Assembly: GCF_000308275.2 (NCBI RefSeq)
Contig: NZ_HG529492.1
Coordinates: 1 to 64,000, forward strand
From: Levyella massiliensis
GTDB taxonomy: Bacteria; Bacillota; Clostridia; Tissierellales; Peptoniphilaceae
Direction of reading: 5' to 3'
DNA length: 64,000 nucleotides
Part shown: positions 1 to 64,000 of the stretch, one piece after another
Layout of the letters: each line of letters starts with the position of its first letter
Position numbering within the stretch: position 1 is the first letter of the stretch
Position numbers and translations under genes: made by a program
Notes under the pieces: model-generated
What the model was told of the DNA's origin: nothing
Databases searched by the model: none
What the model saw: the letters and a program-made list of their open reading frames with translations, nothing else

Positions 1-293
1 ACCGTGCCTTTTGCAAAAAACAGCCAAAGGCACGGTCAGAAAGTGGACGCAGACGGCGTGTGCGACCGTGCCTTTTGAAAAAAACAGGCAAAGGCACGGT
101 CAAAACCGGAGCGAAGCAGTCGTCCCCGACCGTGCCTTTTGGAAAAAAGTGGCAAAGGCACGGTCGAAACCGGAGCAAATAGGTCATGTCCGACCGTGCC
201 TTTTACAAAAAATCATCAAAGGCACGGTCGAAATCGTAGCCCGCGGGTCGTCCCCGACCGTGCCTTTTGAAAAAATTGAGCAAAGGCACGGTC
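1..293 (-). repeat. Hairpin array 1, family 1 (5 units, cut by window edge)
   Basis: Five 38-bp palindromic units begin at 0 (its first base is outside the window), 64, 128, 192 and 256, exactly 64 bp apart. Each has arms GACCGTGCCTTT and AAAGGCACGGTC around a 14-nt loop that is A-rich on the plus strand. The other five family-1 arrays carry the T-rich loop on the plus strand, so this array is inverted relative to them. Spacers are 26 bp. The open frame across 11-304 is a by-product of the repeat. Its left end, and whatever gene lies beyond it, cannot be seen. Confidence 0.95.
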
Positions 294-432
294 AGAAAAT
301 TTGAATGCGGCCGCAAAACGCGCGCGTTGTCGAAAGAAAGGCGCCTCCGGCGTCCGTGAGGAGTCGTCCTTCGGCCGACGATTTATATAAAAAGGAAGCC
401 CAGCTGTGCCGGGCATCAATAGATATAAGGAA

Positions 433-457
433 GGGGCTGACCCATAAGGTCAGCCCC
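433..457 (-). terminator. Hairpin downstream of pepF
   Basis: GGGGCTGACC and GGTCAGCCCC pair around a 5-nt loop, 22 bases past the pepF stop. No clean T-tract follows on either strand, so it may be a weak terminator or a 3'-end stabilising hairpin. Confidence 0.5.
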
Positions 458-478
458 AACCGCTAAGAATGATCTTTT

Positions 479-2287
479 TTATTTCTCCAGTTCATCTGTC
501 AACGACACCAACTCGTCTACGATGGAACCGATGTAGTCGATGGTGTCCTTCAGAGGCTTGTCGGTGGTGATATCGACGCCGGCAATGGCGGCAAGGCCGA
601 TGGGGTCAACGGAGTCGCCGGCGGAGAGGAAGGCGCGCCATTGGTCGACGACGCCGGGTTCGCCTTTCATCAGGCGCAGAGCCATCTGGGTGCCGACGGT
701 GAGGCCGGCGGAGTAGGTGTAGGAATATAGGCCGTTGTAGTAGTGGGGCTGGCGCATCCAGGTGAGTGCGGAACCGTCCTTGATTTCGACGGCATCGCCC
801 CAGAAGCGGGAGAGAACCTCTCGATAAATGGCGGTAAGAGAGTCCGCATCCACGGAGCCTCCTTGCTCCACTATGCGATAGACTTCGCGCTGATACGCGG
901 CTTCCAGGAGATGGGTTACAAAGTTGTGGTAATAGGTCTGGGAGACCATCTGGGACAACACCCAGCGACGCTGACGTTTGTCATCGCCGGCCTTCTTTAA
1001 AAGATAGTTCTCCATGATGAGCTCATTGGTGGTGGAAGGGGATTCTACGGCGTACATGGACATTTCTTTGTTAAGGAAGGGCTGATGCTTGGCTGTGAGA
1101 ATGTTCTGTCCGGCATGGCCCAACTCATGTGCCAAAGTAGCTACTTCATTGATGTGGTAGTTGAAGCTGGAGAGCACATAAGGATGGACACTGTAGACAT
1201 CCGCACAGAAGGCGCCGGTGCTCTTGCCGCGATTTTCCGCGTAATCGATCCATCGCTCGTCAAAGGCGCGATCCAGCATGGCCACATAGTCATCGCCAAG
1301 AATGGAAAGGCCGTCTTTAATAAAATCGGCAGCTTCGGCATAGGAGATTTCTGAAGAAACGTTGGGGTCCAGTTCCAGCTTGAGGTCGTAGGTCGTCATC
1401 CTGTCAATGCCGTGGACACGGCCGATGAGGGTGGCGTACTTTTGCATAATGGGTGCCAAGCGCTCCATAATGACGTCGATTTGGCGATCGTAAAGGGCAC
1501 GAGGCACTTCTTGCTCTGCTAAGAGATAGTCAAAAACCGAGTCGTAACCACGCAGGTCGGCTTCAATTTTCTCCTGTTGCACCCGGGCATTGTAAGCGGA
1601 GGCCGTGCCATTTTTGTGGCGCGCCAGTTCGGCGTAGAAAAGGTCGGCGGCGGTATGACGCACGGTATGGTCTGGGTCGGACTCGTAGCGATTCTCAAAG
1701 GCGTTATAGGTCATGGCATAGGTTTTGCCATGGGCTTCAAACGACGGGAAGCATGTGTCGGCGTTTTTGATATCGTTATAAATTTGATAAGGGCTGTCGA
1801 GTGTCGGCGCCATGGCAGCAAGGGCTGCTTCAGTCTCGGCGGAGAGATAATGGGCTTTATTTTTTCGAATCTTGCCTAGGAAACGCACATGGTCAGGAGC
1901 CTGTTGGGAGGCCTCTTCCAGAACAGCGTCGTCCAAGTGGGCTAATTCAATGGCAAAGAAAGCCAGTTTTTCATAAATCTTTGCCATGCGGGAACCCGTG
2001 CGAGCAGCACGCGCAATATTCTCTTTGTTGCTCGTATCGGCTTCCACCTGTAAATCCGAATAGGCAAAAAGACGCTCCGCAAGCTCCTGTATATCGCTAT
2101 AGGCCTTAAGGGCAGTGTTAACGGTCTTGGCGTCTTTCAAGTGGCCGGCGTAGGCGTCAACAAAGTCTTTTGCTAAGGTTTCGATACGCGAAAAATCTGT
2201 TTCAAACGCTTCTTCGTTTGGATAGATGGGCGTCAGATCCCAGGTTTGTTCCACAGGCACATCGGCACGATTTAATATTTTTTCCAT
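479..2287 (-). CDS. pepF: Oligoendopeptidase F (M3B metallopeptidase)
   Basis: Cytoplasmic zinc metallopeptidase that degrades oligopeptides, for example imported or signal-peptide fragments. The zinc motif HELGH is visible in the C-terminal half (TLAHELGHAGQ), and the full length of about 602 residues fits the PepF family. The frame is open upstream to 2335, but I place the start at 2287 (MEKILNRADVP) because an AAAGGAT Shine-Dalgarno lies just before it and the family usually begins with this stretch. It is divergent from the M29 aminopeptidase at 2418, and together they make a peptide-degradation pair. No signal peptide is seen. Function from family knowledge; cellular role inferred. Confidence 0.95.
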   Translation of the reverse strand: MEKILNRADVPVEQTWDLTPIYPNEEAFETDFSRIETLAKDFVDAYAGHLKDAKTVNTALKAYSDIQELAERLFAYSDLQVEADTSNKENIARAARTGSRMAKIYEKLAFFAIELAHLDDAVLEEASQQAPDHVRFLGKIRKNKAHYLSAETEAALAAMAPTLDSPYQIYNDIKNADTCFPSFEAHGKTYAMTYNAFENRYESDPDHTVRHTAADLFYAELARHKNGTASAYNARVQQEKIEADLRGYDSVFDYLLAEQEVPRALYDRQIDVIMERLAPIMQKYATLIGRVHGIDRMTTYDLKLELDPNVSSEISYAEAADFIKDGLSILGDDYVAMLDRAFDERWIDYAENRGKSTGAFCADVYSVHPYVLSSFNYHINEVATLAHELGHAGQNILTAKHQPFLNKEMSMYAVESPSTTNELIMENYLLKKAGDDKRQRRWVLSQMVSQTYYHNFVTHLLEAAYQREVYRIVEQGGSVDADSLTAIYREVLSRFWGDAVEIKDGSALTWMRQPHYYNGLYSYTYSAGLTVGTQMALRLMKGEPGVVDQWRAFLSAGDSVDPIGLAAIAGVDITTDKPLKDTIDYIGSIVDELVSLTDELEK

Positions 2288-2417
2288 TGCTATATCCTTT
2301 CGTTGCATCGGCAAGGGATGGCGTGTGTTCGGCACGCGCTTCTTTGGCTATAATAAAAAGCAGATGATTCTGCCATAGTACGCTGGTGTTATGGTACCCG
2401 TTTTTCAAGGAGGAACT

Positions 2418-3659
2418 ATGAAGCAAAACGACAAACGATTCGAAGCCTATGCCCGTCTCGTCGTGGAGGTGGGGTCCAATGTGCAGGCCGGCGTTCCGGT
2501 TTGGATTCAGGCGTCCGTGGAGACGGCTCCCTTTGTCCGTCTGATGACGCGCTATGCTTACGAAAAAGGTGCCTCAGAAGTGCTGGTGGATTGGAGCGAT
2601 GACACGCTTCGCCGTCTGCGTCTGGAGCACGCGTCCATGGAAGTCCTGGAAACAGTGCCGGATTTTCTCTATGAGCGCCGCGAATACTATTGCAAAAAAG
2701 GCACTCACATGATTCACCTGATTTCTGCCGATCCCGAAGCTCTAACCGGTGTCGATCCCGATCGCGTACAGAGGGCATCCATGGCGATGAATCGCAAGTT
2801 TCAGCCGTTGCGTCACTACACCATGAACGATGAAATCTCCTGGACCATTGCTGCCATTCCCTCACCGGCATGGGCAATGAAAGTGTATCCGGATGCGGCG
2901 GACAGTGACGCTGCCGTGGATCGCCTGTGGGAGCAAATTTTTGAGGTGATGCGTCTAAATTTGCCCGATCCGGTGCAAGCTTGGCAAGAACATTTAAAGC
3001 GATTACAGCACCGCGCGGATCTGTTAAATGCCTATCGCTTTGCGTCTGTGCATTATACGGCATCAAACGGCACGGACCTCACTGTGCGTCTCCCGGAAGG
3101 GCATCTCTGGTTAGCTGCCACTTCTACCGATCAAACGGGGGTCCCCTTCGTGCCGAACATGCCGACCGAAGAAGTCTTCACGATGCCGCATCGGGAAGGC
3201 GTGGACGGGACGCTTGTCGCCACGCGTCCGCTGGCGTATAACGGCAGTCTTATCGAAGACTTTACGCTGCACTTTGAAAAGGGCGCAGTGGTATCCTACA
3301 CCGCTGAAAAAGGGGAGGCTTCCCTTAAAGCGTTGCTCGCTGAGGATGAAAACGCAGTGCGTCTGGGCGAAATCGCACTCGTGCCCTACGACTCCCCTAT
3401 TTCCAACGCAAAAACGCTCTTCTATGAGACACTTTTTGATGAAAACGCCTCTTGTCACTTTGCCTTTGGCGCCAGCTATCCGACCACGCTCGAGGGTGGT
3501 GATGCCATGAGCGACGAAGACCTGCTAAAACACGGTGCCAACGTTTCGCAAATTCATGAAGATTTCATGGTGGGCACAGCGGATCTTTCCATCGTTGGAA
3601 CGACACATGACGGCAAAACGCATAACATCTTTAAGGATGGGAATTTCGTTCTTGAATAA
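2418..3659 (+). CDS. Aminopeptidase, M29 family
   Basis: About 413 residues, matching the M29 (AmpS/PepS/aminopeptidase T) metallopeptidases that remove N-terminal residues from peptides with a dinuclear metal site. Recognition is by overall family resemblance, including the N-terminal RFEAYARLVVEVGSNVQAG stretch and the C-terminal HEDFMVGTADLSIVG region that carries metal ligands in this family. ATG at 2418 is chosen over the upstream in-frame start because AAGGAGGAACT lies directly in front of it. Divergent from pepF with about 130 bp between the start codons; a TATAAT at 2349-2354 could serve as -10. A hairpin at 3710 follows. Cytoplasmic; no signal peptide. Confidence 0.9.
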   Translation: MKQNDKRFEAYARLVVEVGSNVQAGVPVWIQASVETAPFVRLMTRYAYEKGASEVLVDWSDDTLRRLRLEHASMEVLETVPDFLYERREYYCKKGTHMIHLISADPEALTGVDPDRVQRASMAMNRKFQPLRHYTMNDEISWTIAAIPSPAWAMKVYPDAADSDAAVDRLWEQIFEVMRLNLPDPVQAWQEHLKRLQHRADLLNAYRFASVHYTASNGTDLTVRLPEGHLWLAATSTDQTGVPFVPNMPTEEVFTMPHREGVDGTLVATRPLAYNGSLIEDFTLHFEKGAVVSYTAEKGEASLKALLAEDENAVRLGEIALVPYDSPISNAKTLFYETLFDENASCHFAFGASYPTTLEGGDAMSDEDLLKHGANVSQIHEDFMVGTADLSIVGTTHDGKTHNIFKDGNFVLE

Positions 3660-3709
3660 GGTATGGCGGGGGCAAAGCAGATGCACTTCCCCCCCCTATA
3701 AAGAAAAAT

Positions 3710-3732
3710 CCGACGGCCTCGGCGGCCGTCGG
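3710..3732 (+). terminator. Terminator after the M29 aminopeptidase
   Basis: CCGACGGCC and GGCCGTCGG form a GC-rich 9-bp stem with a 5-nt loop, 50 bp past the stop, followed by a moderately T-rich stretch. Confidence 0.6.
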
Positions 3733-3948
3733 ATGCTTCATTTCGTGCTTCGTTTGAAAGCAGAACAAAGGAAGACGAAATACGCTATACGTCAGTTGAT
3801 ATGCATGCATTGATTAGATATTTCTAATCCGATAGTAGTATATCATACTTGCGAAGTGGGATTTTGATTTCTTTGTGTTGAAATCGATAATTTTAGCGCT
3901 AGGGCAGCGATGGGTACGCTTCTGTGCCTAGGTTCCGAAGGAGGTTTT

Positions 3949-5067
3949 ATGTTTACCACTTCACTGCAAATCGATGGTAAGCCGGATTATTTTGAACATA
4001 CCGTGTTGTTGAGCGGATCGCCGCGACGCCGGGCGTTGCTCTCCTTTTTGCATCCGATGCGTGACCATGTCGCTGTCGATGAACCGGCTATAAGGGCGGC
4101 GTCGCTTGCAAAAACCGAAGGACAACCCATGTTGGAACGCGCCACGGAGGCCGCACGCACGCTGGCAGCGGCCAAAGCCGGCTGCAACAATCCCGACTTT
4201 TCTCTCTTAGCAAATACCCTCTACATTGCTGCCGATACCATGGTCGTCATGGGCGAAGAAATTTACAACAAGCCCTACAATCTTGACGATGCAGAACGGA
4301 TGCTTCGCTCCTATTTCGGCAAAACGCACACCGTCATCACGGCGGTATGCCTGCGCACCTTGCACGCCACGATACATTACGAGACCTTTGCGCAAGTGAC
4401 GTTTTCTCCCTATGTGCCCGCCATGGAGCCGCTCTTGAAAGCCTATCTCTCCCCCGCCCTTCTGGATCGCGCCGGCGCCTACGGATTGCAGGACATGCCG
4501 CCGAGCTTTCTTGCGGATCTGCGCGGGGATCCCTATACAGTGATCGGCTTTTCCGTCTCCGCCCTCTGGGAGGTCATTTCTCCCTATTATGTGCCGGGGC
4601 GGGTGGTGCTTTGGCGTGACTGTGACAAAGCGGCTTGTCGTCCGGGTGACGCGAACGCGGTCAATGCGGCAAGTATGACCGATGCAGAGGATAACGTGTT
4701 CCCTTCCATCGCCGTTTTTGAGGGAATCGTACGGGAATTGGCGGAAGAATTGCCGGAATTTCTCTTCCGTGATTTGAACGGTCTGATTCAAATCCAGCCG
4801 CAAGTGGAATACCATCCAAAGGCGCGTAACCACGATCTGTTGGTGATGGGGCGCTACGTTCGAGATTCGCTCGGCCGCCATATCGAACTCTACTACGGCT
4901 CCTTCCGCGAGCAATTTCCGACGTGCAACCGCGAGCAGTTAAAACCCCATGTACGCGAAACCCTCTTTCATGAATTTGAGCACCATATCGAAGGGCTTGC
5001 CGGCAATCACGATCTGGAGATAGAAGACGAAATCTTCTTGCGCAACTACCTGCGCCACAATCGGTAG
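3949..5067 (+). CDS. Maf-like nucleotide pyrophosphatase fused to a zincin-like metalloprotease domain
   Basis: Two-domain protein of about 372 residues. The N-terminal ~200 residues are Maf/YhdE-like: LLSGSPRRRALLSFL near the N-terminus (Maf signature SxSPRR), AADTMVV, the NKP loop (IYNKPYNLDDAERML), and a Maf-type C-terminal YGLQD...GDPYTVIG stretch. Maf proteins hydrolyse non-canonical or regular nucleoside triphosphates to monophosphates. After a linker, the last ~115 residues contain HEFEHH followed by acidic residues, which fits the zincin_1-type minimal metallopeptidases. The start at 3949 has a perfect GAAGGAGGTTTT site; the frame is open to 3910. I see no stop or frameshift between the domains, so it looks like a true fusion. 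The joint function is unknown. Confidence 0.8.
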   Translation: MFTTSLQIDGKPDYFEHTVLLSGSPRRRALLSFLHPMRDHVAVDEPAIRAASLAKTEGQPMLERATEAARTLAAAKAGCNNPDFSLLANTLYIAADTMVVMGEEIYNKPYNLDDAERMLRSYFGKTHTVITAVCLRTLHATIHYETFAQVTFSPYVPAMEPLLKAYLSPALLDRAGAYGLQDMPPSFLADLRGDPYTVIGFSVSALWEVISPYYVPGRVVLWRDCDKAACRPGDANAVNAASMTDAEDNVFPSIAVFEGIVRELAEELPEFLFRDLNGLIQIQPQVEYHPKARNHDLLVMGRYVRDSLGRHIELYYGSFREQFPTCNREQLKPHVRETLFHEFEHHIEGLAGNHDLEIEDEIFLRNYLRHNR

Positions 5068-5185
5068 CAGGTTGGCGGTTTTACGATTTCAGTGCCATTC
5101 CTATTATCATCTACAAACCTTTTCTCAAGTTTTTATGTTATAGTATAAGTGCATCTGTCGCGTACAATTATGAAAAGGAGGCATT

Positions 5186-6424
5186 ATGAAATTTGAAGTG
5201 ATAGACAATCTGTTTACTATCAACCTCAACAGCGTGCTGACGCTCGCGTTAGCCGCCATACTTCTTCTCATCGGGTACTTATTGGTAAGGAAGGTTAATT
5301 TTTTAGCGAAATTCTGTATCCCTGCTCCGGTCGTTGGTGGATTTATTTTCATGCTGATTACTTGGGTTGGCCACAGCACAGGAAGCTTTACCTTTGTATT
5401 CGATGATCCCTTCCAAAGCGTATTTATGCTGGCATTTTTCACAACGGTCGGCTTGGGCGCCAGCCTTAAGCTGCTGAAGAGCGGCGGTAAATTGCTGATT
5501 ATTTACTGGTTGGTATGCGGTGTGGTTTCCATCATCCAGAACAGCATCGGTATGGGCATTTCCGCCGTCACCGGTCTGGAACCGCCGTATGCGTTACTGG
5601 CCAGCTCGATCTCGATGATCGGCGGACATGGCGCTGCGCTGTCCTACGGCAATACCTTCGTCGGGATGGGCTATCCCATTGCTAAGACGGTGGGTGCTGC
5701 AGCGGCAACGTTCGGTCTGATTTCGGCCGTTATGCTGGGTGGCCCTCTGGGTCGTCTGCTTATCGAACGTCACCACCTGAAGCCGACCAATGAAGACTTC
5801 ACGACGGCAGCTGCAGATATCAATACGACGGACGAAACACATACGCTGACAAGCTTTGAAATCATTCAAAACGTCGTTGTCATCATCTGCTGCATGGCTG
5901 CCGGCTCGATCATTTCGGGTTGGATTGGAAAACTCATTAAAATGGACTTCCCGACTTATGTCGGCGCAATGTTCCTGGCCGTCATCGTGCGCAACCTGAA
6001 CGAGAAGCATAAATTCTTCCACTTTGATTTTGCGCTGGTTGACGGTATCGGTACGGTGATGCTGAACCTGTTCCTGTCCTTGGCGTTGATGACGCTGAAA
6101 CTGTGGCAGCTGTCCGATCTGATTGGCGGCGTGTTGCTGGTTGTCATTTGCCAGGTGCTTTTCCTGGGTCTCGCTTCCTACTTCATCATCTTCCGCATCT
6201 TGGGTGCGGACTACGATGCTGCAGTAATGTGTGCGGGTCTCTGCGGTCACGGCCTGGGTGCAACGCCTTCTGCCATCGTGAACATGACAGCGGTCAACGA
6301 TCGCTATGGTTATTCACGTAAAGCGATGATGATTGTGCCGATTGTCGGTGCGTTCTTGGTGGATATTATTTATCAGCCGCAAACCATCGCGTTCATTCGT
6401 ATGTTCGTGCAGAACTTAAAGTAA
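5186..6424 (+). CDS. gltS: Sodium/glutamate symporter
   Basis: About 412 residues of mostly hydrophobic sequence with the layout of the ESS/GltS family: two inverted repeats of about five membrane segments, with glycine- and serine-rich loops (SISMIGGHGAALSYG and GLCGHGLGATPSA) that form the substrate site. It imports glutamate with sodium at the cytoplasmic membrane. Start supported by AAAAGGAGGCATT before the ATG. Stands alone between the Maf fusion and a strong terminator at 6509. Glutamate is a plausible fermentation substrate for an anaerobic coccus (inference). Confidence 0.93.
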   Translation: MKFEVIDNLFTINLNSVLTLALAAILLLIGYLLVRKVNFLAKFCIPAPVVGGFIFMLITWVGHSTGSFTFVFDDPFQSVFMLAFFTTVGLGASLKLLKSGGKLLIIYWLVCGVVSIIQNSIGMGISAVTGLEPPYALLASSISMIGGHGAALSYGNTFVGMGYPIAKTVGAAAATFGLISAVMLGGPLGRLLIERHHLKPTNEDFTTAAADINTTDETHTLTSFEIIQNVVVIICCMAAGSIISGWIGKLIKMDFPTYVGAMFLAVIVRNLNEKHKFFHFDFALVDGIGTVMLNLFLSLALMTLKLWQLSDLIGGVLLVVICQVLFLGLASYFIIFRILGADYDAAVMCAGLCGHGLGATPSAIVNMTAVNDRYGYSRKAMMIVPIVGAFLVDIIYQPQTIAFIRMFVQNLK

Positions 6425-6508
6425 GGTGCTGTTTTATATCGCACGAATATTTCTCCCGTACCGTTTCATCGGAAGTCACACGGCAATCCGAGGAATAAAA
6501 CAGATGTA

Positions 6509-6544
6509 AAGAGGCTGTGCCAAATGGCACAGCCTCTTATTTTT
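6509..6544 (+). terminator. Strong terminator after gltS
   Basis: A 13-bp stem (AAGAGGCTGTGCC with GGCACAGCCTCTT, loop AAAT) is followed by ATTTTTG on the plus strand. On the opposite strand it may also stop transcripts from kbl. Confidence 0.9.
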
Positions 6545-6581
6545 GCAATTGACGCTGGCATAGCAGCCAGTTTTTTTCGTA

Positions 6582-7769
6582 TTATTCGATGATGCCTAGT
6601 TCACGGCCGACCTTCGCGATGATATCCACAGCGCGTTCGATTTGCTCTTCGGTATGCGCCGCCGTGATCATGCAGCGCACACGCCCGGTCCCCTTCGGAA
6701 CGGTCGGGAATACGATCGGACTGGTGAAGACGCCGTTTTCAAAGAGTGCTTCGGAGAAAGCGCCCGTCTTGGCTTCGTCGCCAATGATGATCGGAGTGAT
6801 GGGGGTTTCGCTGTGACCGGTGTTAAAGCCCAGTTTGCCAAGCTTTTCTTTAAACAGGCGCGCATTGTCCCATAGCTTGTTGGTGTATGCATCGCTCTCC
6901 ATCAGCATCTTAACCGCTTCAATGATGGCAGCGGTGTCCGCCGGGGTATTGCCAGTAGAGAACAGGAGCGGCCGGCTGCGGTTCTTCAGCCAGTCGATGG
7001 TGACCTGTTTGCCCGCCACATAGCCGCCGATAACGCCCATGGCTTTGGACAAGGTACCAATGATGAAGTCCACTTTGCCGTGGAGATGGAAGTGATCCAC
7101 CGTACCGCGGCCGCTGCGGCCCAACACGCCCGAAGCATGCGCATCGTCCACGTAGGTCATGCAATCATACTTTTCCGCCAGGGCAACGATGCCCGGCAAA
7201 TTGGCGATATCGCCGTCCATCGAAAAGACACCATCGGTAATGATCAAAACTTTATTGAACTCCGCACGACGCTCCTTCAGCACGCGCTCGAGATCTTTCA
7301 TATCGCTATGCTTAAAGACGGTTTTCTTGGCCTTCGAAAGACGGCAGCCATCGATAATAGAGGCATGGTTTAATTCATCCGAAATAATCAAGTCGCCTTC
7401 GTCAACCGCCGCTTGAATGGTGCCGGCGTTGCAGTTAAAGCCGGACTGGTAGACGATAACGGCTTCCTCTTCCTTGAATTCGGCCAGGAGTTTTTCCAGC
7501 TCCTCATGCAGAGACAGGTTTCCGTTAATGGGACGCACCGCACCGGCACCAACCCCGTATTTTTCAATGGCGGCAATGGCGGCCTTCTTCAGACGCGGAT
7601 GATTAGCAAATCCCAGATAGTTGTTGGAGGAAAGATTGATGACTTTTTTTCCATCAATGACACATTCCGCTTCATTCGGGCCTTCGACCACCTTAAAGGT
7701 TTTATAGAGACCGTCTTGTTTCAACCCTTCAATTTTTTCCGCAAGATATTGCATGTCGTGAATGCTCAT
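6582..7769 (-). CDS. kbl: Glycine C-acetyltransferase (2-amino-3-ketobutyrate CoA ligase)
   Basis: PLP-dependent alpha-oxoamine synthase of 395 residues. It splits 2-amino-3-ketobutyrate with CoA to glycine and acetyl-CoA, the second step of threonine degradation. Visible features are [14 protein letters not shown] near the N-terminus, [10 protein letters not shown], the YVDDAHASG aspartate/histidine motif, and the PLP lysine in TLSKAMG. The family also holds 8-amino-7-oxononanoate synthase; the choice of kbl rests on the neighbour 12 bp upstream, a threonine dehydrogenase-type epimerase. Both genes are on the minus strand and likely cotranscribed (tdh first). Confidence 0.93.
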
Positions 7770-7781
7770 GATTCTCCTCCC

Positions 7782-8729
7782 CTATTTCGTAAGACGTTTC
7801 TTTAAATTTTCCAACATATCCGTGGTCATGGTGTCCAGATCGTACTTTGCCTTCCAGCCCCATTCTTCTTGGGCAGCACTGTCGTCCAGCTGATCCGGCC
7901 AGGAATCGGCAATCGCCTGCAAGGTCGGATTGACCTCATACTCCATGGTGAACGCAGGCATCTGTTTTTGAATGGCCGCCGCAACGTCCTCCGGGGCAAA
8001 GCTCATGGAGGCGATATTAAAAGCGTTGCGATGCTTGAGCTTCGAAGGATCCGCCTCCATCAATTCATGCACCGCTCGCAGCGCATCGGGAATATACATC
8101 ATATCCATCAACGTGCCTTTGGCAATCGGGCAGGTATAATGCGCGTCACGAATGGCTTTATAGTAAATTTCCACGGCATAATCCGTCGTGCCGCCACCCG
8201 GCAGAGCCTCATAAGAAATCAGTCCCGGGAAACGAACGCCGCGCGTATCCACGCCGAAACGACGGAAATAATAATCGCACAGAAGTTCGCCGGCGACTTT
8301 GGTCACGCCGTACATTGTTGTCGGGCGCTGAATCGTATCCTGCGGAGTAACTTTCGGGGTGGTCGGTCCGAATGCACCGATCGAACTGGGCGTGAAGACA
8401 GAGAGATTCTTCTCTCTGGCTACCTCCAGAACCTGAAAAAGGCCTCCCAGGTTAATTTGGTAGGCCAATTGCGGACGCGCTTCCGCAACGGCAGACAAAA
8501 GAGCTGCCAGATGCATCACCGTATCCACGTGATAGTTGTCCACGAGTTCCGCCAGACGCTTGCCGTCTGTAACATCTAAGAGTTCAAAGGGGCCGGCTTC
8601 CACCGCCGGGGAATCCTTCTGCACCACATCCGTCAGAATAACATGCTCCGCCCCATACTCGCGCCTGAGATAGGACGATAGTTCTGTCCCAATCTGGCCC
8701 AATCCGCCTGTGATTAGAATCGTTTGCAT
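7782..8729 (-). CDS. tdh: L-threonine 3-dehydrogenase, short-chain epimerase-like type
   Basis: 315-residue NAD(P)-binding Rossmann protein of the extended short-chain dehydrogenase/epimerase superfamily. The N-terminal ITGGLGQIGTEL is the nucleotide-binding glycine motif, and YGVTK carries the catalytic Tyr and Lys. This UDP-glucose-4-epimerase-like branch contains the non-zinc threonine dehydrogenases that oxidise threonine to 2-amino-3-ketobutyrate. Adjacency to kbl is the main reason for the specific call. AAGGAGCAGGT precedes the ATG. It lies 52 bp downstream of phoR with no obvious terminator between them, so read-through from the pho operon is possible. Confidence 0.9.
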   Translation of the reverse strand: MQTILITGGLGQIGTELSSYLRREYGAEHVILTDVVQKDSPAVEAGPFELLDVTDGKRLAELVDNYHVDTVMHLAALLSAVAEARPQLAYQINLGGLFQVLEVAREKNLSVFTPSSIGAFGPTTPKVTPQDTIQRPTTMYGVTKVAGELLCDYYFRRFGVDTRGVRFPGLISYEALPGGGTTDYAVEIYYKAIRDAHYTCPIAKGTLMDMMYIPDALRAVHELMEADPSKLKHRNAFNIASMSFAPEDVAAAIQKQMPAFTMEYEVNPTLQAIADSWPDQLDDSAAQEEWGWKAKYDLDTMTTDMLENLKKRLTK

Positions 8730-8781
8730 ACCTGCTCCTTCGGCTACCTTTCACCGTTACTCCCTCGAAGGCGCAAGAACC

Positions 8782-9900
8782 CTACGCCCCGGGAGTGTCG
8801 ATTGCGACGGATTCGGCTTCTTGCTTACGGCGCGGCAGGGAAATGGTAAAGCGTGATCCCGTGCCCAGGGCACTTTCCAGCGTAAGCGTCCCACCGTGCA
8901 CCTGCACAATATGCTTTACCAAGGAAAGGCCCAAACCGGTTCCCGATCCCTCTGTACGCGTACGACCCGGGTCTACCACATAGAAACGTTCAAAAATGCG
9001 TTCCTGGTTTTCCGGCGCAATACCGATGCCATCGTCTTCCACGATTATAAGTATATTGTCCTCGTCTTGCCGTAGCTTTGTCAAGACATATCCGCCCTCC
9101 GGCTTTGAATACTTGATCGCATTGCTGAGCAGGTTACGCAATACGTCCGTCATCAGTCGCCGATTGCCGAACAGGCGCACTTCCTGATCTTTTCCTGTGC
9201 CCTCCACATCCACATGGAGCTTAACATGGTGATCCTGTGCCATCGATCCCAGGGTTTCTATCTCCTGTAACAATGCTTTATGTAAATCAAATTCCTCGCG
9301 TTGATCAAAATCCGAATACCCGGTATCAAATTTTGAAAGCTGGATAATTTCATTGATCATATTCAGAAGGCGAATGCCTTCACGATGGATAATACCGGCA
9401 AAACGGCGCGTGTCTTCGGGCCCCACCATGCCGGATTCAATCATTTCCGCATAACCGTTAATGGACGTGAGCGGACTTTTCAACTCATGGCTCACATTGG
9501 CGGAAAATTGGCGACGCATATTTTCGTTTTCGCGCACATTCGCCAATTGCTGCAAGAAATGCGTGCGTTCTTTATTCGTCTCCAATAGACTCCCGAGCGC
9601 CTCTTCCGCTTCAAGCGTGGGCACCTCATCTGTCACTTTGCCCGACAGCAAACCGTTTAAATATTTCACCATCATGCGCAGCGGACGTAAGCTTTGAGCA
9701 TAGATGCGATCCGTGAAAATGGTGGACAAAACGACAGCCACAATCGAAAGCTCCAACACCACTGGAAACATGATCTTTGCCCATTGTACCGGCGTCTTCT
9801 CCGGCAGTTCCGCATGTAACGTCCACAAACAAATCAGGGTGGAAACGAGCGCAAAAATCATGCCCGCCAATAAAAAACGGAACCAAATATTACGCTTCAT
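8782..9900 (-). CDS. phoR: Phosphate sensor histidine kinase, PhoR-like
   Basis: Membrane histidine kinase of about 372 residues. Two hydrophobic segments (about residues 6-28 and 44-62) bracket a very short extracytoplasmic loop, so there is no large sensor domain. A HAMP-like linker follows, then the H-box FSANVSHELKSPLTS (His about 138), N-box RNLLSNAIKYS, G1 DDGIGI, F-box ERFYVVD and G2 GTGLGLSLV. The start at 9900 is preferred over an upstream frame start because AGGAGGGGT lies directly before it and it then begins 13 nt after the phoB stop. Partner of PhoB; a short-loop PhoR that senses Pst/PhoU state fits the gene context (inference). Confidence 0.92.
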   Translation of the reverse strand: MKRNIWFRFLLAGMIFALVSTLICLWTLHAELPEKTPVQWAKIMFPVVLELSIVAVVLSTIFTDRIYAQSLRPLRMMVKYLNGLLSGKVTDEVPTLEAEEALGSLLETNKERTHFLQQLANVRENENMRRQFSANVSHELKSPLTSINGYAEMIESGMVGPEDTRRFAGIIHREGIRLLNMINEIIQLSKFDTGYSDFDQREEFDLHKALLQEIETLGSMAQDHHVKLHVDVEGTGKDQEVRLFGNRRLMTDVLRNLLSNAIKYSKPEGGYVLTKLRQDEDNILIIVEDDGIGIAPENQERIFERFYVVDPGRTRTEGSGTGLGLSLVKHIVQVHGGTLTLESALGTGSRFTISLPRRKQEAESVAIDTPGA

Positions 9901-9913
9901 TCCACCCCTCCTG

Positions 9914-10597
9914 TTAAGCATCCTTGCTCAATTTATAGCCGACATTGCGCACGGTTTTAATGTACTTGCCCGCATCGCCCAGCTTCTGGCGCAGCGAACG
10001 AATATGGACATCCACGGTACGCGTTTCGCCGGCATATTCATAACCCCAGATCTCATTCATAATCCGATCACGCGACAAGACCACGTCTAAATTATTCATA
10101 AGATAATAGAGCAGCTCGAACTCTTTGTAGGTTAATTGTACCTCATTTCCATTCACCAACGTCTGCCGTTTTTGCGGATCCATCTCGATTTCGTTGTGAA
10201 CTAAAACCGAGCGCTCTTCGCTATCGCCATAGCGACGCAACACCGCTTTCACACGACTTAAGAGTTCCATGACCCCAAAGGGTTTCGTGATATAATCATC
10301 CGCGCCCATGTCCAACCCGCGCACCTTGTCGTATTCGCTGGTTTTCGCCGTCAGCATGATCACCGGAATTTCCTTGGTTTCCACCCGATTCTTCAGTGTT
10401 CCAAGGATGGTGTAACCGTCTTCTCCGTCCAGCATGATATCCAGTAAAAAGAGAATCGGCGGCTCTTCCTTTTCCAGCGCTTCGTACAATCCCTTTGCAT
10501 CAGCAAAGCCGCGCGCCTTGTACCCGTTGTTATTCAAGGCATAGCTGATCAATTCCCGTATATTTTGATCATCTTCAACTATAAAAACCTGTTTCAT
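9914..10597 (-). CDS. phoB: Phosphate response regulator, PhoB/PhoP-like (OmpR family)
   Basis: 227 residues: a receiver domain with the acidic pair in VEDDQ, phospho-acceptor Asp about 53 (FLLDIMLDGED), the switch Thr in MLTAK and Lys in ITKPFG, then a winged-helix DNA-binding domain ending in DVHIRSLRQKLGDAGKYIKTVRN... of OmpR type. It should bind Pho boxes upstream of pstS when phosphorylated by PhoR. Lies between phoU and phoR on the same strand, with 60 nt to phoU. Confidence 0.94.
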   Translation of the reverse strand: MKQVFIVEDDQNIRELISYALNNNGYKARGFADAKGLYEALEKEEPPILFLLDIMLDGEDGYTILGTLKNRVETKEIPVIMLTAKTSEYDKVRGLDMGADDYITKPFGVMELLSRVKAVLRRYGDSEERSVLVHNEIEMDPQKRQTLVNGNEVQLTYKEFELLYYLMNNLDVVLSRDRIMNEIWGYEYAGETRTVDVHIRSLRQKLGDAGKYIKTVRNVGYKLSKDA

Positions 10598-10657
10598 GAC
10601 ATTTCCTCTCGAAAGATAGAAAGAACCGCAATAAGCGCAGAGCGGTTGACGAAAAAG

Positions 10658-11311
10658 CTAATCAAATTTTTCGACCGCACCGGTAATGGAATATACCACG
10701 GCTTCCGCAATGTTTTGCGCGTGATCCGCACTGCGCTCCAAGTATTTTGAAATCATCAACAGATCAATGGCCAAATTCGCATCGATGGTTTCTGTGCGAA
10801 TATCATTGATGACTTCTTCGCGGACTTTGATAAAGAGGGCATCCACTTCATCATCCATCTGGGCTGCTTCGTACGCCAGTTCGCTGTCCCCTTCCACAAA
10901 CGCACGTACGGCGTTGGAAACCATCGTTTGTGTGATTTCTGACATCTTCGTCAGACTACCTAAGCTCCGCTGTTTATAGCCGAAGTTGAGCATCTGTTTA
11001 ACCAGAACAGCAATATCCTCTGCCTGATCTCCGATGCGCTCCATATCCGTGTTCATGCGAATGGCGGCCGACACAAAGCGAAAGTCGCGCGCTAACGGCT
11101 GCTCTTTCAGCAATAGTAACAACGCCTCGGATTCAATCTCCGAGCAAAATTGATTGATCTCCGGTTCCTGTTGGAGCACAAAATCGATATGCGATGTATC
11201 CTTGCTGTTTAAGGCCTCCAGCGCATACGAGAGAGACTGGTTCACCATTTCTCCCATGGACACCAAGTTGGAGTTCAATTCCTCCAGTTTGTTTTCAAAA
11301 TTATTACGCAT
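10658..11311 (-). CDS. phoU: Phosphate signalling regulator PhoU
   Basis: About 217 residues, all-helical, with the two PhoU repeats. The metal-binding E/D-rich helices with RDFRFVSAAIRMNTDMERIGDQA and the second copy ISKYLERSADHAQNIAE are clear. PhoU links the Pst transporter to PhoR and dampens the response when phosphate is plentiful. The ATG at 11311 has GGAGGAGAAAGT before it; the frame opens slightly upstream. It is 24 nt downstream of pstB in the pst-pho operon. Confidence 0.95.
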   Translation of the reverse strand: MRNNFENKLEELNSNLVSMGEMVNQSLSYALEALNSKDTSHIDFVLQQEPEINQFCSEIESEALLLLLKEQPLARDFRFVSAAIRMNTDMERIGDQAEDIAVLVKQMLNFGYKQRSLGSLTKMSEITQTMVSNAVRAFVEGDSELAYEAAQMDDEVDALFIKVREEVINDIRTETIDANLAIDLLMISKYLERSADHAQNIAEAVVYSITGAVEKFD

Positions 11312-11335
11312 ACTTTCTCCTCCCACCGACGGGCA

Positions 11336-12112
11336 TCATCCAAAGTGACCCGTAACATAGCGCTCCGTACGTTCATAGCGCGGATTTTCAAAAATTTGCA
11401 CGGTATCGCCAAACTCTACCAGCTCTCCTAAATAGAAGAAGCCCGTTTCATCGGCAATGCGCGTTGCCTGCTGCATATTATGGGTGACGATGACGATCGT
11501 GAACTCTTTTTTCAGATCAAACATAAGGTCTTCGATCTTCGTCGTGGAAATCGGGTCCAATGCCGAGGTCGGTTCATCCATTAGGATGACTTCCGGTTCC
11601 ACTGCCAGAGTACGCGCAATGCACAAACGCTGTTGTTGTCCGCCGGAAAGTCCCAACGCACTCTTGTGTAGACGATCCTTCATTTCGTCCCAAATGGCCG
11701 CTTGCTTGAGGCTGCGTTCCACAATCTCGTCCAGCTGCTGCCGGTCACGAATGCCATTAATACGCGGTCCGTAGGCCACGTTTTCATAGACACTCTTCGG
11801 AAACGGGTTCGGCTGCTGAAACACCATACCGACACGCTTACGTAACTCCAACGCATCCATATCTTTATAGACGTCCTTGCCATCCATGAGCAGCTTGCCA
11901 TCCACGCGCGTATCGGGAATCAAATCGTTCATACGGTTGATGGTTTTTAAAAAGGTGGATTTTCCACAACCGGATGGCCCGATGAATGCCGTAATCTGAT
12001 TGGATTTCACATTCATACTGATCCCCTTGAGCGCCTGAAACTCGCCGTAATAAAAGTCCAGATCAGACACCTCGAATTTGAAGGGCTGGTTCTGCGTTTC
12101 AATCGTATTCAT
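11336..12112 (-). CDS. pstB: Phosphate ABC transporter ATP-binding protein
   Basis: ABC ATPase of about 258 residues with Walker [10 protein letters not shown] (Lys about 51), signature LSGGQQQRL, Walker [14 protein letters not shown] and H-loop IVTHNMQQA. The sequence is PstB-like, with [15 protein letters not shown] after Walker A. The start at 12112 follows GAAGGAG; an in-frame GTG at 12127 is less likely because that Shine-Dalgarno lies inside it. It works with PstA, PstC and PstS in high-affinity phosphate import. Confidence 0.96.
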
Positions 12113-12149
12113 CAACGACTCCTTCACTGATTCTCAACCGTCGAACGCT

Positions 12150-13049
12150 TTACTTCTTAGCGCTTCCGGTTTGCTTTTTGTTGATGTTGCTGACAATTCT
12201 GCGCGCAATGACTGAGAACAGCAACACGACAATGACCAAGATAGCGGCCGAAAAGTTAGCAATTTTCGCACTGTTCGGGTCCACAGCTTCCGAGCGCATA
12301 ACCCAAATATGCAACGCCAGCGTTTCGCCGGTGCGGAGCGGGTTTAACGCGTTTAGCGGAGAGGTCAAGTCCCAGTTTGCCCAGTCGATACGGGTAGACA
12401 TACCCGACGTATACATTAACGCCGTCGCTTCACCGAAAACACGGCCGGCAGCCAAGATGATACCGGAGCCGATACGCGGCAGCGCCGCTGGCAGCAAGGT
12501 GTGCACAATGGCGTACCAATGGGTCGATCCCAACGCCATGCTGCCTTCAACAAAGTTGCGTGGCAACGCGCGAATGGCGTCCTCTGTGGAGGTGGTAATG
12601 AGCGGAATACTTAAAATGGATACCGTCAAGGAGCCAGCTAACAGGTTCCAGGTGGCACCAAAAGTGAGCACAAAGGCCAAGTAGCCGAACAAACCGATAA
12701 CAATGGACGGCAGCGAGGATAAAGATTCGATGCTCATCCGCAAGAATTCGGTGACTTTGCCCTGTTTCGCATATTCTGCCATATAGATACCTGCCGGAAT
12801 GCCCACCAGGCAGCTGAATAGCAACGAAAGGAACAGCAGATAAATGGTATTAAAGAGCTGGTTTCCGATACCCTTGGATGAGAAGGAAAAAACGCCCGGA
12901 AAGTAGCTCATGAGGCCATTTACGATAATATAGCCTGCTAAAAGCAGGATGAAGATCAGGAAGAAGCCGCCGATTGCCGAGAACAGTATCGTCATGAAGC
13001 GATCCACATTCTTGGCTTGGGCGATACGCTTTCGCATTCTCTCGTCCAT
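12150..13049 (-). CDS. pstA: Phosphate ABC transporter permease PstA
   Basis: About 299 residues with six hydrophobic segments and the binding-protein-dependent transport EAA loop (EDAIRALPRNFVEGSMALGST). The start codon overlaps the pstC stop by one base (TGATG), and its AGGAGGTGGTG Shine-Dalgarno is inside pstC, so translation of the two permease subunits is likely coupled. Confidence 0.95.
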   Translation of the reverse strand: MDERMRKRIAQAKNVDRFMTILFSAIGGFFLIFILLLAGYIIVNGLMSYFPGVFSFSSKGIGNQLFNTIYLLFLSLLFSCLVGIPAGIYMAEYAKQGKVTEFLRMSIESLSSLPSIVIGLFGYLAFVLTFGATWNLLAGSLTVSILSIPLITTSTEDAIRALPRNFVEGSMALGSTHWYAIVHTLLPAALPRIGSGIILAAGRVFGEATALMYTSGMSTRIDWANWDLTSPLNALNPLRTGETLALHIWVMRSEAVDPNSAKIANFSAAILVIVVLLFSVIARRIVSNINKKQTGSAKK

Positions 13050-14089
13050 CACACCACCTCCTCATCCAGATCCACGTCGGCTTTTTCCGCCGCCTTCATC
13101 GCACTCTTCTGCTGCTCCAGTTTGTTCTTCTGAACATTCGAGAATACATGGATTAGAACAATGAACAGAATAGAGATCACCATTAACAGCAATGCCAGAC
13201 TCCAAAGTGCCATGTTTGCTTCACTTCCATCGATAGTATTACCCATATCGGAAGCCAAGATGCCGGTGATGTTCGCCGTCGGAAACAAAATGCCGTTCGG
13301 GAACAGACGCGTACGCCCAATCACCATGGAAACGGCCAATGCTTCGCCGAATGCACGTGCCAGCCCCAAAATAATGCCGGTATAAATACCGGTGCTGGAT
13401 GCCGGAATGACGATGTTCTTAATGACCTGCCAGCGCGTAGATCCCATGCCATAGGCTGCCTGGCGATAGCTATCCGGCACACCGCGAATGGTATCCGTGA
13501 TATACGTGGTGATGGTCGGAAAGATCATAACTGTCAATACGATCACGGCCGCTAACACGGAATAGCCGCCTACCGGGGCATGGAAAGTATCACGAATCCA
13601 AGGCACCAACACGGTCAAGCCCACCCAGCCATAGACAATGGAGGGAATACCAACGAAGATTTCCACGGCCGGTTGAAAAATGGTTTTGCCCCATTTCGGA
13701 GCAATTTCTGTCATAAAAATCGCTGCCCCCAGCGAAAACGGCGTGGCCAATAGAATGGCCAGACCGCAGGTGAGGATGGAGCCGAAGATATACACCGCGG
13801 CCCCGATGCTGCCCTTCCCCGGTGAATCAAAGGAGTCCGTAGGATTCCAATTTTCGCTAAAAAGAAAGTCCATCACACCATGCTTGAACTGCGTGAAGGA
13901 GGCTGTCCCGCGCACAAGCAGGAATAGAAGAATAGCGATGGTAATGGCTATGATGAGTAACCCCATGAAGGTCACAAATCCGCGTCCCAAGTACTCTCTT
14001 CTGAACTTTTCCTCTCCCGGCGTGCGCAGTCTCTTTTCACGTGTCTTCACCAATGACGAAGACGCTGCTTCTTGTTGTTTCGTAGCCAT
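13049..14089 (-). CDS. pstC: Phosphate ABC transporter permease PstC
   Basis: About 346 residues with a charged cytoplasmic N-terminus, six membrane segments, and an EAA-type loop (IRGVPDSYRQAAYGMGSTRW). Start placed at 14089 (MATKQQ); the Shine-Dalgarno is weak here, so the exact start is less certain than for its neighbours. It is separated from pstS by 220 bp that hold two hairpins, which probably make pstS more abundant than the membrane subunits. Confidence 0.93.
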   Translation of the reverse strand: MATKQQEAASSSLVKTREKRLRTPGEEKFRREYLGRGFVTFMGLLIIAITIAILLFLLVRGTASFTQFKHGVMDFLFSENWNPTDSFDSPGKGSIGAAVYIFGSILTCGLAILLATPFSLGAAIFMTEIAPKWGKTIFQPAVEIFVGIPSIVYGWVGLTVLVPWIRDTFHAPVGGYSVLAAVIVLTVMIFPTITTYITDTIRGVPDSYRQAAYGMGSTRWQVIKNIVIPASSTGIYTGIILGLARAFGEALAVSMVIGRTRLFPNGILFPTANITGILASDMGNTIDGSEANMALWSLALLLMVISILFIVLIHVFSNVQKNKLEQQKSAMKAAEKADVDLDEEVV

Positions 14090-14200
14090 ATGCACGTCCA
14101 ATCTGGTTCTAAAGAATGTCCCGGTTCTACAGGACGTCTCGCTTCAAAAATGTTCCGATTAAGGGGCTCTTCCCTGCCGAAAACACCAGCCGTAAAGGAA

Positions 14201-14234
14201 GAGGCATTGCGAAACTCTCATTTCACAATGCCTC
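14201..14234 (-). terminator. Attenuator-like hairpin between pstS and pstC
   Basis: GAGGCATTG and CAATGCCTC pair around a 16-nt loop, followed on the minus strand by a TTCCTTT stretch. A second perfect-looking stem (CGAATGTTCG at 14266 with the complementary arm ending at 14287) lies closer to the pstS stop. Partial termination or mRNA stabilisation of pstS is the usual role of such hairpins in pst operons (inference). Confidence 0.6.
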
Positions 14235-14309
14235 CGCAGTTTCCTATTGTCGGACTCTAACCTTCCGAATGTTCGGACGAACACTCGAAGTTGTGAAGGA
14301 GACTTTGCT

Positions 14310-15308
14310 TTACTTCATCGGGGTATCATGACCCTTCATAGCGTCCGCAGCCAATTTCGAAGATACGCCATAGCCCATCTCTTCGATGTTCTTACCAAAC
14401 TCTTCACCCATGAAGTAGTCTAGGAATTCTTTTGCCGGAGTCTGTGCTTCGCCTTTTGTATAAACATGTTCGAAGCCCCATACCGGATATTTACCCGAGT
14501 AGGTGTTTTCCAACGTCGGTTCTACGCCGTCCAGTTTAACCGCCTTGACACCTTTGGCCTGGTCACCAACGAGGTAGGACAGAGCCACATAACCGATGGC
14601 GCCTTCGTTCTGCTTTACGCTCTGCAGCAATTCGCCTGAGTTATCTGTTTCCATGGAGCCCTTGGTCTCGTCCGCACCATTCAGAGCGAACTTCGTGAAC
14701 AGAGCACGCGTACCGGAGGAAGACGGACGAGTGATCAGCATGATCGGCTTATCATCGCCACCGACATCTTTCCAGTTCGTTACCTTGCCGGTGAAGATGT
14801 CAATCATCTGCTGCTGTGTTAAATCAGCAACTTTGTTCTTTTCATTAACAATCGGAGCCATCGTGATGATGCAAACCTTGTGGTCAACTAAGCCTTTTGC
14901 CTGATCCGCTTCCAGTTTGTCCTCAGCAAAAACATCCGACATACCCAGCGTAACAGTACCGGCAGCAGCGTCTTTCAGGCCCTGGCCCGAACCACCCGCG
15001 TTTACGGTAATGGCCACGCCCGTTGCCTTCTGCATGAATGCTTCCGCCGCTTTATCTGCCAACGGCTTCAATGCCGACGAACCGGATGCGCTGATCTGGC
15101 CCTTCAGACTCGGATCCACATCGCCACCCTTTGTAGCGGCTCCCGACGAAGCATCTGCTTTGGATTGTTCCGAAGTTGCTGCATTGCTGGATGCTTCGGA
15201 AGCAGCGCTGCTCTGGTCTTTTTTGTCATTGCCACCGCAAGCAGCCAGTGTCACGACGAGCGCAAACGCCAACAACGTGCCCAATACTTTCTTCATGGTT
15301 GATTTCAT
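14310..15308 (-). CDS. pstS: Phosphate-binding lipoprotein PstS
   Basis: 332 residues. The signal peptide ends in a lipobox LAAC at about residue 24, followed by a Ser/Ala-rich linker, then the periplasmic-binding-protein fold with SGSSALKPLADKA and ITRPSSSGTR, the phosphate-contact loops of PstS. It is exported, anchored to the membrane by lipidation, and delivers phosphate to PstCAB. AAAGGTGG precedes the first ATG. First gene of the minus-strand pst-pho operon; a Pho-box-like repeat and a -10 lie upstream. Confidence 0.95.
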   Translation of the reverse strand: MKSTMKKVLGTLLAFALVVTLAACGGNDKKDQSSAASEASSNAATSEQSKADASSGAATKGGDVDPSLKGQISASGSSALKPLADKAAEAFMQKATGVAITVNAGGSGQGLKDAAAGTVTLGMSDVFAEDKLEADQAKGLVDHKVCIITMAPIVNEKNKVADLTQQQMIDIFTGKVTNWKDVGGDDKPIMLITRPSSSGTRALFTKFALNGADETKGSMETDNSGELLQSVKQNEGAIGYVALSYLVGDQAKGVKAVKLDGVEPTLENTYSGKYPVWGFEHVYTKGEAQTPAKEFLDYFMGEEFGKNIEEMGYGVSSKLAADAMKGHDTPMK

Positions 15309-15479
15309 TGAATACCACCTTTTCTTTTATTTAAGAATTGTTCGGTCCTTCTGTACTCGCACAGCGTTTTCCGAATGATTCGGACATCCGCAGCAATGCC
15401 GCAGATCTCTGTCAGAAGGACTACGCAACGTGGACAGTCCATGGGAAACACCCCACTCCATACGCTGTGTACAGTTCAT

Positions 15480-15534
15480 AGCATAAGAGAGTCAGGTTAA
15501 AACAAGGAGAGTCTTTTTGTTAAGGTTATGTAAA
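15480..15534 (-). promoter_or_regulatory. Candidate Pho box and promoter of pstS
   Basis: On the minus strand TTTACA (15529-15534) and TTAACA (15518-15523) are direct repeats spaced 11 bp, as in B. subtilis PhoP boxes (TTAACA-like, 11-bp period). A TATGCT -10-like element lies at 15480-15485 with no clear -35, typical of an activator-dependent promoter. Another TTTTAAC occurs near 15496. The pstS start lies about 170 bp downstream, a long leader. Proposed from motif and position only. Confidence 0.5.
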
Positions 15535-15745
15535 ATCCATGCGAACCGCGCCGTGTCTGTGTGGAATGGCCTGTTAGCGATGAGCGCGGGATGGGGCGCG
15601 ATCACAGAGTTCATTTGGGCGGGGGTGACCATGGTGGCGTTGTCGCGGAGTCCTTTTGGGGGGAGCGTGGCTGTGCGTGTTTTTTGCATGAGGCGTGGTC
15701 GGGGGCTACATTCGGAGGCGGGTGCGACCTCTGCCCCGCAGTTTT

Positions 15746-16490
15746 GACCGTGCCTTTGACGCTTTTTTGCAAAAGGCACGGTCGGTTGTGCCGTCTGCCT
15801 CACGATTTTGACCGTGCCTTTGCCGCTTTTTTGTAAAAGGCACGGTCGGGAACGCCTGCTTCGCTGTGATTTTGACCGTGCCTTTGCCGCTTTTTTGCAA
15901 AAGGCACGGTCGGGGACGACTGCTTTGCTGTGGTTTCGACCGTGCTTTTGCTCATTTTTTGCAAAAGGCACGGTCGGGCACGACCTCTTTGCTCCGATTT
16001 TGACCGTGCCTTTGCCACGTTTTTTTGTCAAAAGGCACGGTCGCGCACGCCTGCTTCGCTCCGGTTTTGACCGTGCCTTTGACGTTTTTTTGCAAAAGGC
16101 ACGGTCGGGCACGCCTGCTTCGCTGTGATTTTGACCGTGCCTTTGACGTTTTTTTATAAAAGGCACGGTCGGGGACGACCTCTTCGCTCCGGTTTCGACC
16201 GTGCCTTTGACGTTTTTTTCCAAAAGGCACGGTCGGGGACGACCTCTTTGCTCCGGTTTTGACCGTGCCTTTGACGTTTTTTTATAAAAGGCACGGTCGT
16301 GCACAACCTCTTTGCTCCGATTTTGACCGTGCCTTTGCCACTTTTTTGCAAAAGGCACGGTCGGGGACGACCTCTTTGCTCCGGTTTTGACCGTGCCTTT
16401 GACGCTTTTTTGCAAAAGGCACGGTCGGGCACGACCTCTTTGCTCCGATTTTGACCGTGCCTTTGACGTTTTTTTGTAAAAGGCACGGTC
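15746..16490 (+). repeat. Hairpin array 2, family 1 (12 units)
   Basis: Twelve palindromic units start at 15746, 15810, 15874, 15938, 16002, 16069, 16133, 16197, 16261, 16325, 16389 and 16453. Spacing is 64 bp, apart from one 67-bp step caused by a loop three bases longer. The T-rich loop is on the plus strand. Spacers fall into a few types that recur within the array (for example GACGACCTCTTTGCTCCGG and CACGCCTGCTTCGCTGTGA). Lies between the pstS promoter and a tRNA-Val. The long minus-strand open frame across it (15492-16514) is not a gene. Confidence 0.95.
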
Positions 16491-16616
16491 GGGGACGGGT
16501 CTCGACGCCCACAATCCCTGCTTAAGATCACGCCTTCTTCCGAGTGCTTCTTATTTTGTGAACGCCCAGTGGTATGGCGCTGAAGCGCACCTTTCTACAG
16601 GGTATGCCGCCGGCGC

Positions 16617-16645
16617 TTGCGCAATCAGGGATTCCATGTTATAAT
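16617..16645 (+). promoter_or_regulatory. Promoter of tRNA-Val(CAC)
   Basis: TTGCGC and a consensus TATAAT are separated by 17 bp, with the -10 ending 13 bp before the tRNA. Confidence 0.8.
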
Positions 16646-16658
16646 TTTTCAATCGTAT

Positions 16659-16732
16659 GGATCATTAGCTCAGCTGGTTAGAGCGCCACGTTCACATCGT
16701 GGAGGTCGTCGGTTCGAGTCCAACATGATCCA
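16659..16732 (+). tRNA. tRNA-Val, anticodon CAC
   Basis: Cloverleaf: acceptor GGATCAT/ATGATCC, D-stem GCTC/GAGC, anticodon stem CCACG/CGTGG with loop TTCACAT (anticodon CAC, reads GTG), T-loop TTCGAGT. The T-stem GTCGG/CCAAC has one C-A mismatch. CCA is not encoded. The body is nearly identical to the tRNA-Val(GAC) at 17425, so the two are recent paralogues. Confidence 0.93.
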
Positions 16733-16739
16733 AGCATTA

Positions 16740-16769
16740 ACGACGAAGCGCAGGCTTCGTCGTTTTTTT
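16740..16769 (+). terminator. Terminator of tRNA-Val(CAC)
   Basis: Ten-bp stem ACGACGAAGC/GCTTCGTCGT with a GCAG loop, then seven T. Confidence 0.92.
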
Positions 16770-16945
16770 ATATAGAAGCTTTCCCATTGTCATAAGGGCC
16801 CGGGACAGACGCAGTTGCTACCGAAACATAGTTCCTATCCCATTACTATGAGATGGCATAAAATGGCGACGCCTACCAGTGCCAACAGACGCCGGTCGAT
16901 AAATCCGTAGCGGTGCATTGTTATGATACGAGGTGATCATTTTTC

Positions 16946-16971
16946 GTTTTATGGAAAGGGTTTTTGGGTAT
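16946..16971 (+). promoter_or_regulatory. Sigma-B-like promoter motif upstream of the LEA-like gene
   Basis: GTTTTA and GGGTAT are separated by 14 bp, close to the Bacillus sigma-B consensus GTTTAA-N13-15-GGGTAT. It lies about 150 bp upstream of a small hydrophilic stress-type protein, the kind of gene sigma-B controls in Bacillales. Whether this organism has sigma-B is unknown, and a chance match is possible. Nothing else clear is seen between 16770 and 17124. Confidence 0.3.
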
Positions 16972-17124
16972 TAAAGAATAGACAGGAAATTTAGGCTTGA
17001 ACAAAAAGTTTTCTGTGGTGTTGCCTTTCCGGGCGACGCCGGAAAAGCCGAAGCAAGGCGGCGAAAGAAACGGCTTGTTTTAACATGGAATGTTGCGAAG
17101 AAACGTCACAAAAAGGAGATTATC

Positions 17125-17334
17125 ATGGCAAAAGATTTTTTGGAGAATGCAAAAGAAAAAATTGATGAGGCCGGTAAGAATGTCAGCGACATGGGCAAAG
17201 ATGTCGGCAAGAAAGTTAGCGATGGCGCTGAGGATTTGAAAGATAAGGCAAAAGAAGGCGCTGAGGATTTGAAAGAGAAAGCAAAAGAAGGCGTTGAGAA
17301 CGTCAAAGACTTTTTGGGCAATATTGGAAAGTAA
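17125..17334 (+). CDS. Small LEA-like / amphipathic-helix repeat protein
   Basis: 69 residues, highly charged and without aromatic residues apart from Phe, built of repeating 11-residue-type units (KDKAKEGAEDL, KEKAKEGVENV) that would form a long amphipathic helix. It resembles group 3 LEA, YtxH/CsbD-like or apolipoprotein-like small proteins seen as general stress proteins. AAAAGGAGATTATC precedes the ATG, and a terminator follows. Cytoplasmic; no signal or membrane segment. Lies between the two tRNA-Val genes. Function is inferred from composition only. Confidence 0.8.
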   Translation: MAKDFLENAKEKIDEAGKNVSDMGKDVGKKVSDGAEDLKDKAKEGAEDLKEKAKEGVENVKDFLGNIGK

Positions 17335-17353
17335 TTTTATCATGAAGGATAAG

Positions 17354-17383
17354 AGAAGGCTGCCGGCGGGCGGCCTTCTTTTT
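17354..17383 (+). terminator. Terminator after the LEA-like gene
   Basis: AGAAGGC/GCCTTCT stem with an internal GC-rich loop, then five T. It overlaps the start of the next promoter region. Confidence 0.8.
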
Positions 17384-17384
17384 A

Positions 17385-17413
17385 TTGACACCATCGCCGG
17401 ATTCTGTTATTAT
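17385..17413 (+). promoter_or_regulatory. Promoter of tRNA-Val(GAC)
   Basis: Consensus TTGACA, 17-bp spacer, TATTAT, ending 11 bp before the tRNA. Confidence 0.85.
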
Positions 17414-17424
17414 TTTTCGAGTAC

Positions 17425-17498
17425 GGACCATTAGCTCAGTCGGTTAGAGCGCCACGTTGACATCGTGGAGGTCGCTGGTTCGATTCCAGTGTGGTCCA
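17425..17498 (+). tRNA. tRNA-Val, anticodon GAC
   Basis: Acceptor GGACCAT/GTGGTCC, D-stem GCTC/GAGC, anticodon stem CCACG/CGTGG with loop TTGACAT (anticodon GAC, reads GTC/GTT), T-stem GCTGG/CCAGT. CCA is not encoded. Confidence 0.95.
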
Positions 17499-17509
17499 TC
17501 ACGTAAAGC

Positions 17510-17542
17510 GCCCGGTCCTGCGAATGCGGATCGGGCTTTTTT
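17510..17542 (+). terminator. Terminator of tRNA-Val(GAC)
   Basis: GCCCGGTCC pairs with GGATCGGGC (one G-T pair) around a 9-nt loop, followed by six T. The apbE start is 46 bp further on. Confidence 0.85.
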
Positions 17543-17588
17543 ATTAGGCAGCGCCTGCAAGGCATGGCGGAAGGCTAAAGGAGGAGTC

Positions 17589-18845
17589 ATGAAATTTGTC
17601 AAAAAAGCGGTTGCGCTTGGAGTAGCGATGTGCCTGCTGGCGGGTTGCCAGTCGCCGGCAAAGCCGAATGGCCAAGAGCAAAGCGATTCTTCGGCAGCCT
17701 CTTCGGTTTCTGCTGATTCCGAGGGTCCGAAGCTCACGACTGAAGCGTTGGAAAAAATGCCTCTTACGGGGCAAGGCACCTGGGTAGATGGCGAAGATGG
17801 GACCAAATGGTACAAAAATACCGGTACCTTTTATGATGCTTTTGATACGATGATTCAGTTCGTCGCGTATACAAAAGATGAAAAAGAATTCGATCGCTAT
17901 TTTACGCTCTGTCGGACGGAATTTGAGCGATTGCATAAGCTTTATGATAACTACAAGGAATATGAGGGTGTCACAAATCTGATGACCTTGAATAAGACGG
18001 CCGCCCAGGCGCCGGTAGCCGTAGAGGATGATCTTTTTTCGATGCTCGCGTTTAGCAAAGAGAACTATGCGAAAACGCTGGGCAAGGTGAACATTGCCAT
18101 GGGCGCAACGCTGACGCTTTGGCATGACACGCGTGAGGCGGCTATTGCGGAACAGGAAGAGCACGAGCACGATGCGTCGCATAGCGATACCACTTCCCAT
18201 GCCCCGATTACCTTGCCCACAAAGGCAGCGCTGGAAGCGTCGGCCAAGCATCGCAATATCAATGATCTCGTTCTGGATCCGAAAAAGAAAACCGTGTACT
18301 TCCAAGACCCGGATCTCAAGCTCGATGCCGGCGCGGTGGCCAAGGGCTACGCGACAGAATGCATTGCTAAAAAATTGATGGAAGCGGGCTTTGCGCATGG
18401 TCTTATCAGCGCTGGTGGCAATGTCAAGGTCATCGGAACGCCTATCGATGGGCGTGCCACGTGGAATGTTGGCATTGTGCATCCGCGTTCTGACAATCAG
18501 GACATTATTGCGAAGGCCGCTGTTAAGGCCAATACCTCGATGGTGACCTCTGGCGATTATCAACGCTACTTTGAGCTGAATGGTGTGCGTTATGCGCACA
18601 TCATCGATCCGCAAACGCTCTATCCGGCTACTGCGTATTCCTCGGTAACCGTGCGCACCGCAGATTCCGGTCTGGCCGACCTTCTCTCCACGGCTTTCTT
18701 TATAGCGACGCCGGAGGAGGCCCAGAAAATTTTGGAGAACTACAAGGACGCCGGCGTGGAAGTGCTCTGGGTGGATCAGAACATGCATGTCAATGCGACG
18801 CCCGGTATGCAAGCGGATGTGACGCTGGCACAACCGCAGCAATAA
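17589..18845 (+). CDS. apbE: FAD:protein FMN transferase (ApbE lipoprotein)
   Basis: 418 residues. Lipoprotein signal MKFVKKAVALGVAMCLLAGC, Ser-rich linker, then the ApbE domain. It attaches FMN covalently to Thr residues of extracytoplasmic flavoproteins such as Rnf or Nqr subunits. Visible motifs are LDAGAVAKGYATE (family D-x-G-x-x-AKGYA), LISAGGNVKVIG, TSGDYQRYFE and YAHIIDPQT, the Mg/FAD site region. A His/Asp/Glu-rich insertion (about residues 190-215, HEHDASHSD) is not typical and may bind metal. The start has GAGGAGTC before it. Its target flavoproteins are not in this window. Confidence 0.93.
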   Translation: MKFVKKAVALGVAMCLLAGCQSPAKPNGQEQSDSSAASSVSADSEGPKLTTEALEKMPLTGQGTWVDGEDGTKWYKNTGTFYDAFDTMIQFVAYTKDEKEFDRYFTLCRTEFERLHKLYDNYKEYEGVTNLMTLNKTAAQAPVAVEDDLFSMLAFSKENYAKTLGKVNIAMGATLTLWHDTREAAIAEQEEHEHDASHSDTTSHAPITLPTKAALEASAKHRNINDLVLDPKKKTVYFQDPDLKLDAGAVAKGYATECIAKKLMEAGFAHGLISAGGNVKVIGTPIDGRATWNVGIVHPRSDNQDIIAKAAVKANTSMVTSGDYQRYFELNGVRYAHIIDPQTLYPATAYSSVTVRTADSGLADLLSTAFFIATPEEAQKILENYKDAGVEVLWVDQNMHVNATPGMQADVTLAQPQQ

Positions 18846-18874
18846 AGAGGGGTGTTTTAAGGCAGGATGTGAGG

Positions 18875-18900
18875 AGCCGACCCATGCGGGTCGGCTTTTT
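18875..18900 (+). terminator. Terminator of apbE
   Basis: AGCCGACCC/GGGTCGGCT with loop ATGC and then a T-run. Confidence 0.88.
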
Positions 18901-18905
18901 ACCAT

Positions 18906-18990
18906 AGGAGGCGCCCCGGCGGGGCGCCTTCCTTATTTACCAATCGTCGGCCGTCAGGCCGACTCCTTCCGGCGCCGAAGGCGCCTATTC
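18906..18990. repeat. Cluster of short GC-rich palindromes (third repeat type)
   Basis: Three palindromes lie in a row: GGCGCCCC/GGGGCGCC, GTCGGCC/GGCCGAC and GGCGCC/GGCGCC. They are joined by CCTTATTTACCAA- and CTCCTTC-like linkers, immediately before array 3. The middle palindrome with its flanks recurs identically at about 31283-31314. Confidence 0.75.
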
Positions 18991-19022
18991 TAGGACGCCG
19001 GTGCCCATTGATCTCCGGTTTC

Positions 19023-19698
19023 GACCGTGCCTTTGACGCTTTTTTGCAAAAGGCACGGTCGCCTACACCCCACAACCTCCGATTTCGACCGTGCCTTTGT
19101 CGTTTTTTTGCAAAAGGCACGGTCGACTACACCCCTCAACCGCCGATTTTGACCGTGCCTTTGACCATTTTTTGCAAAAGGCACGGTCGGCTACACCCCA
19201 CAACCTCCGATTTCGACCGTGCCTTTGTCGCTTTTTTACAAAAGGCACGGTCGCCTGCGCCCTCTGCCTCGCAATTTCGACCGTGCCTTTGACGCTTTTT
19301 TGCAAAAGGCACGGTCGGCCACGCCCTTTGCCTCGCGATTTCGACCGTGCCTTTGACCATTTTTTGCAAAAGGCACGGTCGACTACACCCCACAACCCAC
19401 GGTTTCGACCGTGCCTTTGACGTTTTTTTCCAAAAAGCACGGTCGGCTACACCCCACAACCTCCAATTTCGACCGTGCCTTTGTCGCTTTTTTACAAAAG
19501 GCACGGTCGCCTGCGCCCTTTGCCTCGCGATTTCGACCGTGCCTTTGACGTTTTTTTCCAAAAGGCACGGTCGGCCGCGCCCCACAACCTCCGATTTCGA
19601 CCGTGCCTTTGACCATTTTTTGCAAAAGGCACGGTCGGCCATGCCATCTGTCCCGCATTTCTGACCGTGCCTCCGCCATTTTTCCTCAAAAGGCACGA
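19023..19698 (+). repeat. Hairpin array 3, family 1 (11 units)
   Basis: Units start at 19023, 19087, 19151, 19215, 19279, 19343, 19407, 19471, 19535, 19599 and 19663, with no deviation from 64 bp. The last unit is degenerate (GTGCCTCCGCC...). Two spacer types dominate, one with CTACACCCCACAACCTCCG and one with GCGCCCTTTGCCTCGCG, and they interleave. It lies between the convergent ends of apbE and purA. Confidence 0.95.
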
Positions 19699-19725
19699 CA
19701 TTCGTTATCGTGGGGGGCCAATTCG

Positions 19726-19759
19726 CAAAAAAAGAAGCCGACCTGTACGGGTCGGCTTT
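19726..19759 (-). terminator. Terminator of purA
   Basis: On the minus strand GCCGACC/GGTCGGC is followed by TTCTTTTTTT, about 105 bp past the purA stop. Confidence 0.85.
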
Positions 19760-19864
19760 CGTAATATGCCATTATGGTAGGTGGCCTTGCAGGCCGCCTT
19801 CAACTTCTGGTATTAGAGGAATTGCTGGTTGTGATTGCTATTATAACGTCGCACCTTCTGCTGC

Positions 19865-21139
19865 TTATCGCAAAATGATCGCTTCGCGTTCGGGACCGAC
19901 GGAGACGTAACGAATTGGACAATCGATGGCTTTTTCAAGGTAGAGGACGTAGTCTTTGGCGGCTTGCGGGAGATCGTCCCAGGTGCGGCAGCCGGAGATG
20001 TCCTGTTTCCATCCCGGAAGGGTGGTTTCGACGGGTTCGGCGTCATTCAAAAGCTCTGGGAATGGGAATTCGTCGGTTTCATCGCCATGGATGCGGTAGC
20101 GTTCAACGACGGGAATTTCGTCGAGGTAGCTTAGTACGTCGAGCTTAGTGAGAGCAATGGCTGTCGCGCCTTGGGCGTCCACACCATAACCGGTGGCAAC
20201 GAGATCGATGGGGCCGACGCGACGGGGACGGCCGGTTTTTGCGCCGTATTCGTTGCCGGCTTTGCGTAGGGCTTCGGCTTGGTCGCCGAACCATTCGCAG
20301 GTAAAGGGGCCTTCACCGACACAGCTGGAGTAGGCCTTGACGACGCCGAGTACGTCTTGAATGTGCACGGCGGGGAAACCGGAGCCGACGGGTGCGTAAG
20401 CGGCCAGGGAGTTGGATGAGGTGGTGTATGGATGAATGCCCAGATCCAAGTCGCGCAGAGCGCCAAGTTGCGCTTCAAAGAGAATCTTTTTGCCGGCACG
20501 ATCGGCTTCACGGAGAACCTTGGCGGTGTTACGAATGTATGGCTTTAAGGGCTCGGCATATTGTTTAAGCCAAGAAAGAACCTCTTCGGTTGTCGTTGCC
20601 GGAGCGCCGTAAACTTTGGTCAATGTAAGATTCTTCCATTCGACCAACTGTTCCACATGGTTGCGCAGATGCTCGGGATAGAGCAATTCGCCGGCCATGA
20701 TGGTTTTCTTGGCGGCTTTATCGGCATAGAAGGGAGCAATGCCCTGCTTGGTGGAGCCGAATTTCCGATCAGCCAGACGCGCCTCTTCGAGGGCGTCAAG
20801 GTCGCGATGCCAGGGCAGGACAAGGGAAGCGCGCTCGGAGATCATGAAATGAGAAGGCTCCAGGGGTACACCTTTTTGTTCCACTTCCTGCATTTCTTTG
20901 AGCAGATTCTCGCAATCCACCGCTACCCCGTTGCCAAGAATGTTGATCACCTCGGGACGGAAAATGCCTGACGGCAACAGATGGAGCGCAAATGTGCCCT
21001 TGTCGTTCACGACGGTGTGACCGGCGTTGCCGCCGCCTTGGTAGCGAACGACCACGTCGTATTGTTCGGTGAGAAGATCGACCATACGGCCTTTGCCTTC
21101 ATCGCCCCAGTTAATGCCAACAATGGCGCCATGTGCCAT
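19865..21139 (-). CDS. purA: Adenylosuccinate synthetase
   Basis: 424 residues, full family length. It makes adenylosuccinate from IMP, aspartate and GTP, the first committed step to AMP. The N-terminal GINWGDEGKGRMVD is the P-loop-like GDEGKG signature. QYDVVVRYQGGGNAGHTVV, and the C-terminal GYGVDAQGATAIALTKLDVLS (guanine-binding region) are present. The GGAGGAAG Shine-Dalgarno is inside the end of the upstream EamA gene (stop at 21141), so the two are probably one transcript. Confidence 0.97.
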   Translation of the reverse strand: MAHGAIVGINWGDEGKGRMVDLLTEQYDVVVRYQGGGNAGHTVVNDKGTFALHLLPSGIFRPEVINILGNGVAVDCENLLKEMQEVEQKGVPLEPSHFMISERASLVLPWHRDLDALEEARLADRKFGSTKQGIAPFYADKAAKKTIMAGELLYPEHLRNHVEQLVEWKNLTLTKVYGAPATTTEEVLSWLKQYAEPLKPYIRNTAKVLREADRAGKKILFEAQLGALRDLDLGIHPYTTSSNSLAAYAPVGSGFPAVHIQDVLGVVKAYSSCVGEGPFTCEWFGDQAEALRKAGNEYGAKTGRPRRVGPIDLVATGYGVDAQGATAIALTKLDVLSYLDEIPVVERYRIHGDETDEFPFPELLNDAEPVETTLPGWKQDISGCRTWDDLPQAAKDYVLYLEKAIDCPIRYVSVGPEREAIILR

Positions 21140-21140
21140 A

Positions 21141-22118
21141 TTACTTCCTCCATTCGTTTGACGGTTGTAAAGAGTTTACGCCGACGGATTTTCGAACCGT
21201 TGCCGCTGTCGTTCCGCCTTGGGACAGCGATGCAGACGCCGGCGTTTGTTTGGCTTTGCCATCGCCAAGCTCCCCATAAACCATAGAGCCGATGACGATC
21301 ACACAGCCTATCGCGGTGATCGGTGTGAGCGGTTCACTCAGAAGAATGGCCGAAACAAACACCGAAGAGACCGGATCGATATAACTCAACAGGGAAATGC
21401 TTTGTGCCGCAAGATGCTGCAGGGCACTAAACCACAATGAATAGGCAATGCCCGTATGCGCCACGCCCAAGATAACAGTATACACGATAGAGCGCAGATC
21501 TATCTGAATCGCGCTGAAATCCTCCGTAAAAAGGACATAGGGCAAAACCGCCAAGGAGGCAATGCCCATCTCCACACAGGCGAGACTCATGCCATCGATA
21601 TCGGAAAGATCCTTGCCCAGGGCCATGACGGCCGCATAGCAACACGCCCCCATCAGGGCTAAGAAAATCCCGAAGCCACCCGTTAGCTTTCCCGAAATCA
21701 TGCCTGAGACAAACGTCATACCAAACACTGCGCAGGCGGCAGCAATGCCGCGACGCCGCGTGATCTTTTCGCCAAAAAGGAAAGGCGAAGCCAACAGGAA
21801 AATCAAAGAAGACATGCAATAGCACATCGTCGCTATGGCCACGGTGGTATATTTGTAGGCTTCAAAGAGGAGAATCCAGTCCAGTGCCGTAATGGCGCCG
21901 GCAATGGCGAGCCGTTTTTTATGTTTTTTAACAGCCTCCCAGGCAAAATGGCTGCGTCCCAGGGCAAAAAGCAAGGCTAAGAACGCGCTGCCGATAAGTG
22001 CACGGAAAAACACCAACAGCGAAGAAGAAAATAACACCCCGTGTCGAAAAAATCCCAGCGTGCTGAAAATCAGCATCGATGCGATAAATTCTGCTTTTGG
22101 CGAGATTATTTTTTTCAT
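21141..22118 (-). CDS. EamA/DMT-family transporter
   Basis: About 325 residues with ten predicted hydrophobic segments in two EamA repeats. GFFRHGVLF near the first helix and SYIDPVSSVFVSAILLSEPLT in the last repeat are typical of the 10-TMS drug/metabolite exporter family. The start at 22118 (MKKIISPKAEF) has AAAGG before it. Substrate not predictable; proximity to purA does not by itself mean a purine transporter. Confidence 0.88.
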   Translation of the reverse strand: MKKIISPKAEFIASMLIFSTLGFFRHGVLFSSSLLVFFRALIGSAFLALLFALGRSHFAWEAVKKHKKRLAIAGAITALDWILLFEAYKYTTVAIATMCYCMSSLIFLLASPFLFGEKITRRRGIAAACAVFGMTFVSGMISGKLTGGFGIFLALMGACCYAAVMALGKDLSDIDGMSLACVEMGIASLAVLPYVLFTEDFSAIQIDLRSIVYTVILGVAHTGIAYSLWFSALQHLAAQSISLLSYIDPVSSVFVSAILLSEPLTPITAIGCVIVIGSMVYGELGDGKAKQTPASASLSQGGTTAATVRKSVGVNSLQPSNEWRK

Positions 22119-22172
22119 CGTTCGGCCCTTTCTTTGGTTTGCTCCTTCCGCCATTTCACCCGCTATCCATTG

Positions 22173-22228
22173 TAACGTATTTTTGAGCGTATAACGTATT
22201 TATGCGCCCGTACCGTATGGCTTGTCAA
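22173..22228 (-). promoter_or_regulatory. Possible promoter region of the EamA-purA transcript
   Basis: A TTGACA occurs on the minus strand at 22223-22228 with an AT-rich CATAAA about 18 bp downstream. TAACGTATTT is repeated directly at 22173 and 22192 (19 bp apart), which could be a regulator site. Weak evidence. Confidence 0.3.
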
Positions 22229-22231
22229 TGT

Positions 22232-23464
22232 TTAGCTTTCATAAAAGCGCGGCACACGAGAAGCAATACCGCTCAAAATTTCATACGAAATCGTCTCAGC
22301 ACGATCTGCTAAACAGTCGACGGCAATGCCCCGCGGTACCTGCGGTGCCGGAAAAACTTCCGCTTGAGCATCGCTAAAAAGCGCTTGGAAGGCGGCTTCT
22401 GTTTCGGCATGCAGGGCTTTGGAATCGGCTTGGTTCCAATCCGCCGCACCCATGACGAGCACGCGATCTCCCACCTCCACGGGCGGTGCATCCGTCACAT
22501 CCACCATCAGCTGGTCCATGCAAATGCGCCCGATAACTCGACACAGCGTACCCTTCACCGATAGTGCAGTGCGGCCGGACAGCAATCGCACATAGCCATC
22601 TGCATAACCCAGCTGTACCGTTGCCACTTTGGTCTTACGCCGGCTGCGCCAGGTACGACCATAGCCCACGGTTTCCCCTGCCTCCATCCATTTGACACGC
22701 GAAATCGGTGCAGTCCATCGATACGGGATCTGCAATGAAACTGTAGTGGCCGCTTCACACTCTGCCGACGGATACGCGCCGTAGAGACAAATCCCCAAAC
22801 GCGCGCCCTCGAAGAGATCGGCTTCGGGCAAAAAGAGCAAGCCCGCATCGTTCGCAATGTGGCGCAGCGGAATGGTAACACCTGCCGCCTCAAGCTTTTG
22901 CGCCAGCGTACGGAAACGGGAGAGTTGCTCCTCTGCAAAGGCATTCGGAAACGGCGCTTCATCTGCCGTAGCCAAATGCGAGAACATGCCTTCGATAGTA
23001 AGGAATGGAAGTTTAGCAACGACAGCAATATCGCGTGCGGCAGCGTCTTGCTCCGCGATGAATCCCACCCGGCGATGCCCGGTATCTACCGCAATATGAA
23101 CGGGATGGCGCACCCCCAGCTTTTTTGCCGCGGCATTCCAGCGCATGGCATCCTCTACCGTGGAAAGCGCCGGTTCAATCTGGCGACGAATCATTTCGGC
23201 TACGTCTTCGGGTGCTACATAGCCGAATAGTAAAATCGGCTTATCCGGAATGGCTTCGCGCAATAGCATCGCTTCCGAGACCGTCGCCACACAAAAGCCT
23301 TCCACCAGATCGTGAATCGCACGTGCCACCGGTACTGCGCCCAGTCCGTAGGCGTTGGCCTTCACCACGCCCCAAAGGCGCATCGCATGGCGGCCCTTGC
23401 GCATGGCTTCCAAATTGGCGCGCACCAGGTGACAATTGACCTCTAGGATTGCTTGTGACTTCAT
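22232..23464 (-). CDS. alr: Alanine racemase
   Basis: 410 residues, a little longer than usual. PLP enzyme that interconverts L- and D-alanine for peptidoglycan. The PLP lysine is in VVKANAYGLG (Lys about 35), the second catalytic Tyr region is in the C-terminal VGYGRTW domain, and ICMDQLMVDVTD is present. GGGGGAGAAAGG precedes the ATG. Single gene, divergent from the C26 hydrolase at 23534. Confidence 0.96.
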   Translation of the reverse strand: MKSQAILEVNCHLVRANLEAMRKGRHAMRLWGVVKANAYGLGAVPVARAIHDLVEGFCVATVSEAMLLREAIPDKPILLFGYVAPEDVAEMIRRQIEPALSTVEDAMRWNAAAKKLGVRHPVHIAVDTGHRRVGFIAEQDAAARDIAVVAKLPFLTIEGMFSHLATADEAPFPNAFAEEQLSRFRTLAQKLEAAGVTIPLRHIANDAGLLFLPEADLFEGARLGICLYGAYPSAECEAATTVSLQIPYRWTAPISRVKWMEAGETVGYGRTWRSRRKTKVATVQLGYADGYVRLLSGRTALSVKGTLCRVIGRICMDQLMVDVTDAPPVEVGDRVLVMGAADWNQADSKALHAETEAAFQALFSDAQAEVFPAPQVPRGIAVDCLADRAETISYEILSGIASRVPRFYES

Positions 23465-23477
23465 CCTTTCTCCCCCC

Positions 23478-23507
23478 TTGCGACTTCATTCCTTGACAGG
23501 CTACAAT
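23478..23507 (+). promoter_or_regulatory. Promoter of the C26 hydrolase gene
   Basis: TTGCGA, 18-bp spacer, TACAAT, followed by an A-rich leader and AAAAGGAG before the ATG. Confidence 0.55.
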
Positions 23508-23533
23508 AGAAAAAATAAGAAAAGGAGCCTGCT

Positions 23534-24289
23534 ATGAAACCCGTAATCGGTCTCAGCACCACTTACACCCACAACGATTCGCTCGGCAGCCTGCTTCATA
23601 TGGGCGTGCCCGGGCAAAGCTACCACGTCTGTACTGACGATTTTGTCCAAAATCTCTTAGCCGCTGACGCCGTACCGGTCCTGCTTCCGACCGTCCGCAC
23701 AGAGGTGGAGCGGGAAGAGCAGCTGGCCATGCTCGACGGCATTATTTTTTGTGGCGGTGCCGACATTTATACGCTGCTTTATCGTGAAACCACACGCAAA
23801 GAATGCGGCCCGGTGGTGCCTGAACAGGATAACCATGAAGTGGCTCTGGCTAAACTGGCGGTAAAACACGATCTGCCGATCTTAGGCGTTTGTCGCGGCA
23901 TGCAACTGTTAAATGTTGCCCTCGGCGGTACCCTCTATCAGGATCTGCCTTCGCAGAAGCCAGAGTCCCTCTATCACAGCAATGAAATGGTTCCGCGCTT
24001 TTATGGGGTGCATTCGCTGGAAATTGCGCCGCATTCATTGCTGTCTCGGCTGTTTCCCCAAGCGCCGTATGTCAATTCCTTCCATCACCAAGCGGTCAAA
24101 GATGTAGCGCCTTCGTTATGCGTCACGGCGCGTGCCGCCGACGGCGTGATCGAAGCACTGGAGTGCCCCGGTAAGCCCGACTTTCTGGCGGTTCAATGGC
24201 ACCCGGAAATGATGGCTCCCGCTAATGAGAAACAACAGGCACTCTTTGCCTGGCTGGTGCGCTGCGCACAAGAGAAAAAGAATCGCTAA
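23534..24289 (+). CDS. Gamma-glutamyl-gamma-aminobutyrate hydrolase family protein (C26 glutamine amidotransferase)
   Basis: 251 residues of the class I glutamine-amidotransferase fold: nucleophile Cys about 118 in GVCRGMQLLNVALGG, His and Glu in VQWHPEM, and the FHHQAV motif of the PuuD branch. PuuD-type enzymes hydrolyse gamma-glutamyl amides; the true substrate cannot be read from the sequence, and no putrescine-pathway genes are adjacent. Cytoplasmic, single-gene transcript. Confidence 0.9.
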   Translation: MKPVIGLSTTYTHNDSLGSLLHMGVPGQSYHVCTDDFVQNLLAADAVPVLLPTVRTEVEREEQLAMLDGIIFCGGADIYTLLYRETTRKECGPVVPEQDNHEVALAKLAVKHDLPILGVCRGMQLLNVALGGTLYQDLPSQKPESLYHSNEMVPRFYGVHSLEIAPHSLLSRLFPQAPYVNSFHHQAVKDVAPSLCVTARAADGVIEALECPGKPDFLAVQWHPEMMAPANEKQQALFAWLVRCAQEKKNR

Positions 24290-24317
24290 GGTCGGCCATC
24301 GGCCATCTTTCGGCGCT

Positions 24318-24932
24318 TCAGTTCATCGAACGGCGATCCTGCATCGCTCGTGCGAGCGTCAGTTCATCATAATATTCCAGCGATCCGCCCACCGGAATGC
24401 CGCTGGCAATGCGGGATACGCACACCGGAAAGGCTTCCAGCTGATCTGCCAGGAAAAGCATCGTCGTTTCCCCTTCTACGGTGGGCGAAAGCGCCAAAAT
24501 CACTTCTTTCACCGGGGTATCCGTCGCCAACGAATCTTTCACACGCTTGAGCAGCCGCGACACCCCGATTTCCTCCGGTCCACGCTGATCCATGGGCGAA
24601 AGCAACCCGTTAAGCACATGATACGTGCCAAAGTAACTCGCCCCTCGCTCAATGGCCAAGAGATTCGTCACCTCTTCGACCACAGTGATCACGGAATGAT
24701 CCCGTTTCACGGAAGCACAAATGGGACAGATTTCCTGTTCGGTAATATTGCCGCAAATCCGGCAGCGATGCACTTTTTCTGTGACATCCCAAAGGGCTCG
24801 CGCAAAGGCGCGCGTCGCGGCAGGATCCTTTAGCGCATGCAACGCCAGACGCTGTGCCGTCTTTTTTCCGATGGTGGGCTGCTGCCGATATTTCTCGATC
24901 AGCACCTCCACCGATGCCGGAAATTCGTTCAT
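24318..24932 (-). CDS. recR: Recombination mediator RecR
   Basis: 204 residues: N-terminal helix-hairpin-helix region (IGKKTAQRLALH), four-cysteine zinc finger (CRICGNITEQEICPIC), then a Toprim domain (ITVVEE...) and a C-terminal PVGGSLEYYDELTLARA. With RecO and RecF it loads RecA on gapped DNA. It ends the conserved dnaX-ybaB-recR operon, 16 nt after ybaB. Confidence 0.97.
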   Translation of the reverse strand: MNEFPASVEVLIEKYRQQPTIGKKTAQRLALHALKDPAATRAFARALWDVTEKVHRCRICGNITEQEICPICASVKRDHSVITVVEEVTNLLAIERGASYFGTYHVLNGLLSPMDQRGPEEIGVSRLLKRVKDSLATDTPVKEVILALSPTVEGETTMLFLADQLEAFPVCVSRIASGIPVGGSLEYYDELTLARAMQDRRSMN

Positions 24933-24948
24933 GCTATTCTCCCTTCGC

Positions 24949-25284
24949 TTAGAGTCCCGGAATATTTATGCCGCCCGTCAGACGTCCCATCTCCGATTCG
25001 TTCAACGCCGATGCCTGATGAATCGCATCATTCACCGCAACCATGATCAAATCCGACAGCATTTCCGTATCTTCCGGATCTACCACTTCCGGATCCAATA
25101 CCAATTCCAGCAATTCATGCTTGCCGTTCATTTTGACTTTCACCATGCCGCCACCGGCACTGGCTTCAATCTCTGTCGCATCGATTTTTTGCTGCGTCTC
25201 CTCCATTTGTTTTTGCAGACGCTGCATCTTCTTCATCATATTGCCCATGTTGTTGCCGCCGTACGGCCCTTTGAAACCCTTCAT
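24949..25284 (-). CDS. Nucleoid-associated protein YbaB/EbfC family
   Basis: About 111 residues. Gly-rich N-terminus, then an Met/Gln-rich helix (MMKKMQRLQKQMEETQQKI) and the conserved GGGMVKVKMNGKHELLEL core. It forms dimers that bind DNA. The start at 25284 (MKGFKG) has GAGGAGGAGAAG directly before it. Lies between dnaX and recR, as in most bacteria. Confidence 0.95.
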   Translation of the reverse strand: MKGFKGPYGGNNMGNMMKKMQRLQKQMEETQQKIDATEIEASAGGGMVKVKMNGKHELLELVLDPEVVDPEDTEMLSDLIMVAVNDAIHQASALNESEMGRLTGGINIPGL

Positions 25285-25310
25285 CTTCTCCTCCTCGATC
25301 AAATACGACC

Positions 25311-27167
25311 TTATTTTTTCTCTAACAGTTCAGGCGGAATCACGCGCTGTAATTCTTGCCAAGTCCAGTCTTCCGTTTGTGCTTTTTCTTGCGCCGGCGA
25401 TGGTTGCACCACCGTCTCCGTGGCTTTTTCCGGCACTTTGGTCTGCGCTTTTTCCGGCACTTTTTCCGGCGATGGCGCTGCTGTCGCCGGTGGCGCTACT
25501 TTTGCAGGCGCTGCGGAATTCGGCGTAGTGTGCGCCACTTCACCGATGTGTACTTTCCACGGCTTCCCGGTGAATTCTGACAGCGCTTCGGACAGCTCCT
25601 TTTCCTTGCCCTTCAGGACGCCTTCCTGCATGGCGTTTTCCGGCGCAAAGGTTACAAACACTTCCGAACGCGACACCTCTATTTTATCAAATCGATCCAA
25701 GAAAAACGGCGCCACAATCTTTTTACCGACGACAAATTTACGCCATTCCGATGCATGATCACGATACCATGCAAGCGGGTCGATCGCAGAAGCGCTGCCC
25801 GACGACGGCGTCGCGGGAGCGGGCGCTGGCTGCGGTGTCGAAGCTGACTGCGGTGCGGGAGTTGGAGTCGGCTGCGGCTTTGGTGCTGCGGTTGGCGCGT
25901 GCTCCGACTGTGGTGCGGGAGCTGACTGCGGCGCGGGAGCGGGAGTCGCTATGACTGCCGGCGGTCCCGCGGCAAGCCACTTTTTGTCAACCGCTTCTTG
26001 CACTGCTTTTTCCGGCGATTGCCATCGCTCCACCATCTGCAGTTTGGCTTCCACCGCCGCCAGTCGACTTTCCAGTCGCTTCGGCGAGGTGTAATCCACC
26101 AAACGAGCCACCGTGGCTAAGAAGAGCGTCTCCGCCGCGTCCGATTTGCGCAACAAGACATCCGTTTCGACCAATACATCGATGGAATCCAAAAGCCGCG
26201 ATAGCGCAACGTTGGCCACCATCGCTTCCATCGCTTCACGCTCGGCTTTCGCCATCGGTAATGCCAGCGATGCGCCACCGCCTTTGACGAGCAGCAATTG
26301 CTGAAAATACTGCATCCATTCGCTGATGAGCGTACCTGCTTCCTTACCTTCCTCAAGCAAATGATGCGCATAGGCCATCGCCGCAGTCAAGCGATCCGCA
26401 AGCACATCGCGTGTGAGTTCCTCGAGGGAAACCCAGCCCGCCGTACCCAGCACGCGATCCACCACCTCTTCCGTGATCGTCGTCTCGCCCATCGCCATGA
26501 CCTGATCCAGCAAGGAAAGAGCATCGCGCAGCGCACCATTGGCCGCCAATGCCAAGGCTTGCAAGGCTTCCGGTGTAATCCTAAGCTGTTGCTCCTCGGC
26601 CACCATCGCCAAGCGCTTCGCAATCACTTCCGGCTCAATGCGTTTAAACTCATACCGCTGTACACGTGACAAAATCGTCGCCGGAATCCGCTCCGGCTCC
26701 GTCGTTGCCAAAATAAAAATTAGATGCGACGGCGGCTCTTCCATAATTTTTAAAAGCGCATTAAACGCTTCTTTCGTAATCATGTGCGCTTCATCGATGA
26801 TGTACACCTTGTAACGCACTTGCGCCGGCGGATAAATCACGGTCTCGCGCAATTCACGAATATCATCGATGCCACGATTGGATGCGGCATCCATCTCCAC
26901 GACATCCATCGTCGTCTCGTCCAAAATCGCCCGGCAATGCGCACAAGCATTGCAAGGATTGCCGTCATGCGAATCCAGACAGTTCACCGCCCGTGCGAAA
27001 ATCTTCGCACACGACGTTTTCCCCGTGCCCCGCGTCCCCGCGAACAAGTACGCATGCCCGATCTGTCCCGTCATGATCTGATTTTTCAGCGCCGTCACAA
27101 TGGCATCCTGCCCGACCACCTCATCAAAGGTCTGTGGCCGATAGGCGCGATATAGAGCTTTTTGCAT
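25311..27167 (-). CDS. dnaX: DNA polymerase III subunit gamma/tau
   Basis: 618 residues. AAA+ clamp-loader ATPase with Walker A GTRGTGKTS (Lys about 50), zinc ligands Cys 63, 72, 75 and 78, Walker B IIDEAHM and SRC-like motif LSRVQRYEF. After the lid and domain III there is a low-complexity Ala/Pro/Gln/Thr linker (about residues 395-460), then a C-terminal tau-like domain. No obvious poly-A slippery site for a programmed frameshift was noticed. First gene of dnaX-ybaB-recR. Confidence 0.96.
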   Translation of the reverse strand: MQKALYRAYRPQTFDEVVGQDAIVTALKNQIMTGQIGHAYLFAGTRGTGKTSCAKIFARAVNCLDSHDGNPCNACAHCRAILDETTMDVVEMDAASNRGIDDIRELRETVIYPPAQVRYKVYIIDEAHMITKEAFNALLKIMEEPPSHLIFILATTEPERIPATILSRVQRYEFKRIEPEVIAKRLAMVAEEQQLRITPEALQALALAANGALRDALSLLDQVMAMGETTITEEVVDRVLGTAGWVSLEELTRDVLADRLTAAMAYAHHLLEEGKEAGTLISEWMQYFQQLLLVKGGGASLALPMAKAEREAMEAMVANVALSRLLDSIDVLVETDVLLRKSDAAETLFLATVARLVDYTSPKRLESRLAAVEAKLQMVERWQSPEKAVQEAVDKKWLAAGPPAVIATPAPAPQSAPAPQSEHAPTAAPKPQPTPTPAPQSASTPQPAPAPATPSSGSASAIDPLAWYRDHASEWRKFVVGKKIVAPFFLDRFDKIEVSRSEVFVTFAPENAMQEGVLKGKEKELSEALSEFTGKPWKVHIGEVAHTTPNSAAPAKVAPPATAAPSPEKVPEKAQTKVPEKATETVVQPSPAQEKAQTEDWTWQELQRVIPPELLEKK

Positions 27168-27534
27168 GGCAACCTCCCGTCTTATTTTACCATAGCGATG
27201 AACGAGGTGGGGTGCGAAGGGTGGGGTGCGGTTCTGTGGCGTGCAGGGGATGAGCGTTGTGCGGTGCCGTGGTTCGCGGGTCCGGCGGTACGGACGGTGC
27301 GCGGATGGGGACGCCGGCGGCGCGCGGGGCGCGGGTGTGCAGGGCCTGCGGCGCGCGGAGGTGCGGTGTGCTGCGGGGCGTGGGCTGGCGGCGCGCGGAG
27401 GATGCCCGTCTGCCGCGGGCGGCTTTAGATATCAGACGGAGGGCGGCCCGACGGGCCGCCTTCCTAATTTATAAACTGCCGCCGAAGGCGGCTTCCTTAT
27501 ATAAAGATTCCTGCCAACGGGCCGGCACCTTTTC
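27168..27534. other. GC-rich low-complexity intergenic region with palindromes
   Basis: From about 27195 to 27425 the plus strand is extremely G-rich (GTGCGG/GCGGCG-type words) with no codon-like structure. GGCGGCCC/GGGCCGCC (about 27432-27452) and GCCGCC/GGCGGC (about 27478-27493) form short palindromes with CTTCCTTAT-like tails, just before array 4. No gene is supported here. Confidence 0.7.
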
Positions 27535-27957
27535 GACCGTGCCTTTGGCTCTTTTTTTGTAAAAGGCACGGTCGCTCACGACCCTCGCCCCCACTTTTCG
27601 ACCGTGCCTTTGGCTCTTTTCTGTAAAAGGCACGGTCGCGCAACCCGTCTGGGCGCACTTTCCGACCGTGCCTTTGCCGTTTTTTTGCGAAAGGCACGGT
27701 CGCGCACGCCCTCTGCCTCACAATTTTGACCGTGCCTTTGCCACTTTTTTGTAAAAGGCACGGTCGCTCACGACCCTCACCCCCACTTTCTGACCGTGCC
27801 TTTGCCCGTTTTTTGCGAAAGGCACGGCCGCTCAACCCACCTAAGCGCACTTTCTGACCGTGCCTTTGCCGCTTTTTTGCAAAAGGCACGGTCGCTCAAC
27901 CCACCTAGCCGCACTTTCTGACCGTGCCTTTGCCACTTTTTTGTAAAAGGCACGGTC
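27535..27957 (+). repeat. Hairpin array 4, family 1 (7 units)
   Basis: Units start at 27535, 27600, 27664, 27728, 27792, 27856 and 27920. The period is 64 bp with one 65-bp step. The T-rich loop is on the plus strand. The array ends 31 bp before the stop codon of the nuclease-like gene at 27989, so it is directly 3' of that gene. Confidence 0.95.
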
Positions 27958-27988
27958 GCGCACGACCCTCATGCCCATCGCATTCTTC

Positions 27989-28810
27989 TCAATATCGATA
28001 GGCAGTGCTTAAATAGCGCTGTAGGTAGGCATCGACAAGTTCAAAGCTCAAGGGAAAGGTGCCGGATTCAAAAGTGACAATTAAATTTTGTCCGAGGACC
28101 AAGCCGTTTTTTTGATAATAGGTTAGCTTTTTGAGAGTCGCATCGCTATAGGTGGGGTCATCCATCATGCCGCAATGTTCCCAATAGATTTCCATGTCGT
28201 TGGTGGCATCATAAAAAGTAAAGTCAGGATAGAAGGTCTGATTGTCTAGGTGTAGCGGGCACTCGTATTTGTAAGCAATGTGGTGGTCGTGAAAAATATC
28301 TGCTAGGATTTTCTCGCTTTTGGAGCGCACCCTTTCGCCGTGCTTTGTGGGAAATATCTTGTTTTCTGCGTGGTAATCCAGGGGCTCAGGGGTGAGCTGG
28401 AGCCACTGGTCCAGCTTTTGATTTTGCGTCGGTGCTAAGGGGGTTGCCAATAGTTTTCGCGACGGCTTTAAGTTTTCATAAATAGCATCAATGCTTTGAT
28501 CGCTGGTGCCATGTAAGAATCTTTTTATCTTCGTCATGCGAAAGGTCAAGAGTTTCAACATTTTCTTGTTGTAGGATTGCTGCGCTAATTGTTTAATCCG
28601 ATCGATATTGGATTGGTCTAAATAAATTCTGCTTTCTCGGGCCTTACCTGCCTCGGCACCACGATGATAATACTGTGGTCTTCCATGGCGATCGTCAATT
28701 TCCAAATAGCCTTGCATCGTCTGTGTGTCGTTAAGAACGTTGATGCATCGTTCGTATTTTTGGGCCACCTCCTGCAGCGTGTGTACCAATTGCTCCCATT
28801 CGTCAAACAT
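27989..28810 (-). CDS. Predicted PD-(D/E)XK nuclease-like protein, copy A
   Basis: 273 residues, no named family recognised. The N-terminal half is helical, with GYLEIDDRHGRPQYYHRG and a basic region. The C-terminal half has RSKSEKILADIF, YKYECPL, FYPDFTFYD, MEIYWEHCGMMDDP and LIVTFES. The order Glu, Pro-Asp, Glu-x-Trp on alternating strands fits a PD-(D/E)XK nuclease core, which I infer. Strong paralogue of the gene at 32015 along its whole length. GGAGGGACTGGCG precedes the ATG. A hairpin array of family 1 lies immediately downstream, and a 33-bp element upstream is shared with the paralogue. It may act on DNA hairpins, but nothing shows this directly. Confidence 0.75.
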   Translation of the reverse strand: MFDEWEQLVHTLQEVAQKYERCINVLNDTQTMQGYLEIDDRHGRPQYYHRGAEAGKARESRIYLDQSNIDRIKQLAQQSYNKKMLKLLTFRMTKIKRFLHGTSDQSIDAIYENLKPSRKLLATPLAPTQNQKLDQWLQLTPEPLDYHAENKIFPTKHGERVRSKSEKILADIFHDHHIAYKYECPLHLDNQTFYPDFTFYDATNDMEIYWEHCGMMDDPTYSDATLKKLTYYQKNGLVLGQNLIVTFESGTFPLSFELVDAYLQRYLSTAYRY

Positions 28811-28865
28811 CGCCAGTCCCTCCCTCTCATGGCATCGCTAATGCAACGCTTCAACATCTGGCTCC

Positions 28866-28898
28866 ATTATTTCAAATTTAATGTCTCATGGCGTCCCA
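28866..28898 (-). promoter_or_regulatory. Conserved element upstream of nuclease-like gene A
   Basis: 33 bp that match 24 of 33 positions in the element at 32897-32929, at almost the same distance from the start codon (56 versus 58 bp). On the plus strand the shared blocks are ATTATT, CAAA, TCTCA and GCGT. Probably the common promoter or leader. Confidence 0.5.
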
Positions 28899-28929
28899 AT
28901 ATGCGGGGCTTTTCGGGAGGAAAGGTGTC

Positions 28930-29796
28930 TTACAGTTCCCGCCAAGCGCGCGGGCGATACCACTGGGCGGCGCGGGCTTCGTCGATCTGGCGGAGCATGT
29001 CGGCGCGATCGCGGTTGAAGGTGCCGGCAACGGGAACGGGGTTTGAGGCGTGATTGGAACGGAAGACGGTGCCATCGCTATCTACCTGTTCGATAAAATG
29101 CTGCATTTCGTTGAGGATTTCTTCGTCGGAGAGAAGGTTGAAGCGGCCGGCTTTGACGTCGTCATAGAGGGGCGCGCCGGGGCTGAGATGCAAGCTCAAA
29201 AAGGAAACGTAGGCGGGCTTGGAGCGCGTGATCGCACGAGCGCTCTCGCGAATGTGAAGGTCGCTGTCGGCTTGTTCGCCGAGGCCGAAAATCAGCGTGA
29301 CGGACGAGGCGAGGCCGTTGCGTTTGGCTTTGAGCACAGCCGCCACGTATTCGTCCTGCGTTTGGTGCTTATCGATGCGACGCAGAATCTCATCGGAGCC
29401 GCTTTCGAGGCCGATATAGAGTAGTGAAAGACCGGCCGCGCGCAGGGCTTGCAGGTCGGCATCGCTCTTACGCAAAATATCATCGACGGTGGCATAGGCG
29501 CTGAGGCGCTCTAGGACAGGAAAGTTCTGATGGGCGCGTTCCATGATTTCCAACAGGCGATCCGTCGGCATGACCAGAGCATCGCCATCGGCAAGGAAGA
29601 CACGACGCACCCCCGGATAGGCGGCGCCTACGGCATCGATGTCAGCCAAAATGTCGGCCTGGGGACGCATGAAAAAATTCTTCTCTTTATACATCGAGCA
29701 AAAACGGCACGTATTGTGGGCACAGCCCACGGTGCATTGCAAAATAAACGATGAGGCCTCGGAAGGCGGTCGATACACATCTCCGATATATTGCAT
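28930..29796 (-). CDS. Radical SAM protein
   Basis: 288 residues. The cluster motif has the form GCAHNTCRFCSMY (Cys-x4-Cys-x2-Cys), used by a group of uncharacterised radical SAM proteins. LADGD, IGLESGSDEILRRIDK and VTLIFGLGEQ are barrel motifs typical of Elp3/HemN-like members. It should bind a 4Fe-4S cluster and S-adenosylmethionine; the substrate is unknown. AAAGGAGAATTTC precedes the ATG. It lies 27 nt downstream of the MFS permease gene on the same strand, so the two are probably cotranscribed. Confidence 0.85.
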   Translation of the reverse strand: MQYIGDVYRPPSEASSFILQCTVGCAHNTCRFCSMYKEKNFFMRPQADILADIDAVGAAYPGVRRVFLADGDALVMPTDRLLEIMERAHQNFPVLERLSAYATVDDILRKSDADLQALRAAGLSLLYIGLESGSDEILRRIDKHQTQDEYVAAVLKAKRNGLASSVTLIFGLGEQADSDLHIRESARAITRSKPAYVSFLSLHLSPGAPLYDDVKAGRFNLLSDEEILNEMQHFIEQVDSDGTVFRSNHASNPVPVAGTFNRDRADMLRQIDEARAAQWYRPRAWREL

Positions 29797-29823
29797 GAAA
29801 TTCTCCTTTCTGGCGATGCTTTT

Positions 29824-31116
29824 TCAGTCTTTCGTAGAGCGTTGCAGCAACAGCTGATGCATAGTGAACATAATACCCAACAAAAGCAGGGCATAAAAGG
29901 GCAAAAGCGCTACGGAATAGCAACGTGCGAGAACGCCGAATAAGGGGGGCAAAAAGCAGGAGCCGACGTAGGCGCTGGCCATCTGCACGCCGATCATTGC
30001 TTGCGAGCGGGCGGCGCCAAAGCGGGCGGGCGTGGAATGGATGATGCCGGGATAGATGGGCGCGCAGCCGAGTCCCAGCAGTAAGAAGCCGAATTGGGTC
30101 AGCAGAAGCAAGAAAGGCGAAGAGCCGCCGCTGCAGGTGCCGCAAAGCATCGCTACAAAAAGGCAGAATAGGCCCATGGCCACAATGCCCTGGCCCAAAC
30201 GAATCATGCGGTCGTCATCCCATTTTTGAGCCAAAAAGCCGGAAAGCGCGCGGCCGCCGGTGATGCCGACGTAAAACAGCGCCGCGCGGCCGGCAGCGGT
30301 TTTGGCGTCCATGCCGGCAAAAAGGGACAAATAGCTCGAGGCCCAGAGGCCGATGGTGGCTTCAAGGGCGCTGTAGCAGAAAAAGCAGAGGAAGATTTCT
30401 TTGGCGCCGGGCAGTGCGAAAATTTGTTTTAGCGATAGTGGGGCCGGCGTGACGGTGGAGGGGGCGTGCTCGGTGGCCGAGGTGGCTGCGGTTATGGCGC
30501 GCTCGGTGGCCAAGGCGGCGTCTGCGGTTGCGACGTGCTCGGCTGACGCAGCCGCCGTCTCCTCCATTGCTGCCTTTTTCCATAAGGGCAAACGGAAAAA
30601 CAAGATTGCCGTGAGGGCAAATTGCACTCCCGCAACCAAGCGATAGCCGGCGGGCCAGCCCAGTCCGTGCGTAAGGCACATTCCCATCAGCATGGGACCT
30701 AGTGCCGCGCCGATACCCCACATGCAATGCAGCCAGTTCATGTGCTGACTTTTATAATGCAATGCCACATAATTGTTGAGCGCCGCGTCCACGCTGCCCG
30801 CACCGAGACCGTAGGGAAGTGCCCACAGGCAGAGTGCTAAAAATGACCGCGAGAAGGAAAAACCCAAAAGTGCAACCGCCGTGAGTAAGACGCTACTGAA
30901 CGTGATGCGCCCGGTGCCGTAGCGACGATTGAGGCGGTCGCTTTGCAGGCTGGAGAATATGGTGCCGCCGGAGATGATCATGGAGATGATGCCGGCATAG
31001 GACAGTGGTACGTCAAGCGACAAATAAAGCGTCGGCCAGGCGGCGCCAAGCAGGGCGTCCGGCAAGCCAAGGCTGATAAAGGACAAATAGATGATGGGCA
31101 GCAGCAAGGATAGCAT
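29824..31116 (-). CDS. MFS transporter
   Basis: About 430 residues with twelve predicted membrane segments. DRLNRRYGTGR is the loop 2-3 MFS motif, and GLGAGSVDAALNNYVA resembles fucose/sugar-type MFS members. An Ala/Thr/Glu-rich cytoplasmic loop (about residues 190-235) links the halves. The open frame extends to 31401, but the upstream part is low-complexity Arg/Pro/Ala/His from GC-rich DNA. MLSLLLPII at 31116, with AGAGAGG before it, is the likely start. Substrate unknown. Confidence 0.87.
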   Translation of the reverse strand: MLSLLLPIIYLSFISLGLPDALLGAAWPTLYLSLDVPLSYAGIISMIISGGTIFSSLQSDRLNRRYGTGRITFSSVLLTAVALLGFSFSRSFLALCLWALPYGLGAGSVDAALNNYVALHYKSQHMNWLHCMWGIGAALGPMLMGMCLTHGLGWPAGYRLVAGVQFALTAILFFRLPLWKKAAMEETAAASAEHVATADAALATERAITAATSATEHAPSTVTPAPLSLKQIFALPGAKEIFLCFFCYSALEATIGLWASSYLSLFAGMDAKTAAGRAALFYVGITGGRALSGFLAQKWDDDRMIRLGQGIVAMGLFCLFVAMLCGTCSGGSSPFLLLLTQFGFLLLGLGCAPIYPGIIHSTPARFGAARSQAMIGVQMASAYVGSCFLPPLFGVLARCYSVALLPFYALLLLGIMFTMHQLLLQRSTKD

Positions 31117-31402
31117 GAAAACCTCTCTTTCGAGCGATGCCGGGGTGCGGCGCGGCGGTGCGGGGCGGCGGTGCGGGGCGACGGGGCGGAGCGGCGAGGC
31201 TGTGCGGCGGTGCGGCGCGGCGGGGCTGTGCGACGGAGCAGCGATGGCTCGGCCGACAAGGCCGCAAACCGTTTCCTTATTATACCAATCGTCGGCCGTC
31301 AGGCCGACTCCTTCTGTTGCTGGCTGGTTGAAACGCCACGATTTGGATGCTGCCGGTTGGTGCGTCTTTTTATGCTTCCCGGAAGCATGCCCCCCCCTCA
31401 CA
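31117..31402. other. GC-rich low-complexity region and shared palindrome
   Basis: About 31137-31255 is made of GGTGCGGGGCGGC-type words. About 31283-31314 repeats, base for base over some 30 bp, the palindrome GTCGGCC/GGCCGAC with flanks found at about 18936-18967. No gene seen. Confidence 0.65.
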
Positions 31403-31895
31403 TACCGTTGGTTTATCGGAATTCACGATTACCCACGGTATACCATAACGGCGCCGACAGCAATATGTACCGTCGGTAATGGCGTTTTTGGCATTACCAA
31501 CGGTAGGAAATGGCGTAGTAGGCGGCCGGATGTACCGTGGGTAATGCCGTTTTTGCCATTACCAACGGTAGGAAATGGCGTAGTAGGCGGCCGGATGTAC
31601 CGTGGGTTTTGCCGTTTTTGCCGTTACCAACGGTAGAAAATCGCACATTGGACCGCCGGATGTACCGTGGGTAATGCCGTTTTTGCCATTACCAACGGTA
31701 GAAAACTGCGCATCAGGCCCCAACGCCTACCGTGGGTTTTGCCGTTTTTGCCATTACCAACGGTAGAAAATGGCGTAGCAGGCCGCCGGATGTACCGTGG
31801 GTTTTGCCGTTTTTGCCATTACCAACGGTAGAAAACCGCGCATCAGGCCCCAACGCCTACCGTAGGTAATGCCGTTTTTGCCGTTACCAACGGTA
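31403..31895 (+). repeat. Hairpin array, family 2 (8 units, 65-bp period)
   Basis: Units of 38 bp start at 31403 (degenerate), 31468, 31533, 31598, 31663, 31728, 31793 and 31858, exactly 65 bp apart. Arms are TACCGTGGGTAATG and CATTACCAACGGTA (one internal mismatch) around a ~10-nt loop with GTTTTT on the plus strand. In some units the arm reads GGGTTTT, which weakens pairing. Two spacer types recur (GGCGTAGTAGGCGGCCGGATG-like and GCGCATCAGGCCCCAACGCC-like). The arms differ from family 1, but unit length, near-equal period and T-loop position are the same. It ends 119 bp before the stop of the nuclease-like gene B. Confidence 0.93.
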
Positions 31896-32014
31896 TAGCG
31901 CATCGCCGAGGCGGAGCCCATGCGCCGCGCATGCCTCGCCCATTGCCGGCCCACGCCTCGCCCGTGCCTCGCCCATTGCCCGTCCACGCCTCGCGCATCG
32001 CCCCCCCCCTTTTA
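31896..32014. repeat. Degenerate C-rich direct repeats
   Basis: Imperfect repeats of CATGCCTCGCCCATTGCC-type words lie between the family-2 array and nuclease-like gene B, ending in a run of eight or nine C. Confidence 0.6.
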
Positions 32015-32839
32015 TCAGCATAAAGAAGAATACTGTAAATGGACATTGACAAGGGTCTCGGCTTCATCGAAGTCCAAGGGGCATGTGGCGGATTCGAAGG
32101 TAACGATCAGGTTTTTGCCCATGATAATACCATGCGTATTGTAGTAGCGGATCTTTTTTAAGGCGTTTTCCAGGTAGGCGGCATCTCCCATCATCCCGAA
32201 ATGCTCCCAGTACAGCTCGATTTCATGGTAGGCGTCAAAAAAGGTGAAATCCGGATGAAAAACGCGTGATTCAATGTATAAAGGCGCTTCATATTTATAA
32301 GCGATGTTCTTGTCGTAAAATAAATCCGCTAAAATTTTTTCGCTTTTAGAGCGCACCATTTCACCATGTTTGGTACGAAACGTGGTGGCGTCCGATGCAA
32401 AGTGAAATGGTTCATAAGGTTGTTCCAACCATTGTTGTAATTTTTGTGTTCTCGTCAATGCAATCGGCTTCACTAGGGCCTTTCTCGAGGGTTTCATGCG
32501 TTCATAAATGGCATCAATTTCATTGTCACAAAAATCTTGATGGATCGCTTGCCATTGTTTCAATCGCTTGCGCAAAAGGATTTTCACTCTTTTCTCATAG
32601 GTTTGCTGTGCCAGGCGATGCGCAAAGTCCAGTTGATTTTTTCCCAGATATCTGCGATGCTCTTGATTCGTCTCTTGATTCCACCAATGATGATAATATT
32701 GTGGCGGTTGATAGCGATCATCAATTTCCAAATAGCCATGACTCTTGTGTTGCGATACCTTTAATTTTTGTAACAGCTTCTGGTACTTTTCCAGCCATGC
32801 TTTCAATATTTCCTGCATCTCCATCATTTCTGTTTCCAT
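32015..32839 (-). CDS. Predicted PD-(D/E)XK nuclease-like protein, copy B
   Basis: 274 residues from ATG at 32839, which has AGGAAGGGG before it (the frame is open to 33022, but that extension has no homology to copy A). Colinear with copy A: GYLEIDDRY, EIDAIYERMKPSRKAL, TKHGEMVRSKSEKILADL, YKYEAPL, FHPDFTFFD, IELYWEHFGMMGD and NLIVTFES. Roughly half the residues are shared by eye. The conserved Glu, Pro-Asp and Glu-x-Trp again suggest a PD-(D/E)XK core (inference). The family-2 hairpin array is directly downstream, in the same relative orientation as array 4 to copy A. Confidence 0.75.
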   Translation of the reverse strand: METEMMEMQEILKAWLEKYQKLLQKLKVSQHKSHGYLEIDDRYQPPQYYHHWWNQETNQEHRRYLGKNQLDFAHRLAQQTYEKRVKILLRKRLKQWQAIHQDFCDNEIDAIYERMKPSRKALVKPIALTRTQKLQQWLEQPYEPFHFASDATTFRTKHGEMVRSKSEKILADLFYDKNIAYKYEAPLYIESRVFHPDFTFFDAYHEIELYWEHFGMMGDAAYLENALKKIRYYNTHGIIMGKNLIVTFESATCPLDFDEAETLVNVHLQYSSLC

Positions 32840-32896
32840 AGGCGACCCCTTCCTCTCGAATAAAAATGGTGCATCGTTATTCCCTCTTCCGTATCT

Positions 32897-32929
32897 ATTA
32901 TTCCAAAGGTGAAATCTCAGTGCGTTCCA
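32897..32929 (-). promoter_or_regulatory. Conserved element upstream of nuclease-like gene B
   Basis: Counterpart of 28866-28898 (24 of 33 positions identical), 58 bp before the start codon. Confidence 0.5.
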
Positions 32930-33020
32930 TTCTCGAGGCCATATGTCGCATTTCGGCTCATGCTCGTATGATTTTGTCGCAACTAAAGAGCAGCTCGGAG
33001 GCCGTCTCCTTTTCAACAAC

Positions 33021-33085
33021 AAAAGAGCGGCCCGAAGGCCGCTCTCCGCTTGTATCTATAAAAGCCGGTCCGAACGGATCGGCTT
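33021..33085 (-). terminator. Tandem terminators of ldh
   Basis: On the minus strand AAGCCGATCC/GGACCGGCTT (33062-33085) is followed by TTATAG, then GAGCGGCC/GGCCGCTC (33025-33044) is followed by TTTTGTTGTTG. Confidence 0.82.
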
Positions 33086-33100
33086 CGATTGATGTGCTTT

Positions 33101-34054
33101 TTACAGACCCGCTTCCTTAGCCACTTTGCGCAGGGCTTCGGCGGAGGCAACGAGTTTCTTCTGTTCCTCTTCACTCAACACGATGGGTACGTGCACTTCA
33201 AAGCCCTCTTCACCGACGATGGCCGGCATACTCAGAGCAATGCCATCGATCCCGTATTCGCCGTGCATGATGGAGGATACGGGAAGAATGGATCGTTCAT
33301 TCATCACGATCGCCCGGCAAATACGCACCACGGACATGGCTATGCCATAATAGGTGGCGTGCTTCTTTTCGATGATTTCATAGGCGCTGTTGCGGACTTC
33401 ATCCGCAATGCGGTCCATGGATTCTTGGTGGTCGTAGTAGCCGCGCATTTCACAGAAGCGATTGACGGGAATGCCGGAGATGTTCGTACTGCACCAAGCG
33501 ACGATTTCGCTGTCGCCATGTTCGCCAATGATGAAGGAATGAACGCTGCGGCTGTCAACGGAGAGGTGTTCACCGAGAGCGGTCTTCAGGCGGGCGGTGT
33601 CCAGAACGGTGCCGGAGCCGATGACGCGATGTTCGGGCATGCCGGAGAATTTCAGCGCCGCCAAGGTCAAAATATCCACCGGATTGGACACGATGAGAAG
33701 GATGCCTTTGTAGGCACGCTTCTTAAATTCGGGAAGAATGCTTTCAAAGATTTTGATATTTTTATGGACAAGCTCCAGTCGTGTTTCACCGGGCTTTTGG
33801 GCGGCGCCGGCGGTAACGACAACGATGGCGGCATCCATGATGTCGTCGTAATCGGCGGCATAGACCTTGACTTGGCCGACAAAAGGCACGCCGTGGGAGA
33901 TATCCAGGGCCTCCCCTTCAGCTTTCTCGTGGTTTACGTCCACGAGTGCAATTTCTGAAAACAGACCGCTTTGCATCAGCGCAAACGCTGACGAAGAACC
34001 CACAAAACCGCAACCGATAATCGCTACTTTGCGATTGTCCAATTTTCCACTCAT
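33101..34054 (-). CDS. ldh: L-lactate dehydrogenase
   Basis: 317 residues. NAD-binding motif IIGCGFVGSS, VVVTAGAAQKPGETRLEL (substrate loop with catalytic Arg), SNPVDILT, the catalytic His in SFIIGEHGDSE, and an LDH-type C-terminus. The Gln in AAQKPGE favours lactate over malate dehydrogenase. It regenerates NAD in fermentation. Single gene 62 bp downstream of the metal ATPase, with its own tandem terminators. Confidence 0.95.
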   Translation of the reverse strand: MSGKLDNRKVAIIGCGFVGSSSAFALMQSGLFSEIALVDVNHEKAEGEALDISHGVPFVGQVKVYAADYDDIMDAAIVVVTAGAAQKPGETRLELVHKNIKIFESILPEFKKRAYKGILLIVSNPVDILTLAALKFSGMPEHRVIGSGTVLDTARLKTALGEHLSVDSRSVHSFIIGEHGDSEIVAWCSTNISGIPVNRFCEMRGYYDHQESMDRIADEVRNSAYEIIEKKHATYYGIAMSVVRICRAIVMNERSILPVSSIMHGEYGIDGIALSMPAIVGEEGFEVHVPIVLSEEEQKKLVASAEALRKVAKEAGL

Positions 34055-34089
34055 ATAACCTCCTTTGCGGCAAGAATCGCCGCTTCCGC

Positions 34090-34116
34090 CACCGTAGCAA
34101 AGATGGCGCTACGGTG
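34090..34116 (-). terminator. Hairpin between the metal ATPase gene and ldh
   Basis: CACCGTAGC/GCTACGGTG next to the ATPase stop codon; no T-run, so a weak terminator or stabilising hairpin. Confidence 0.4.
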
Positions 34117-36132
34117 TTATAAGTTTTTCACCCACAGGCAGCGCATCGCATTGAGCACAGCAATCACCATGACGCCAACATCGGCAAAGATGGCAAGATA
34201 CATATTGGCAATGCCCAAGGCGCCGAGACCCAAGCAGGCAAATTTGATGACAAGCGCCAGAGCAATATTTTGATAAACAATACCCAGGCACTTTTTCGCA
34301 ATACGAATTGCTTTGGAAAGTTTCAACGGATCGTCGTCCATCAAGACAACATCAGCGGCTTCAATAGCTGCATCGGACCCCATGGCGCCCATGGCAATAC
34401 CAATATCCGCAATGGAGAGCACCGGCGCATCGTTAATGCCATCGCCAACGAAAGCTAATTTCGTCTTGGCCGGCTTTTCACGCAGCAATTCTTCCACCTT
34501 CTCCACCTTCCCCGCCGGAAGCAGATCGCTATAAACGGCGTCCACGCCAAGGTCGGCCGCCACTTCTTGGGCCACCTTTTGTGTATCGCCAGTGAGCATC
34601 ACTGTCTTTTGGATGCCGTCGGCCTTGAGCGCTTGCACAGCCTCTTTCGCATGTGGCTTCACGCGATCGGAAATGACGATGTGCCCGGCATAGTCGCCAT
34701 CCAGCGCCAGATGAATAATGGTGCCGGTCATATGGCAGGGATGATAGGGCGTGTTTAAACTTTCCATCAGCTTACTGTTACCCGCGGCAACGGAAATTCC
34801 ATCTACTTTTGCAATGATGCCTTTACCGCTGATTTCTTGAATTTCCGCAACGCGCTGGCGATCCACGGGCTTACCGTAGGCACGCAGAAGGCTTTTGCTG
34901 ATGGGATGCGAGGAGGCGCTTTCCGCGAGCGCAGCCAGTTCCAAGAGTTTGCTTTTTTCCATGGTATTGTGATGCAGGGCATTGACTTCAAAAACGCCCT
35001 GCGTGAGCGTACCGGTTTTATCCATCACGACAATTTTGGTTTTTGAGAGCAATTCCAAATAGTTGGAGCCCTTGACCAAAATGCCTTCCTTGCTGGCGCC
35101 GCCGATGCCGGCGAAGAAGCTCAGCGGAATGCTGATGACGAGTGCGCAAGGGCAACTGATGACCAAGAAAGTGAGGGCGCGATAGAGCCAGACCGTCCAA
35201 GCCGGTGCCAGCCCCATAAAGAACATCCGTACCAATGGCGGCAACAGAGCCAGTGCCAACGCACTGTAGCATACGGCCGGCGTATAGATTCGCGCAAATT
35301 GCGAGATGAAGTCCTCCGACTTGGATTTGCGAGAGCTCGCGTTCTCCACCAGATCCAGGATTTTGGACACGGTGGATTCGCCGAATTCACGCGAGGTGCG
35401 AATCTTTAACACGCCGGTCATGCTGATGCAACCGCTGATTACGGCATCGCCCTCCTCTACATCACGCGGCAGACTTTCCCCCGTGAGAGCTGCCGTATTT
35501 AAACTCGACTTACCTTCCACAATGGTGCCATCGATGGGAATTTTCTCGCCCGGCTGCACGACGATGATGCTGCCGACAGCCACGTCATCCGGATCTACGG
35601 TTTCCAAAACGCCATCCTTCTCCACATGCGCATAGTCTGGACGGATATCCATTAAATTGCTGATATTTTTGCGACTGCGTCCCACGGCGTAGCTTTGGAA
35701 CCATTCGCCGATCTGATAAAACAGCATGACGGCAATGGCTTCCAAATAGTCGCCATTTTCTACAATCGCCAATGTCATGGCACCAACGGTAGCAACGGCC
35801 ATCAAAAAATTTTCGTCAAACACGCGCTTATTTTGAATGCCGCGCCACGCTTTGGCCAGAATGTCATGCCCGATAATCCAGTAATCCAAGAAATATAACG
35901 CAAAGCGCACGACGCGCCCCGCCGAAGGAAACAGCTGTTGGTCCAAAAAGGTAAAACTCTCCGCCGTCAGTTGCTCCAGAACCAGCAGCAAGGCTGCGCT
36001 GATGAAAATGCGCACTACGTTTTTTTTCTGCTTTTTGGTCATGCCGTCTTCCCGTCGCCCCGCTGTAACCAACAAAACGATCGCCGCTAGGAGTACGAAG
36101 ACCAATAAAGCGCTGATGATGATTTGTGCCAT
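34117..36132 (-). CDS. Heavy-metal translocating P-type ATPase (Zn/Cd/Pb type) lacking an N-terminal HMA domain
   Basis: 671 residues. P1B-ATPase with the membrane metal site CPC (SCPCALVISIPL), phosphorylation site DKTGTLTQG, TGES actuator (ALTGESLPRDV), HP motif (SSHPIS) and the hinge GDGINDAPVLS. CPC with a conserved C-terminal Lys/Asp region (DVGVMVIAVLNAMR) is typical of the Zn2+/Cd2+/Pb2+ subgroup (CadA/ZntA). The usual N-terminal metal-binding domain is missing; a separate HMA protein is encoded 108 bp upstream. Integral membrane exporter, controlled by the divergent ArsR-type repressor. Confidence 0.93.
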   Translation of the reverse strand: MAQIIISALLVFVLLAAIVLLVTAGRREDGMTKKQKKNVVRIFISAALLLVLEQLTAESFTFLDQQLFPSAGRVVRFALYFLDYWIIGHDILAKAWRGIQNKRVFDENFLMAVATVGAMTLAIVENGDYLEAIAVMLFYQIGEWFQSYAVGRSRKNISNLMDIRPDYAHVEKDGVLETVDPDDVAVGSIIVVQPGEKIPIDGTIVEGKSSLNTAALTGESLPRDVEEGDAVISGCISMTGVLKIRTSREFGESTVSKILDLVENASSRKSKSEDFISQFARIYTPAVCYSALALALLPPLVRMFFMGLAPAWTVWLYRALTFLVISCPCALVISIPLSFFAGIGGASKEGILVKGSNYLELLSKTKIVVMDKTGTLTQGVFEVNALHHNTMEKSKLLELAALAESASSHPISKSLLRAYGKPVDRQRVAEIQEISGKGIIAKVDGISVAAGNSKLMESLNTPYHPCHMTGTIIHLALDGDYAGHIVISDRVKPHAKEAVQALKADGIQKTVMLTGDTQKVAQEVAADLGVDAVYSDLLPAGKVEKVEELLREKPAKTKLAFVGDGINDAPVLSIADIGIAMGAMGSDAAIEAADVVLMDDDPLKLSKAIRIAKKCLGIVYQNIALALVIKFACLGLGALGIANMYLAIFADVGVMVIAVLNAMRCLWVKNL

Positions 36133-36149
36133 TCGACTATCCTTCCCTA

Positions 36150-36177
36150 TAAAAATACCGCTCCCCGCGGGGAGCGG
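36150..36177 (-). terminator. Attenuator between the HMA gene and the ATPase gene
   Basis: The perfect palindrome CCGCTCCCCGCGGGGAGCGG is followed on the minus strand by TATTTTTAT, so it should stop part of the transcripts and give more chaperone than pump. Confidence 0.75.
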
Positions 36178-36240
36178 CTCATTTCCGGTTTCCCACAGCC
36201 CATTGCTTCCAAGCGTTTCGTGCCAACCGGGTTCGTATCG

Positions 36241-36459
36241 TTAGAGCGCAATGTCGCAGTCGGGTTCTACCTTCCGGCAAGCAGAGAGCACGTTTTGCAT
36301 CACCGACTCCGGCTCGGCATCCGGTGCAAATTTCACGATCATTTTCTGCGTCATGAAATTCACTACAGCATCTTCCACGCCAGCGATTTCCTTCGTTGCG
36401 CTTTCCATCAAATTCGCGCAGTTCGCACAATCCACTTCAATGTTGTATGTTTTTTTCAT
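36241..36459 (-). CDS. Free-standing heavy-metal-associated (HMA) domain protein
   Basis: 72 residues of the ferredoxin-like HMA fold, MKKTYNIEVDCANCANLME with the metal-binding pair Cys 11 and Cys 14. The motif is DCANC where copper chaperones have MxCxxC; the Asp before the first Cys occurs in Zn/Cd-type domains. It likely delivers metal to, or replaces the missing domain of, the ATPase downstream. GAAGGAGGCTCTC precedes the ATG. Confidence 0.9.
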   Translation of the reverse strand: MKKTYNIEVDCANCANLMESATKEIAGVEDAVVNFMTQKMIVKFAPDAEPESVMQNVLSACRKVEPDCDIAL

Positions 36460-36487
36460 GAGAGCCTCCTTCGTTTTTACGAGCTCA

Positions 36488-36533
36488 TTTTTACAATTAA
36501 GCACTTGTTTAATCAATCTACGAAAATTATAAT
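36488..36533. promoter_or_regulatory. Divergent promoters sharing one ArsR-type operator
   Basis: The 18-bp palindrome ATTAAGCACTTGTTTAAT (36496-36513; ATTAA-n-CA-nn-TG-n-TTAAT) sits between the two divergent genes. On the minus strand TTGATT (36511-36516), 17 bp, TAAAAA (36488-36493) forms a promoter for the HMA-ATPase genes with the operator in its spacer. On the plus strand TTGTTT (36505-36510), 17 bp, TATAAT (36528-36533) forms one for the repressor with the operator over its -35. A bound repressor would block both. Confidence 0.7.
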
Positions 36534-36670
36534 AGGGAGGAAAACACAAGTCAATGTTTCAGTCTCATTCCTGCTAATCGGTCTAAAGGGATGACCAATC
36601 GGGCAAACGGGACAGGCTCGCCCCTCCCTTTTCCCCCAAGCCATCGGACCAAACGAGAAAGGAGGTTTTT

Positions 36671-37051
36671 ATGCCTCAAACGCAAAAGGAACTATCGCTA
36701 CCCTTTGCCCATGACGACGAAGCGCCGGATCTGGCCGTCATCAAGAAGCAACTGGCCATCGTGAGCGATTTTCAAATTGTCGCGGATATCTTCAAGCAAT
36801 TGGGCGATACCACTCGCATCCGCATTTTCTGGCTTCTATGCCATCATGAAGAGTGCGTACAGGACATTTCTGCCCTCTTAGCCATGTCCAGTCCCGCCAT
36901 CTCTCATCATCTACGTCCCTTAAAAAACAGCAAACTCGTCGTCAGTCGTCGCGAAGGAAAAGAAGTGTACTATCGCGCCGCCGACAACGAGCAAAGTCAA
37001 CTCTTGCATAAGATGATCGAAAAGGTCATGGCCATCGCCTGTCCGAAATAA
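36671..37051 (+). CDS. ArsR/SmtB-family metal-responsive repressor
   Basis: 126 residues with an ArsR winged helix: LGDTTRIRIFWLLCHHEECVQDISALLAMSSPAISHHLRPLKNSKLV. The Cys-His pair and Cys in LCHHEECVQD correspond to the alpha-3 metal-site position of CadC/CzrA-type sensors. It should sense Zn, Cd or Pb and release the divergent HMA-ATPase promoter. AGAAAGGAGG precedes the ATG. The araC-type gene follows after 38 bp and may be cotranscribed. Confidence 0.92.
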   Translation: MPQTQKELSLPFAHDDEAPDLAVIKKQLAIVSDFQIVADIFKQLGDTTRIRIFWLLCHHEECVQDISALLAMSSPAISHHLRPLKNSKLVVSRREGKEVYYRAADNEQSQLLHKMIEKVMAIACPK

Positions 37052-37089
37052 GGCACCGTATACATGGCCGTATACACGAAGGAGTTTTC

Positions 37090-37977
37090 ATGTCCGCCGC
37101 AACCACCCCATCCGTCTCCCTCTTTCCGGGAGCCGCTCTTACGTATTTCAACGACGAAGGCCCGTGCCCTGCCCCATGCCTCATAACAGCAGACACGACG
37201 CCCACCCTGGCAATCACGCATTGCCATAAGGGCCAACTTTCGGCATCTCACGCAGGAAAAACGCTGCACCTCGGCCCCGGCGATTTTCTCTTACAATCCC
37301 TTGCCGCCGGCACCCCGTTGCCATCCTCGGATCCCTCCCTTCCCTGCGAAGGCCTTTCTCTTTTTCTGGATCCGCCGACACTGTTCTCTTCTCTACCGCT
37401 CCTTGGAAAAAGCGCCCTTTCCCCCTCGTTTCTCAGCGATAAATTCCTCACTGCTTCTCCTTTTGCCGCTTTTGCCGGCAATCTGCATAGCGATGCCCTT
37501 TTCACGCCTTTTTACGCGAGCGAGACACGGCTGCGTCGCCCCTATCAACAACTCAAAGCCTTGGAGTTGCTGCTTTTTCTGGCCCAAAAAGAAACGCACC
37601 CCGAAGCCCTCACGGCAACACGCGCCGAGCAAATTCGCATCGTGCGCGAAATTCATGACCTCCTCACGCACAACATGGATGAACGCATCACCATCGATGC
37701 ACTCGCGCATCGCTATCTGATGAATCCCACCACGCTCAAGGAAACGTTCAAATCCATCTACGGCAGCCCTCTGGCCGCTCACGTCAAAGCGCACCGCATG
37801 GAATTGGCCGCGCGCCTTCTCACCGAAAGCACGCTATCCGTTGCCGCCATCGCCCGACGCGTCGGCTACGAAAGCCAAAGTCGCTTCACCTCCGCCTTCA
37901 AAGTGCAATATCACCTCTCCCCGAGCGAGTATCGCAAAAAGGGGCAATCCGTCCCGCATGACTGTGAGATGCTGTAA
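37090..37977 (+). CDS. AraC-family transcriptional regulator
   Basis: 295 residues. The C-terminal ~100 residues carry two helix-turn-helix motifs (ITIDALAHRYLMNPTTLKETF and SVAAIARRVGYESQSRFTSAF) and the family end LSPSEYRKK. The N-terminal ~170 residues are cupin-like (TLHLGPGDFLLQS) and would bind an unknown effector. AAGGAGTTTTC precedes the ATG. Its position after arsR suggests a link to metal handling, for example siderophore-type AraC regulators, but this is only inference. Confidence 0.88.
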   Translation: MSAATTPSVSLFPGAALTYFNDEGPCPAPCLITADTTPTLAITHCHKGQLSASHAGKTLHLGPGDFLLQSLAAGTPLPSSDPSLPCEGLSLFLDPPTLFSSLPLLGKSALSPSFLSDKFLTASPFAAFAGNLHSDALFTPFYASETRLRRPYQQLKALELLLFLAQKETHPEALTATRAEQIRIVREIHDLLTHNMDERITIDALAHRYLMNPTTLKETFKSIYGSPLAAHVKAHRMELAARLLTESTLSVAAIARRVGYESQSRFTSAFKVQYHLSPSEYRKKGQSVPHDCEML

Positions 37978-38011
37978 AAGACAAGGACGGCGATAGGCTG
38001 GCGTCTTGGTT

Positions 38012-38434
38012 TTAATCGACCCGATTCCAATTTTTCTCTTGCAGCGCTTGCAATCTCTCTTCATTGCCTTTGCACATGCGACCGTTGAACGGGACTTCAT
38101 AGCCAACTCTCTTGCCAAGATGCCAAAAGACCAGAAACGCCTTTTTAGATTTCATTTCCACTTGAAAGTCCTCGATTTCATTCCAAGGCAGCAGCACAAA
38201 GGATTTGCTTAGCGGATTGCCATTCTCTTTTTCATAAATCCCCTTCGGGCTGAAATAGATAGTGAAATTGCGCGAAGCATCGCTCGAATAAAGCAAGGGG
38301 CTCAGTGCCAGCCATTTTGCCAATCCCGTTTTTAAATCATCGTGCTTAATCGTGAACAAATAGTCCTTCGTAGCGCCAAAAGAAGCCTTCACTTCCTCTT
38401 CGATTTCATTCGTATCCATAAAAAAGATTCCCAT
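38012..38434 (-). CDS. Hypothetical protein, possibly bacterial PH-like domain
   Basis: 140 residues with no signal peptide or membrane segment. The pattern IYFSPKGIYEKENGNPLSKSFVLLPWNEIEDFQVEMKSK, alternating strands followed by a C-terminal helix, recalls PH-like domains of the YcxB/bPH type. I do not recognise the family with confidence. Its GAGGAGAAAAC Shine-Dalgarno overlaps the stop of the upstream XRE gene (9-nt gap), so the two are coupled. Confidence 0.65.
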   Translation of the reverse strand: MGIFFMDTNEIEEEVKASFGATKDYLFTIKHDDLKTGLAKWLALSPLLYSSDASRNFTIYFSPKGIYEKENGNPLSKSFVLLPWNEIEDFQVEMKSKKAFLVFWHLGKRVGYEVPFNGRMCKGNEERLQALQEKNWNRVD

Positions 38435-38443
38435 GTTTTCTCC

Positions 38444-38647
38444 TCACTGAAAAATAAATACTTCTTTGATGTCCTTATCCAGGACTTTGCAAATTTTATA
38501 GGCTGTTTCCAGCGTTGGACTGATCACATTGTTCTCATACGCCATGATCGAGCGACGCTTCAAATCCACCGCCTTCGCCAAGCGATGCTGGGATAAGCCT
38601 TTCTCTTTTCGAAATTCAGCAATTCTATTTTCGATATGTACCTCCAT
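38444..38647 (-). CDS. XRE-family helix-turn-helix regulator
   Basis: 67 residues, all one Cro/CI-type HTH: RIAEFRKEKGLSQHRLAKAV...SIMAYENNVISPTLETAYKICKVLDKDIKEVF. Such single-domain regulators often control themselves and the next gene, here the PH-like protein. Probable DNA binding to its own promoter (inference). Confidence 0.9.
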   Translation of the reverse strand: MEVHIENRIAEFRKEKGLSQHRLAKAVDLKRRSIMAYENNVISPTLETAYKICKVLDKDIKEVFIFQ

Positions 38648-38699
38648 AACAACTCCCTTCGACGGAAATATTCCTCTGATGCTTTTTATGGTGGTGTGG

Positions 38700-38880
38700 C
38701 GGTGGTTCGGTGATGGTGCGGTGGTGATTTGATGCAGATGTCGCGCTGCTTTGGTGCCGATGTAGTGGCGGTGGTGGTGCGGCGGTGATTTTATGCCGAT
38801 GTCGCGCTGCTTTGGTGCCGATGTAGTGGCGGCGGTGGTGCGGCGGTGATTTGATGCCGATGTCTCACTGGTTTGGTACG
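38700..38880. repeat. 61-bp tandem repeat, about 2.6 copies
   Basis: GTGATTT-ATGCCGATGTCGCGCTGCTTTGGTGCCGATGTAGTGGCGG-type units recur at 38724, 38785 and 38846 (61 bp apart). The sequence is G-rich on the plus strand and no gene is supported. The stretch 38881-39270 that follows is low-complexity GGCGGGG/TTTTCGG-type DNA. Confidence 0.75.
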
Positions 38881-39270
38881 TTTTTTAGTACCATTTTGGT
38901 GCTATTTATAGTACCATCGTCTCTTGTCCAAGTCAAATCATTAAGGCAAAAAAATGCGCAGAAAAGGATGTTCTGCGCAAGGCGCCTTGCGCATGATGGT
39001 CGCAGCGAGATGCTTAGCCACACAGACGGCGTCGCGGGATGGCTGTATAGCGGGAGCGACGGTGTAGCATGCGGGATTTTGGCGGAGGTAAGGCGGATTT
39101 TCGGAGGGGTATGGCGGGGAGCATGGAAGGGGTATGGTGGGTTTTCGGTGCGAGTCACGGCTGGGAGCATGGCGAATTTTCGGCGGGGGCACGGCGGCGA
39201 GCATGACGAGTTTTCAGCGGCGATACGGCAGGATTTCGGGGAGTTTTCGGCGCATGACTTAAGAACGAAT

Positions 39271-39438
39271 GGCGGCCGACGGCGGCCTTATAACGCCGCC
39301 GAAGGCGGCATTCTGAACTGCCGGCGAAGCCGGCTCCTTATGGGCGCCGAAGGCGCCATTCTAAACTGCGCCGCGCAAGCGGCGCTCCTTATTTATGAAC
39401 CGCCGGCGGAGCCGGCTCCTTACGGGCGCCGGAGGCGA
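39271..39438. repeat. Cluster of six short GC-rich palindromes (third repeat type)
   Basis: Six stems lie in a row, including GCCGCC/GGCGGC, GCCGG/CCGGC, GGCGCC/GGCGCC, GCGCCGC/GCGGCGC and GCCGG/CCGGC, mostly with CGAA or similar loops. They are joined by CTCCTTAT and ATTCTRAACTG linkers, spaced about 28-35 bp. The cluster abuts array 5, as the similar clusters abut arrays 3 and 4 (and a shorter one array 1). Confidence 0.8.
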
Positions 39439-39440
39439 TT

Positions 39441-40438
39441 GACCGTGCCTTTGGCATTTTTTTTGCAAAAGGCACGGTCGGCCGTGCCCTCTGCACTCCA
39501 ATTTCGACCGTGCCTTTGGCGTTTTTTTGCAAAAGGCACGGTCGGTTGCGCCCTCCGCGCCGCAATTTTGACCGTGCCTTTGACCATTTTTTGCAAAAGG
39601 CACGGTCGACCGCACCCCCTGCCCCGCAATTTTGACCGTGCCTTTGACCATTTTTTGCAAAAGGCACGGTCGACCGCACCCCCTGCCCCGCAATTTTGAC
39701 CGTGCCTTTGGCGTTTTTTTCCAAAAGGCACGGTCGGCAGCAACCCCTGCTCCACAATTTCGACCGTGCCTCTGGCGTTTTTTTCCAAAAGGCACGGTCG
39801 GCAGCAACCCCTGCTCCACAATTTCGACCGTGCCTCTGGCGTTTTTTTCCAAAAGGCACGGTCGGCCGCGACCCCTCCTACGCGATTTCGACCGTGCCTT
39901 TGGCGTTTTTTTGCAAAAGGCACGGTCGGCCACAACCCCTGCTCCACAATTTCGACCGTGCCTTTGGCGTTTTTTTGCAAAAGGCACGGTCGGCCACAAC
40001 CCCTGCTCCACAATTTCGACCGTGCCTTTGGCGTTTTTTTATAAAAGGCACGGTCGGTCGCGCCCTCTGCACTCCAATTTCGACCGTGCCTTTGGCGTTT
40101 TTTTGCAAAAGGCACGGTTGGTTGCGCACTCCGCCCCGCGATTTCGACCGTGCCTTTGACCATTTTTTGCAAAAGGCACGGTCGGATATGCCCTCCGCCC
40201 TGCGATTTCGACCGTGCTTTTGGCGTTTTTTTGAAAAAGGCACGGTCGGATATGCCCTCCGCCCTGCAATTTCGACCGTGCCTTCGGCGTTTTTTGCAAA
40301 AGGCACGGTCGGTAGCGCACTCCGCCCCGCCATTTCGACCGTGCCTTTAACGATTTTTTGCAAAAGGCACGGTCGGCCGCAACCCCTGCTCCGCAATTTC
40401 GACCGTGCCTTTGGCATTTTTTTGCAAAAGGCACGGTC
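39441..40438 (+). repeat. Hairpin array 5, family 1 (16 units, largest)
   Basis: Units start at 39441, 39506, 39570, 39634, 39698, 39762, 39826, 39890, 39954, 40018, 40082, 40146, 40210, 40274, 40337 and 40401. The period is 64 bp with one 65 and one 63. The T-rich loop is on the plus strand. Identical neighbouring units, such as 39762 and 39826, point to recent local duplication. Open frames up to 265 codons on both strands here are repeat by-products. Confidence 0.95.
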
Positions 40439-40480
40439 GCGCAACCTCTTCGCACAACGCCTCCGCTTGCTCATTCGGTC

Positions 40481-40519
40481 ATTGCTATAATAAGAAGGAG
40501 AAGGCATTGCTATAATAAG
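40481..40519 (+). repeat. Direct repeat with -10-like boxes before ogt
   Basis: ATTGCTATAATAAG occurs at 40481 and 40506, 25 bp apart. Each copy contains TATAAT, so either could be the -10 of the ogt promoter; no good -35 is seen. Confidence 0.5.
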
Positions 40520-40623
40520 GTGGCATTGCCACTTCGACTTCTTGGCACTGAAGGCGAGAGTAGCGAGCTGGAAGCGAGAAGCGAGCTGAAGATGAGGGGG
40601 CGAGCAAAAGGAGAAGGGTTGGA

Positions 40624-41178
40624 ATGGACTATAGTGCGCATTATGAATCGCCACTGGGTGGCATGACGATGGCAAGCGATGGCGAAAGTCTCATCGGGTT
40701 GTGGTTTGATGGGCAGAAATATTTTGCGGAGACGCGGAGAGAAGTGTGGGTGGAATGTGCGCCTGATGGGCTGCCTATTTTCCAAAGAACGGTGCAGTGG
40801 CTGGATGTGTATTTTAGCGGGAAGGAGCCGGATTTTACTCCATCGATGAGGATGCGCACGACACCGTTTCGGCGGGCGGTGTGGGAGATATTGCTGTCGA
40901 TTCCATATGGAGAGACCATGACTTATGGGGAAATTGCGAGACGTCTTGGGCAGAAGAAAAACCGCCTGCGCATGGGGGCGCAGGCGGTGGGTGGTGCGGT
41001 TGGACACAATGCTATTTCATTGCTTATTCCGTGTCATCGCGTGGTGGGCGCTGACGGCGGGCTCACCGGCTATGCGGGTGGCATCGATAAGAAAATACAA
41101 TTGCTGGCGTTGGAAGGAATAGAGCGGGATGACCTTTTTCTGCCGAAAATTGATAGCGATGCAGGCCGTGTCAAGTAG
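40624..41178 (+). CDS. ogt: Methylated-DNA--protein-cysteine S-methyltransferase
   Basis: 184 residues. Suicide repair enzyme that takes alkyl groups from O6-alkylguanine. The active-site Cys is in IPCHRVVGADGGLTGYAGG. The recognition helix region MRMGAQAVGGAVGHN and the N-terminal ribonuclease-like subdomain are present. AAAAGGAGAAGGGTTGGA precedes the ATG. It lies 185 bp after array 5. Confidence 0.95.
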   Translation: MDYSAHYESPLGGMTMASDGESLIGLWFDGQKYFAETRREVWVECAPDGLPIFQRTVQWLDVYFSGKEPDFTPSMRMRTTPFRRAVWEILLSIPYGETMTYGEIARRLGQKKNRLRMGAQAVGGAVGHNAISLLIPCHRVVGADGGLTGYAGGIDKKIQLLALEGIERDDLFLPKIDSDAGRVK

Positions 41179-41201
41179 TTATGCGTCCCGGCGATGGTGC
41201 T

Positions 41202-42329
41202 CTATCTGGGGCCAAAGAAAAGCCAAATGATCTGTGGCATGAACACCAGAAAAATCGTAGCGATCGGCTGGGTGGCGGCATAATACGAGGAAACGCGGTC
41301 ATCTTTTGTCACTTCAAGAAGTGCGCCCAATGCCGGAGCACTGGTCATGGAGCCGGTGGTGGTTCCCAACGCGCCGAATAAGGGCAATTTGAACACATAA
41401 TAGGCGATCAGATAGCTCAAGACCGAGCTTGCCAAGGTGATCATCACCCCTGCAAAGAAGAGTGTGATGCCATATTGACTGATCACTTCGACAAAACCTG
41501 CGCCTGCATTCGTGCCGGCGCGCATGAGGAAAAAGGCTAGGCCCAAATCGCGGATCATTTGCATGTTACCTTTAGCGTAGGTGAAATTGACCGGTCCAAT
41601 ATGACCGAAATGGCCCAGCACAATGCCCATGATGATGGAGCCACCACCGGCGCCGAGAGAAACCACTACCTTATCGCCCACCGGCAATTTGAGGCTGCCC
41701 AGTAAGCTGCCTAATGCAATGGCTACTGCAACGCCAAAGAGGCCATGCGGCTCGAAGTCCAGGAATTTTTTCTTGAGATTCTCGACCGCATTTTTTGATT
41801 CCGGGACGGTCAATTTATTGTTTTCTTCGTCGCGATCCACGCCCATCACTTTCGGTAAGATCTGCACCAAAAGCACTACGCCCAAAACGCCAAACGCATA
41901 GGCAATGCCGTAGCCGACGCCCGGTAGCGATGATGGCGTTAGCGACGTCACCGTGCCAAGCATGGCCGTAGACGTCAAGGCGCCTGCGCCCAAGCCCATG
42001 GAGAGTTCCAAAGGAATGTTAAAGAGTTTTACCGCCAAAACAATCGAGGCACCGCCAATAATACATGTGATAATCGCTATGGCTAAAAACTTGATGCCAT
42101 TCTTTTTAATATTATTCACAAACGTCGGGCCGGCCATCAAGCCAATCGGTGCCAAGAACAGCACCAAGCCGACATTATCGAGTATGGGAGGCACTTTCGT
42201 GCCGAAGTGTCCAAAAACAAGTGAAGTAATCAAGATCGCAGAAGCGCCGAACTTGACGCCAAAGATATTCAAATGTCCCAGGAAATAGCCGATCGCCATA
42301 ATGAGAAACATAGCCATTAATAGATTCAT
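41202..42329 (-). CDS. AspT/YidE/YbjL-type transporter domain protein
   Basis: About 375 residues with ten or more membrane segments in two halves. Gly/Ala-rich motifs GAGALTSTAMLGTVTSLTPSS and ALGTTTGSMTSAPALGALLE are the duplicated aspartate-alanine-exchanger-type signatures (TTGxMTxxPxL). The central TrkA-C regulatory domains of full AspT-like proteins are missing; only a short hydrophilic loop remains. It may be an amino- or carboxylic-acid exchanger. The start at 42329 has TAGGAGGGTTT before it. GltS-like families share remote similarity. Confidence 0.78.
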   Translation of the reverse strand: MNLLMAMFLIMAIGYFLGHLNIFGVKFGASAILITSLVFGHFGTKVPPILDNVGLVLFLAPIGLMAGPTFVNNIKKNGIKFLAIAIITCIIGGASIVLAVKLFNIPLELSMGLGAGALTSTAMLGTVTSLTPSSLPGVGYGIAYAFGVLGVVLLVQILPKVMGVDRDEENNKLTVPESKNAVENLKKKFLDFEPHGLFGVAVAIALGSLLGSLKLPVGDKVVVSLGAGGGSIIMGIVLGHFGHIGPVNFTYAKGNMQMIRDLGLAFFLMRAGTNAGAGFVEVISQYGITLFFAGVMITLASSVLSYLIAYYVFKLPLFGALGTTTGSMTSAPALGALLEVTKDDRVSSYYAATQPIATIFLVFMPQIIWLFFGPR

Positions 42330-42432
42330 AAACCCTCCTAACAATTTCGCCTTGTGTTGGATCGCTCAATCGCACACAGACATACGGTCTATGAAAGAGA
42401 AAGCTTCCTCGCATTTCCAATGTTTTTTCAGT

Positions 42433-43242
42433 CTAGCAAACGGAAAAATCACTGTCAAGAACGGACCCTGCCTCAGCCATCGCTACATAATGGGCACGGA
42501 TCGCATCGACGCGATGGCGACTTTTGAAAACGTGGTTGCCGAGTTGGCGCAAAGGCATCACGCCCATGAGGGCGTTCGTGAGAAAAGCTTCATCGAAGGT
42601 AGCCAGGTCGGCCACGGGGATGTCCGCCTCTTCGACGGAAAGAGCCCGTTCTGACGTGGGCAGCGTCTCCAGCAACAGTTGACGCACGGTGCCGTTCAAA
42701 AGGCCGTTTTCCAAGCGAGGCGTAAGCAGATGGTCGCCCTTGAGGAAGAAGAGATTGGCGCGGGTTTCCTCGCAAAAATTGTGCGAAGCATTTTGAAATA
42801 TCGCTCCATCAAATCCCTGGCGCTTTGCGGCATGAAGCTCCTGTATATTTTCGCCATATTGCAGGGTTTTGTGATACACGAAAGGCGATGTGGGATTGCG
42901 CAAAACCTCAGACAGACAGCAGGAAAAGCCGCGCGCAAAATCGGCATCGCCATAGGGATTTTGGCGATGGGTGAAGAGCACATTTTTTTCGGACACCGTA
43001 ATCTTCAAAACGCCGTGCCGTCGCACTATCGCCGGCAGCAATTTGAGATAGGTGCGAACGGCCGCCGGTTCCACAGTTTGATCCAAGCCTAAAAAGTCCA
43101 GTCCTTTTTGCAGGCGTGCCAGATGACGATCCAAGAAGAGCGGACGCCCCTCTTCCACAGCAATCGTCTCAAAAACGCCGAGGCCGAAGAAATAGCCTGC
43201 ATCCGGCACAATGGTTTCAGTGTCGCAACGATACTCAGACAC
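42433..43242 (-). CDS. pabC: Aminodeoxychorismate lyase (class IV aminotransferase)
   Basis: 269 residues of fold-type IV PLP enzyme: GYFFGLGVFETIAV at the N-terminus, RHLARLQKGLDFLG, the NFCEETRANLFF region, and the C-terminal EAFLTNALMGVMPL. Class IV also includes branched-chain and D-amino-acid aminotransferases; the pabA-pabB context makes 4-aminobenzoate formation the best reading. Its start overlaps the pabB stop by 8 nt. Confidence 0.88.
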   Translation of the reverse strand: MSEYRCDTETIVPDAGYFFGLGVFETIAVEEGRPLFLDRHLARLQKGLDFLGLDQTVEPAAVRTYLKLLPAIVRRHGVLKITVSEKNVLFTHRQNPYGDADFARGFSCCLSEVLRNPTSPFVYHKTLQYGENIQELHAAKRQGFDGAIFQNASHNFCEETRANLFFLKGDHLLTPRLENGLLNGTVRQLLLETLPTSERALSVEEADIPVADLATFDEAFLTNALMGVMPLRQLGNHVFKSRHRVDAIRAHYVAMAEAGSVLDSDFSVC

Positions 43243-44665
43243 CGCTTTCTCCTTCCGGCGCAGCTAAGGCAGAAAAAGTATCCACCAATGCCTTGGCTTT
43301 TTGTACGGTTTCCTCAAATTCTTCTGCCGGATCGGATTCGCAGGTAATGCCGCCGCCGACGCCGATTTCGTAGCGATCCTCCTGGTGCAGCAACGTACGA
43401 ATGATAATGTTCAAATTCATTTGGCCGTCTGGCGTCAGATAGCCGAGAGAGCCGGTGTAAATATGACGTGGCGAATTTTCCAATTCATCGATGATTTCCA
43501 TCGTTCGTTTTTTCGGCGTGCCGGTGATCGAACCGCCCGGGAAGGTGGCTTGGATAAGATCCAACAAGTTCTTCTGCGGAGCTAACTTGCCCGTCACGGT
43601 ATTGACCATGTGATAGACCGTTTCGTGCTCCTCCAGCGTGTACATCTGGGGCACTTTCACCGTTCCCGGCACGCAAACTTTATTGAGATCATTGCGCTCC
43701 AGATCTGTCACCATCAGAAGCTCCGAACGCTCCTTCGGCGAATGCAACAGATCCTCGATCATCGCTTGATTCACGGCCGCATCCTGCGTTTTCTTGCGCG
43801 TCCCTTTGATGGGCTTGGTGCGTACATTGCCATCTTGCACATATAAAAATTGTTCCGGCGAACTGGATAAAATTTGATACGCGCCATAGTTCATATATGC
43901 AGCAAACGGCGCCGGATTCTTTTCACGCAACACGCGATAATATGGAAACGGCGGGACATTGCTCTGTATTTCCAGGCGACGGGTCATGTTGGCGATATAC
44001 GTATGGCCTTGCACAATATAGGCAATCAGCTTTTGAATCGCCGCCATGTACCCCTCTGCATCGTAGTCGCTGGTGGTAGAATAGCCGTACTGTTTTGTCG
44101 CTCCGGCTGAGGTTGGCGGGGCGGCTTGCAGGGCGCTTTGCGGCGATGCGTCATGCGAAGCGTCTTGCGGTGGTGCGGCGGTTAACAAGAACGCAACCAG
44201 CTCGTCCATTTTGGCATCGCTCTCATCCTCGCCCTGCAGTACGAGTTGCAAACAATGCGCTTCATGATCTTCCACGAGATACACGTGATAAAAACAGAAA
44301 ATGGCATCATCGATACTGAAACGGTTCGGATGCCGCGAAGATACGTCCATCAGCTCCTGCCCATAGCCATAGGACAAAAAGCCGATGGCCGGATTGGACA
44401 GAAAAAGCTCAGCAGGATAGTCTTTTTTATGTTTTCCCAACAGCCTCTGCAATGCCTCAGAAAAAGTCTCCTTGACAACTTCATCATTTACATACACGCC
44501 TTTTCCCTGTTTGCGAACCGTATCCCAAGGCGCAAAGGCAATCACCGAATAGCGTCCCAAGGCATTTTGCTTCGAAGAATCCAAAAATACCGCCCGCTCT
44601 TGATCCGCCACTTTGGAAAAAATGTCCACCATCGCCGGATAGCGATGAAATGTTCTAAAGCGCAT
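43235..44665 (-). CDS. pabB: Aminodeoxychorismate synthase component I
   Basis: 476 residues of the chorismate-binding family. TKPIKGTRKK has the Lys in PIKGT that marks PabB (anthranilate synthase has PIAGT). GGSITGTPKKRTMEIIDELE and GSLGYL are the C-terminal active-site motifs. With PabA it turns chorismate and glutamine into 4-amino-4-deoxychorismate for folate. The linker at about residues 165-190 is Ala/Pro-rich. Overlaps pabA by 11 nt. Confidence 0.94.
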   Translation of the reverse strand: MRFRTFHRYPAMVDIFSKVADQERAVFLDSSKQNALGRYSVIAFAPWDTVRKQGKGVYVNDEVVKETFSEALQRLLGKHKKDYPAELFLSNPAIGFLSYGYGQELMDVSSRHPNRFSIDDAIFCFYHVYLVEDHEAHCLQLVLQGEDESDAKMDELVAFLLTAAPPQDASHDASPQSALQAAPPTSAGATKQYGYSTTSDYDAEGYMAAIQKLIAYIVQGHTYIANMTRRLEIQSNVPPFPYYRVLREKNPAPFAAYMNYGAYQILSSSPEQFLYVQDGNVRTKPIKGTRKKTQDAAVNQAMIEDLLHSPKERSELLMVTDLERNDLNKVCVPGTVKVPQMYTLEEHETVYHMVNTVTGKLAPQKNLLDLIQATFPGGSITGTPKKRTMEIIDELENSPRHIYTGSLGYLTPDGQMNLNIIIRTLLHQEDRYEIGVGGGITCESDPAEEFEETVQKAKALVDTFSALAAPEGESGV

Positions 44666-45251
44666 GCTGTTCCCTCCACTGTTTTGCCAACAAAAGAAAA
44701 TTCGCTAAAATTTCATGTCCCTCTTCGGTGAGGAGCGCCTCCGGATGAAATTGCACCCCATAGATACCGTCTTTTTCCGAAGAAATCGCCATAACCGTGC
44801 CATCCTCTGTCCAAGCATCCAGCCTGAGCCTTGCCGGCAGCGATTCAGCCTTTACGGCTAACGAGTGATAGCGCGTCACCGTAAACGGATTCGGCAAATT
44901 GAAAAACAAACCTATCTTTTTATGGAACACCGGCGACAGCTTCCCGTGATACGGCCTATCCCCCTTTTCCACCGTCGCTCCTAGGGCATGCGCAATCACC
45001 TGATGCCCCAGGCATACCCCCAGAATGGGAATCCTTCCTGCCAGCTTTTCCATCACCGACAAACACAGCGTCGCATCCTTCGGTCCTTTCGGTCCCGGCG
45101 ACAGTAGAATCGCATCGTATTTCTCCGCCCACGCCGGATCCGCCTCCTCAAAATCCCCCGCCGAAATGATGTCCACCTCTTCGCCCAACTCCTCGAAATA
45201 GGACAACAAATTAAAAACAAAGGAATCATAGTTATCTATCATTAACAGCAT
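44655..45251 (-). CDS. pabA: Aminodeoxychorismate synthase component II (glutamine amidotransferase)
   Basis: About 198 residues of class I amidotransferase: MIDNYDSFVFNL, LSPGP, nucleophile Cys in GVCLGHQVIAHALG, and the His-Glu pair in GVQFHPEALLTEEG. It supplies ammonia to PabB; in many bacteria one such subunit also serves TrpE. The start at 45251 has AGGAGGAAGAG before it. First gene of pabABC, with all three overlapping and translationally coupled. Confidence 0.94.
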   Translation of the reverse strand: MLLMIDNYDSFVFNLLSYFEELGEEVDIISAGDFEEADPAWAEKYDAILLSPGPKGPKDATLCLSVMEKLAGRIPILGVCLGHQVIAHALGATVEKGDRPYHGKLSPVFHKKIGLFFNLPNPFTVTRYHSLAVKAESLPARLRLDAWTEDGTVMAISSEKDGIYGVQFHPEALLTEEGHEILANFLLLAKQWREQHAL

Positions 45252-45300
45252 TCTCTTCCTCCTCATCTGGTGACGCTGTAAAAGCCCCTTGCTCGGATTG

Positions 45301-45329
45301 AGTATAAAGCGTCAATGCGTTATGTACAA
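45301..45329 (-). promoter_or_regulatory. Promoter of pabABC
   Basis: TTGTAC, 17-bp spacer, TATACT on the minus strand, about 50 bp before the pabA start. Confidence 0.65.
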
Positions 45330-45429
45330 GATGCAACCGAAGGGGCCATGAGAAAGAATACGAGGTTTTACACGCGGAAACGTCTGGGCGGCGGGATTAT
45401 GGCGATGGGAGACGACGGCGTGAGGGGTT

Positions 45430-45836
45430 GGCCGTGCCGACTGGGCACGGTCGGCTACGCCGTCTGCCCCACGATTTCGACCGTGCCTTTCCCGATTTTT
45501 TGCAAAAGGCACGGTCGGTTGCACCGTCTGTGCCGCGATTTCGACCGTGCCTTTGACGTTTTTTTGCAAAAGGCACGGTCGTGCATGACCGCTGCCCCAC
45601 GTTTTCGACCGTGCCTTTGGCGATTTTTTGCGAAAGGCACGGTCGGTTGCGCCCGCTGCCCTGCGATTTCGACCGTGCCTTTGGCGATTTTTTGTAAAAG
45701 GCACGGTCGGTTGCGACCGCTGCCCTGCAATTTCGACCGTGCCTTTGACGATTTTTTGCGAAAGGCACGGTCGGTTACGCCCGCTGCTCTGCGTTTTCGA
45801 CCGTGCCTTTGCCGCTTTTTTGCAAAAGGCACGGTC
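45430..45836 (+). repeat. Hairpin array 6, family 1 (6 units plus a decayed one)
   Basis: Units start at 45479, 45543, 45607, 45671, 45735 and 45799, all 64 bp apart. A shortened remnant (GCCGTGCC...GGCACGGTCGG) lies at about 45430-45453. The T-rich loop is on the plus strand. The array lies 61 bp past the stop of the glycosylase-like gene. Confidence 0.95.
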
Positions 45837-45897
45837 GCGGAACTCCTCTAGGCATGGTCGCGCAACTCGGCTGTGCATACGACCGTGCTCTCTACCT

Positions 45898-46404
45898 CTA
45901 CTCCAGTATCGCTTTCCACGCCTCCGCCAAATCGTCCAGCCGATAGCGCGCATTGGCAGGACTGGTGGATGGCAGTTTGACGCCGGGGATGCCGGTCTTT
46001 TGGGCATGATAGCGTTGATAGTAGCGATACGCGGTGGCGCCGTTGCAATATACGCGGTGAATGGGGGCAGCGGCAAAAAGCGGCTGCAAATCACTGGGAA
46101 TCACATGACGAATGGTGGCATCGCTGGAGCCGGCAATATCACATTGATAGATGCTGTCGTACATGGCTATGTGATGGCGAAGCAGAAAGGCGTGCCGCTC
46201 GGCGATGGTCTCCGGGGTAGACTCGTGAAAGAGGGTCGCCAGCAAAGGCCAGAAGCGATTCAAGGGGTTGCCGTAGTAGAAGCCGTATTGGCGGGTTTTG
46301 ACTGAGGGGAAGGATCCCAGAATCAGGAGGCGCGAATCGGCGTTGTAAACAGGTTCCAGGGGGTGTACGATGGTTTGCGTTGGTTTTGTTTCGATTTGAG
46401 ACAT
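45898..46404 (-). CDS. DNA-deoxyinosine glycosylase-like (uracil-DNA glycosylase superfamily)
   Basis: 168 residues. LLILGSFPSVKTRQYGFYYGNPLNRFWPLLA and LPSTSPANA are the two active-site motifs of the hypoxanthine-DNA glycosylase branch of the UDG superfamily. VYCNGATAYRYY is the central strand. It would remove deaminated bases (hypoxanthine, perhaps others) and start base-excision repair. Single gene; the array is downstream of it. Confidence 0.88.
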   Translation of the reverse strand: MSQIETKPTQTIVHPLEPVYNADSRLLILGSFPSVKTRQYGFYYGNPLNRFWPLLATLFHESTPETIAERHAFLLRHHIAMYDSIYQCDIAGSSDATIRHVIPSDLQPLFAAAPIHRVYCNGATAYRYYQRYHAQKTGIPGVKLPSTSPANARYRLDDLAEAWKAILE

Positions 46405-46446
46405 GGGTGCTCCGATCCATTTCGTACTTAATGAAACGTTGCGCCG

Positions 46447-46848
46447 CTAATGACACAGCTCGTCGTAGATTTCATTTTTTAATGTCCATATCCCTGTGTA
46501 GGGTTCCTCAATATAGCAAGTGTCCTTGTCTTTATATAGGTAGAATTTTTTCGTGCTGTCCGCAGACTTGCTCAGGTGAAATTCAAGAATGTAATACGTT
46601 TCGATATTCGTGGGTTGATCGTTGACGCTTTCCCTTCCTGAATCTTTTGTATTCTCTTTCATGTTCTCCACCAGGGCGGAGATTTTGTCCGCTTGCGTAA
46701 GGCGTTTCAAACTTTTTCCTTGGCTTTCGGTGATTTCGATTTGCGAAATATTCTCCGTTGGGGGAAAAGAAATTTTCTTATCCTCTGCGCAAGCACTTAG
46801 CAGAAAAAAACACAGCAGACTGAGTAATAGAGCAATCGTCTTTTTCAT
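46447..46848 (-). CDS. Small lipoprotein, DUF5301-like
   Basis: About 133 residues. Signal peptide with lipobox LSAC at about residue 20. The mature part (SVNDQPTNIETYYILEF...YLYKDKDTCYIEEPYTGIW) resembles the DUF5301 lipoproteins of Gram-positive bacteria; function unknown. The start at 46848 has AAGGAGGGTAAG before it. Surface-anchored. Confidence 0.75.
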   Translation of the reverse strand: MKKTIALLLSLLCFFLLSACAEDKKISFPPTENISQIEITESQGKSLKRLTQADKISALVENMKENTKDSGRESVNDQPTNIETYYILEFHLSKSADSTKKFYLYKDKDTCYIEEPYTGIWTLKNEIYDELCH

Positions 46849-47311
46849 CTTACCCTCCTTGGCTTTCTTAGCGATGTTTTTGTACCTTTCGTTTCTATTT
46901 TCTTGCCATCCAACTACTGTCAGCACACAAAATTCATCCTTCTCCCGTACTCGGATGGCCAGAGGATCCGCCGCAATCAGCGTTCACCCTGCGACTCGAC
47001 TTTAATGCGCTGTCATGCTCCGAGGGTGCTTAATAATCACCCAGCCGAAAGCATCAAAGACAACGCAGAGAGCCGCCCAAATCAGGCCCGTCAGAAATGC
47101 TTCCTGCATTGACGGGCTTTCTAAACCATTGCTATACAAATATCCGAACAAGGTAAAAAACGACTATATTAAAAAACGGATGCCAAGGCTTTGTTTTTTC
47201 ATATCCCTGACCCATTCTAGGACTTTCCTTCATTGATTTCATATGCAGTACCGCAATGTTAAAAATAGTATGCCCTCCGTTCCTACTCCTTTCCCTTCGT
47301 CTTGCCCCATT
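46849..47311. other. Intergenic region with one hairpin
   Basis: No gene is supported here. GCCCGTCA (47086) and TGACGGGC (ending 47117), with an inner partly paired AAATGC/GCATT and a following TTTCT, could be an intrinsic terminator for a plus-strand transcript, but no plus-strand gene is seen before it. It may be a remnant of a lost gene. Confidence 0.5.
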
Positions 47312-47917
47312 TTAATGGATTTGAATCACATAGTCTGCCCATTTACGAATTGCCGCATTCGTTCGTTCAAGAAGGGCTTGATGATAGAGCCGATAGCCGC
47401 AGGCATCATTTTCTTTCAGGAAAGCAAGTGCCTTTTTGCTGCCAAAGTAAAACCTATCGCGAAGGATACAATAATCGTTTAAGCTCTCCTCAAGAAAGGC
47501 AATCGCCCGATAATTTCCCTCGTCATCGTTTTTTTCCGCTCGATGCATCGTCTTTCGGATCCAGTCGATAATCCACTGCTTCTCATCGCTCGGGGTGACG
47601 GTATGCTCAAAAACGTAGGCTTTCACCCGTTGCTTCAGCGCAGCGGCCACCCCATCGGTATCATAAATGATATTCCCATCAAATAGAGTAAGAAAAGTCT
47701 CTATCGTTTCATGGGCGACTTCCTCTTTCGTATAGATGAAACAATCTAAGGGCGTCCCATCGATACGCGTCGCATCGTGCTTTTGGCATTTTTTATCGAC
47801 AATGATCAGACAATCAAAATCACTGGTTTCGTCATTGCTGCCATTGTTGAAGGAGCCATAGGTCACGATGGCCAAGGGATTATATTCCGTTTTTAAATAA
47901 TCGATAAATTTTTGCAT
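47312..47917 (-). CDS. Nucleotidyltransferase-fold protein
   Basis: 201 residues from ATG at 47917 (AAGGAAATAAG before it). The N-terminal YGSFNNGSNDETSDFDCLIIV is the GS-x10-DxD nucleotidyltransferase signature, and DGTPLDCFIY holds the third acidic residue. The C-terminal helical part (NYRAIAFLEESLNDYCILRDRFYFGSKKALAFL) resembles the HEPN-like/substrate domain of aminoglycoside-type nucleotidyltransferases. The substrate is unknown; resistance is possible but not shown. Confidence 0.85.
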   Translation of the reverse strand: MQKFIDYLKTEYNPLAIVTYGSFNNGSNDETSDFDCLIIVDKKCQKHDATRIDGTPLDCFIYTKEEVAHETIETFLTLFDGNIIYDTDGVAAALKQRVKAYVFEHTVTPSDEKQWIIDWIRKTMHRAEKNDDEGNYRAIAFLEESLNDYCILRDRFYFGSKKALAFLKENDACGYRLYHQALLERTNAAIRKWADYVIQIH

Positions 47918-48197
47918 TCTTATTTCCTTAATATGGCGATGGGAGGAAGGTGGTTTCCTTCTAGCGGTTGGGGGCAATGCGATGATTACGTCTGCAGACT
48001 TCGTTTAGTTGGTCATAGCTATGCAATCGGTTTACGGATAACGCATTCTCCTGCGGTTCGTCTTTCTCCTGCATTTTACCTCATTTTCATAAAAATCGCC
48101 CTGCCCCCGTGGAAACGGGAACAAGGCGAACAGAAGAAACAAAGTGAATGCCGAAAACTTGGCAAATACAAAACTGGATGAATGCTAGCAGTCATCA

Positions 48198-49169
48198 TCA
48201 ATCCTTGTTGACGTCATTGTCTTCTTTATTGCGCTTCTTACGAAGCAACATAAGCAAGGCAATAAACGCGAGCAAGCCGGTACCAATCCAGAGACCTAAA
48301 CGAATCTTATCGCCGGTGCCCGGTGTGGGCGTCTTCGGATGGACAGGCGGTGTCGGAGGCGTCGGCGTGGACGATGTTGGCGGGTTTTCCGGTGGCGTCG
48401 AAGAGGATTCCGGCGGCGTTGTGGAAGAACCTGTCGGTGTCGAAGAGGATTCCTTCGGGGTGGAAGACGATTCCGGCGGTGTCGGAGGCTGGTTGGGCGA
48501 ATATTTGGGGTTCGCCACAATATCATAAACCCAGGCGGCACTGCTGCCCGCCTTTAGATACTCGGGGACAAAATACAGAACCGGAGACATGGGCGCAAAC
48601 TGCGAAGCCGCGCCCGCCTTTCCCTCTTGCGTCACAAGGTATACGCCGTGAACCAGATGATCAAAGGAAACCTTCCCTTGTGCATTCGTCGTGGCCGTGC
48701 GAACCGCCTTATAGGCCGTTTCGAGTTTTGGCTTGACGTTTGTGTTTGACTCGTGTCCGAGCGCCGTCAAAGCCTTGGGATGCGACTGGATATAGGTCGC
48801 GATGTCTTGGCCGGCCCGACGAAGGTCGCTTGACGTCATCTTGGTAAAATCGTAATGCAAGCTCGTCAGCCCCGAGCGAAGGGTATAGTGAGGGCCATCG
48901 GCACCCATCGAAAGATCCGCGATGCGAACGAGTCGAAGGGTTGCCCCGTCGAGAGGAGTCGCCGTTTGGCTTTCGTCCTTCGTATAGGTCAAATGCAAGG
49001 TAAGGGAGCCCCATTTCGTTGCGTCGTAGGAGCGTACCATGGGATTGTCGCGCCGCGCCAGGGCGTCCATGGGAAAGAGGGTCGCCAGACAGATGACGAA
49101 GGCGCCTACAAAAGCGAGGAGCCGCGCCCACACATTGGGCTGGTGTCTTTTTTGAAGATGTTTATTCAT
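48198..49169 (-). CDS. Minor pilin / surface protein with non-canonical sorting signal
   Basis: 323 residues. Signal peptide to about residue 38, a SpaA-like beta-sandwich region (LTLHLTYTKDES...GKVSFDHLVHGVYLVTQEG), and a Pro/Ser/Thr/Glu-rich stalk with PPESSSTP-type repeats (about residues 225-285). The C-terminus has a hydrophobic helix and a basic tail. Before the helix stands TPGTGD in place of LPxTG. Last gene of the pilus operon, so it may be the cell-wall-linked base subunit. AAAGGAG precedes the ATG. Confidence 0.82.
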   Translation of the reverse strand: MNKHLQKRHQPNVWARLLAFVGAFVICLATLFPMDALARRDNPMVRSYDATKWGSLTLHLTYTKDESQTATPLDGATLRLVRIADLSMGADGPHYTLRSGLTSLHYDFTKMTSSDLRRAGQDIATYIQSHPKALTALGHESNTNVKPKLETAYKAVRTATTNAQGKVSFDHLVHGVYLVTQEGKAGAASQFAPMSPVLYFVPEYLKAGSSAAWVYDIVANPKYSPNQPPTPPESSSTPKESSSTPTGSSTTPPESSSTPPENPPTSSTPTPPTPPVHPKTPTPGTGDKIRLGLWIGTGLLAFIALLMLLRKKRNKEDNDVNKD

Positions 49170-49180
49170 GGTTTACTCCT

Positions 49181-50068
49181 TTATTCCTTGTTGCGATCCG
49201 CGACTTCACACTCCTGCCCGTTTTTTCTTCGACTCCGTAGAAGAAGCCCAAAGAGAAAGAAGAGAAGGACGATAACGCCCGCTACGGTGATCTTCCAGTT
49301 GGCAATGACCGCATCTAAAACGGCCAGATCTTTTTCCTCGACCGGTGTAGCCTCGTCGGGGATATAGGCGGTTCGCTCGCCGGTAACAAGCAACCGATGA
49401 CTGTTCACGCCATAGGGCGTACAGGTAAGCAGCGTACAAAGGTCGCGATTCGGTTGAATCGCCAAAAGTTCCGACTGATGGGGCAACACCGTTTGTATAT
49501 CCACCACTCGGTAGGCAAAGACCGCATCCATAATGTGCAGATAGAAGAGATCGCCCTTTGCCATCTGGTCGAGATCCGTGAAGAGAATCGCCGAAGGCAA
49601 TCCGCGATGCGCCGAGATGACCGAATGGGTGGATTTTCCGCCAATCGGAAGGGACGTGCCTTCCAGATGTCCCGCCCCACGCTGCAGCGATTCCTCGCCC
49701 ACCCCGTGAAAGATGGGCAGCTTCACATGGATTTTCGGTATTTCGATCGTCCCCATGATATTATCCCCGGAAGGATTGAGCAACTGATCATAGGGAGCGG
49801 TCAGTACATATTCTTCTTCCTCCTTGAAGGCGTCCACGATGATGTTCGTCGTATGCTTTTCATTATACTCGCGCGCCTTATCCCAAATTGCTTTCGACTG
49901 ATCTTGTGGAAGATTCTTTACCACCTGCGTATACGTACCGACCAGCTTGCTGTTTCGGTAACGGTTCCAAAGATCCGATGCCGGGGGATACAGGAGAAAG
50001 CCCAGTCCTCCCAGAATCATGAGGATACACACGAGAATCCAGAAGCGTCGGTGCGATGCTTTTCTCAT
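49181..50068 (-). CDS. Class C sortase, second copy
   Basis: 295 residues. N-terminal membrane anchor, lid-type region, then the sortase fold with catalytic His in SAHRGLPSA, Cys in LLTCTPYGVN and Arg in HRLLV, and a C-terminal membrane helix with a basic tail: the bitopic layout of class C pilin-polymerising sortases. Its start overlaps the preceding sortase stop by 4 nt (ATGA), with a GGAGG inside that gene. The pair probably has different pilin preferences. Confidence 0.93.
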   Translation of the reverse strand: MRKASHRRFWILVCILMILGGLGFLLYPPASDLWNRYRNSKLVGTYTQVVKNLPQDQSKAIWDKAREYNEKHTTNIIVDAFKEEEEYVLTAPYDQLLNPSGDNIMGTIEIPKIHVKLPIFHGVGEESLQRGAGHLEGTSLPIGGKSTHSVISAHRGLPSAILFTDLDQMAKGDLFYLHIMDAVFAYRVVDIQTVLPHQSELLAIQPNRDLCTLLTCTPYGVNSHRLLVTGERTAYIPDEATPVEEKDLAVLDAVIANWKITVAGVIVLLFFLFGLLLRSRRKNGQECEVADRNKE

Positions 50069-51000
50069 GAACGCCCGGCCTCCTGTTTCTTTTTCTTCTT
50101 TCGCCAGATGAGGTAGGGCGTAAGCCCAACCGTAATTCCGATGGCGGCCGCCAACAAATGAATGCTCAGGCGCGTGGTATCTATGCGAAGATCTTTCGCA
50201 TCTTCAAAAGCCTTCTTGGCCTCCTCCGGCGTATAGTCCACGCGATGCCCCCGCACCAGAAGGCGCTGGGTATTGACGCCGTACGGCGTGCAGGTAAAGA
50301 GCGTGCATAAATCCTTATCCCGGTCGATGGCTAACGACGCAGTTTCCGTCGGTTCCACCTCAATCATCTGATCCACTTCATACGCTAAAAACTCGTTCAG
50401 CACCCGAATAAAGAACAGATCGCCCTTTTTCAGCAGATTGAGGTCGGTGAACAGCTTTGCCGAGGGCAACCCGCGGTGCGCCGAAAGAACGGCGTGCGTT
50501 CCCTTTCCCCCGACGGGCAACGAAGAGCCCGCCAGATGTCCCACGTTTTGTTGCAGCACCTGGTCGGTGGTGTAGTGAAAGATGGGAATCTTGACGTTAA
50601 TGGCCGGAATCTCCACTTCCCCCATCATCCCATCGCCGGTCACGTTGAGCAGCGAATCATAGACGGGATCATCATGTTTTTCCCGAAGCGCAAACACATC
50701 CGGCACACTTTCTCCCGTCAGCTTCTCATTATATTGACGCGCTTTTTCCAACTCTTTGGCAAAATGATCATCGGGAATGGCTTTAACCACTTCTTGGTAG
50801 GTGGTGGACAATTGCTCCGCACGCCACTGGTTAAAGCGATTGCTGATGGTCGGATACAGAAGAACCAAAATTCCGGCAATCAAAAGGAAGATCGCGAGGA
50901 TTCTGAGTTTTCGATCCTTTTTTGCGGTTTCCCCTTTATCGGGTTCCTCATTCGTTTTGGTCATTTCTTCCCCGGATTCCGAGTTCTTTTTCTGTTCCAT
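50065..51000 (-). CDS. Class C sortase, first copy
   Basis: 311 residues. A charged cytoplasmic N-terminus, membrane helix (ILAIFLLIAGILVLLYP), His in SAHRGLPSA, Cys in LFTCTPYGVN, Arg in QRLLVRG, and a C-terminal membrane helix with a Lys-rich tail. Catalyses covalent polymerisation of pilins. The Shine-Dalgarno for 51000 is weak, and a start at 50964 cannot be excluded. It follows the major pilin gene after an attenuator. Confidence 0.93.
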   Translation of the reverse strand: MEQKKNSESGEEMTKTNEEPDKGETAKKDRKLRILAIFLLIAGILVLLYPTISNRFNQWRAEQLSTTYQEVVKAIPDDHFAKELEKARQYNEKLTGESVPDVFALREKHDDPVYDSLLNVTGDGMMGEVEIPAINVKIPIFHYTTDQVLQQNVGHLAGSSLPVGGKGTHAVLSAHRGLPSAKLFTDLNLLKKGDLFFIRVLNEFLAYEVDQMIEVEPTETASLAIDRDKDLCTLFTCTPYGVNTQRLLVRGHRVDYTPEEAKKAFEDAKDLRIDTTRLSIHLLAAAIGITVGLTPYLIWRKKKKKQEAGRS

Positions 51001-51039
51001 ATCCGCTCTTTCTGCCGATGGATCCGAAGATCCTACAAG

Positions 51040-51082
51040 AAATAAGAGGGGCCGCCCCGGAGCCCTCCGGGGCGACGCTCTT
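51040..51082 (-). terminator. Attenuator between the major pilin and sortase genes
   Basis: Long stem built on AAGAG-GTCGCCCCGG and CCGGGGCG-CCCTCTT arms, followed on the minus strand by ATTTCTT. It would lower sortase relative to pilin expression. Confidence 0.75.
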
Positions 51083-51118
51083 ACTATTCAACCATGAATC
51101 GATTGATCCTTATTCCGT

Positions 51119-52705
51119 TTATCGTGTGGTTTGCCCGTTCTTCTTGCGAAGGACCGTAACCATCACCGCCGCGCCGGCCAAGAGAGCCACGCCGATGCCG
51201 GTGAAGAGATAGGTACCCATACCGCCGGTGGAGGGCAGTCCGGGGATCTTGGTGTTCTTGATCAGGGTATTGTCTTCTGCTGTTTGGGTAACAGTAACTT
51301 TCTCAGTAGTATGGTCGAGGGTAAAGGTTGATTCCTTCCCATCAATCACGACAGACCAGGATTTCAGCACGTGTTTTGCCGTATCATACTCAGCTTTGAT
51401 CACAGCCGTGTAAACCTTATCGTTGAGCTGGTATCCGTTAGGGGCTTTGGTTTCTCTGATATAATAGGTCCCTTCATCTAATCTGCTGAAGGTCATACGG
51501 CCGGTTGTATCCGTTGTCGTTGTCCGCAGAGCTTTTGCCGTATTATCTTTAGACGGATCTTTATCATAGAGAGTAAATTCAGCTCCAGCCAACGGATCGT
51601 CTGTCCACTTGCTTTTTTCAGTAATCTTTTCTCCATGCTTGGTGATTTCGTGGGTCTTCTCAGAACCCGATCCCTTTGTAAAGCCGTCGATTTCGAAGGT
51701 ATACTGTCTGGTAATATCTTCATGTTCAGACGTTTTACCGGTCTTCGGATCATTGGTATATTCAACCTTAACCGTATTCTTGTTGGGGATGGCGTTGGTG
51801 GTTGCCTGACCATTCAGTTCAGCCTTATAAACCACCTTAACGTCCGTAGCTTTTCCTTCCAACTTTTTCAGATAAGCATCCGTGAAAGTGATGGTGATGA
51901 CATTGGTATCTTTATTAACTACGACAGTTGCCGCACCCTGGGGAAGGGGTTGACCACCAACAGTAACGGTGATCTCTTCCGCTTTTGGTGCAGTTAATCC
52001 CTTGTCCAAAGTATCGGTAATGGTGAATACAAGATTCTTGTCCGTTTTCGGATAGGAAGGAATGGTGGTATCAATGGTAAATTCCGGTTTTTCACCTTGG
52101 CCTAAACCAATAACATGGTCCGTTGGATTCGTTGCTTCAGGCTCATTTCCCGTTGGATCTTTTACGGTCTTTTTCAGAGGTACATCGCTCTTCTTCGCGT
52201 AAAGAACCGCATCTTCTCCCAGCTTAAACTCGGCTGGTACATTAATCGTACCACCCTTTACCTGTTCACCGCCTTCAGTCGTGTAGCTTATGCCTACCAG
52301 CATGGGGTTATAGACCACACCTTTAGTGGAGGTGACCAGAATCATGTAAAGACCGGCCTCTTGGGGGGCAGACTCATAAGCTCCGCCTGCTGCAGCCTGT
52401 TTAAGGGGGATTGCCGTTCCCAAATCATCGACCGGCTTATTAAGTAATGCAGACCACTCGCTTGTTTTTGGTTCGCTGGGGTTCGCAAAGGCTTTTTCTA
52501 TAAGATTTTTATAACCTTTGAATCCACCGTCAGCAGTAAAGTCCGCTTCGGTGAGCTTATAGGCGTTTACTGTTGCACCGTCTTCAACGCCAGTTACGAT
52601 CAGCTTTGTGGTCGGTTTCGCAGCAAACGAATTTGCCGGCATTAGCGTCACAACCAGCATGAACGCCAGTAAGACAGCTGCCCATTTTTTCAACTGTTTC
52701 ATCAT
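51119..52705 (-). CDS. Major pilin (isopeptide-forming, LPXTG)
   Basis: 528 residues. Signal peptide ending near SFAA. YPKTDKN holds the pilin-motif Lys (about residue 220) used for sortase-made inter-subunit bonds. There are two to three Cna-B/SpaA-like domains; the E-box YYIRETKAPNGYQL lies in the last. The sorting signal is LPSTGG, then a hydrophobic helix and RKKNG. GAGGAATT precedes the ATGATG start. It follows the giant adhesin gene by 93 bp and is the shaft subunit of the pilus. Confidence 0.94.
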   Translation of the reverse strand: MMKQLKKWAAVLLAFMLVVTLMPANSFAAKPTTKLIVTGVEDGATVNAYKLTEADFTADGGFKGYKNLIEKAFANPSEPKTSEWSALLNKPVDDLGTAIPLKQAAAGGAYESAPQEAGLYMILVTSTKGVVYNPMLVGISYTTEGGEQVKGGTINVPAEFKLGEDAVLYAKKSDVPLKKTVKDPTGNEPEATNPTDHVIGLGQGEKPEFTIDTTIPSYPKTDKNLVFTITDTLDKGLTAPKAEEITVTVGGQPLPQGAATVVVNKDTNVITITFTDAYLKKLEGKATDVKVVYKAELNGQATTNAIPNKNTVKVEYTNDPKTGKTSEHEDITRQYTFEIDGFTKGSGSEKTHEITKHGEKITEKSKWTDDPLAGAEFTLYDKDPSKDNTAKALRTTTTDTTGRMTFSRLDEGTYYIRETKAPNGYQLNDKVYTAVIKAEYDTAKHVLKSWSVVIDGKESTFTLDHTTEKVTVTQTAEDNTLIKNTKIPGLPSTGGMGTYLFTGIGVALLAGAAVMVTVLRKKNGQTTR

Positions 52706-52798
52706 AATTCCTCTTTTCTTTTCAGGTTCTTGGTCGTTTCCGACCGGCTACGGGTGGACGGGCGGGGCGTTTGCCCCAAGGATCTATCGACAAGGAGA

Positions 52799-55700
52799 TC
52801 ATTCCAACTGTCTCCGCAAAAACGGGAGACGCTTTCGGGGCCGACCGGACGGGCCTTTGGTCTGTCGGAACAGGCTGAAGGCCAGACCCAGGAGGAAGGC
52901 GCCTGCCAAGGTGAAGAGGAAGGTGCCCGGACCTGCGGTGGTCGGCAGGGTGTAGTACAGGTGGTTCACAATATCTAAGCTGATCTGGTCGCTTGCACCC
53001 TCTTGGTAAAGAATGACCGGACCGGCTTTGCTGAGCAGACCTTTATCGAGGTAGGGTACCTCATTTTTCCCATCCGTTACCTTGGTAAGGGAGATGGTCC
53101 GCTTGTCTTGATCAATTTCGATCTCGTACTGCTGCGTCGTTTTGACGTACCCCGACGGCGGCGTCATTTCGCTCAGGATGTATTTCCCGTTCATGGAACC
53201 TGGAATCTCTCGGACATAGGGGCCGGCCTTCGTCAGATCGACCGTGATGGTTTGCAGGTCTTTCAACACCGGGTTGTTATTTCCCGGAGCCGCGCTGACC
53301 GCAAAGGTTACGGAGCCCTTGGTAATATCCAGTTTCTTGTCGTCCACCTTTCGAAGCGCCATCTTCATCGGACGGAGATTTCGGATCATATTCTCCCCGA
53401 CCGGGTCACGTCCGCTGATCTGCAGATTCTTGATCTCCCCGGTTGCCGTATCCACCAGGAAGGTGGCGACTTCTTTAGGGGGAGTGATATAGCCCGCAGG
53501 AGCGCCGGTTTCCCATACCTGATAGTAGCCGGGCGCCAGGTTGGTCCAGAAGAATTTTCCATCTTTTCCGCTGGTTCTTGGTCCATTTGGTGACGTGACG
53601 ACCACGTAGGTTCCATCCACCGTATCCGATTTTCGCAGTTCAAGCGTTGCGCCTTGCAATGGGGTTCCGCTCTCTCCGACCTTGGTAAACTCGATCCGGT
53701 TGGGGATGTTCGGGAACTGGAGAACCGGCTTATCAATCGGTGTCTTCCGGTTCCAGACGGCGAGATCATTCTTCTCTTTGCTCTCGATAAGACCGGTGCC
53801 GCCCGGATCAGAGACGGTAATGGTTCCATCTTTATCGATATGAATATCCCAAACCACGTTGATGGGGGTGTACCCCTTGGGTGTTAGGACTTCTTCCAAG
53901 AAGTAGTCGCCCGGTTTAAGCTTTGTAAAGAGCACTTTTCCATCCGCACCGGTCACGGCATAGTCCTGGAAGCCTTGGTTGTTCGTGAGCTTAAAGCCCG
54001 CACCAGGAATGAGCTTGGTGTTGTACTTATCTTCGCCGTCTTTTCCTAAGAGTTCTCGCTTAGTAAGTGTGAGGTTGACCAGATCCTGAGCGCTTGCTCC
54101 GCTCGAACCGGTATAGCGGTGGAGGTAGTTCCAGTAGGTCACCGGACCGTCCGTGTTGGTCACGTAATGTTCCCTATTCCAGAAGTCGCGATAGTAGAAC
54201 TCGGTTTCATGCGACAGCTTCGCGTAGGTGTACAGATCCACCTGATCCTTGGTGTTATCAAAAGGAGCCACCACTTTTACGATATAGCCGAAGCGTCCCC
54301 CGTTCGGATAATCCGTATCGACGTCTAACGGAACGCGGATAAACCCGTTTTGATCGGCAACAAAACTCTTCTCCTTCATTACAAGATTCTCGTCCCGCAG
54401 ATCCATGATGTGGCGCCCATAGCTTGGCGGCATGGTCGCCGTATTGGGATTTCCGGTTGCTGTATACGCATCCGTCTTGTAAACCGAGATCTTCACATCG
54501 TTATAGTTCACATCCGATGTTGTGTTTTGTAGCCAGCTTCTGGCCGCCATGTCCAGATAATATTGCGTGGACCAACTGTTGTTGTAGCCGAAAACATAGT
54601 AGTACAGCTCAATTTGGCTATTGGTGCGATCCTCGTAGAACCAGCCACCCAAATTGTTCCATAATTCCTGTCGTTTTCCGCGCAGAGGCCAATCATATCC
54701 ACTGTCCACACGGCCGCCTGTTCCGTAGTAATTTCGGAAATCCACCCAGATACTATCTGACGTTTTGGGCGTATTGCCAATGATGTTCGTGAAGGCAAGA
54801 CCGGTGCTGTTGGCCACCTTATCGTGATCCACATATACCGGGACGGTTTGATGGATGGTGATGTCGGTTCGGTTGGCGACGTAATCCGTAAGGGTGTAGG
54901 TGATCTTCCTTACCACGTTGCCATCTTCATCCAAGGTCTTATCTTTGGTTTCCGCGACTACCTGTCCATGTTCCGTGACAATGTCCTGCACTTTTTCCGC
55001 ATCGATGCGAATTCCGCCCCAGTTCAAGTGTTCATCCAGCGTAATGGTGAAGGTGTCTCCCGGAATGGCGTCCTCCGGCAGGTGGATGGTGTATTCCATA
55101 GAGAAGCGCTGATCCTGCAAAGGACGAATGATGCCGTCCTCATCCGAGGTTTTAAGCGCATACTTCTCCACTTTCAATACGCCATCCAACGATTGTGGTG
55201 TTGTCCGCTTCGTCGGCTGATTGGGATCAGGCGTAGGCACCGTCCCATGATCAACCTTAATGGGGTACTTGTCCGGATCATAGCCTGCCTCCGGAACAAT
55301 GATGGTGTTTCCGATTTCATTGACCACAACGACGTATTTTTCCGTGTTGGCCAGATAGCCCGACGGCGATTGCTTCTCCACCAGATCGTAGACGCCCGGC
55401 TGGAGGTGATTGAACGCGATCTTACCATTGGCATCAGTCTTAAAGGGGCCATCGGGCATAACCCAATAGGGGTTGCTATATCGCGTGGCGTAGACGGCCT
55501 GATCAAAGGACTCTGGAAGTTCTGCCCCCTTGTGTCTGGTTAAGCTGAAGTAGGCGTCTCTCAATTTGGCACGGTTTCCGCCATCTTTCTTTTCGAACTT
55601 ATCAATGGAGAATTCCCCTTCAAAGTCCTTCTTTGTATTCTTCACCGTCAGCTCGTTGAGCGTACCCTGATCGGGATTCTGTGTCCAAGAAGCCGTTAGC

Positions 55701-58700
55701 GTGATGCTGTCATAGATCGCCGTGTTGAAATTAAAGGCATTCCCGGATGCATCTCTCCAGCCGTCAAAGGTATAGCCTTCTTTGGTTGGGTCTGCGGGCT
55801 TCTTGATCTTTCCGCCCTTGATTACGATCTGATCGGCTACCGCGCTTCCGCCCGAGGAATTGAAGATAACAGAAACCTCGTCAGGCTGAATCTTTGTCCA
55901 CTTTGCTGTGTAGGTGGCCGGGGCGGTAATCGCCGTGGTTGGATCAAAGGCGTTCCCGGCTGCATCTTTCCAGCCGTCAAAGGTATAGCCGTCTCTGGCC
56001 GCTATGCTCGGCGCGGTGATGTGATCGCCATGCGGAACCTGCGCCGTCTTGAGGATCGTCCCGTGCTCGTCCTGGAAGGTCACCGTGTAGGTGGTGGGAA
56101 TCCATCGGCCGTAGAAGGCCCGGTTTCCGTAAAAGTGCTGATTGACTAAATCTACATCCACATACCGCCGCTGATAATAATCGTAGACCTGCCAGCCGGA
56201 GAAGGTATAACCCAGCTTCGATGCCGGATCGGAAGGAGGAATCTGTGCTTGAGCTAAGCCTTTTCCATACTCCACCTCTCGTGTTTGGGTTTTATCCCTT
56301 TCTATAGCAGAGTTATCATTCAGCATATAGAAGTACAGAACCACCGTATTAGCTTTCGCCTCCCAGTTGGGATAGACAACCGTGTCATCGGTGATCACGT
56401 CTTTGCCGTCGAATATGTCCCAATTATAGTACCTCCAGTCCGTAAGTTCGTACCCGGGCCGTTTCGGTTTCGGCAAGCCTTCGGGATGCGCCTGAAGATA
56501 TGTCTGTCCTTGAGGAACTTCACGAGTTTCGATCACCTTTCTGTTCTGGTCGACAAAGTAGACTTTATACACTCTCTCCCATTTGGCAACCAAAGCATGG
56601 TCGGCGGTAACGCTCTTGAAGGCCGGATCGTTCATCAAGTCAACGTCCTGTCCGGATTCTTGCCAACCCAAGAACCGGTATTTATCCCTAGTCAAGGTTG
56701 GCGTAGAAGTGACAGGCTTTCCGCGACGAACGGTCTCGTCCGAGGAAGCCGGCGTTCCCCCGTTTCCGCCATAGGTCACCAGGTACTGGTCATAGTGATA
56801 GACCTGGCTGGTGGCTTCGGCTTGGCGGCTTTCCCAGGAATTATTATCAGTTTCCGCTTTCTTGAGTTTTCCATGATACTTGGCAAAAAGTTGCAAAGGA
56901 TCGTTGGATTCATTCTGATAGGTTCCCTTAACGATCAACAAATATCTCGTGTGATTGGGGTTCACATCCAGTGCATAGCGATTCGTAGCATTTATCGGAA
57001 TCATCCTCTGCGAACCGGTTCCTAGCATATTTCCTTTGATCTTGCTGACATTTGTATAGAAGTCCACCGAAGGAAATTTCGTCTTGTTCAGCGAGTATTG
57101 GTTAATTTCCGTCAAGGTCACATTGGATTTTGGTTCCAATTCAAGTATGCGCGAGTTTTTGTTACTTACGTCGAGGTACAGGTCTTTCGCATCGATATAA
57201 ATCCGCGCCTCAAATGTACCCGTGCCGGAGTTCACATTAATGTTCGAGATCTGGGTGAATTTAATGCCCAAATCCACATCCTGGCTTGACTTTTTAATTT
57301 GTTGGTTCTTTGTGCTCCCAAGATTTAGATTTTCGTCGGCATAATGCTCTTGTCCACCGCGCATCGGCGTCATCATCGGATTTGACGATGTTCTCGCTTC
57401 CGCCGTCTGCACTGCTTCAAAGAGCGTAAGCTTCGGTAGTGTCGTTTCCTCCACTGGAAGCGAACTTGCCGCCAGGCGCAACGCAACCGGAGCCAGCAAA
57501 GAGCGTCCTTCACCGGCCATCATCGCTTGAGGCGCATTGGATACCGGCTGCGATAGAGCCTGTGCTGCATTAGTACCGTTGCTACCTTGGGGATCAATCG
57601 GCTTCTCTACCTTGTTTGTGACCGCTCCATCTTCAACGGTGATTTCCCAATAGGTTGTCGGCTCCTGATAACCTTCCGGTATCTTCGTTTCCTTTAAGTG
57701 GTAGATGCCATCCTTTAACTTATCAAAAATGAATTGGTTCTTGGCCTTTCGGGTGGGCTTGATCCCCGGCTGAATCTCTACCCCGTTTTCTACTTTGACG
57801 AGTTCGAATTCCGCCCCTTCCAAAGGCTTACCGTCCTGATCCACCTTGTTGATGAAGAATTCCGTCTGGGAGTTGGTGATGCCTACGACGCTGGGGATTG
57901 TCGTCTTTGTTCCGGGTGTTTTTCCAGGTATGGTCAAGTCGGTTGCCGGCACCATGTTGTCGGTTTTAAATTGCTGTGCAAACGTGCTGTAATCCGTGGA
58001 TGTAAGGAAACGATCATCCTGCGCGCGGCCATCAAAATCTCTTGCCTTCTGGATCCAGTCCTTGACAATCAAAGGTCGAATCGTCGCACCGGAGACGCCA
58101 TCGATGCTCTCGCCCTTCCAGCCATCCTTCTTCCAATTTTCGTGAATCGGCTGGCCGTACTCGTTAATGGGCATCATCTGCCCCTGCATCTCCTTACCCT
58201 TTTCGTCTTTGGGCTTCGGATCCGTAAACGCTACCCAGCCCTTCCGGTACCACATTCCGGGAATCGTGGGGTGGTTACCATAGGACTGTTCCGCAATCAC
58301 ATCGCCATATTTGTCTTTGACATAAGTAGCCGGGTCCACCGGATTTCCGTGTAAATCCTCGCCGTTGGCATCTTTGGGCCGAATAATCAAGGGCTTCCGT
58401 CCGTCGGTCTGATAGACAAAGACCTTAAATCCCTCTTGGTCAGCAGTGATATCCTCCGCCGGACGATTTGTCGCGTTCGGGTCCGGCAAAGTATACGGAT
58501 AAAGCATCTGGCTGTAGGCAACGGCTGCCGCCTGTTTCTTAGCCTCTGCTTCACTAACACCCGAAGACAAGTAGTCTTTCCAGTCTCTGGACTTGGCATG
58601 GAGCTCCTTCAGGAAGGAGGTCGGGCGAATCTGGACAATCCACATATAATTCGGCAGGGCAAAGCCCGGTGCCGTTTCGGTTTCTTCCAGATAGAAGTTA

Positions 58701-61700
58701 TAATTCACCGGCAGATTATCAAAGGTGATGATTCCGTTCTCATCTGTGACCAGCTCGGCTCCCGTTGTTACCTGAGTGGTATGCTCGGTCTCGACAATTT
58801 CAAAGTTCCGACCCAAGGCGGCCCAGAGCTTAAACTTAGCGCCAGCCAAGGGCTTTCCGTCTCCTTCTTTGGTCTTTTGAACTGAGAAGAAGGTGGATCC
58901 GCGATAGTTTCTTACCACATAGGATCCTGTTCCGGGGTCTATCGTAGCGCTGGACATAATATCGGCATCATCCCCCTGCTTCCCCTTGCGGAAGCCGGTG
59001 ATGATAGTTCCGTTATCGGAGGGCTTGAAATCCGTGATCTGATGGGTCTCTCCCGGATGTTCCTCGGTCGCAGAAGTGAAGAAGGTCAACTTGCTGGTAA
59101 ATTTATCGTCGTGAACCTCGAGCTCACCCTTGACCTCGATAACATAGAAGTCCGTAGAGGGCAGGCTATCCGTAGAGGGCAGGCCATCCAACTTGATCGC
59201 CGACAGGTTAGCCGGCGCTTTGACTTCTTTGACTAAGCTGAGGTCATAGTTTGTTGTATCCAGGGCTTTGTTGAAGTCCATGGGGGCGGGCTTGCGGCCC
59301 CCCTGCGTTACCTTCCAAATCTTATAGGACGCATTGACAATCGGGTTATCCGCCGCAGCAGAGAAGAGCCCAAAATTAGCCTCGGTTAAACGCTCGCCGT
59401 TGCGGTTCACGTAGATCCGCTGCGTATAGAGCATTTTACGGTTGCCTTGGTTGTGGTCCGTAGCTTCGACCTGCGTAATGGCTGTCTCCACGGAAACATT
59501 GTTCTTCATCGTTTTCTGGATGCCCAGAATCCAATCGCCATCCTTCTTGGTTCTTTCCTTGAAGGATTTAATGTCTTTCGGTTTTCCGTCGGCGTCAATG
59601 GTAAATGTCGATACCGCCTGAACCGGAAGTTCGTAGCCTAAAACCGGCTTGGTTTCATAAATACCGTAATCGCCCGGGGGCAAGTTCTTAAAGCCGAACT
59701 CGCCGTTAGGGCCGGAGACGATTTTTTCATAGCCTTTTACGACGATCGAGCCACTTGGGGTTTCCCGACGCAGCTCAAATTCCGCCTCCGCTAAGGGTGT
59801 TTCGATCATGAGGGGGCCGTTCGGACCTTCAATCAGGTTGCCGAATTGGTCTCTCTGCTGTCCGCTTTCGCCCACCTTCTTAAACTTGATTTCATTGGTC
59901 GCATTGATGACGGTCAGAACAGGAAGTTCGGTCTCCTCGATCCGGATGAGGTCGTCTTCCGGTCGGTAGCTGGTGACCGTCTCCTCCCGAATGAGAGTGA
60001 TGTTGTTGCCCTGGTCCTGGGAGGAGGAGCTATCCTTCACAGAATAGTCAATCTCATTTCCATTTTGGTCTTTTAAGGGAAGACTCGAGTAGACGATCTC
60101 ATAGACGCCTTCCACCGGCTTGCCTTGCGCGTCTTTCTTCTGGACCAGCGTCCGTTTCTCTGATCCGGTATAGCCCAGGCTTGCCAAAGATTTTTCCTGG
60201 CCATTCACCTTGGCGACTAGGATGACATCTAAATCCCTTGCCCCAGGCTGGCGGTTATTGAAGACCTTGCGTACCGTAAGGTTTAGTGCCTTGCGCTCAT
60301 AGACCACGCGCACGACGGGGTACTTCGACTTATCGATCGTCGGTCCTTGGTAATTGCTGTTGGGAGCCGGATCGGCAGTAAACTTAATATTGTTCGGGCC
60401 CTGCGTGTTCCCATTGACATCAAAGGTCAAGATGGTCTTTGCCTTTACATCTCCGTTTTTAAGGGAGAAAGTCTCCGTTCCCTCACGATTCGTGGTTACT
60501 GTTAAGCCTACCGTACCCGGATAGCCTTCCAGCCCCTTCACTTCAATATTCAGATTCTGCCCCGGATCATTCACATAGGCGGACTGGATACCTGCACCTT
60601 TGGTTGTTCCGTTTCCTTCCCACTGAACCGCGCCTGTCGCATAAACCGGATAGGAAATCGCCCGCTTATAGTCGCCCTTTAAGGTGACGTCGTAATCGAC
60701 AACCAGACGTTCGCCCGAACCCAAAGTAACCGGGCCGGTGCGTAAGGTGGTCATACCGAGCGAGTCGGTGGTAGCGGTCATCTTTACGGTCTGAATAGTG
60801 TTGCCCCAACTATCCACAATCTTGGCTCTCTGGGAGCCAAGATTGTGAATGTTGGCAGCCAAAGGAATGACCAGGCTTTCGTTGTTGACCGTATTTTCGA
60901 CGGTAAATTTAGAATATACGTCAGCAATTCTTCCCTTGAAGGTGGATGCCGCCTCCTCGGAGAGCACGCCCGATCGCAGCTTGTCCTTCATTTCTTGTCG
61001 CAGATTCTTCGGAATGGGGCTGCTCGAATCTTTTAAGGTGTTTTCGAGCGTGTTTACTCCACTTGTATTCGTGACCAGATTAATGTAGCGGGAAATGACC
61101 CCGGATTTAATCATCCGCTTGAGGTTGTGGTTGTAATAGGCTTCCTCACCCGCAAAGTTGCGGCCGGTGGAGAGGAAGGTAACGACTTTTACCGTATCCT
61201 CATGGAGATGACGATAAAGGATGTCATTAGCCGTATAAAGCGCCCGATCCATCCAAGCTCCGGTTTCCGATCGACCGATGGGAACCTGCGTCAGCAAAGC
61301 CGGTACATTTCCAATGCGCCAATAGGTATATTGGGTGGAGGCTTCATCATATCCACCATAGATAACGTTGATATAGCCCTGATAGCCCTCTTTGGCCAGT
61401 TCGTTGCTGTAGTCCCGAATCCGGTTGTTAAAAAGCGTAAGATTACCGGCGGTTTCCGGAACCAACAGGAAGTAGAGGTCCAGCTCCTTTTTCAGGGTCT
61501 GCCCCACTGCCTCATGGTGAATAGCGAACTTCTTATTGTCGGGATCCGCGTCATTAAAGGTCGTCGTCGCCGAAATCTTGTAGTTGTTTCCTGCAGGCGC
61601 ACCGGCTCCCACGGCAGCAAGGCCCATCATGGGACCCATCTCCAGGAGATTTCCCATGGCTTCCGGCGTGGCCGAGCGGGTAGAGAAGGCCGACCGAGAG

Positions 61701-64000
61701 CCCGTGGGATTTTGGGTGATGGTCGTCTTTCCGTTATCATCGACGTGAATATGCCAAGAAAGCCCGGAAACAACATACCCTGCCGGAGCCTCCACCTCTT
61801 TTAAAGTATAGTCTCCCTTAGGAATATTGTTGACTTCAATCTTTCCGTCCTTGCCCGAGGGCTGGATCATGATTTTTTCGTGGGTGACATCGTTGGTCAA
61901 GGTGAAGTAAGCCCCGGACAGGGCTTCCTTCTTCTCGTTGACCTTCAAAATCCGGATACGCCCGCTCTTGGAATAGGCCTGGTTGCCCACCTTGACCGTC
62001 GGCACAGCGACCCGATCCCGAATTGCCGGGATGGGGAAGTCTTCGGTACGGCCGTTGTTGACCAAGGTCGTCGTATTATTGGTAGGGGTAAAGTTTCCGT
62101 TCCGGTAGCTGTCTTTAAGACGAACGGAATAGTAGAGGGAAACCGACTCGTCCTTTCCGAGTGTAAGTCCCTCCATCTTGAATTTTCGGTCCTTCTCGTC
62201 ATACGTCAGCTTGACGTCTTTCAGCAAGCCTTCTGTCGGCGCTTTGCCGTTTTTATAGATGGATCCGTCGGAAGCAACCAGGACATAGTCCTTCTCGTTA
62301 AAGACGCCGTCCTCGCCTAAATAGAGATCGACACCATCGCCCATGGGATCTGTCACGACCGCTTTCTCAATGGAAGGCGTGGTCGTCTTTTGGCTGTTCA
62401 GGTAAAACTGTTTGGACACTTCATCGTAAATGCTGGTGACCGCATTGTCGGTATTCCCGGTCTTTCCTAAACCGGAGTAGTTTTGCGGCGAGGAAGCCAT
62501 TTGGGGGAAGAAGAATTTCTCCTGACCATTGAACCAGCCGGCATTGTTGAGTGTCTGGAGGTTATAGCCAATGGTGGTGACTTTGATTTTTTTATCGGTA
62601 AGGTCACGAACGGTAGAAACTGTCGCATAGACGTTGTCTAAAACCTCATCGCTACCGGCTGTATAAGAGGCATACGCCAATTGGTTGGTATCCCCCTTGG
62701 AGGTGCCAAATTGATAGTAGGTGCCGTCGCCGCGGAGGGTATTCGTTTCAAAGCCCGAAGCGCGCCCATTATACTTTAAACCACTATCAGAAACATCGTT
62801 GTAGTTGTCGGGAATTTTAGAATTCGGCTTATAGATGCGCCCCCAGTCACTTCCGTCCGGTCTTTTGCCATTGTCCTTTGAACCCTTCGCTTTAAAGGAA
62901 AGAGTCGGGCCACCGTCGGTGATTAAGATGATGTGCTTGTTGGTGCCGTGTCCCTTGGCAAGAATCTCCTCTGCACGCAAAAGGGCACGCTGCGTGAAGG
63001 TTCCGCCCCCAAAACGGTTTGTGTTGAATTTAGAATCGGCGGCCAGCTTTCCGGGGGAAGTTAACTCCACGCTGGAGGTTACTGCCGGATCGTTATCATA
63101 TTTACCATTCTTTTCGTAGGGGTTCCACCAGCGGTAATCGCTGAAGTTGTCGTTTCGTGCAGATGCATTTTTGTTTTTATCCACCGTAATACCGGCATAT
63201 TCCACATAGCCCATATTGACATTCGAAAAGTTGGAAAATGCGGAGACAATGTTGCGAACCTGGTTTCGTACCTGGTCTTCATTTCGCGAGGTTTTGATGG
63301 AACCGGAGTGGTCGACAACCAGGACGATGTCCGTGCTTTCGCCGCCGGCAAAAGAGGATCGTCCTCGACCTTGAACGGTCAATTCCACTTGGTATTCATT
63401 CTGGTTCTTATCCACGGTATTGAGGATGCGCTTGGAAATATCCCCAACCTGGTTTTCGTCTTTGGCTTTTTCTGCGTCCGTCAAACCGTTCCGGGTGTAG
63501 ATGGTCTTTTGGAAGGGGACGGGGTTTCTTGCCTTCTCGTTAGTAATGGTACGAGCTTTAGCGCCTTCCCCATCTTTTACGAATTCCTGTCCCGTCTGGA
63601 GCGTTTTCGGGAAACCGGCGTTTGCCGGATTGGTGACACCCGAACCCACCAGGATGGTCTTTCCGTCGCTGGAGACTTCAACCTTCCAAGTCTCGGTCGA
63701 CGGTTCATAACGATCCGGCGCCTGGGTTTCTTTTAAGGTATAGGTGCCGGCAGGAATATCTTTAAAGATCAGTTTTCCATTCGCATCTGTCTTAAGTGAG
63801 CGTTCCGGATTCAATTCCTGGCCATTGTCCATGGTCCCGGACAGGGTGAACTGCGCGCCTTCCAGCGGATTTCCAGCAGCATCCGTTTTCTCTAGGTTGA
63901 ACTCGCCGCCGATCTTACTGTTGTCGATCTTCGTGTTGAGAACGTTCTTTCCCAAAATAGTCTGATCCATCCGATAGCCGGGCAGAGCCCCGCCGGCAGA
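52799..64000 (-). CDS. Giant VWA/Cna-B pilus-tip adhesin (N-terminus beyond the window)
   Basis: The frame is open to the window edge, so the N-terminus (with signal peptide) is missing; at least 3,733 residues are encoded. From the visible start: Cna-B domain (to about 63660), VWA domain with MIDAS DHSGS at about 63310 and a long Thr/Asp completion to about 62500, Cna-B (about 61950-61720), a second VWA-like region without a clear MIDAS (about 61560-60900), further Cna-B/SpaA modules with E-boxes, five Listeria-Bacteroides-type B-repeats (about 56790-55640), then more Cna-B modules. The sorting signal is LPTTAG, with a C-terminal membrane helix and basic tail. Likely the adhesive tip, displayed by the class C sortases. 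Confidence 0.92.
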   Translation of the reverse strand, partial: SAGGALPGYRMDQTILGKNVLNTKIDNSKIGGEFNLEKTDAAGNPLEGAQFTLSGTMDNGQELNPERSLKTDANGKLIFKDIPAGTYTLKETQAPDRYEPSTETWKVEVSSDGKTILVGSGVTNPANAGFPKTLQTGQEFVKDGEGAKARTITNEKARNPVPFQKTIYTRNGLTDAEKAKDENQVGDISKRILNTVDKNQNEYQVELTVQGRGRSSFAGGESTDIVLVVDHSGSIKTSRNEDQVRNQVRNIVSAFSNFSNVNMGYVEYAGITVDKNKNASARNDNFSDYRWWNPYEKNGKYDNDPAVTSSVELTSPGKLAADSKFNTNRFGGGTFTQRALLRAEEILAKGHGTNKHIILITDGGPTLSFKAKGSKDNGKRPDGSDWGRIYKPNSKIPDNYNDVSDSGLKYNGRASGFETNTLRGDGTYYQFGTSKGDTNQLAYASYTAGSDEVLDNVYATVSTVRDLTDKKIKVTTIGYNLQTLNNAGWFNGQEKFFFPQMASSPQNYSGLGKTGNTDNAVTSIYDEVSKQFYLNSQKTTTPSIEKAVVTDPMGDGVDLYLGEDGVFNEKDYVLVASDGSIYKNGKAPTEGLLKDVKLTYDEKDRKFKMEGLTLGKDESVSLYYSVRLKDSYRNGNFTPTNNTTTLVNNGRTEDFPIPAIRDRVAVPTVKVGNQAYSKSGRIRILKVNEKKEALSGAYFTLTNDVTHEKIMIQPSGKDGKIEVNNIPKGDYTLKEVEAPAGYVVSGLSWHIHVDDNGKTTITQNPTGSRSAFSTRSATPEAMGNLLEMGPMMGLAAVGAGAPAGNNYKISATTTFNDADPDNKKFAIHHEAVGQTLKKELDLYFLLVPETAGNLTLFNNRIRDYSNELAKEGYQGYINVIYGGYDEASTQYTYWRIGNVPALLTQVPIGRSETGAWMDRALYTANDILYRHLHEDTVKVVTFLSTGRNFAGEEAYYNHNLKRMIKSGVISRYINLVTNTSGVNTLENTLKDSSSPIPKNLRQEMKDKLRSGVLSEEAASTFKGRIADVYSKFTVENTVNNESLVIPLAANIHNLGSQRAKIVDSWGNTIQTVKMTATTDSLGMTTLRTGPVTLGSGERLVVDYDVTLKGDYKRAISYPVYATGAVQWEGNGTTKGAGIQSAYVNDPGQNLNIEVKGLEGYPGTVGLTVTTNREGTETFSLKNGDVKAKTILTFDVNGNTQGPNNIKFTADPAPNSNYQGPTIDKSKYPVVRVVYERKALNLTVRKVFNNRQPGARDLDVILVAKVNGQEKSLASLGYTGSEKRTLVQKKDAQGKPVEGVYEIVYSSLPLKDQNGNEIDYSVKDSSSSQDQGNNITLIREETVTSYRPEDDLIRIEETELPVLTVINATNEIKFKKVGESGQQRDQFGNLIEGPNGPLMIETPLAEAEFELRRETPSGSIVVKGYEKIVSGPNGEFGFKNLPPGDYGIYETKPVLGYELPVQAVSTFTIDADGKPKDIKSFKERTKKDGDWILGIQKTMKNNVSVETAITQVEATDHNQGNRKMLYTQRIYVNRNGERLTEANFGLFSAAADNPIVNASYKIWKVTQGGRKPAPMDFNKALDTTNYDLSLVKEVKAPANLSAIKLDGLPSTDSLPSTDFYVIEVKGELEVHDDKFTSKLTFFTSATEEHPGETHQITDFKPSDNGTIITGFRKGKQGDDADIMSSATIDPGTGSYVVRNYRGSTFFSVQKTKEGDGKPLAGAKFKLWAALGRNFEIVETEHTTQVTTGAELVTDENGIITFDNLPVNYNFYLEETETAPGFALPNYMWIVQIRPTSFLKELHAKSRDWKDYLSSGVSEAEAKKQAAAVAYSQMLYPYTLPDPNATNRPAEDITADQEGFKVFVYQTDGRKPLIIRPKDANGEDLHGNPVDPATYVKDKYGDVIAEQSYGNHPTIPGMWYRKGWVAFTDPKPKDEKGKEMQGQMMPINEYGQPIHENWKKDGWKGESIDGVSGATIRPLIVKDWIQKARDFDGRAQDDRFLTSTDYSTFAQQFKTDNMVPATDLTIPGKTPGTKTTIPSVVGITNSQTEFFINKVDQDGKPLEGAEFELVKVENGVEIQPGIKPTRKAKNQFIFDKLKDGIYHLKETKIPEGYQEPTTYWEITVEDGAVTNKVEKPIDPQGSNGTNAAQALSQPVSNAPQAMMAGEGRSLLAPVALRLAASSLPVEETTLPKLTLFEAVQTAEARTSSNPMMTPMRGGQEHYADENLNLGSTKNQQIKKSSQDVDLGIKFTQISNINVNSGTGTFEARIYIDAKDLYLDVSNKNSRILELEPKSNVTLTEINQYSLNKTKFPSVDFYTNVSKIKGNMLGTGSQRMIPINATNRYALDVNPNHTRYLLIVKGTYQNESNDPLQLFAKYHGKLKKAETDNNSWESRQAEATSQVYHYDQYLVTYGGNGGTPASSDETVRRGKPVTSTPTLTRDKYRFLGWQESGQDVDLMNDPAFKSVTADHALVAKWERVYKVYFVDQNRKVIETREVPQGQTYLQAHPEGLPKPKRPGYELTDWRYYNWDIFDGKDVITDDTVVYPNWEAKANTVVLYFYMLNDNSAIERDKTQTREVEYGKGLAQAQIPPSDPASKLGYTFSGWQVYDYYQRRYVDVDLVNQHFYGNRAFYGRWIPTTYTVTFQDEHGTILKTAQVPHGDHITAPSIAARDGYTFDGWKDAAGNAFDPTTAITAPATYTAKWTKIQPDEVSVIFNSSGGSAVADQIVIKGGKIKKPADPTKEGYTFDGWRDASGNAFNFNTAIYDSITLTASWTQNPDQGTLNELTVKNTKKDFEGEFSIDKFEKKDGGNRAKLRDAYFSLTRHKGAELPESFDQAVYATRYSNPYWVMPDGPFKTDANGKIAFNHLQPGVYDLVEKQSPSGYLANTEKYVVVVNEIGNTIIVPEAGYDPDKYPIKVDHGTVPTPDPNQPTKRTTPQSLDGVLKVEKYALKTSDEDGIIRPLQDQRFSMEYTIHLPEDAIPGDTFTITLDEHLNWGGIRIDAEKVQDIVTEHGQVVAETKDKTLDEDGNVVRKITYTLTDYVANRTDITIHQTVPVYVDHDKVANSTGLAFTNIIGNTPKTSDSIWVDFRNYYGTGGRVDSGYDWPLRGKRQELWNNLGGWFYEDRTNSQIELYYYVFGYNNSWSTQYYLDMAARSWLQNTTSDVNYNDVKISVYKTDAYTATGNPNTATMPPSYGRHIMDLRDENLVMKEKSFVADQNGFIRVPLDVDTDYPNGGRFGYIVKVVAPFDNTKDQVDLYTYAKLSHETEFYYRDFWNREHYVTNTDGPVTYWNYLHRYTGSSGASAQDLVNLTLTKRELLGKDGEDKYNTKLIPGAGFKLTNNQGFQDYAVTGADGKVLFTKLKPGDYFLEEVLTPKGYTPINVVWDIHIDKDGTITVSDPGGTGLIESKEKNDLAVWNRKTPIDKPVLQFPNIPNRIEFTKVGESGTPLQGATLELRKSDTVDGTYVVVTSPNGPRTSGKDGKFFWTNLAPGYYQVWETGAPAGYITPPKEVATFLVDTATGEIKNLQISGRDPVGENMIRNLRPMKMALRKVDDKKLDITKGSVTFAVSAAPGNNNPVLKDLQTITVDLTKAGPYVREIPGSMNGKYILSEMTPPSGYVKTTQQYEIEIDQDKRTISLTKVTDGKNEVPYLDKGLLSKAGPVILYQEGASDQISLDIVNHLYYTLPTTAGPGTFLFTLAGAFLLGLAFSLFRQTKGPSGRPRKRLPFLRRQLE

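Follow-up and report, generated by a model that had tools for sequence, protein, structure and literature searches.

A PD-(D/E)XK-like gene family paired with helically phased arrays of inverted half-sites: a possible counterpart of the REP-RAYT partnership in Clostridia

Two similar genes of Levyella massiliensis, each followed by its own family of hairpin-like repeats, raise the question of whether a nuclease and a private set of repeats can be bound together as RAYT transposases and REP elements are. The original prediction placed both genes in the window, that is, the whole stretch of 64,000 nucleotides analysed here, each with an array directly 3' and a shared element upstream. The features are listed below, together with further arrays that lie without such a gene.

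27536..27956, plus strand: family-1 array beside gene 1; 14 half-sites in alternating orientation with core ACCGTGCCTTT and period 64; the plus strand carries the T-rich inner loop
27989..28810, minus strand: gene 1; 273 aa, N-terminal helical hairpin and three-stranded sheet (1-102), predicted PD-(D/E)XK-type core (about 150-271)
28866..28898, minus strand: 33-bp upstream element of gene 1, common to gene 2 (24/33); promoter-like
31403..31896, plus strand: family-2 array beside gene 2; 16 half-sites (TACCGTnGGTaaTG), period 65
32015..32839, minus strand: gene 2; 274 aa, paralogue of gene 1 (46% protein identity, residues 7-266)
32897..32929, minus strand: 33-bp upstream element of gene 2, counterpart of the gene-1 element
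1..292, minus strand: family-1 array without gene; 10 half-sites, T-rich loop on the minus strand; may continue past the window edge
15747..16489, plus strand: family-1 array without gene; 24 half-sites, against 26 in the copy on contig C1 (99.6% identity)
19024..19699, plus strand: family-1 array without gene; 22 half-sites
39442..40437, plus strand: family-1 array without gene; 32 half-sites
45480..45835, plus strand: family-1 array without gene; 12 half-sites (14 by the other detector, 45445 to 45877)

The layout around the two genes agrees with the prediction. Both open reading frames belong to one family and lie on the minus strand, the 3' end of gene 1 is 32 bases away from the family-1 array and that of gene 2 about 119 bases from the family-2 array, and the inner-loop T-run is on the plus strand in both arrays, opposite the genes. 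Spacings in the array of gene 1 alternate between 25 and 39, with a single 26. The shared upstream element is also present at a like distance, ending 55 and 57 bases ahead of the start codons of genes 1 and 2; its 24/33 identity was reached by 3 of 300 random 200-nt segments, and its core pattern has three matches in the window versus 0.33 expected, one of them with one mismatch and away from such a gene. Pfam and NCBIfam gave no match for the protein family (no Pfam family at E<=1). Synteny shows that the gene-2 module is absent from the same two-gene interval in three sister species.

Since five more family-1 arrays of the window lie without such genes, the predicted module belongs to a larger set. 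Family 1 forms at least nine arrays in this genome, and the nine that we examined comprise 185 half-sites. Exact hairpins of family 1 (n=115), family 2 (n=71) and a third family, that of L002 (n=9), are confined to this genome among five genomes of the genus; the four sister species hold no exact family-1 hairpin, and the reversed control pattern gave 0 matches in all five genomes for families 1 and 2 alike. We located 105 of the 115 family-1 hairpins, 26 of them in the end of C1 that nearly repeats the window. The window arrays sit between genes placed by synteny, as far as such genes reach, and no relation was seen between GC skew and array polarity.

Homologues of the two genes lie next to palindromic arrays well above chance, a check that the original prediction had put forward. 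At least six alternating inverted half-sites occur within 1 kb of the gene, on either side, at 53 of 80 homologous loci, and at least five at 60 of 80. By side, six or more half-sites were found within 1 kb 5' at 47/77 loci and 3' at 10/79, versus 4/404 control segments taken 1-4 kb away. Twelve of the 80 loci are genus genes, counted again in a genus set in which 17 of 21 intact genes have an array. The same threshold of six was reached by 6/16 loci of a family-level draw (4 of the 12 not among the 80) and 6/9 loci of a phylum draw; none of six genes consisting of the nuclease domain only reached it, two having five. Arrays of this size stand on both sides of the gene at L069, L089, L098 and L116 (4 of the 53) as well as at L004, L005 and L195, and at L004 and L005 they are direct repeats of one another (300 nt at 94% and 249 nt at 91%). 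The 3' placement claimed for the array describes both window genes; homologues also occur with an array 5' of the gene or with arrays at either end of it. The pairing of gene family and arrays is, for us, practically certain; it is general, not universal, as the 27 of 80 loci below six half-sites count against universality.

The prediction also held that each protein is matched to its own repeat family. We compared motifs and sequences of 78 proteins, 60 of them with a usable array (at least five half-sites, or L006 with four). This set leaves out repeat genus genes (L043, L047, L051, L052, L055, L057, L060, L083, L085, L090, L092, L099), genes whose match is interrupted by a stop (L065, L080, L095, L099, L102, L110) and proteins shorter than 250 aa. 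Mean motif similarity was 0.35-0.37 below 60% protein identity, 0.46 at 60-70%, 0.58 at 70-80% and 0.84 above 80%. Thus, motif and protein change together above about 60% identity and the matching stands at close range, but the signal fades below that level, and under 50% identity the correlation was not significant (122/300 permutations). Among the protein regions compared, none tracked the motif clearly better than others. In one genome, tree and arrays assign five different half-sites to five paralogues. A different half-site for the orthologue of L006 in genome G002 was discarded on recount, which gave seven copies of TTACGGGTCA and five variants.

The arrays follow the DNA helix. Their periods of 42-44, 51-55, 62-65, 74-75 and 84 bp correspond to whole helical turns, and 46 motif/period clusters gave a resultant of 0.85 at 10.5 bp, with a best modulus of 10.4 (0/20000 null draws); these clusters share ancestry and are probably too many, because cores of 4-5 bases are unable to cluster. 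The phasing set was taken without the 12 loci that repeat genus genes and without arrays of fewer than six half-sites; nine rows were added from the family-level and phylum draws, and L127, L130 and L142 were kept out as loci or motifs already represented. Spacings deviate by at most 1 bp from the mode of their own array in 519 of 529 cases, the other ten being off by 2, 9, 11 or 21 bp, and one family-2 array combines periods of 54 and 65 bp. In the nine family-1 arrays, half-sites are 98% alike and only 4/176 spacers are off-length, while outer spacers are 74% alike within and 49.5% between arrays. Similarly, an array common to three species has identical columns at 57/63 half-site versus 139/226 spacer positions (Fisher p 6e-6). 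Half-sites and spacing are therefore under more constraint than spacer sequence.

Changes within half-sites bear on what is recognised. We counted 42 changes matched in the partner arm, 443 unmatched and 11 in which the partner changed differently, alike for both dyads and with locus L195 entered twice under two words. Because one-arm changes are rarely matched, recognition of duplex DNA is favoured over that of a hairpin. The predicted inverted sites are real; taken with the periods, this count fits inverted half-sites set in helical phase along duplex DNA better than it fits hairpins.

As to the protein, the PD-(D/E)XK-like fold proposed earlier is borne out by structure prediction. The AlphaFold2 model (pLDDT 93.5) begins with a helical hairpin that carries a three-stranded sheet at its tip and ends in a PD-(D/E)XK-type core. 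With arrays near the homologues and a nuclease core in the model, neither of the two outcomes that would have refuted the original prediction was seen. Its best structural match is the catalytic domain of I-Bth0305I (3r3p_A; 93/97 residues), at a Z of 8.7 that barely exceeds the 7 to 8 typical of unrelated models, followed by Bax1 and TnsA; Foldseek gave no match in the PDB at E<=0.001 for either model. Residues E166, D196, E211 and H212 are invariant in 64/64 sequences and the family motif reads PD..EH, so that, by predicted fold and motif, the core fold with conserved acidic residues that defines these nucleases is found here. PADLOC PD-DEXK models match as well, and the nuclease domain is akin to the one in the PDC-S68 candidate phage-defence proteins (E 2e-29). 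The protein is probably an active nuclease. The N-terminal part modelled alone reached a pLDDT of 94.4 and had no Foldseek match at E<=0.001, and its VIA matches were helical hairpins such as prefoldin (Z 8.5 and below); its DNA-binding role is thus putative.

Altogether, we favour, at a probability of about 0.5, a two-part partnership like that of REP and RAYT but built on an unrelated nuclease, in which dimers would sit on inverted half-sites and rare cutting followed by repair would maintain and spread the arrays. From the observed pairing, phasing and co-change we infer binding, cutting and spread as follows. The N-terminal part would read the half-site in duplex DNA, two protomers would bind an inverted pair, the unit then measuring about 53 or 64 bp, and adjacent dimers would align along the same face of the DNA. 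Under restricted conditions, the nuclease domain would nick or cut inside arrays; against this reading, an enzyme active at all times would break the chromosome wherever an array lies, which means that cutting has to be limited or does not take place. Repair from adjacent units or other arrays would keep half-sites uniform, alter arrays by whole units and occasionally seed new ones, and gene and sites would sustain each other. That the protein recognises the half-sites specifically is very likely, and, if the earlier steps hold, we lean towards nuclease-driven upkeep and spread of the arrays.

The distribution of the gene is patchy. It occurs in 15/100 genomes of the bacterial family (in one by the nuclease domain only), and the full-length protein in 5/398 genomes of the phylum. 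A genome has several matches, some being fragments or carrying internal stops. Its hosts are anaerobes from the gut and from further sites of the body. A viral or plasmid origin was rejected on these counts: one weak relative among 74 candidate stretches of viral contigs; eight plasmid records, 0 covering 80% of the query, seven annotated as AAA ATPase or helicase and one unannotated; and three phage records, one covering 94%, in an unannotated faecal contig of 4.2 kb. The commonest neighbours, in a survey of 651 ORFs around 75 of the 80 loci, are genes that we take to be rplM (14 loci) and rpsI (8 loci). At many Lachnospiraceae loci the gene keeps one common position beside this putative ribosomal-protein operon, which is unlike a restless element and counts against spread. 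With regard to array change, the overlap between contigs C1 and C3 is 99.6% identical, and one array has 24 half-sites in one copy of the region and 26 in the other, with 300/300 identical bases in the flank on each side; this is a whole-unit change that could be an assembly artefact. No insertion with target duplication was caught.

The common Lachnospiraceae position also suits a view in which the arrays serve the host, the protein binding or bridging phased arrays for chromosome organisation or transcription insulation, the nuclease acting rarely or in repair, and the arrays spreading through usefulness and not through drive. Constrained half-sites and spacing, dispersal of arrays in the genome and conserved catalytic residues agree with it. 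Nevertheless, we consider it unlikely, given the patchy presence, the multiple matches per genome with their fragments and internal stops, and the several half-site sets per genome, which are hard to square with one host function. Patchiness would suit defence, where the nuclease would attack invading DNA and the arrays would be storage, sensing or self-marking sites, and so would the kinship with PDC-S68. However, the PADLOC matches cover only the nuclease part, which closes profiles some 1200 positions long, the 651 ORFs surveyed around these 75 loci include no common partner gene, and half-sites varying from paralogue to paralogue within a genome are ill-suited to recognising foreign DNA; defence is the less likely of these two.

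If the array were only an operator through which the gene regulates itself, the excess of arrays 5' over 3' would be expected. Such a role seems improbable when each window array lies 3' of its gene, most family-1 and family-2 arrays, among those listed, are far from the gene, and a single array without the gene can reach 34 half-sites (L186). A repeat array adjoining a small nuclease gene also recalls toxIN, in which case the array would be transcribed into RNA hairpins that inhibit the protein or are processed by it. Unmatched arm changes and periods that follow the DNA helix disfavour any RNA hairpin, and the Rfam matches in the window are two tRNAs and no other; we hold this reading to be very improbable.

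REP-type repeats have so far been tied to HuH transposases. If the partnership that we favour is true, a second, unrelated enzyme has the same layout, and an enzyme with a private population of palindromes becomes a recurring genetic partnership. Tentatively, and with slightly less confidence, we suggest that this would be a second, independent origin of the REP-RAYT lifestyle: a homing-endonuclease-like family of Clostridia would keep up and disperse private arrays of its own half-sites in helical phase, each duplicated enzyme shifting to a new half-site, with several non-overlapping enzyme/array pairs per genome. The DNA code is unusually clean, in that 46 clusters report helical turns and five paralogues have five half-sites. 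Two questions become testable, namely how enzyme and dispersed sites change specificity jointly and how tandem palindromes stay uniform in bacteria, and gut bacteria offer a natural collection of matched small proteins and half-sites.

Among known systems, type III toxin-antitoxin loci such as toxIN encode an endoribonuclease and, 5' of its gene, an antitoxin made of repeat RNA. Here, in contrast, the repeats are alternating, helically phased and dispersed DNA half-sites, not direct RNA repeats, and the window arrays are 3' of the genes. PDC-S68 shares a related C-terminal nuclease domain within far longer profiles, and the nuclease-domain-only genes, unlike the full-length family, have no array of six or more half-sites nearby. 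A homing endonuclease gene copies itself into a gene-less allele by cutting its target. A gene within stretches of its own array (L004, L005) and the empty position in three species would fit homing; no transfer was caught. The EDxHD homing endonuclease I-Bth0305I, whose nuclease domain is the first structural match, reportedly forms a dimer on a target close to 60 bp long (excerpts of PMC3943268). Like it, the gene here can lie between stretches of its own array; unlike it, no intron or phage context was seen, no similar N-terminal region was found, and the putative target is a many-copy array left intact in the genome.

The open-licence PMC literature, a body of text to which subscription papers and bioRxiv mostly do not belong, gave no description of such nucleases paired with arrays. 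According to sections of PMC2817692 and PMC8266576, REP/BIME and RAYT share with our system palindromic, regularly spaced, alternating and mostly intergenic repeats, and an enzyme gene beside its own repeat family that also occurs elsewhere without the gene. A pair of inverted REPs belonging to the gene's family borders RAYT, and REP palindromes are kept by complementary changes (same sections of PMC2817692). In our arrays, one-arm changes are seldom matched (443 versus 42 matched and 11 differently changed), half-sites are 7-13 bp with variable spacers, and periods are locked to helical turns. RAYT, or TnpA-REP, carries a HuH motif and a catalytic tyrosine (sections of PMC8266576), whereas the core predicted here is of PD-(D/E)XK type with its own invariant residues, so the model agrees with the claim of a different protein fold. 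In many-copy, alternating, intergenic arrangement (185 half-sites in family 1, 71 exact hairpins in family 2), the array architecture is BIME-like; the enzyme and the helical phasing are new.

Genes for these predicted PD-(D/E)XK-type proteins are commonly, not universally, paired with arrays, each of which is a single half-site repeated in alternating orientation. The two pairs in the window are as follows:

Gene 1, 27989-28810, minus strand, encoding protein P0001
Family-1 array beside gene 1, 27536-27956
Gene 2, 32015-32839, minus strand, encoding protein P0002
Family-2 array beside gene 2, 31403-31896

Among the best 80 of 430 relatives on genome contigs (12 of the 80 being genus genes), at least six alternating half-sites were found within 1 kb of the matched part on the 5' side at 47/77 loci and on the 3' side at 10/79. 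The next three kilobases, which served as control, gave 0/61, 2/61 and 0/61 on the 5' side and 0/76, 0/75 and 2/70 on the 3' side. This result bears out the original prediction that homologues adjoin palindromic arrays above chance. Counting either side of the gene, 60/80 loci have at least five half-sites and 53/80 at least six. At least six also occur within 1.4 kb of 17 of the 21 intact genus genes, at 6/9 full-length loci of a phylum sample, and at 6/16 loci of a family-level sample, or 4/12 counting new loci only (L127, L132, L134 and L142 repeat loci among the 80). Genes with the nuclease domain alone never reach six (0/6); two reach five. In one further genome, G256, four of six paralogues adjoin arrays of AGaCGTAA, TACGTGA, TAGGCTAA and TTACCTGCA; the fifth has a six-half-site chain of GGCATGCC, and no adjoining array was found at the sixth. 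By our reading of the sequences, the gene lies just after rpsI in eight loci (L046, L049, L066, L088, L093, L096, L104, L120) and near rplM in 14. The array motif at these loci varies, as between L088 and L093: one position, with a changing code.

The window is C3:1-64000 of a genome of four contigs and 1,713,902 bases. This genome carries six family members, of which the five others are 39-50% identical to P0001, and 26 matches, fragments counted, occur across five genomes of the genus. The distribution is patchy: 15/100 genomes of the taxonomic family have the gene, one of them via the nuclease domain only, and 10/398 genomes of the phylum have it at E<=1e-20, five of these full-length. A relative of P0001 (H9; 94% coverage, 31% identity) lies at MT839528.1:383-1120, on a 4.2-kb faecal contig labelled phage that may be bacterial DNA instead. 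Fragments and internal stops are present among family members, and broken gene copies include:

L036/L040, sister genome G004, C1:632459-633249
Genome G044, C1:714029-714789
Genome G044, C1:957131-957915

Beside one broken copy in G004 a 16-half-site array persists, and arrays of the same motif are kept in sister genomes.

Neither protein matched Pfam or NCBIfam at E<=1, and a PDB sequence search with P0001 found no match. The C-terminal part of both resembles PDC-S68 in PADLOC (E 2e-29 and 1.3e-26), with weaker matches of this part to the PD-DEXK models there. An AlphaFold2 model built on a 64-sequence alignment (pLDDT 93.5) has a helix at 2-27, three strands within 35-64, a long helix at 66-101 and a mixed alpha/beta part thereafter. 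Foldseek with this model returned nothing from the PDB at E<=0.001, with weak restriction-fold matches among the top rows. Structural comparison placed the I-Bth0305I catalytic domain first (3r3p_A; Z 8.7, rmsd 2.9, 93/97 aligned, model residues 163-271). The next matches to the nuclease part were Bax1 (Z 7.9 and 7.8) and TnsA (Z 7.4); the remaining high rows were coiled coils, aligned to residues 1-102. E166, D196, E211 and H212 are conserved in 64/64 aligned sequences, which, with the first-ranked match, supports the nuclease core proposed from the sequence. According to a review (PMC3943268), the homing endonuclease I-Bth0305I dimerises on a target just short of 60 bp. Modelled separately, the N-terminal part (pLDDT 94.4) resembles common helical hairpins only; we infer that it reads the DNA.

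Family 1 was examined in 185 half-sites from nine arrays (six in the window, three elsewhere) with spacing 25/39. Its half-sites, gathered at <=2 mismatches of 11 in chains nonetheless without empty positions, are 98% identical both within and between arrays. Identity of outer spacers is 74% within arrays and 49.5% between them, that of inner spacers 81% and 72%, and spacer length is off the mode in 4/176. Hence, half-site and spacing are conserved more tightly than spacer sequence. In agreement with this, an array shared by sister genomes G001, G002 and G004, between two genes of a presumed zinc-ATPase region, has identical columns at 57/63 half-site and 139/226 spacer positions (three inserted columns; Fisher p 6e-6).

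The spacing is also phased. With half-spacings of 16-50 bp admitted by the detector, any period of 32-100 bp could have been found; the 60 arrays with at least five half-sites had median periods of 43.5-44, 51-55, 62-64 and 84 bp. With further loci, 46 motif/period clusters, which share ancestry and are not fully independent, had periods of 42-44, 51-55, 62-65, 74-75 and 84 bp. At 10.5 bp their resultant is 0.85, a value reached by 0/20000 smoothed resamples, and the best-fitting modulus is 10.4 bp. The 19 clusters outside 49-57 bp gave 0.87 on their own (0/20000). Within arrays, 519/529 spacings fall at the mode ±1 bp, the other ten being off by 2, 9, 11 or 21 bp, and a family-2 array at C2:207639 switches between periods of 54 and 65 bp. 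Such phasing would be needed for a row of proteins lined up along a single face of the DNA duplex. If a stem were under selection, matched arm changes would be expected. Where a half-site departs from its word, the partner arm matches the change in 42 cases, keeps its own word in 443 and differs in another way in 11 (L195 entered twice), with both dyads alike; these counts disfavour an RNA hairpin. By contrast, matched changes are reported for REPs beside RAYT genes (PMC2817692).

The proposal that repeat family tracks protein phylogeny holds among close relatives and weakens among distant ones. Mean motif similarity is 0.84 above 80% protein identity, 0.58 at 70-80%, 0.46 at 60-70% and 0.35-0.37 below 60%; Mantel permutation counts were 0/500 for all pairs, 19/300 below 60% identity and 122/300 below 50%. 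In the tree, TACGG/CCGTA-type motifs prevail in a 15-row clade, and a TGAC/GTCA-type motif occurs in 8/10 array-bearing rows of an 18-row clade. Five paralogues of the window genome group together in the tree, yet each has a half-site of its own. None of the four sister genomes contains exact hairpins of family 1, family 2 or the paralogue L002. The half-site of another paralogue, L006, is common to orthologues in G001, G002 and G004; its exact hairpins are present in the window genome, G001 and G004 and absent from G002 and G003, the control pattern giving a single chance match, in G003.

Arrays also lie away from the gene for each of the four paralogues tested, as judged from exact hairpin positions: 115 for family 1 (105 located), 71 for family 2 (at least five places outside the window), nine for L002 (five places) and six for L006 (three places). 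In 12 gene-carrying genomes an AACCGTA pair pattern gave 75 matches, at least one in 11/12, versus four for a control pattern; some are the gene's own array and others lie apart from it, with several sites in G100, G102 and G105. Every one of the 18 stretches retrieved around matches contained clusters of 4 to 23 half-sites; being selected by their matches, they show that matches are arrays, not how frequent arrays are, and two (L167, L179) are the contig of the gene itself.

Neighbouring genes, named by our reading of their sequences, place these modules. The interval between presumed dnaX and radical-SAM genes holds family 1 and gene 1 in the window genome, different array families without a gene of this kind in G001, G002 and G004, and a short gap without arrays in G003. 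The gene-2 module, between presumed MFS and ldh genes, is missing from G001, G002 and G004. At L004 and L005, array repeats flank the gene on both sides (94% and 91% alike). The end of contig C1 (1070900-1098277) matches window 1-27317 at 99.6%, either because variants overlap in the assembly or because the region is truly duplicated, and arrays in this near-repeat are counted double. One family-1 array has 26 half-sites on C1 versus 24 in the window, with identical 300-base flanks; the difference amounts to one extra 64-bp unit once an irregularity of 3 bp in the window's array is set aside. Unless this is an assembly artefact, arrays change in whole units. Other repeats are also present. A 32-base GC-rich hairpin element is identical at 18938-18969, by a family-1 array, and 31283-31314, by the family-2 array; hairpins of similar kind lie between arrays in sister genomes, and the element may represent a further repeat family that occupies these intergenic sites too. 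A 61-bp tandem repeat at 38708-38890 (three copies, 72-93% alike) differs from the arrays.

Altogether, these facts fit a partnership like that of REP/BIME and RAYT, built on a predicted homing-endonuclease-like enzyme. The most serious objection is that a constantly active enzyme is incompatible with many intact arrays. Therefore, its action would have to be restricted, through nicking, single strands or rare expression, or the protein would mainly bind. The best rival is that arrays and protein organise the host chromosome. Defence, or self-regulation of the gene by its array, is a weaker explanation, as half-sites differ between paralogues, arrays are dispersed and some occupy 3' positions. 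No earlier description of the gene-array pairing was found in the open-licence literature. Returning to the partnership, RAYTs are defined by HuH, whereas the enzyme here lacks this feature and lies outside any named family, and on these grounds we judge the system new in kind. The array layout is nevertheless BIME-like and, weighed more heavily, would bring the system nearer the known REP/BIME kind.
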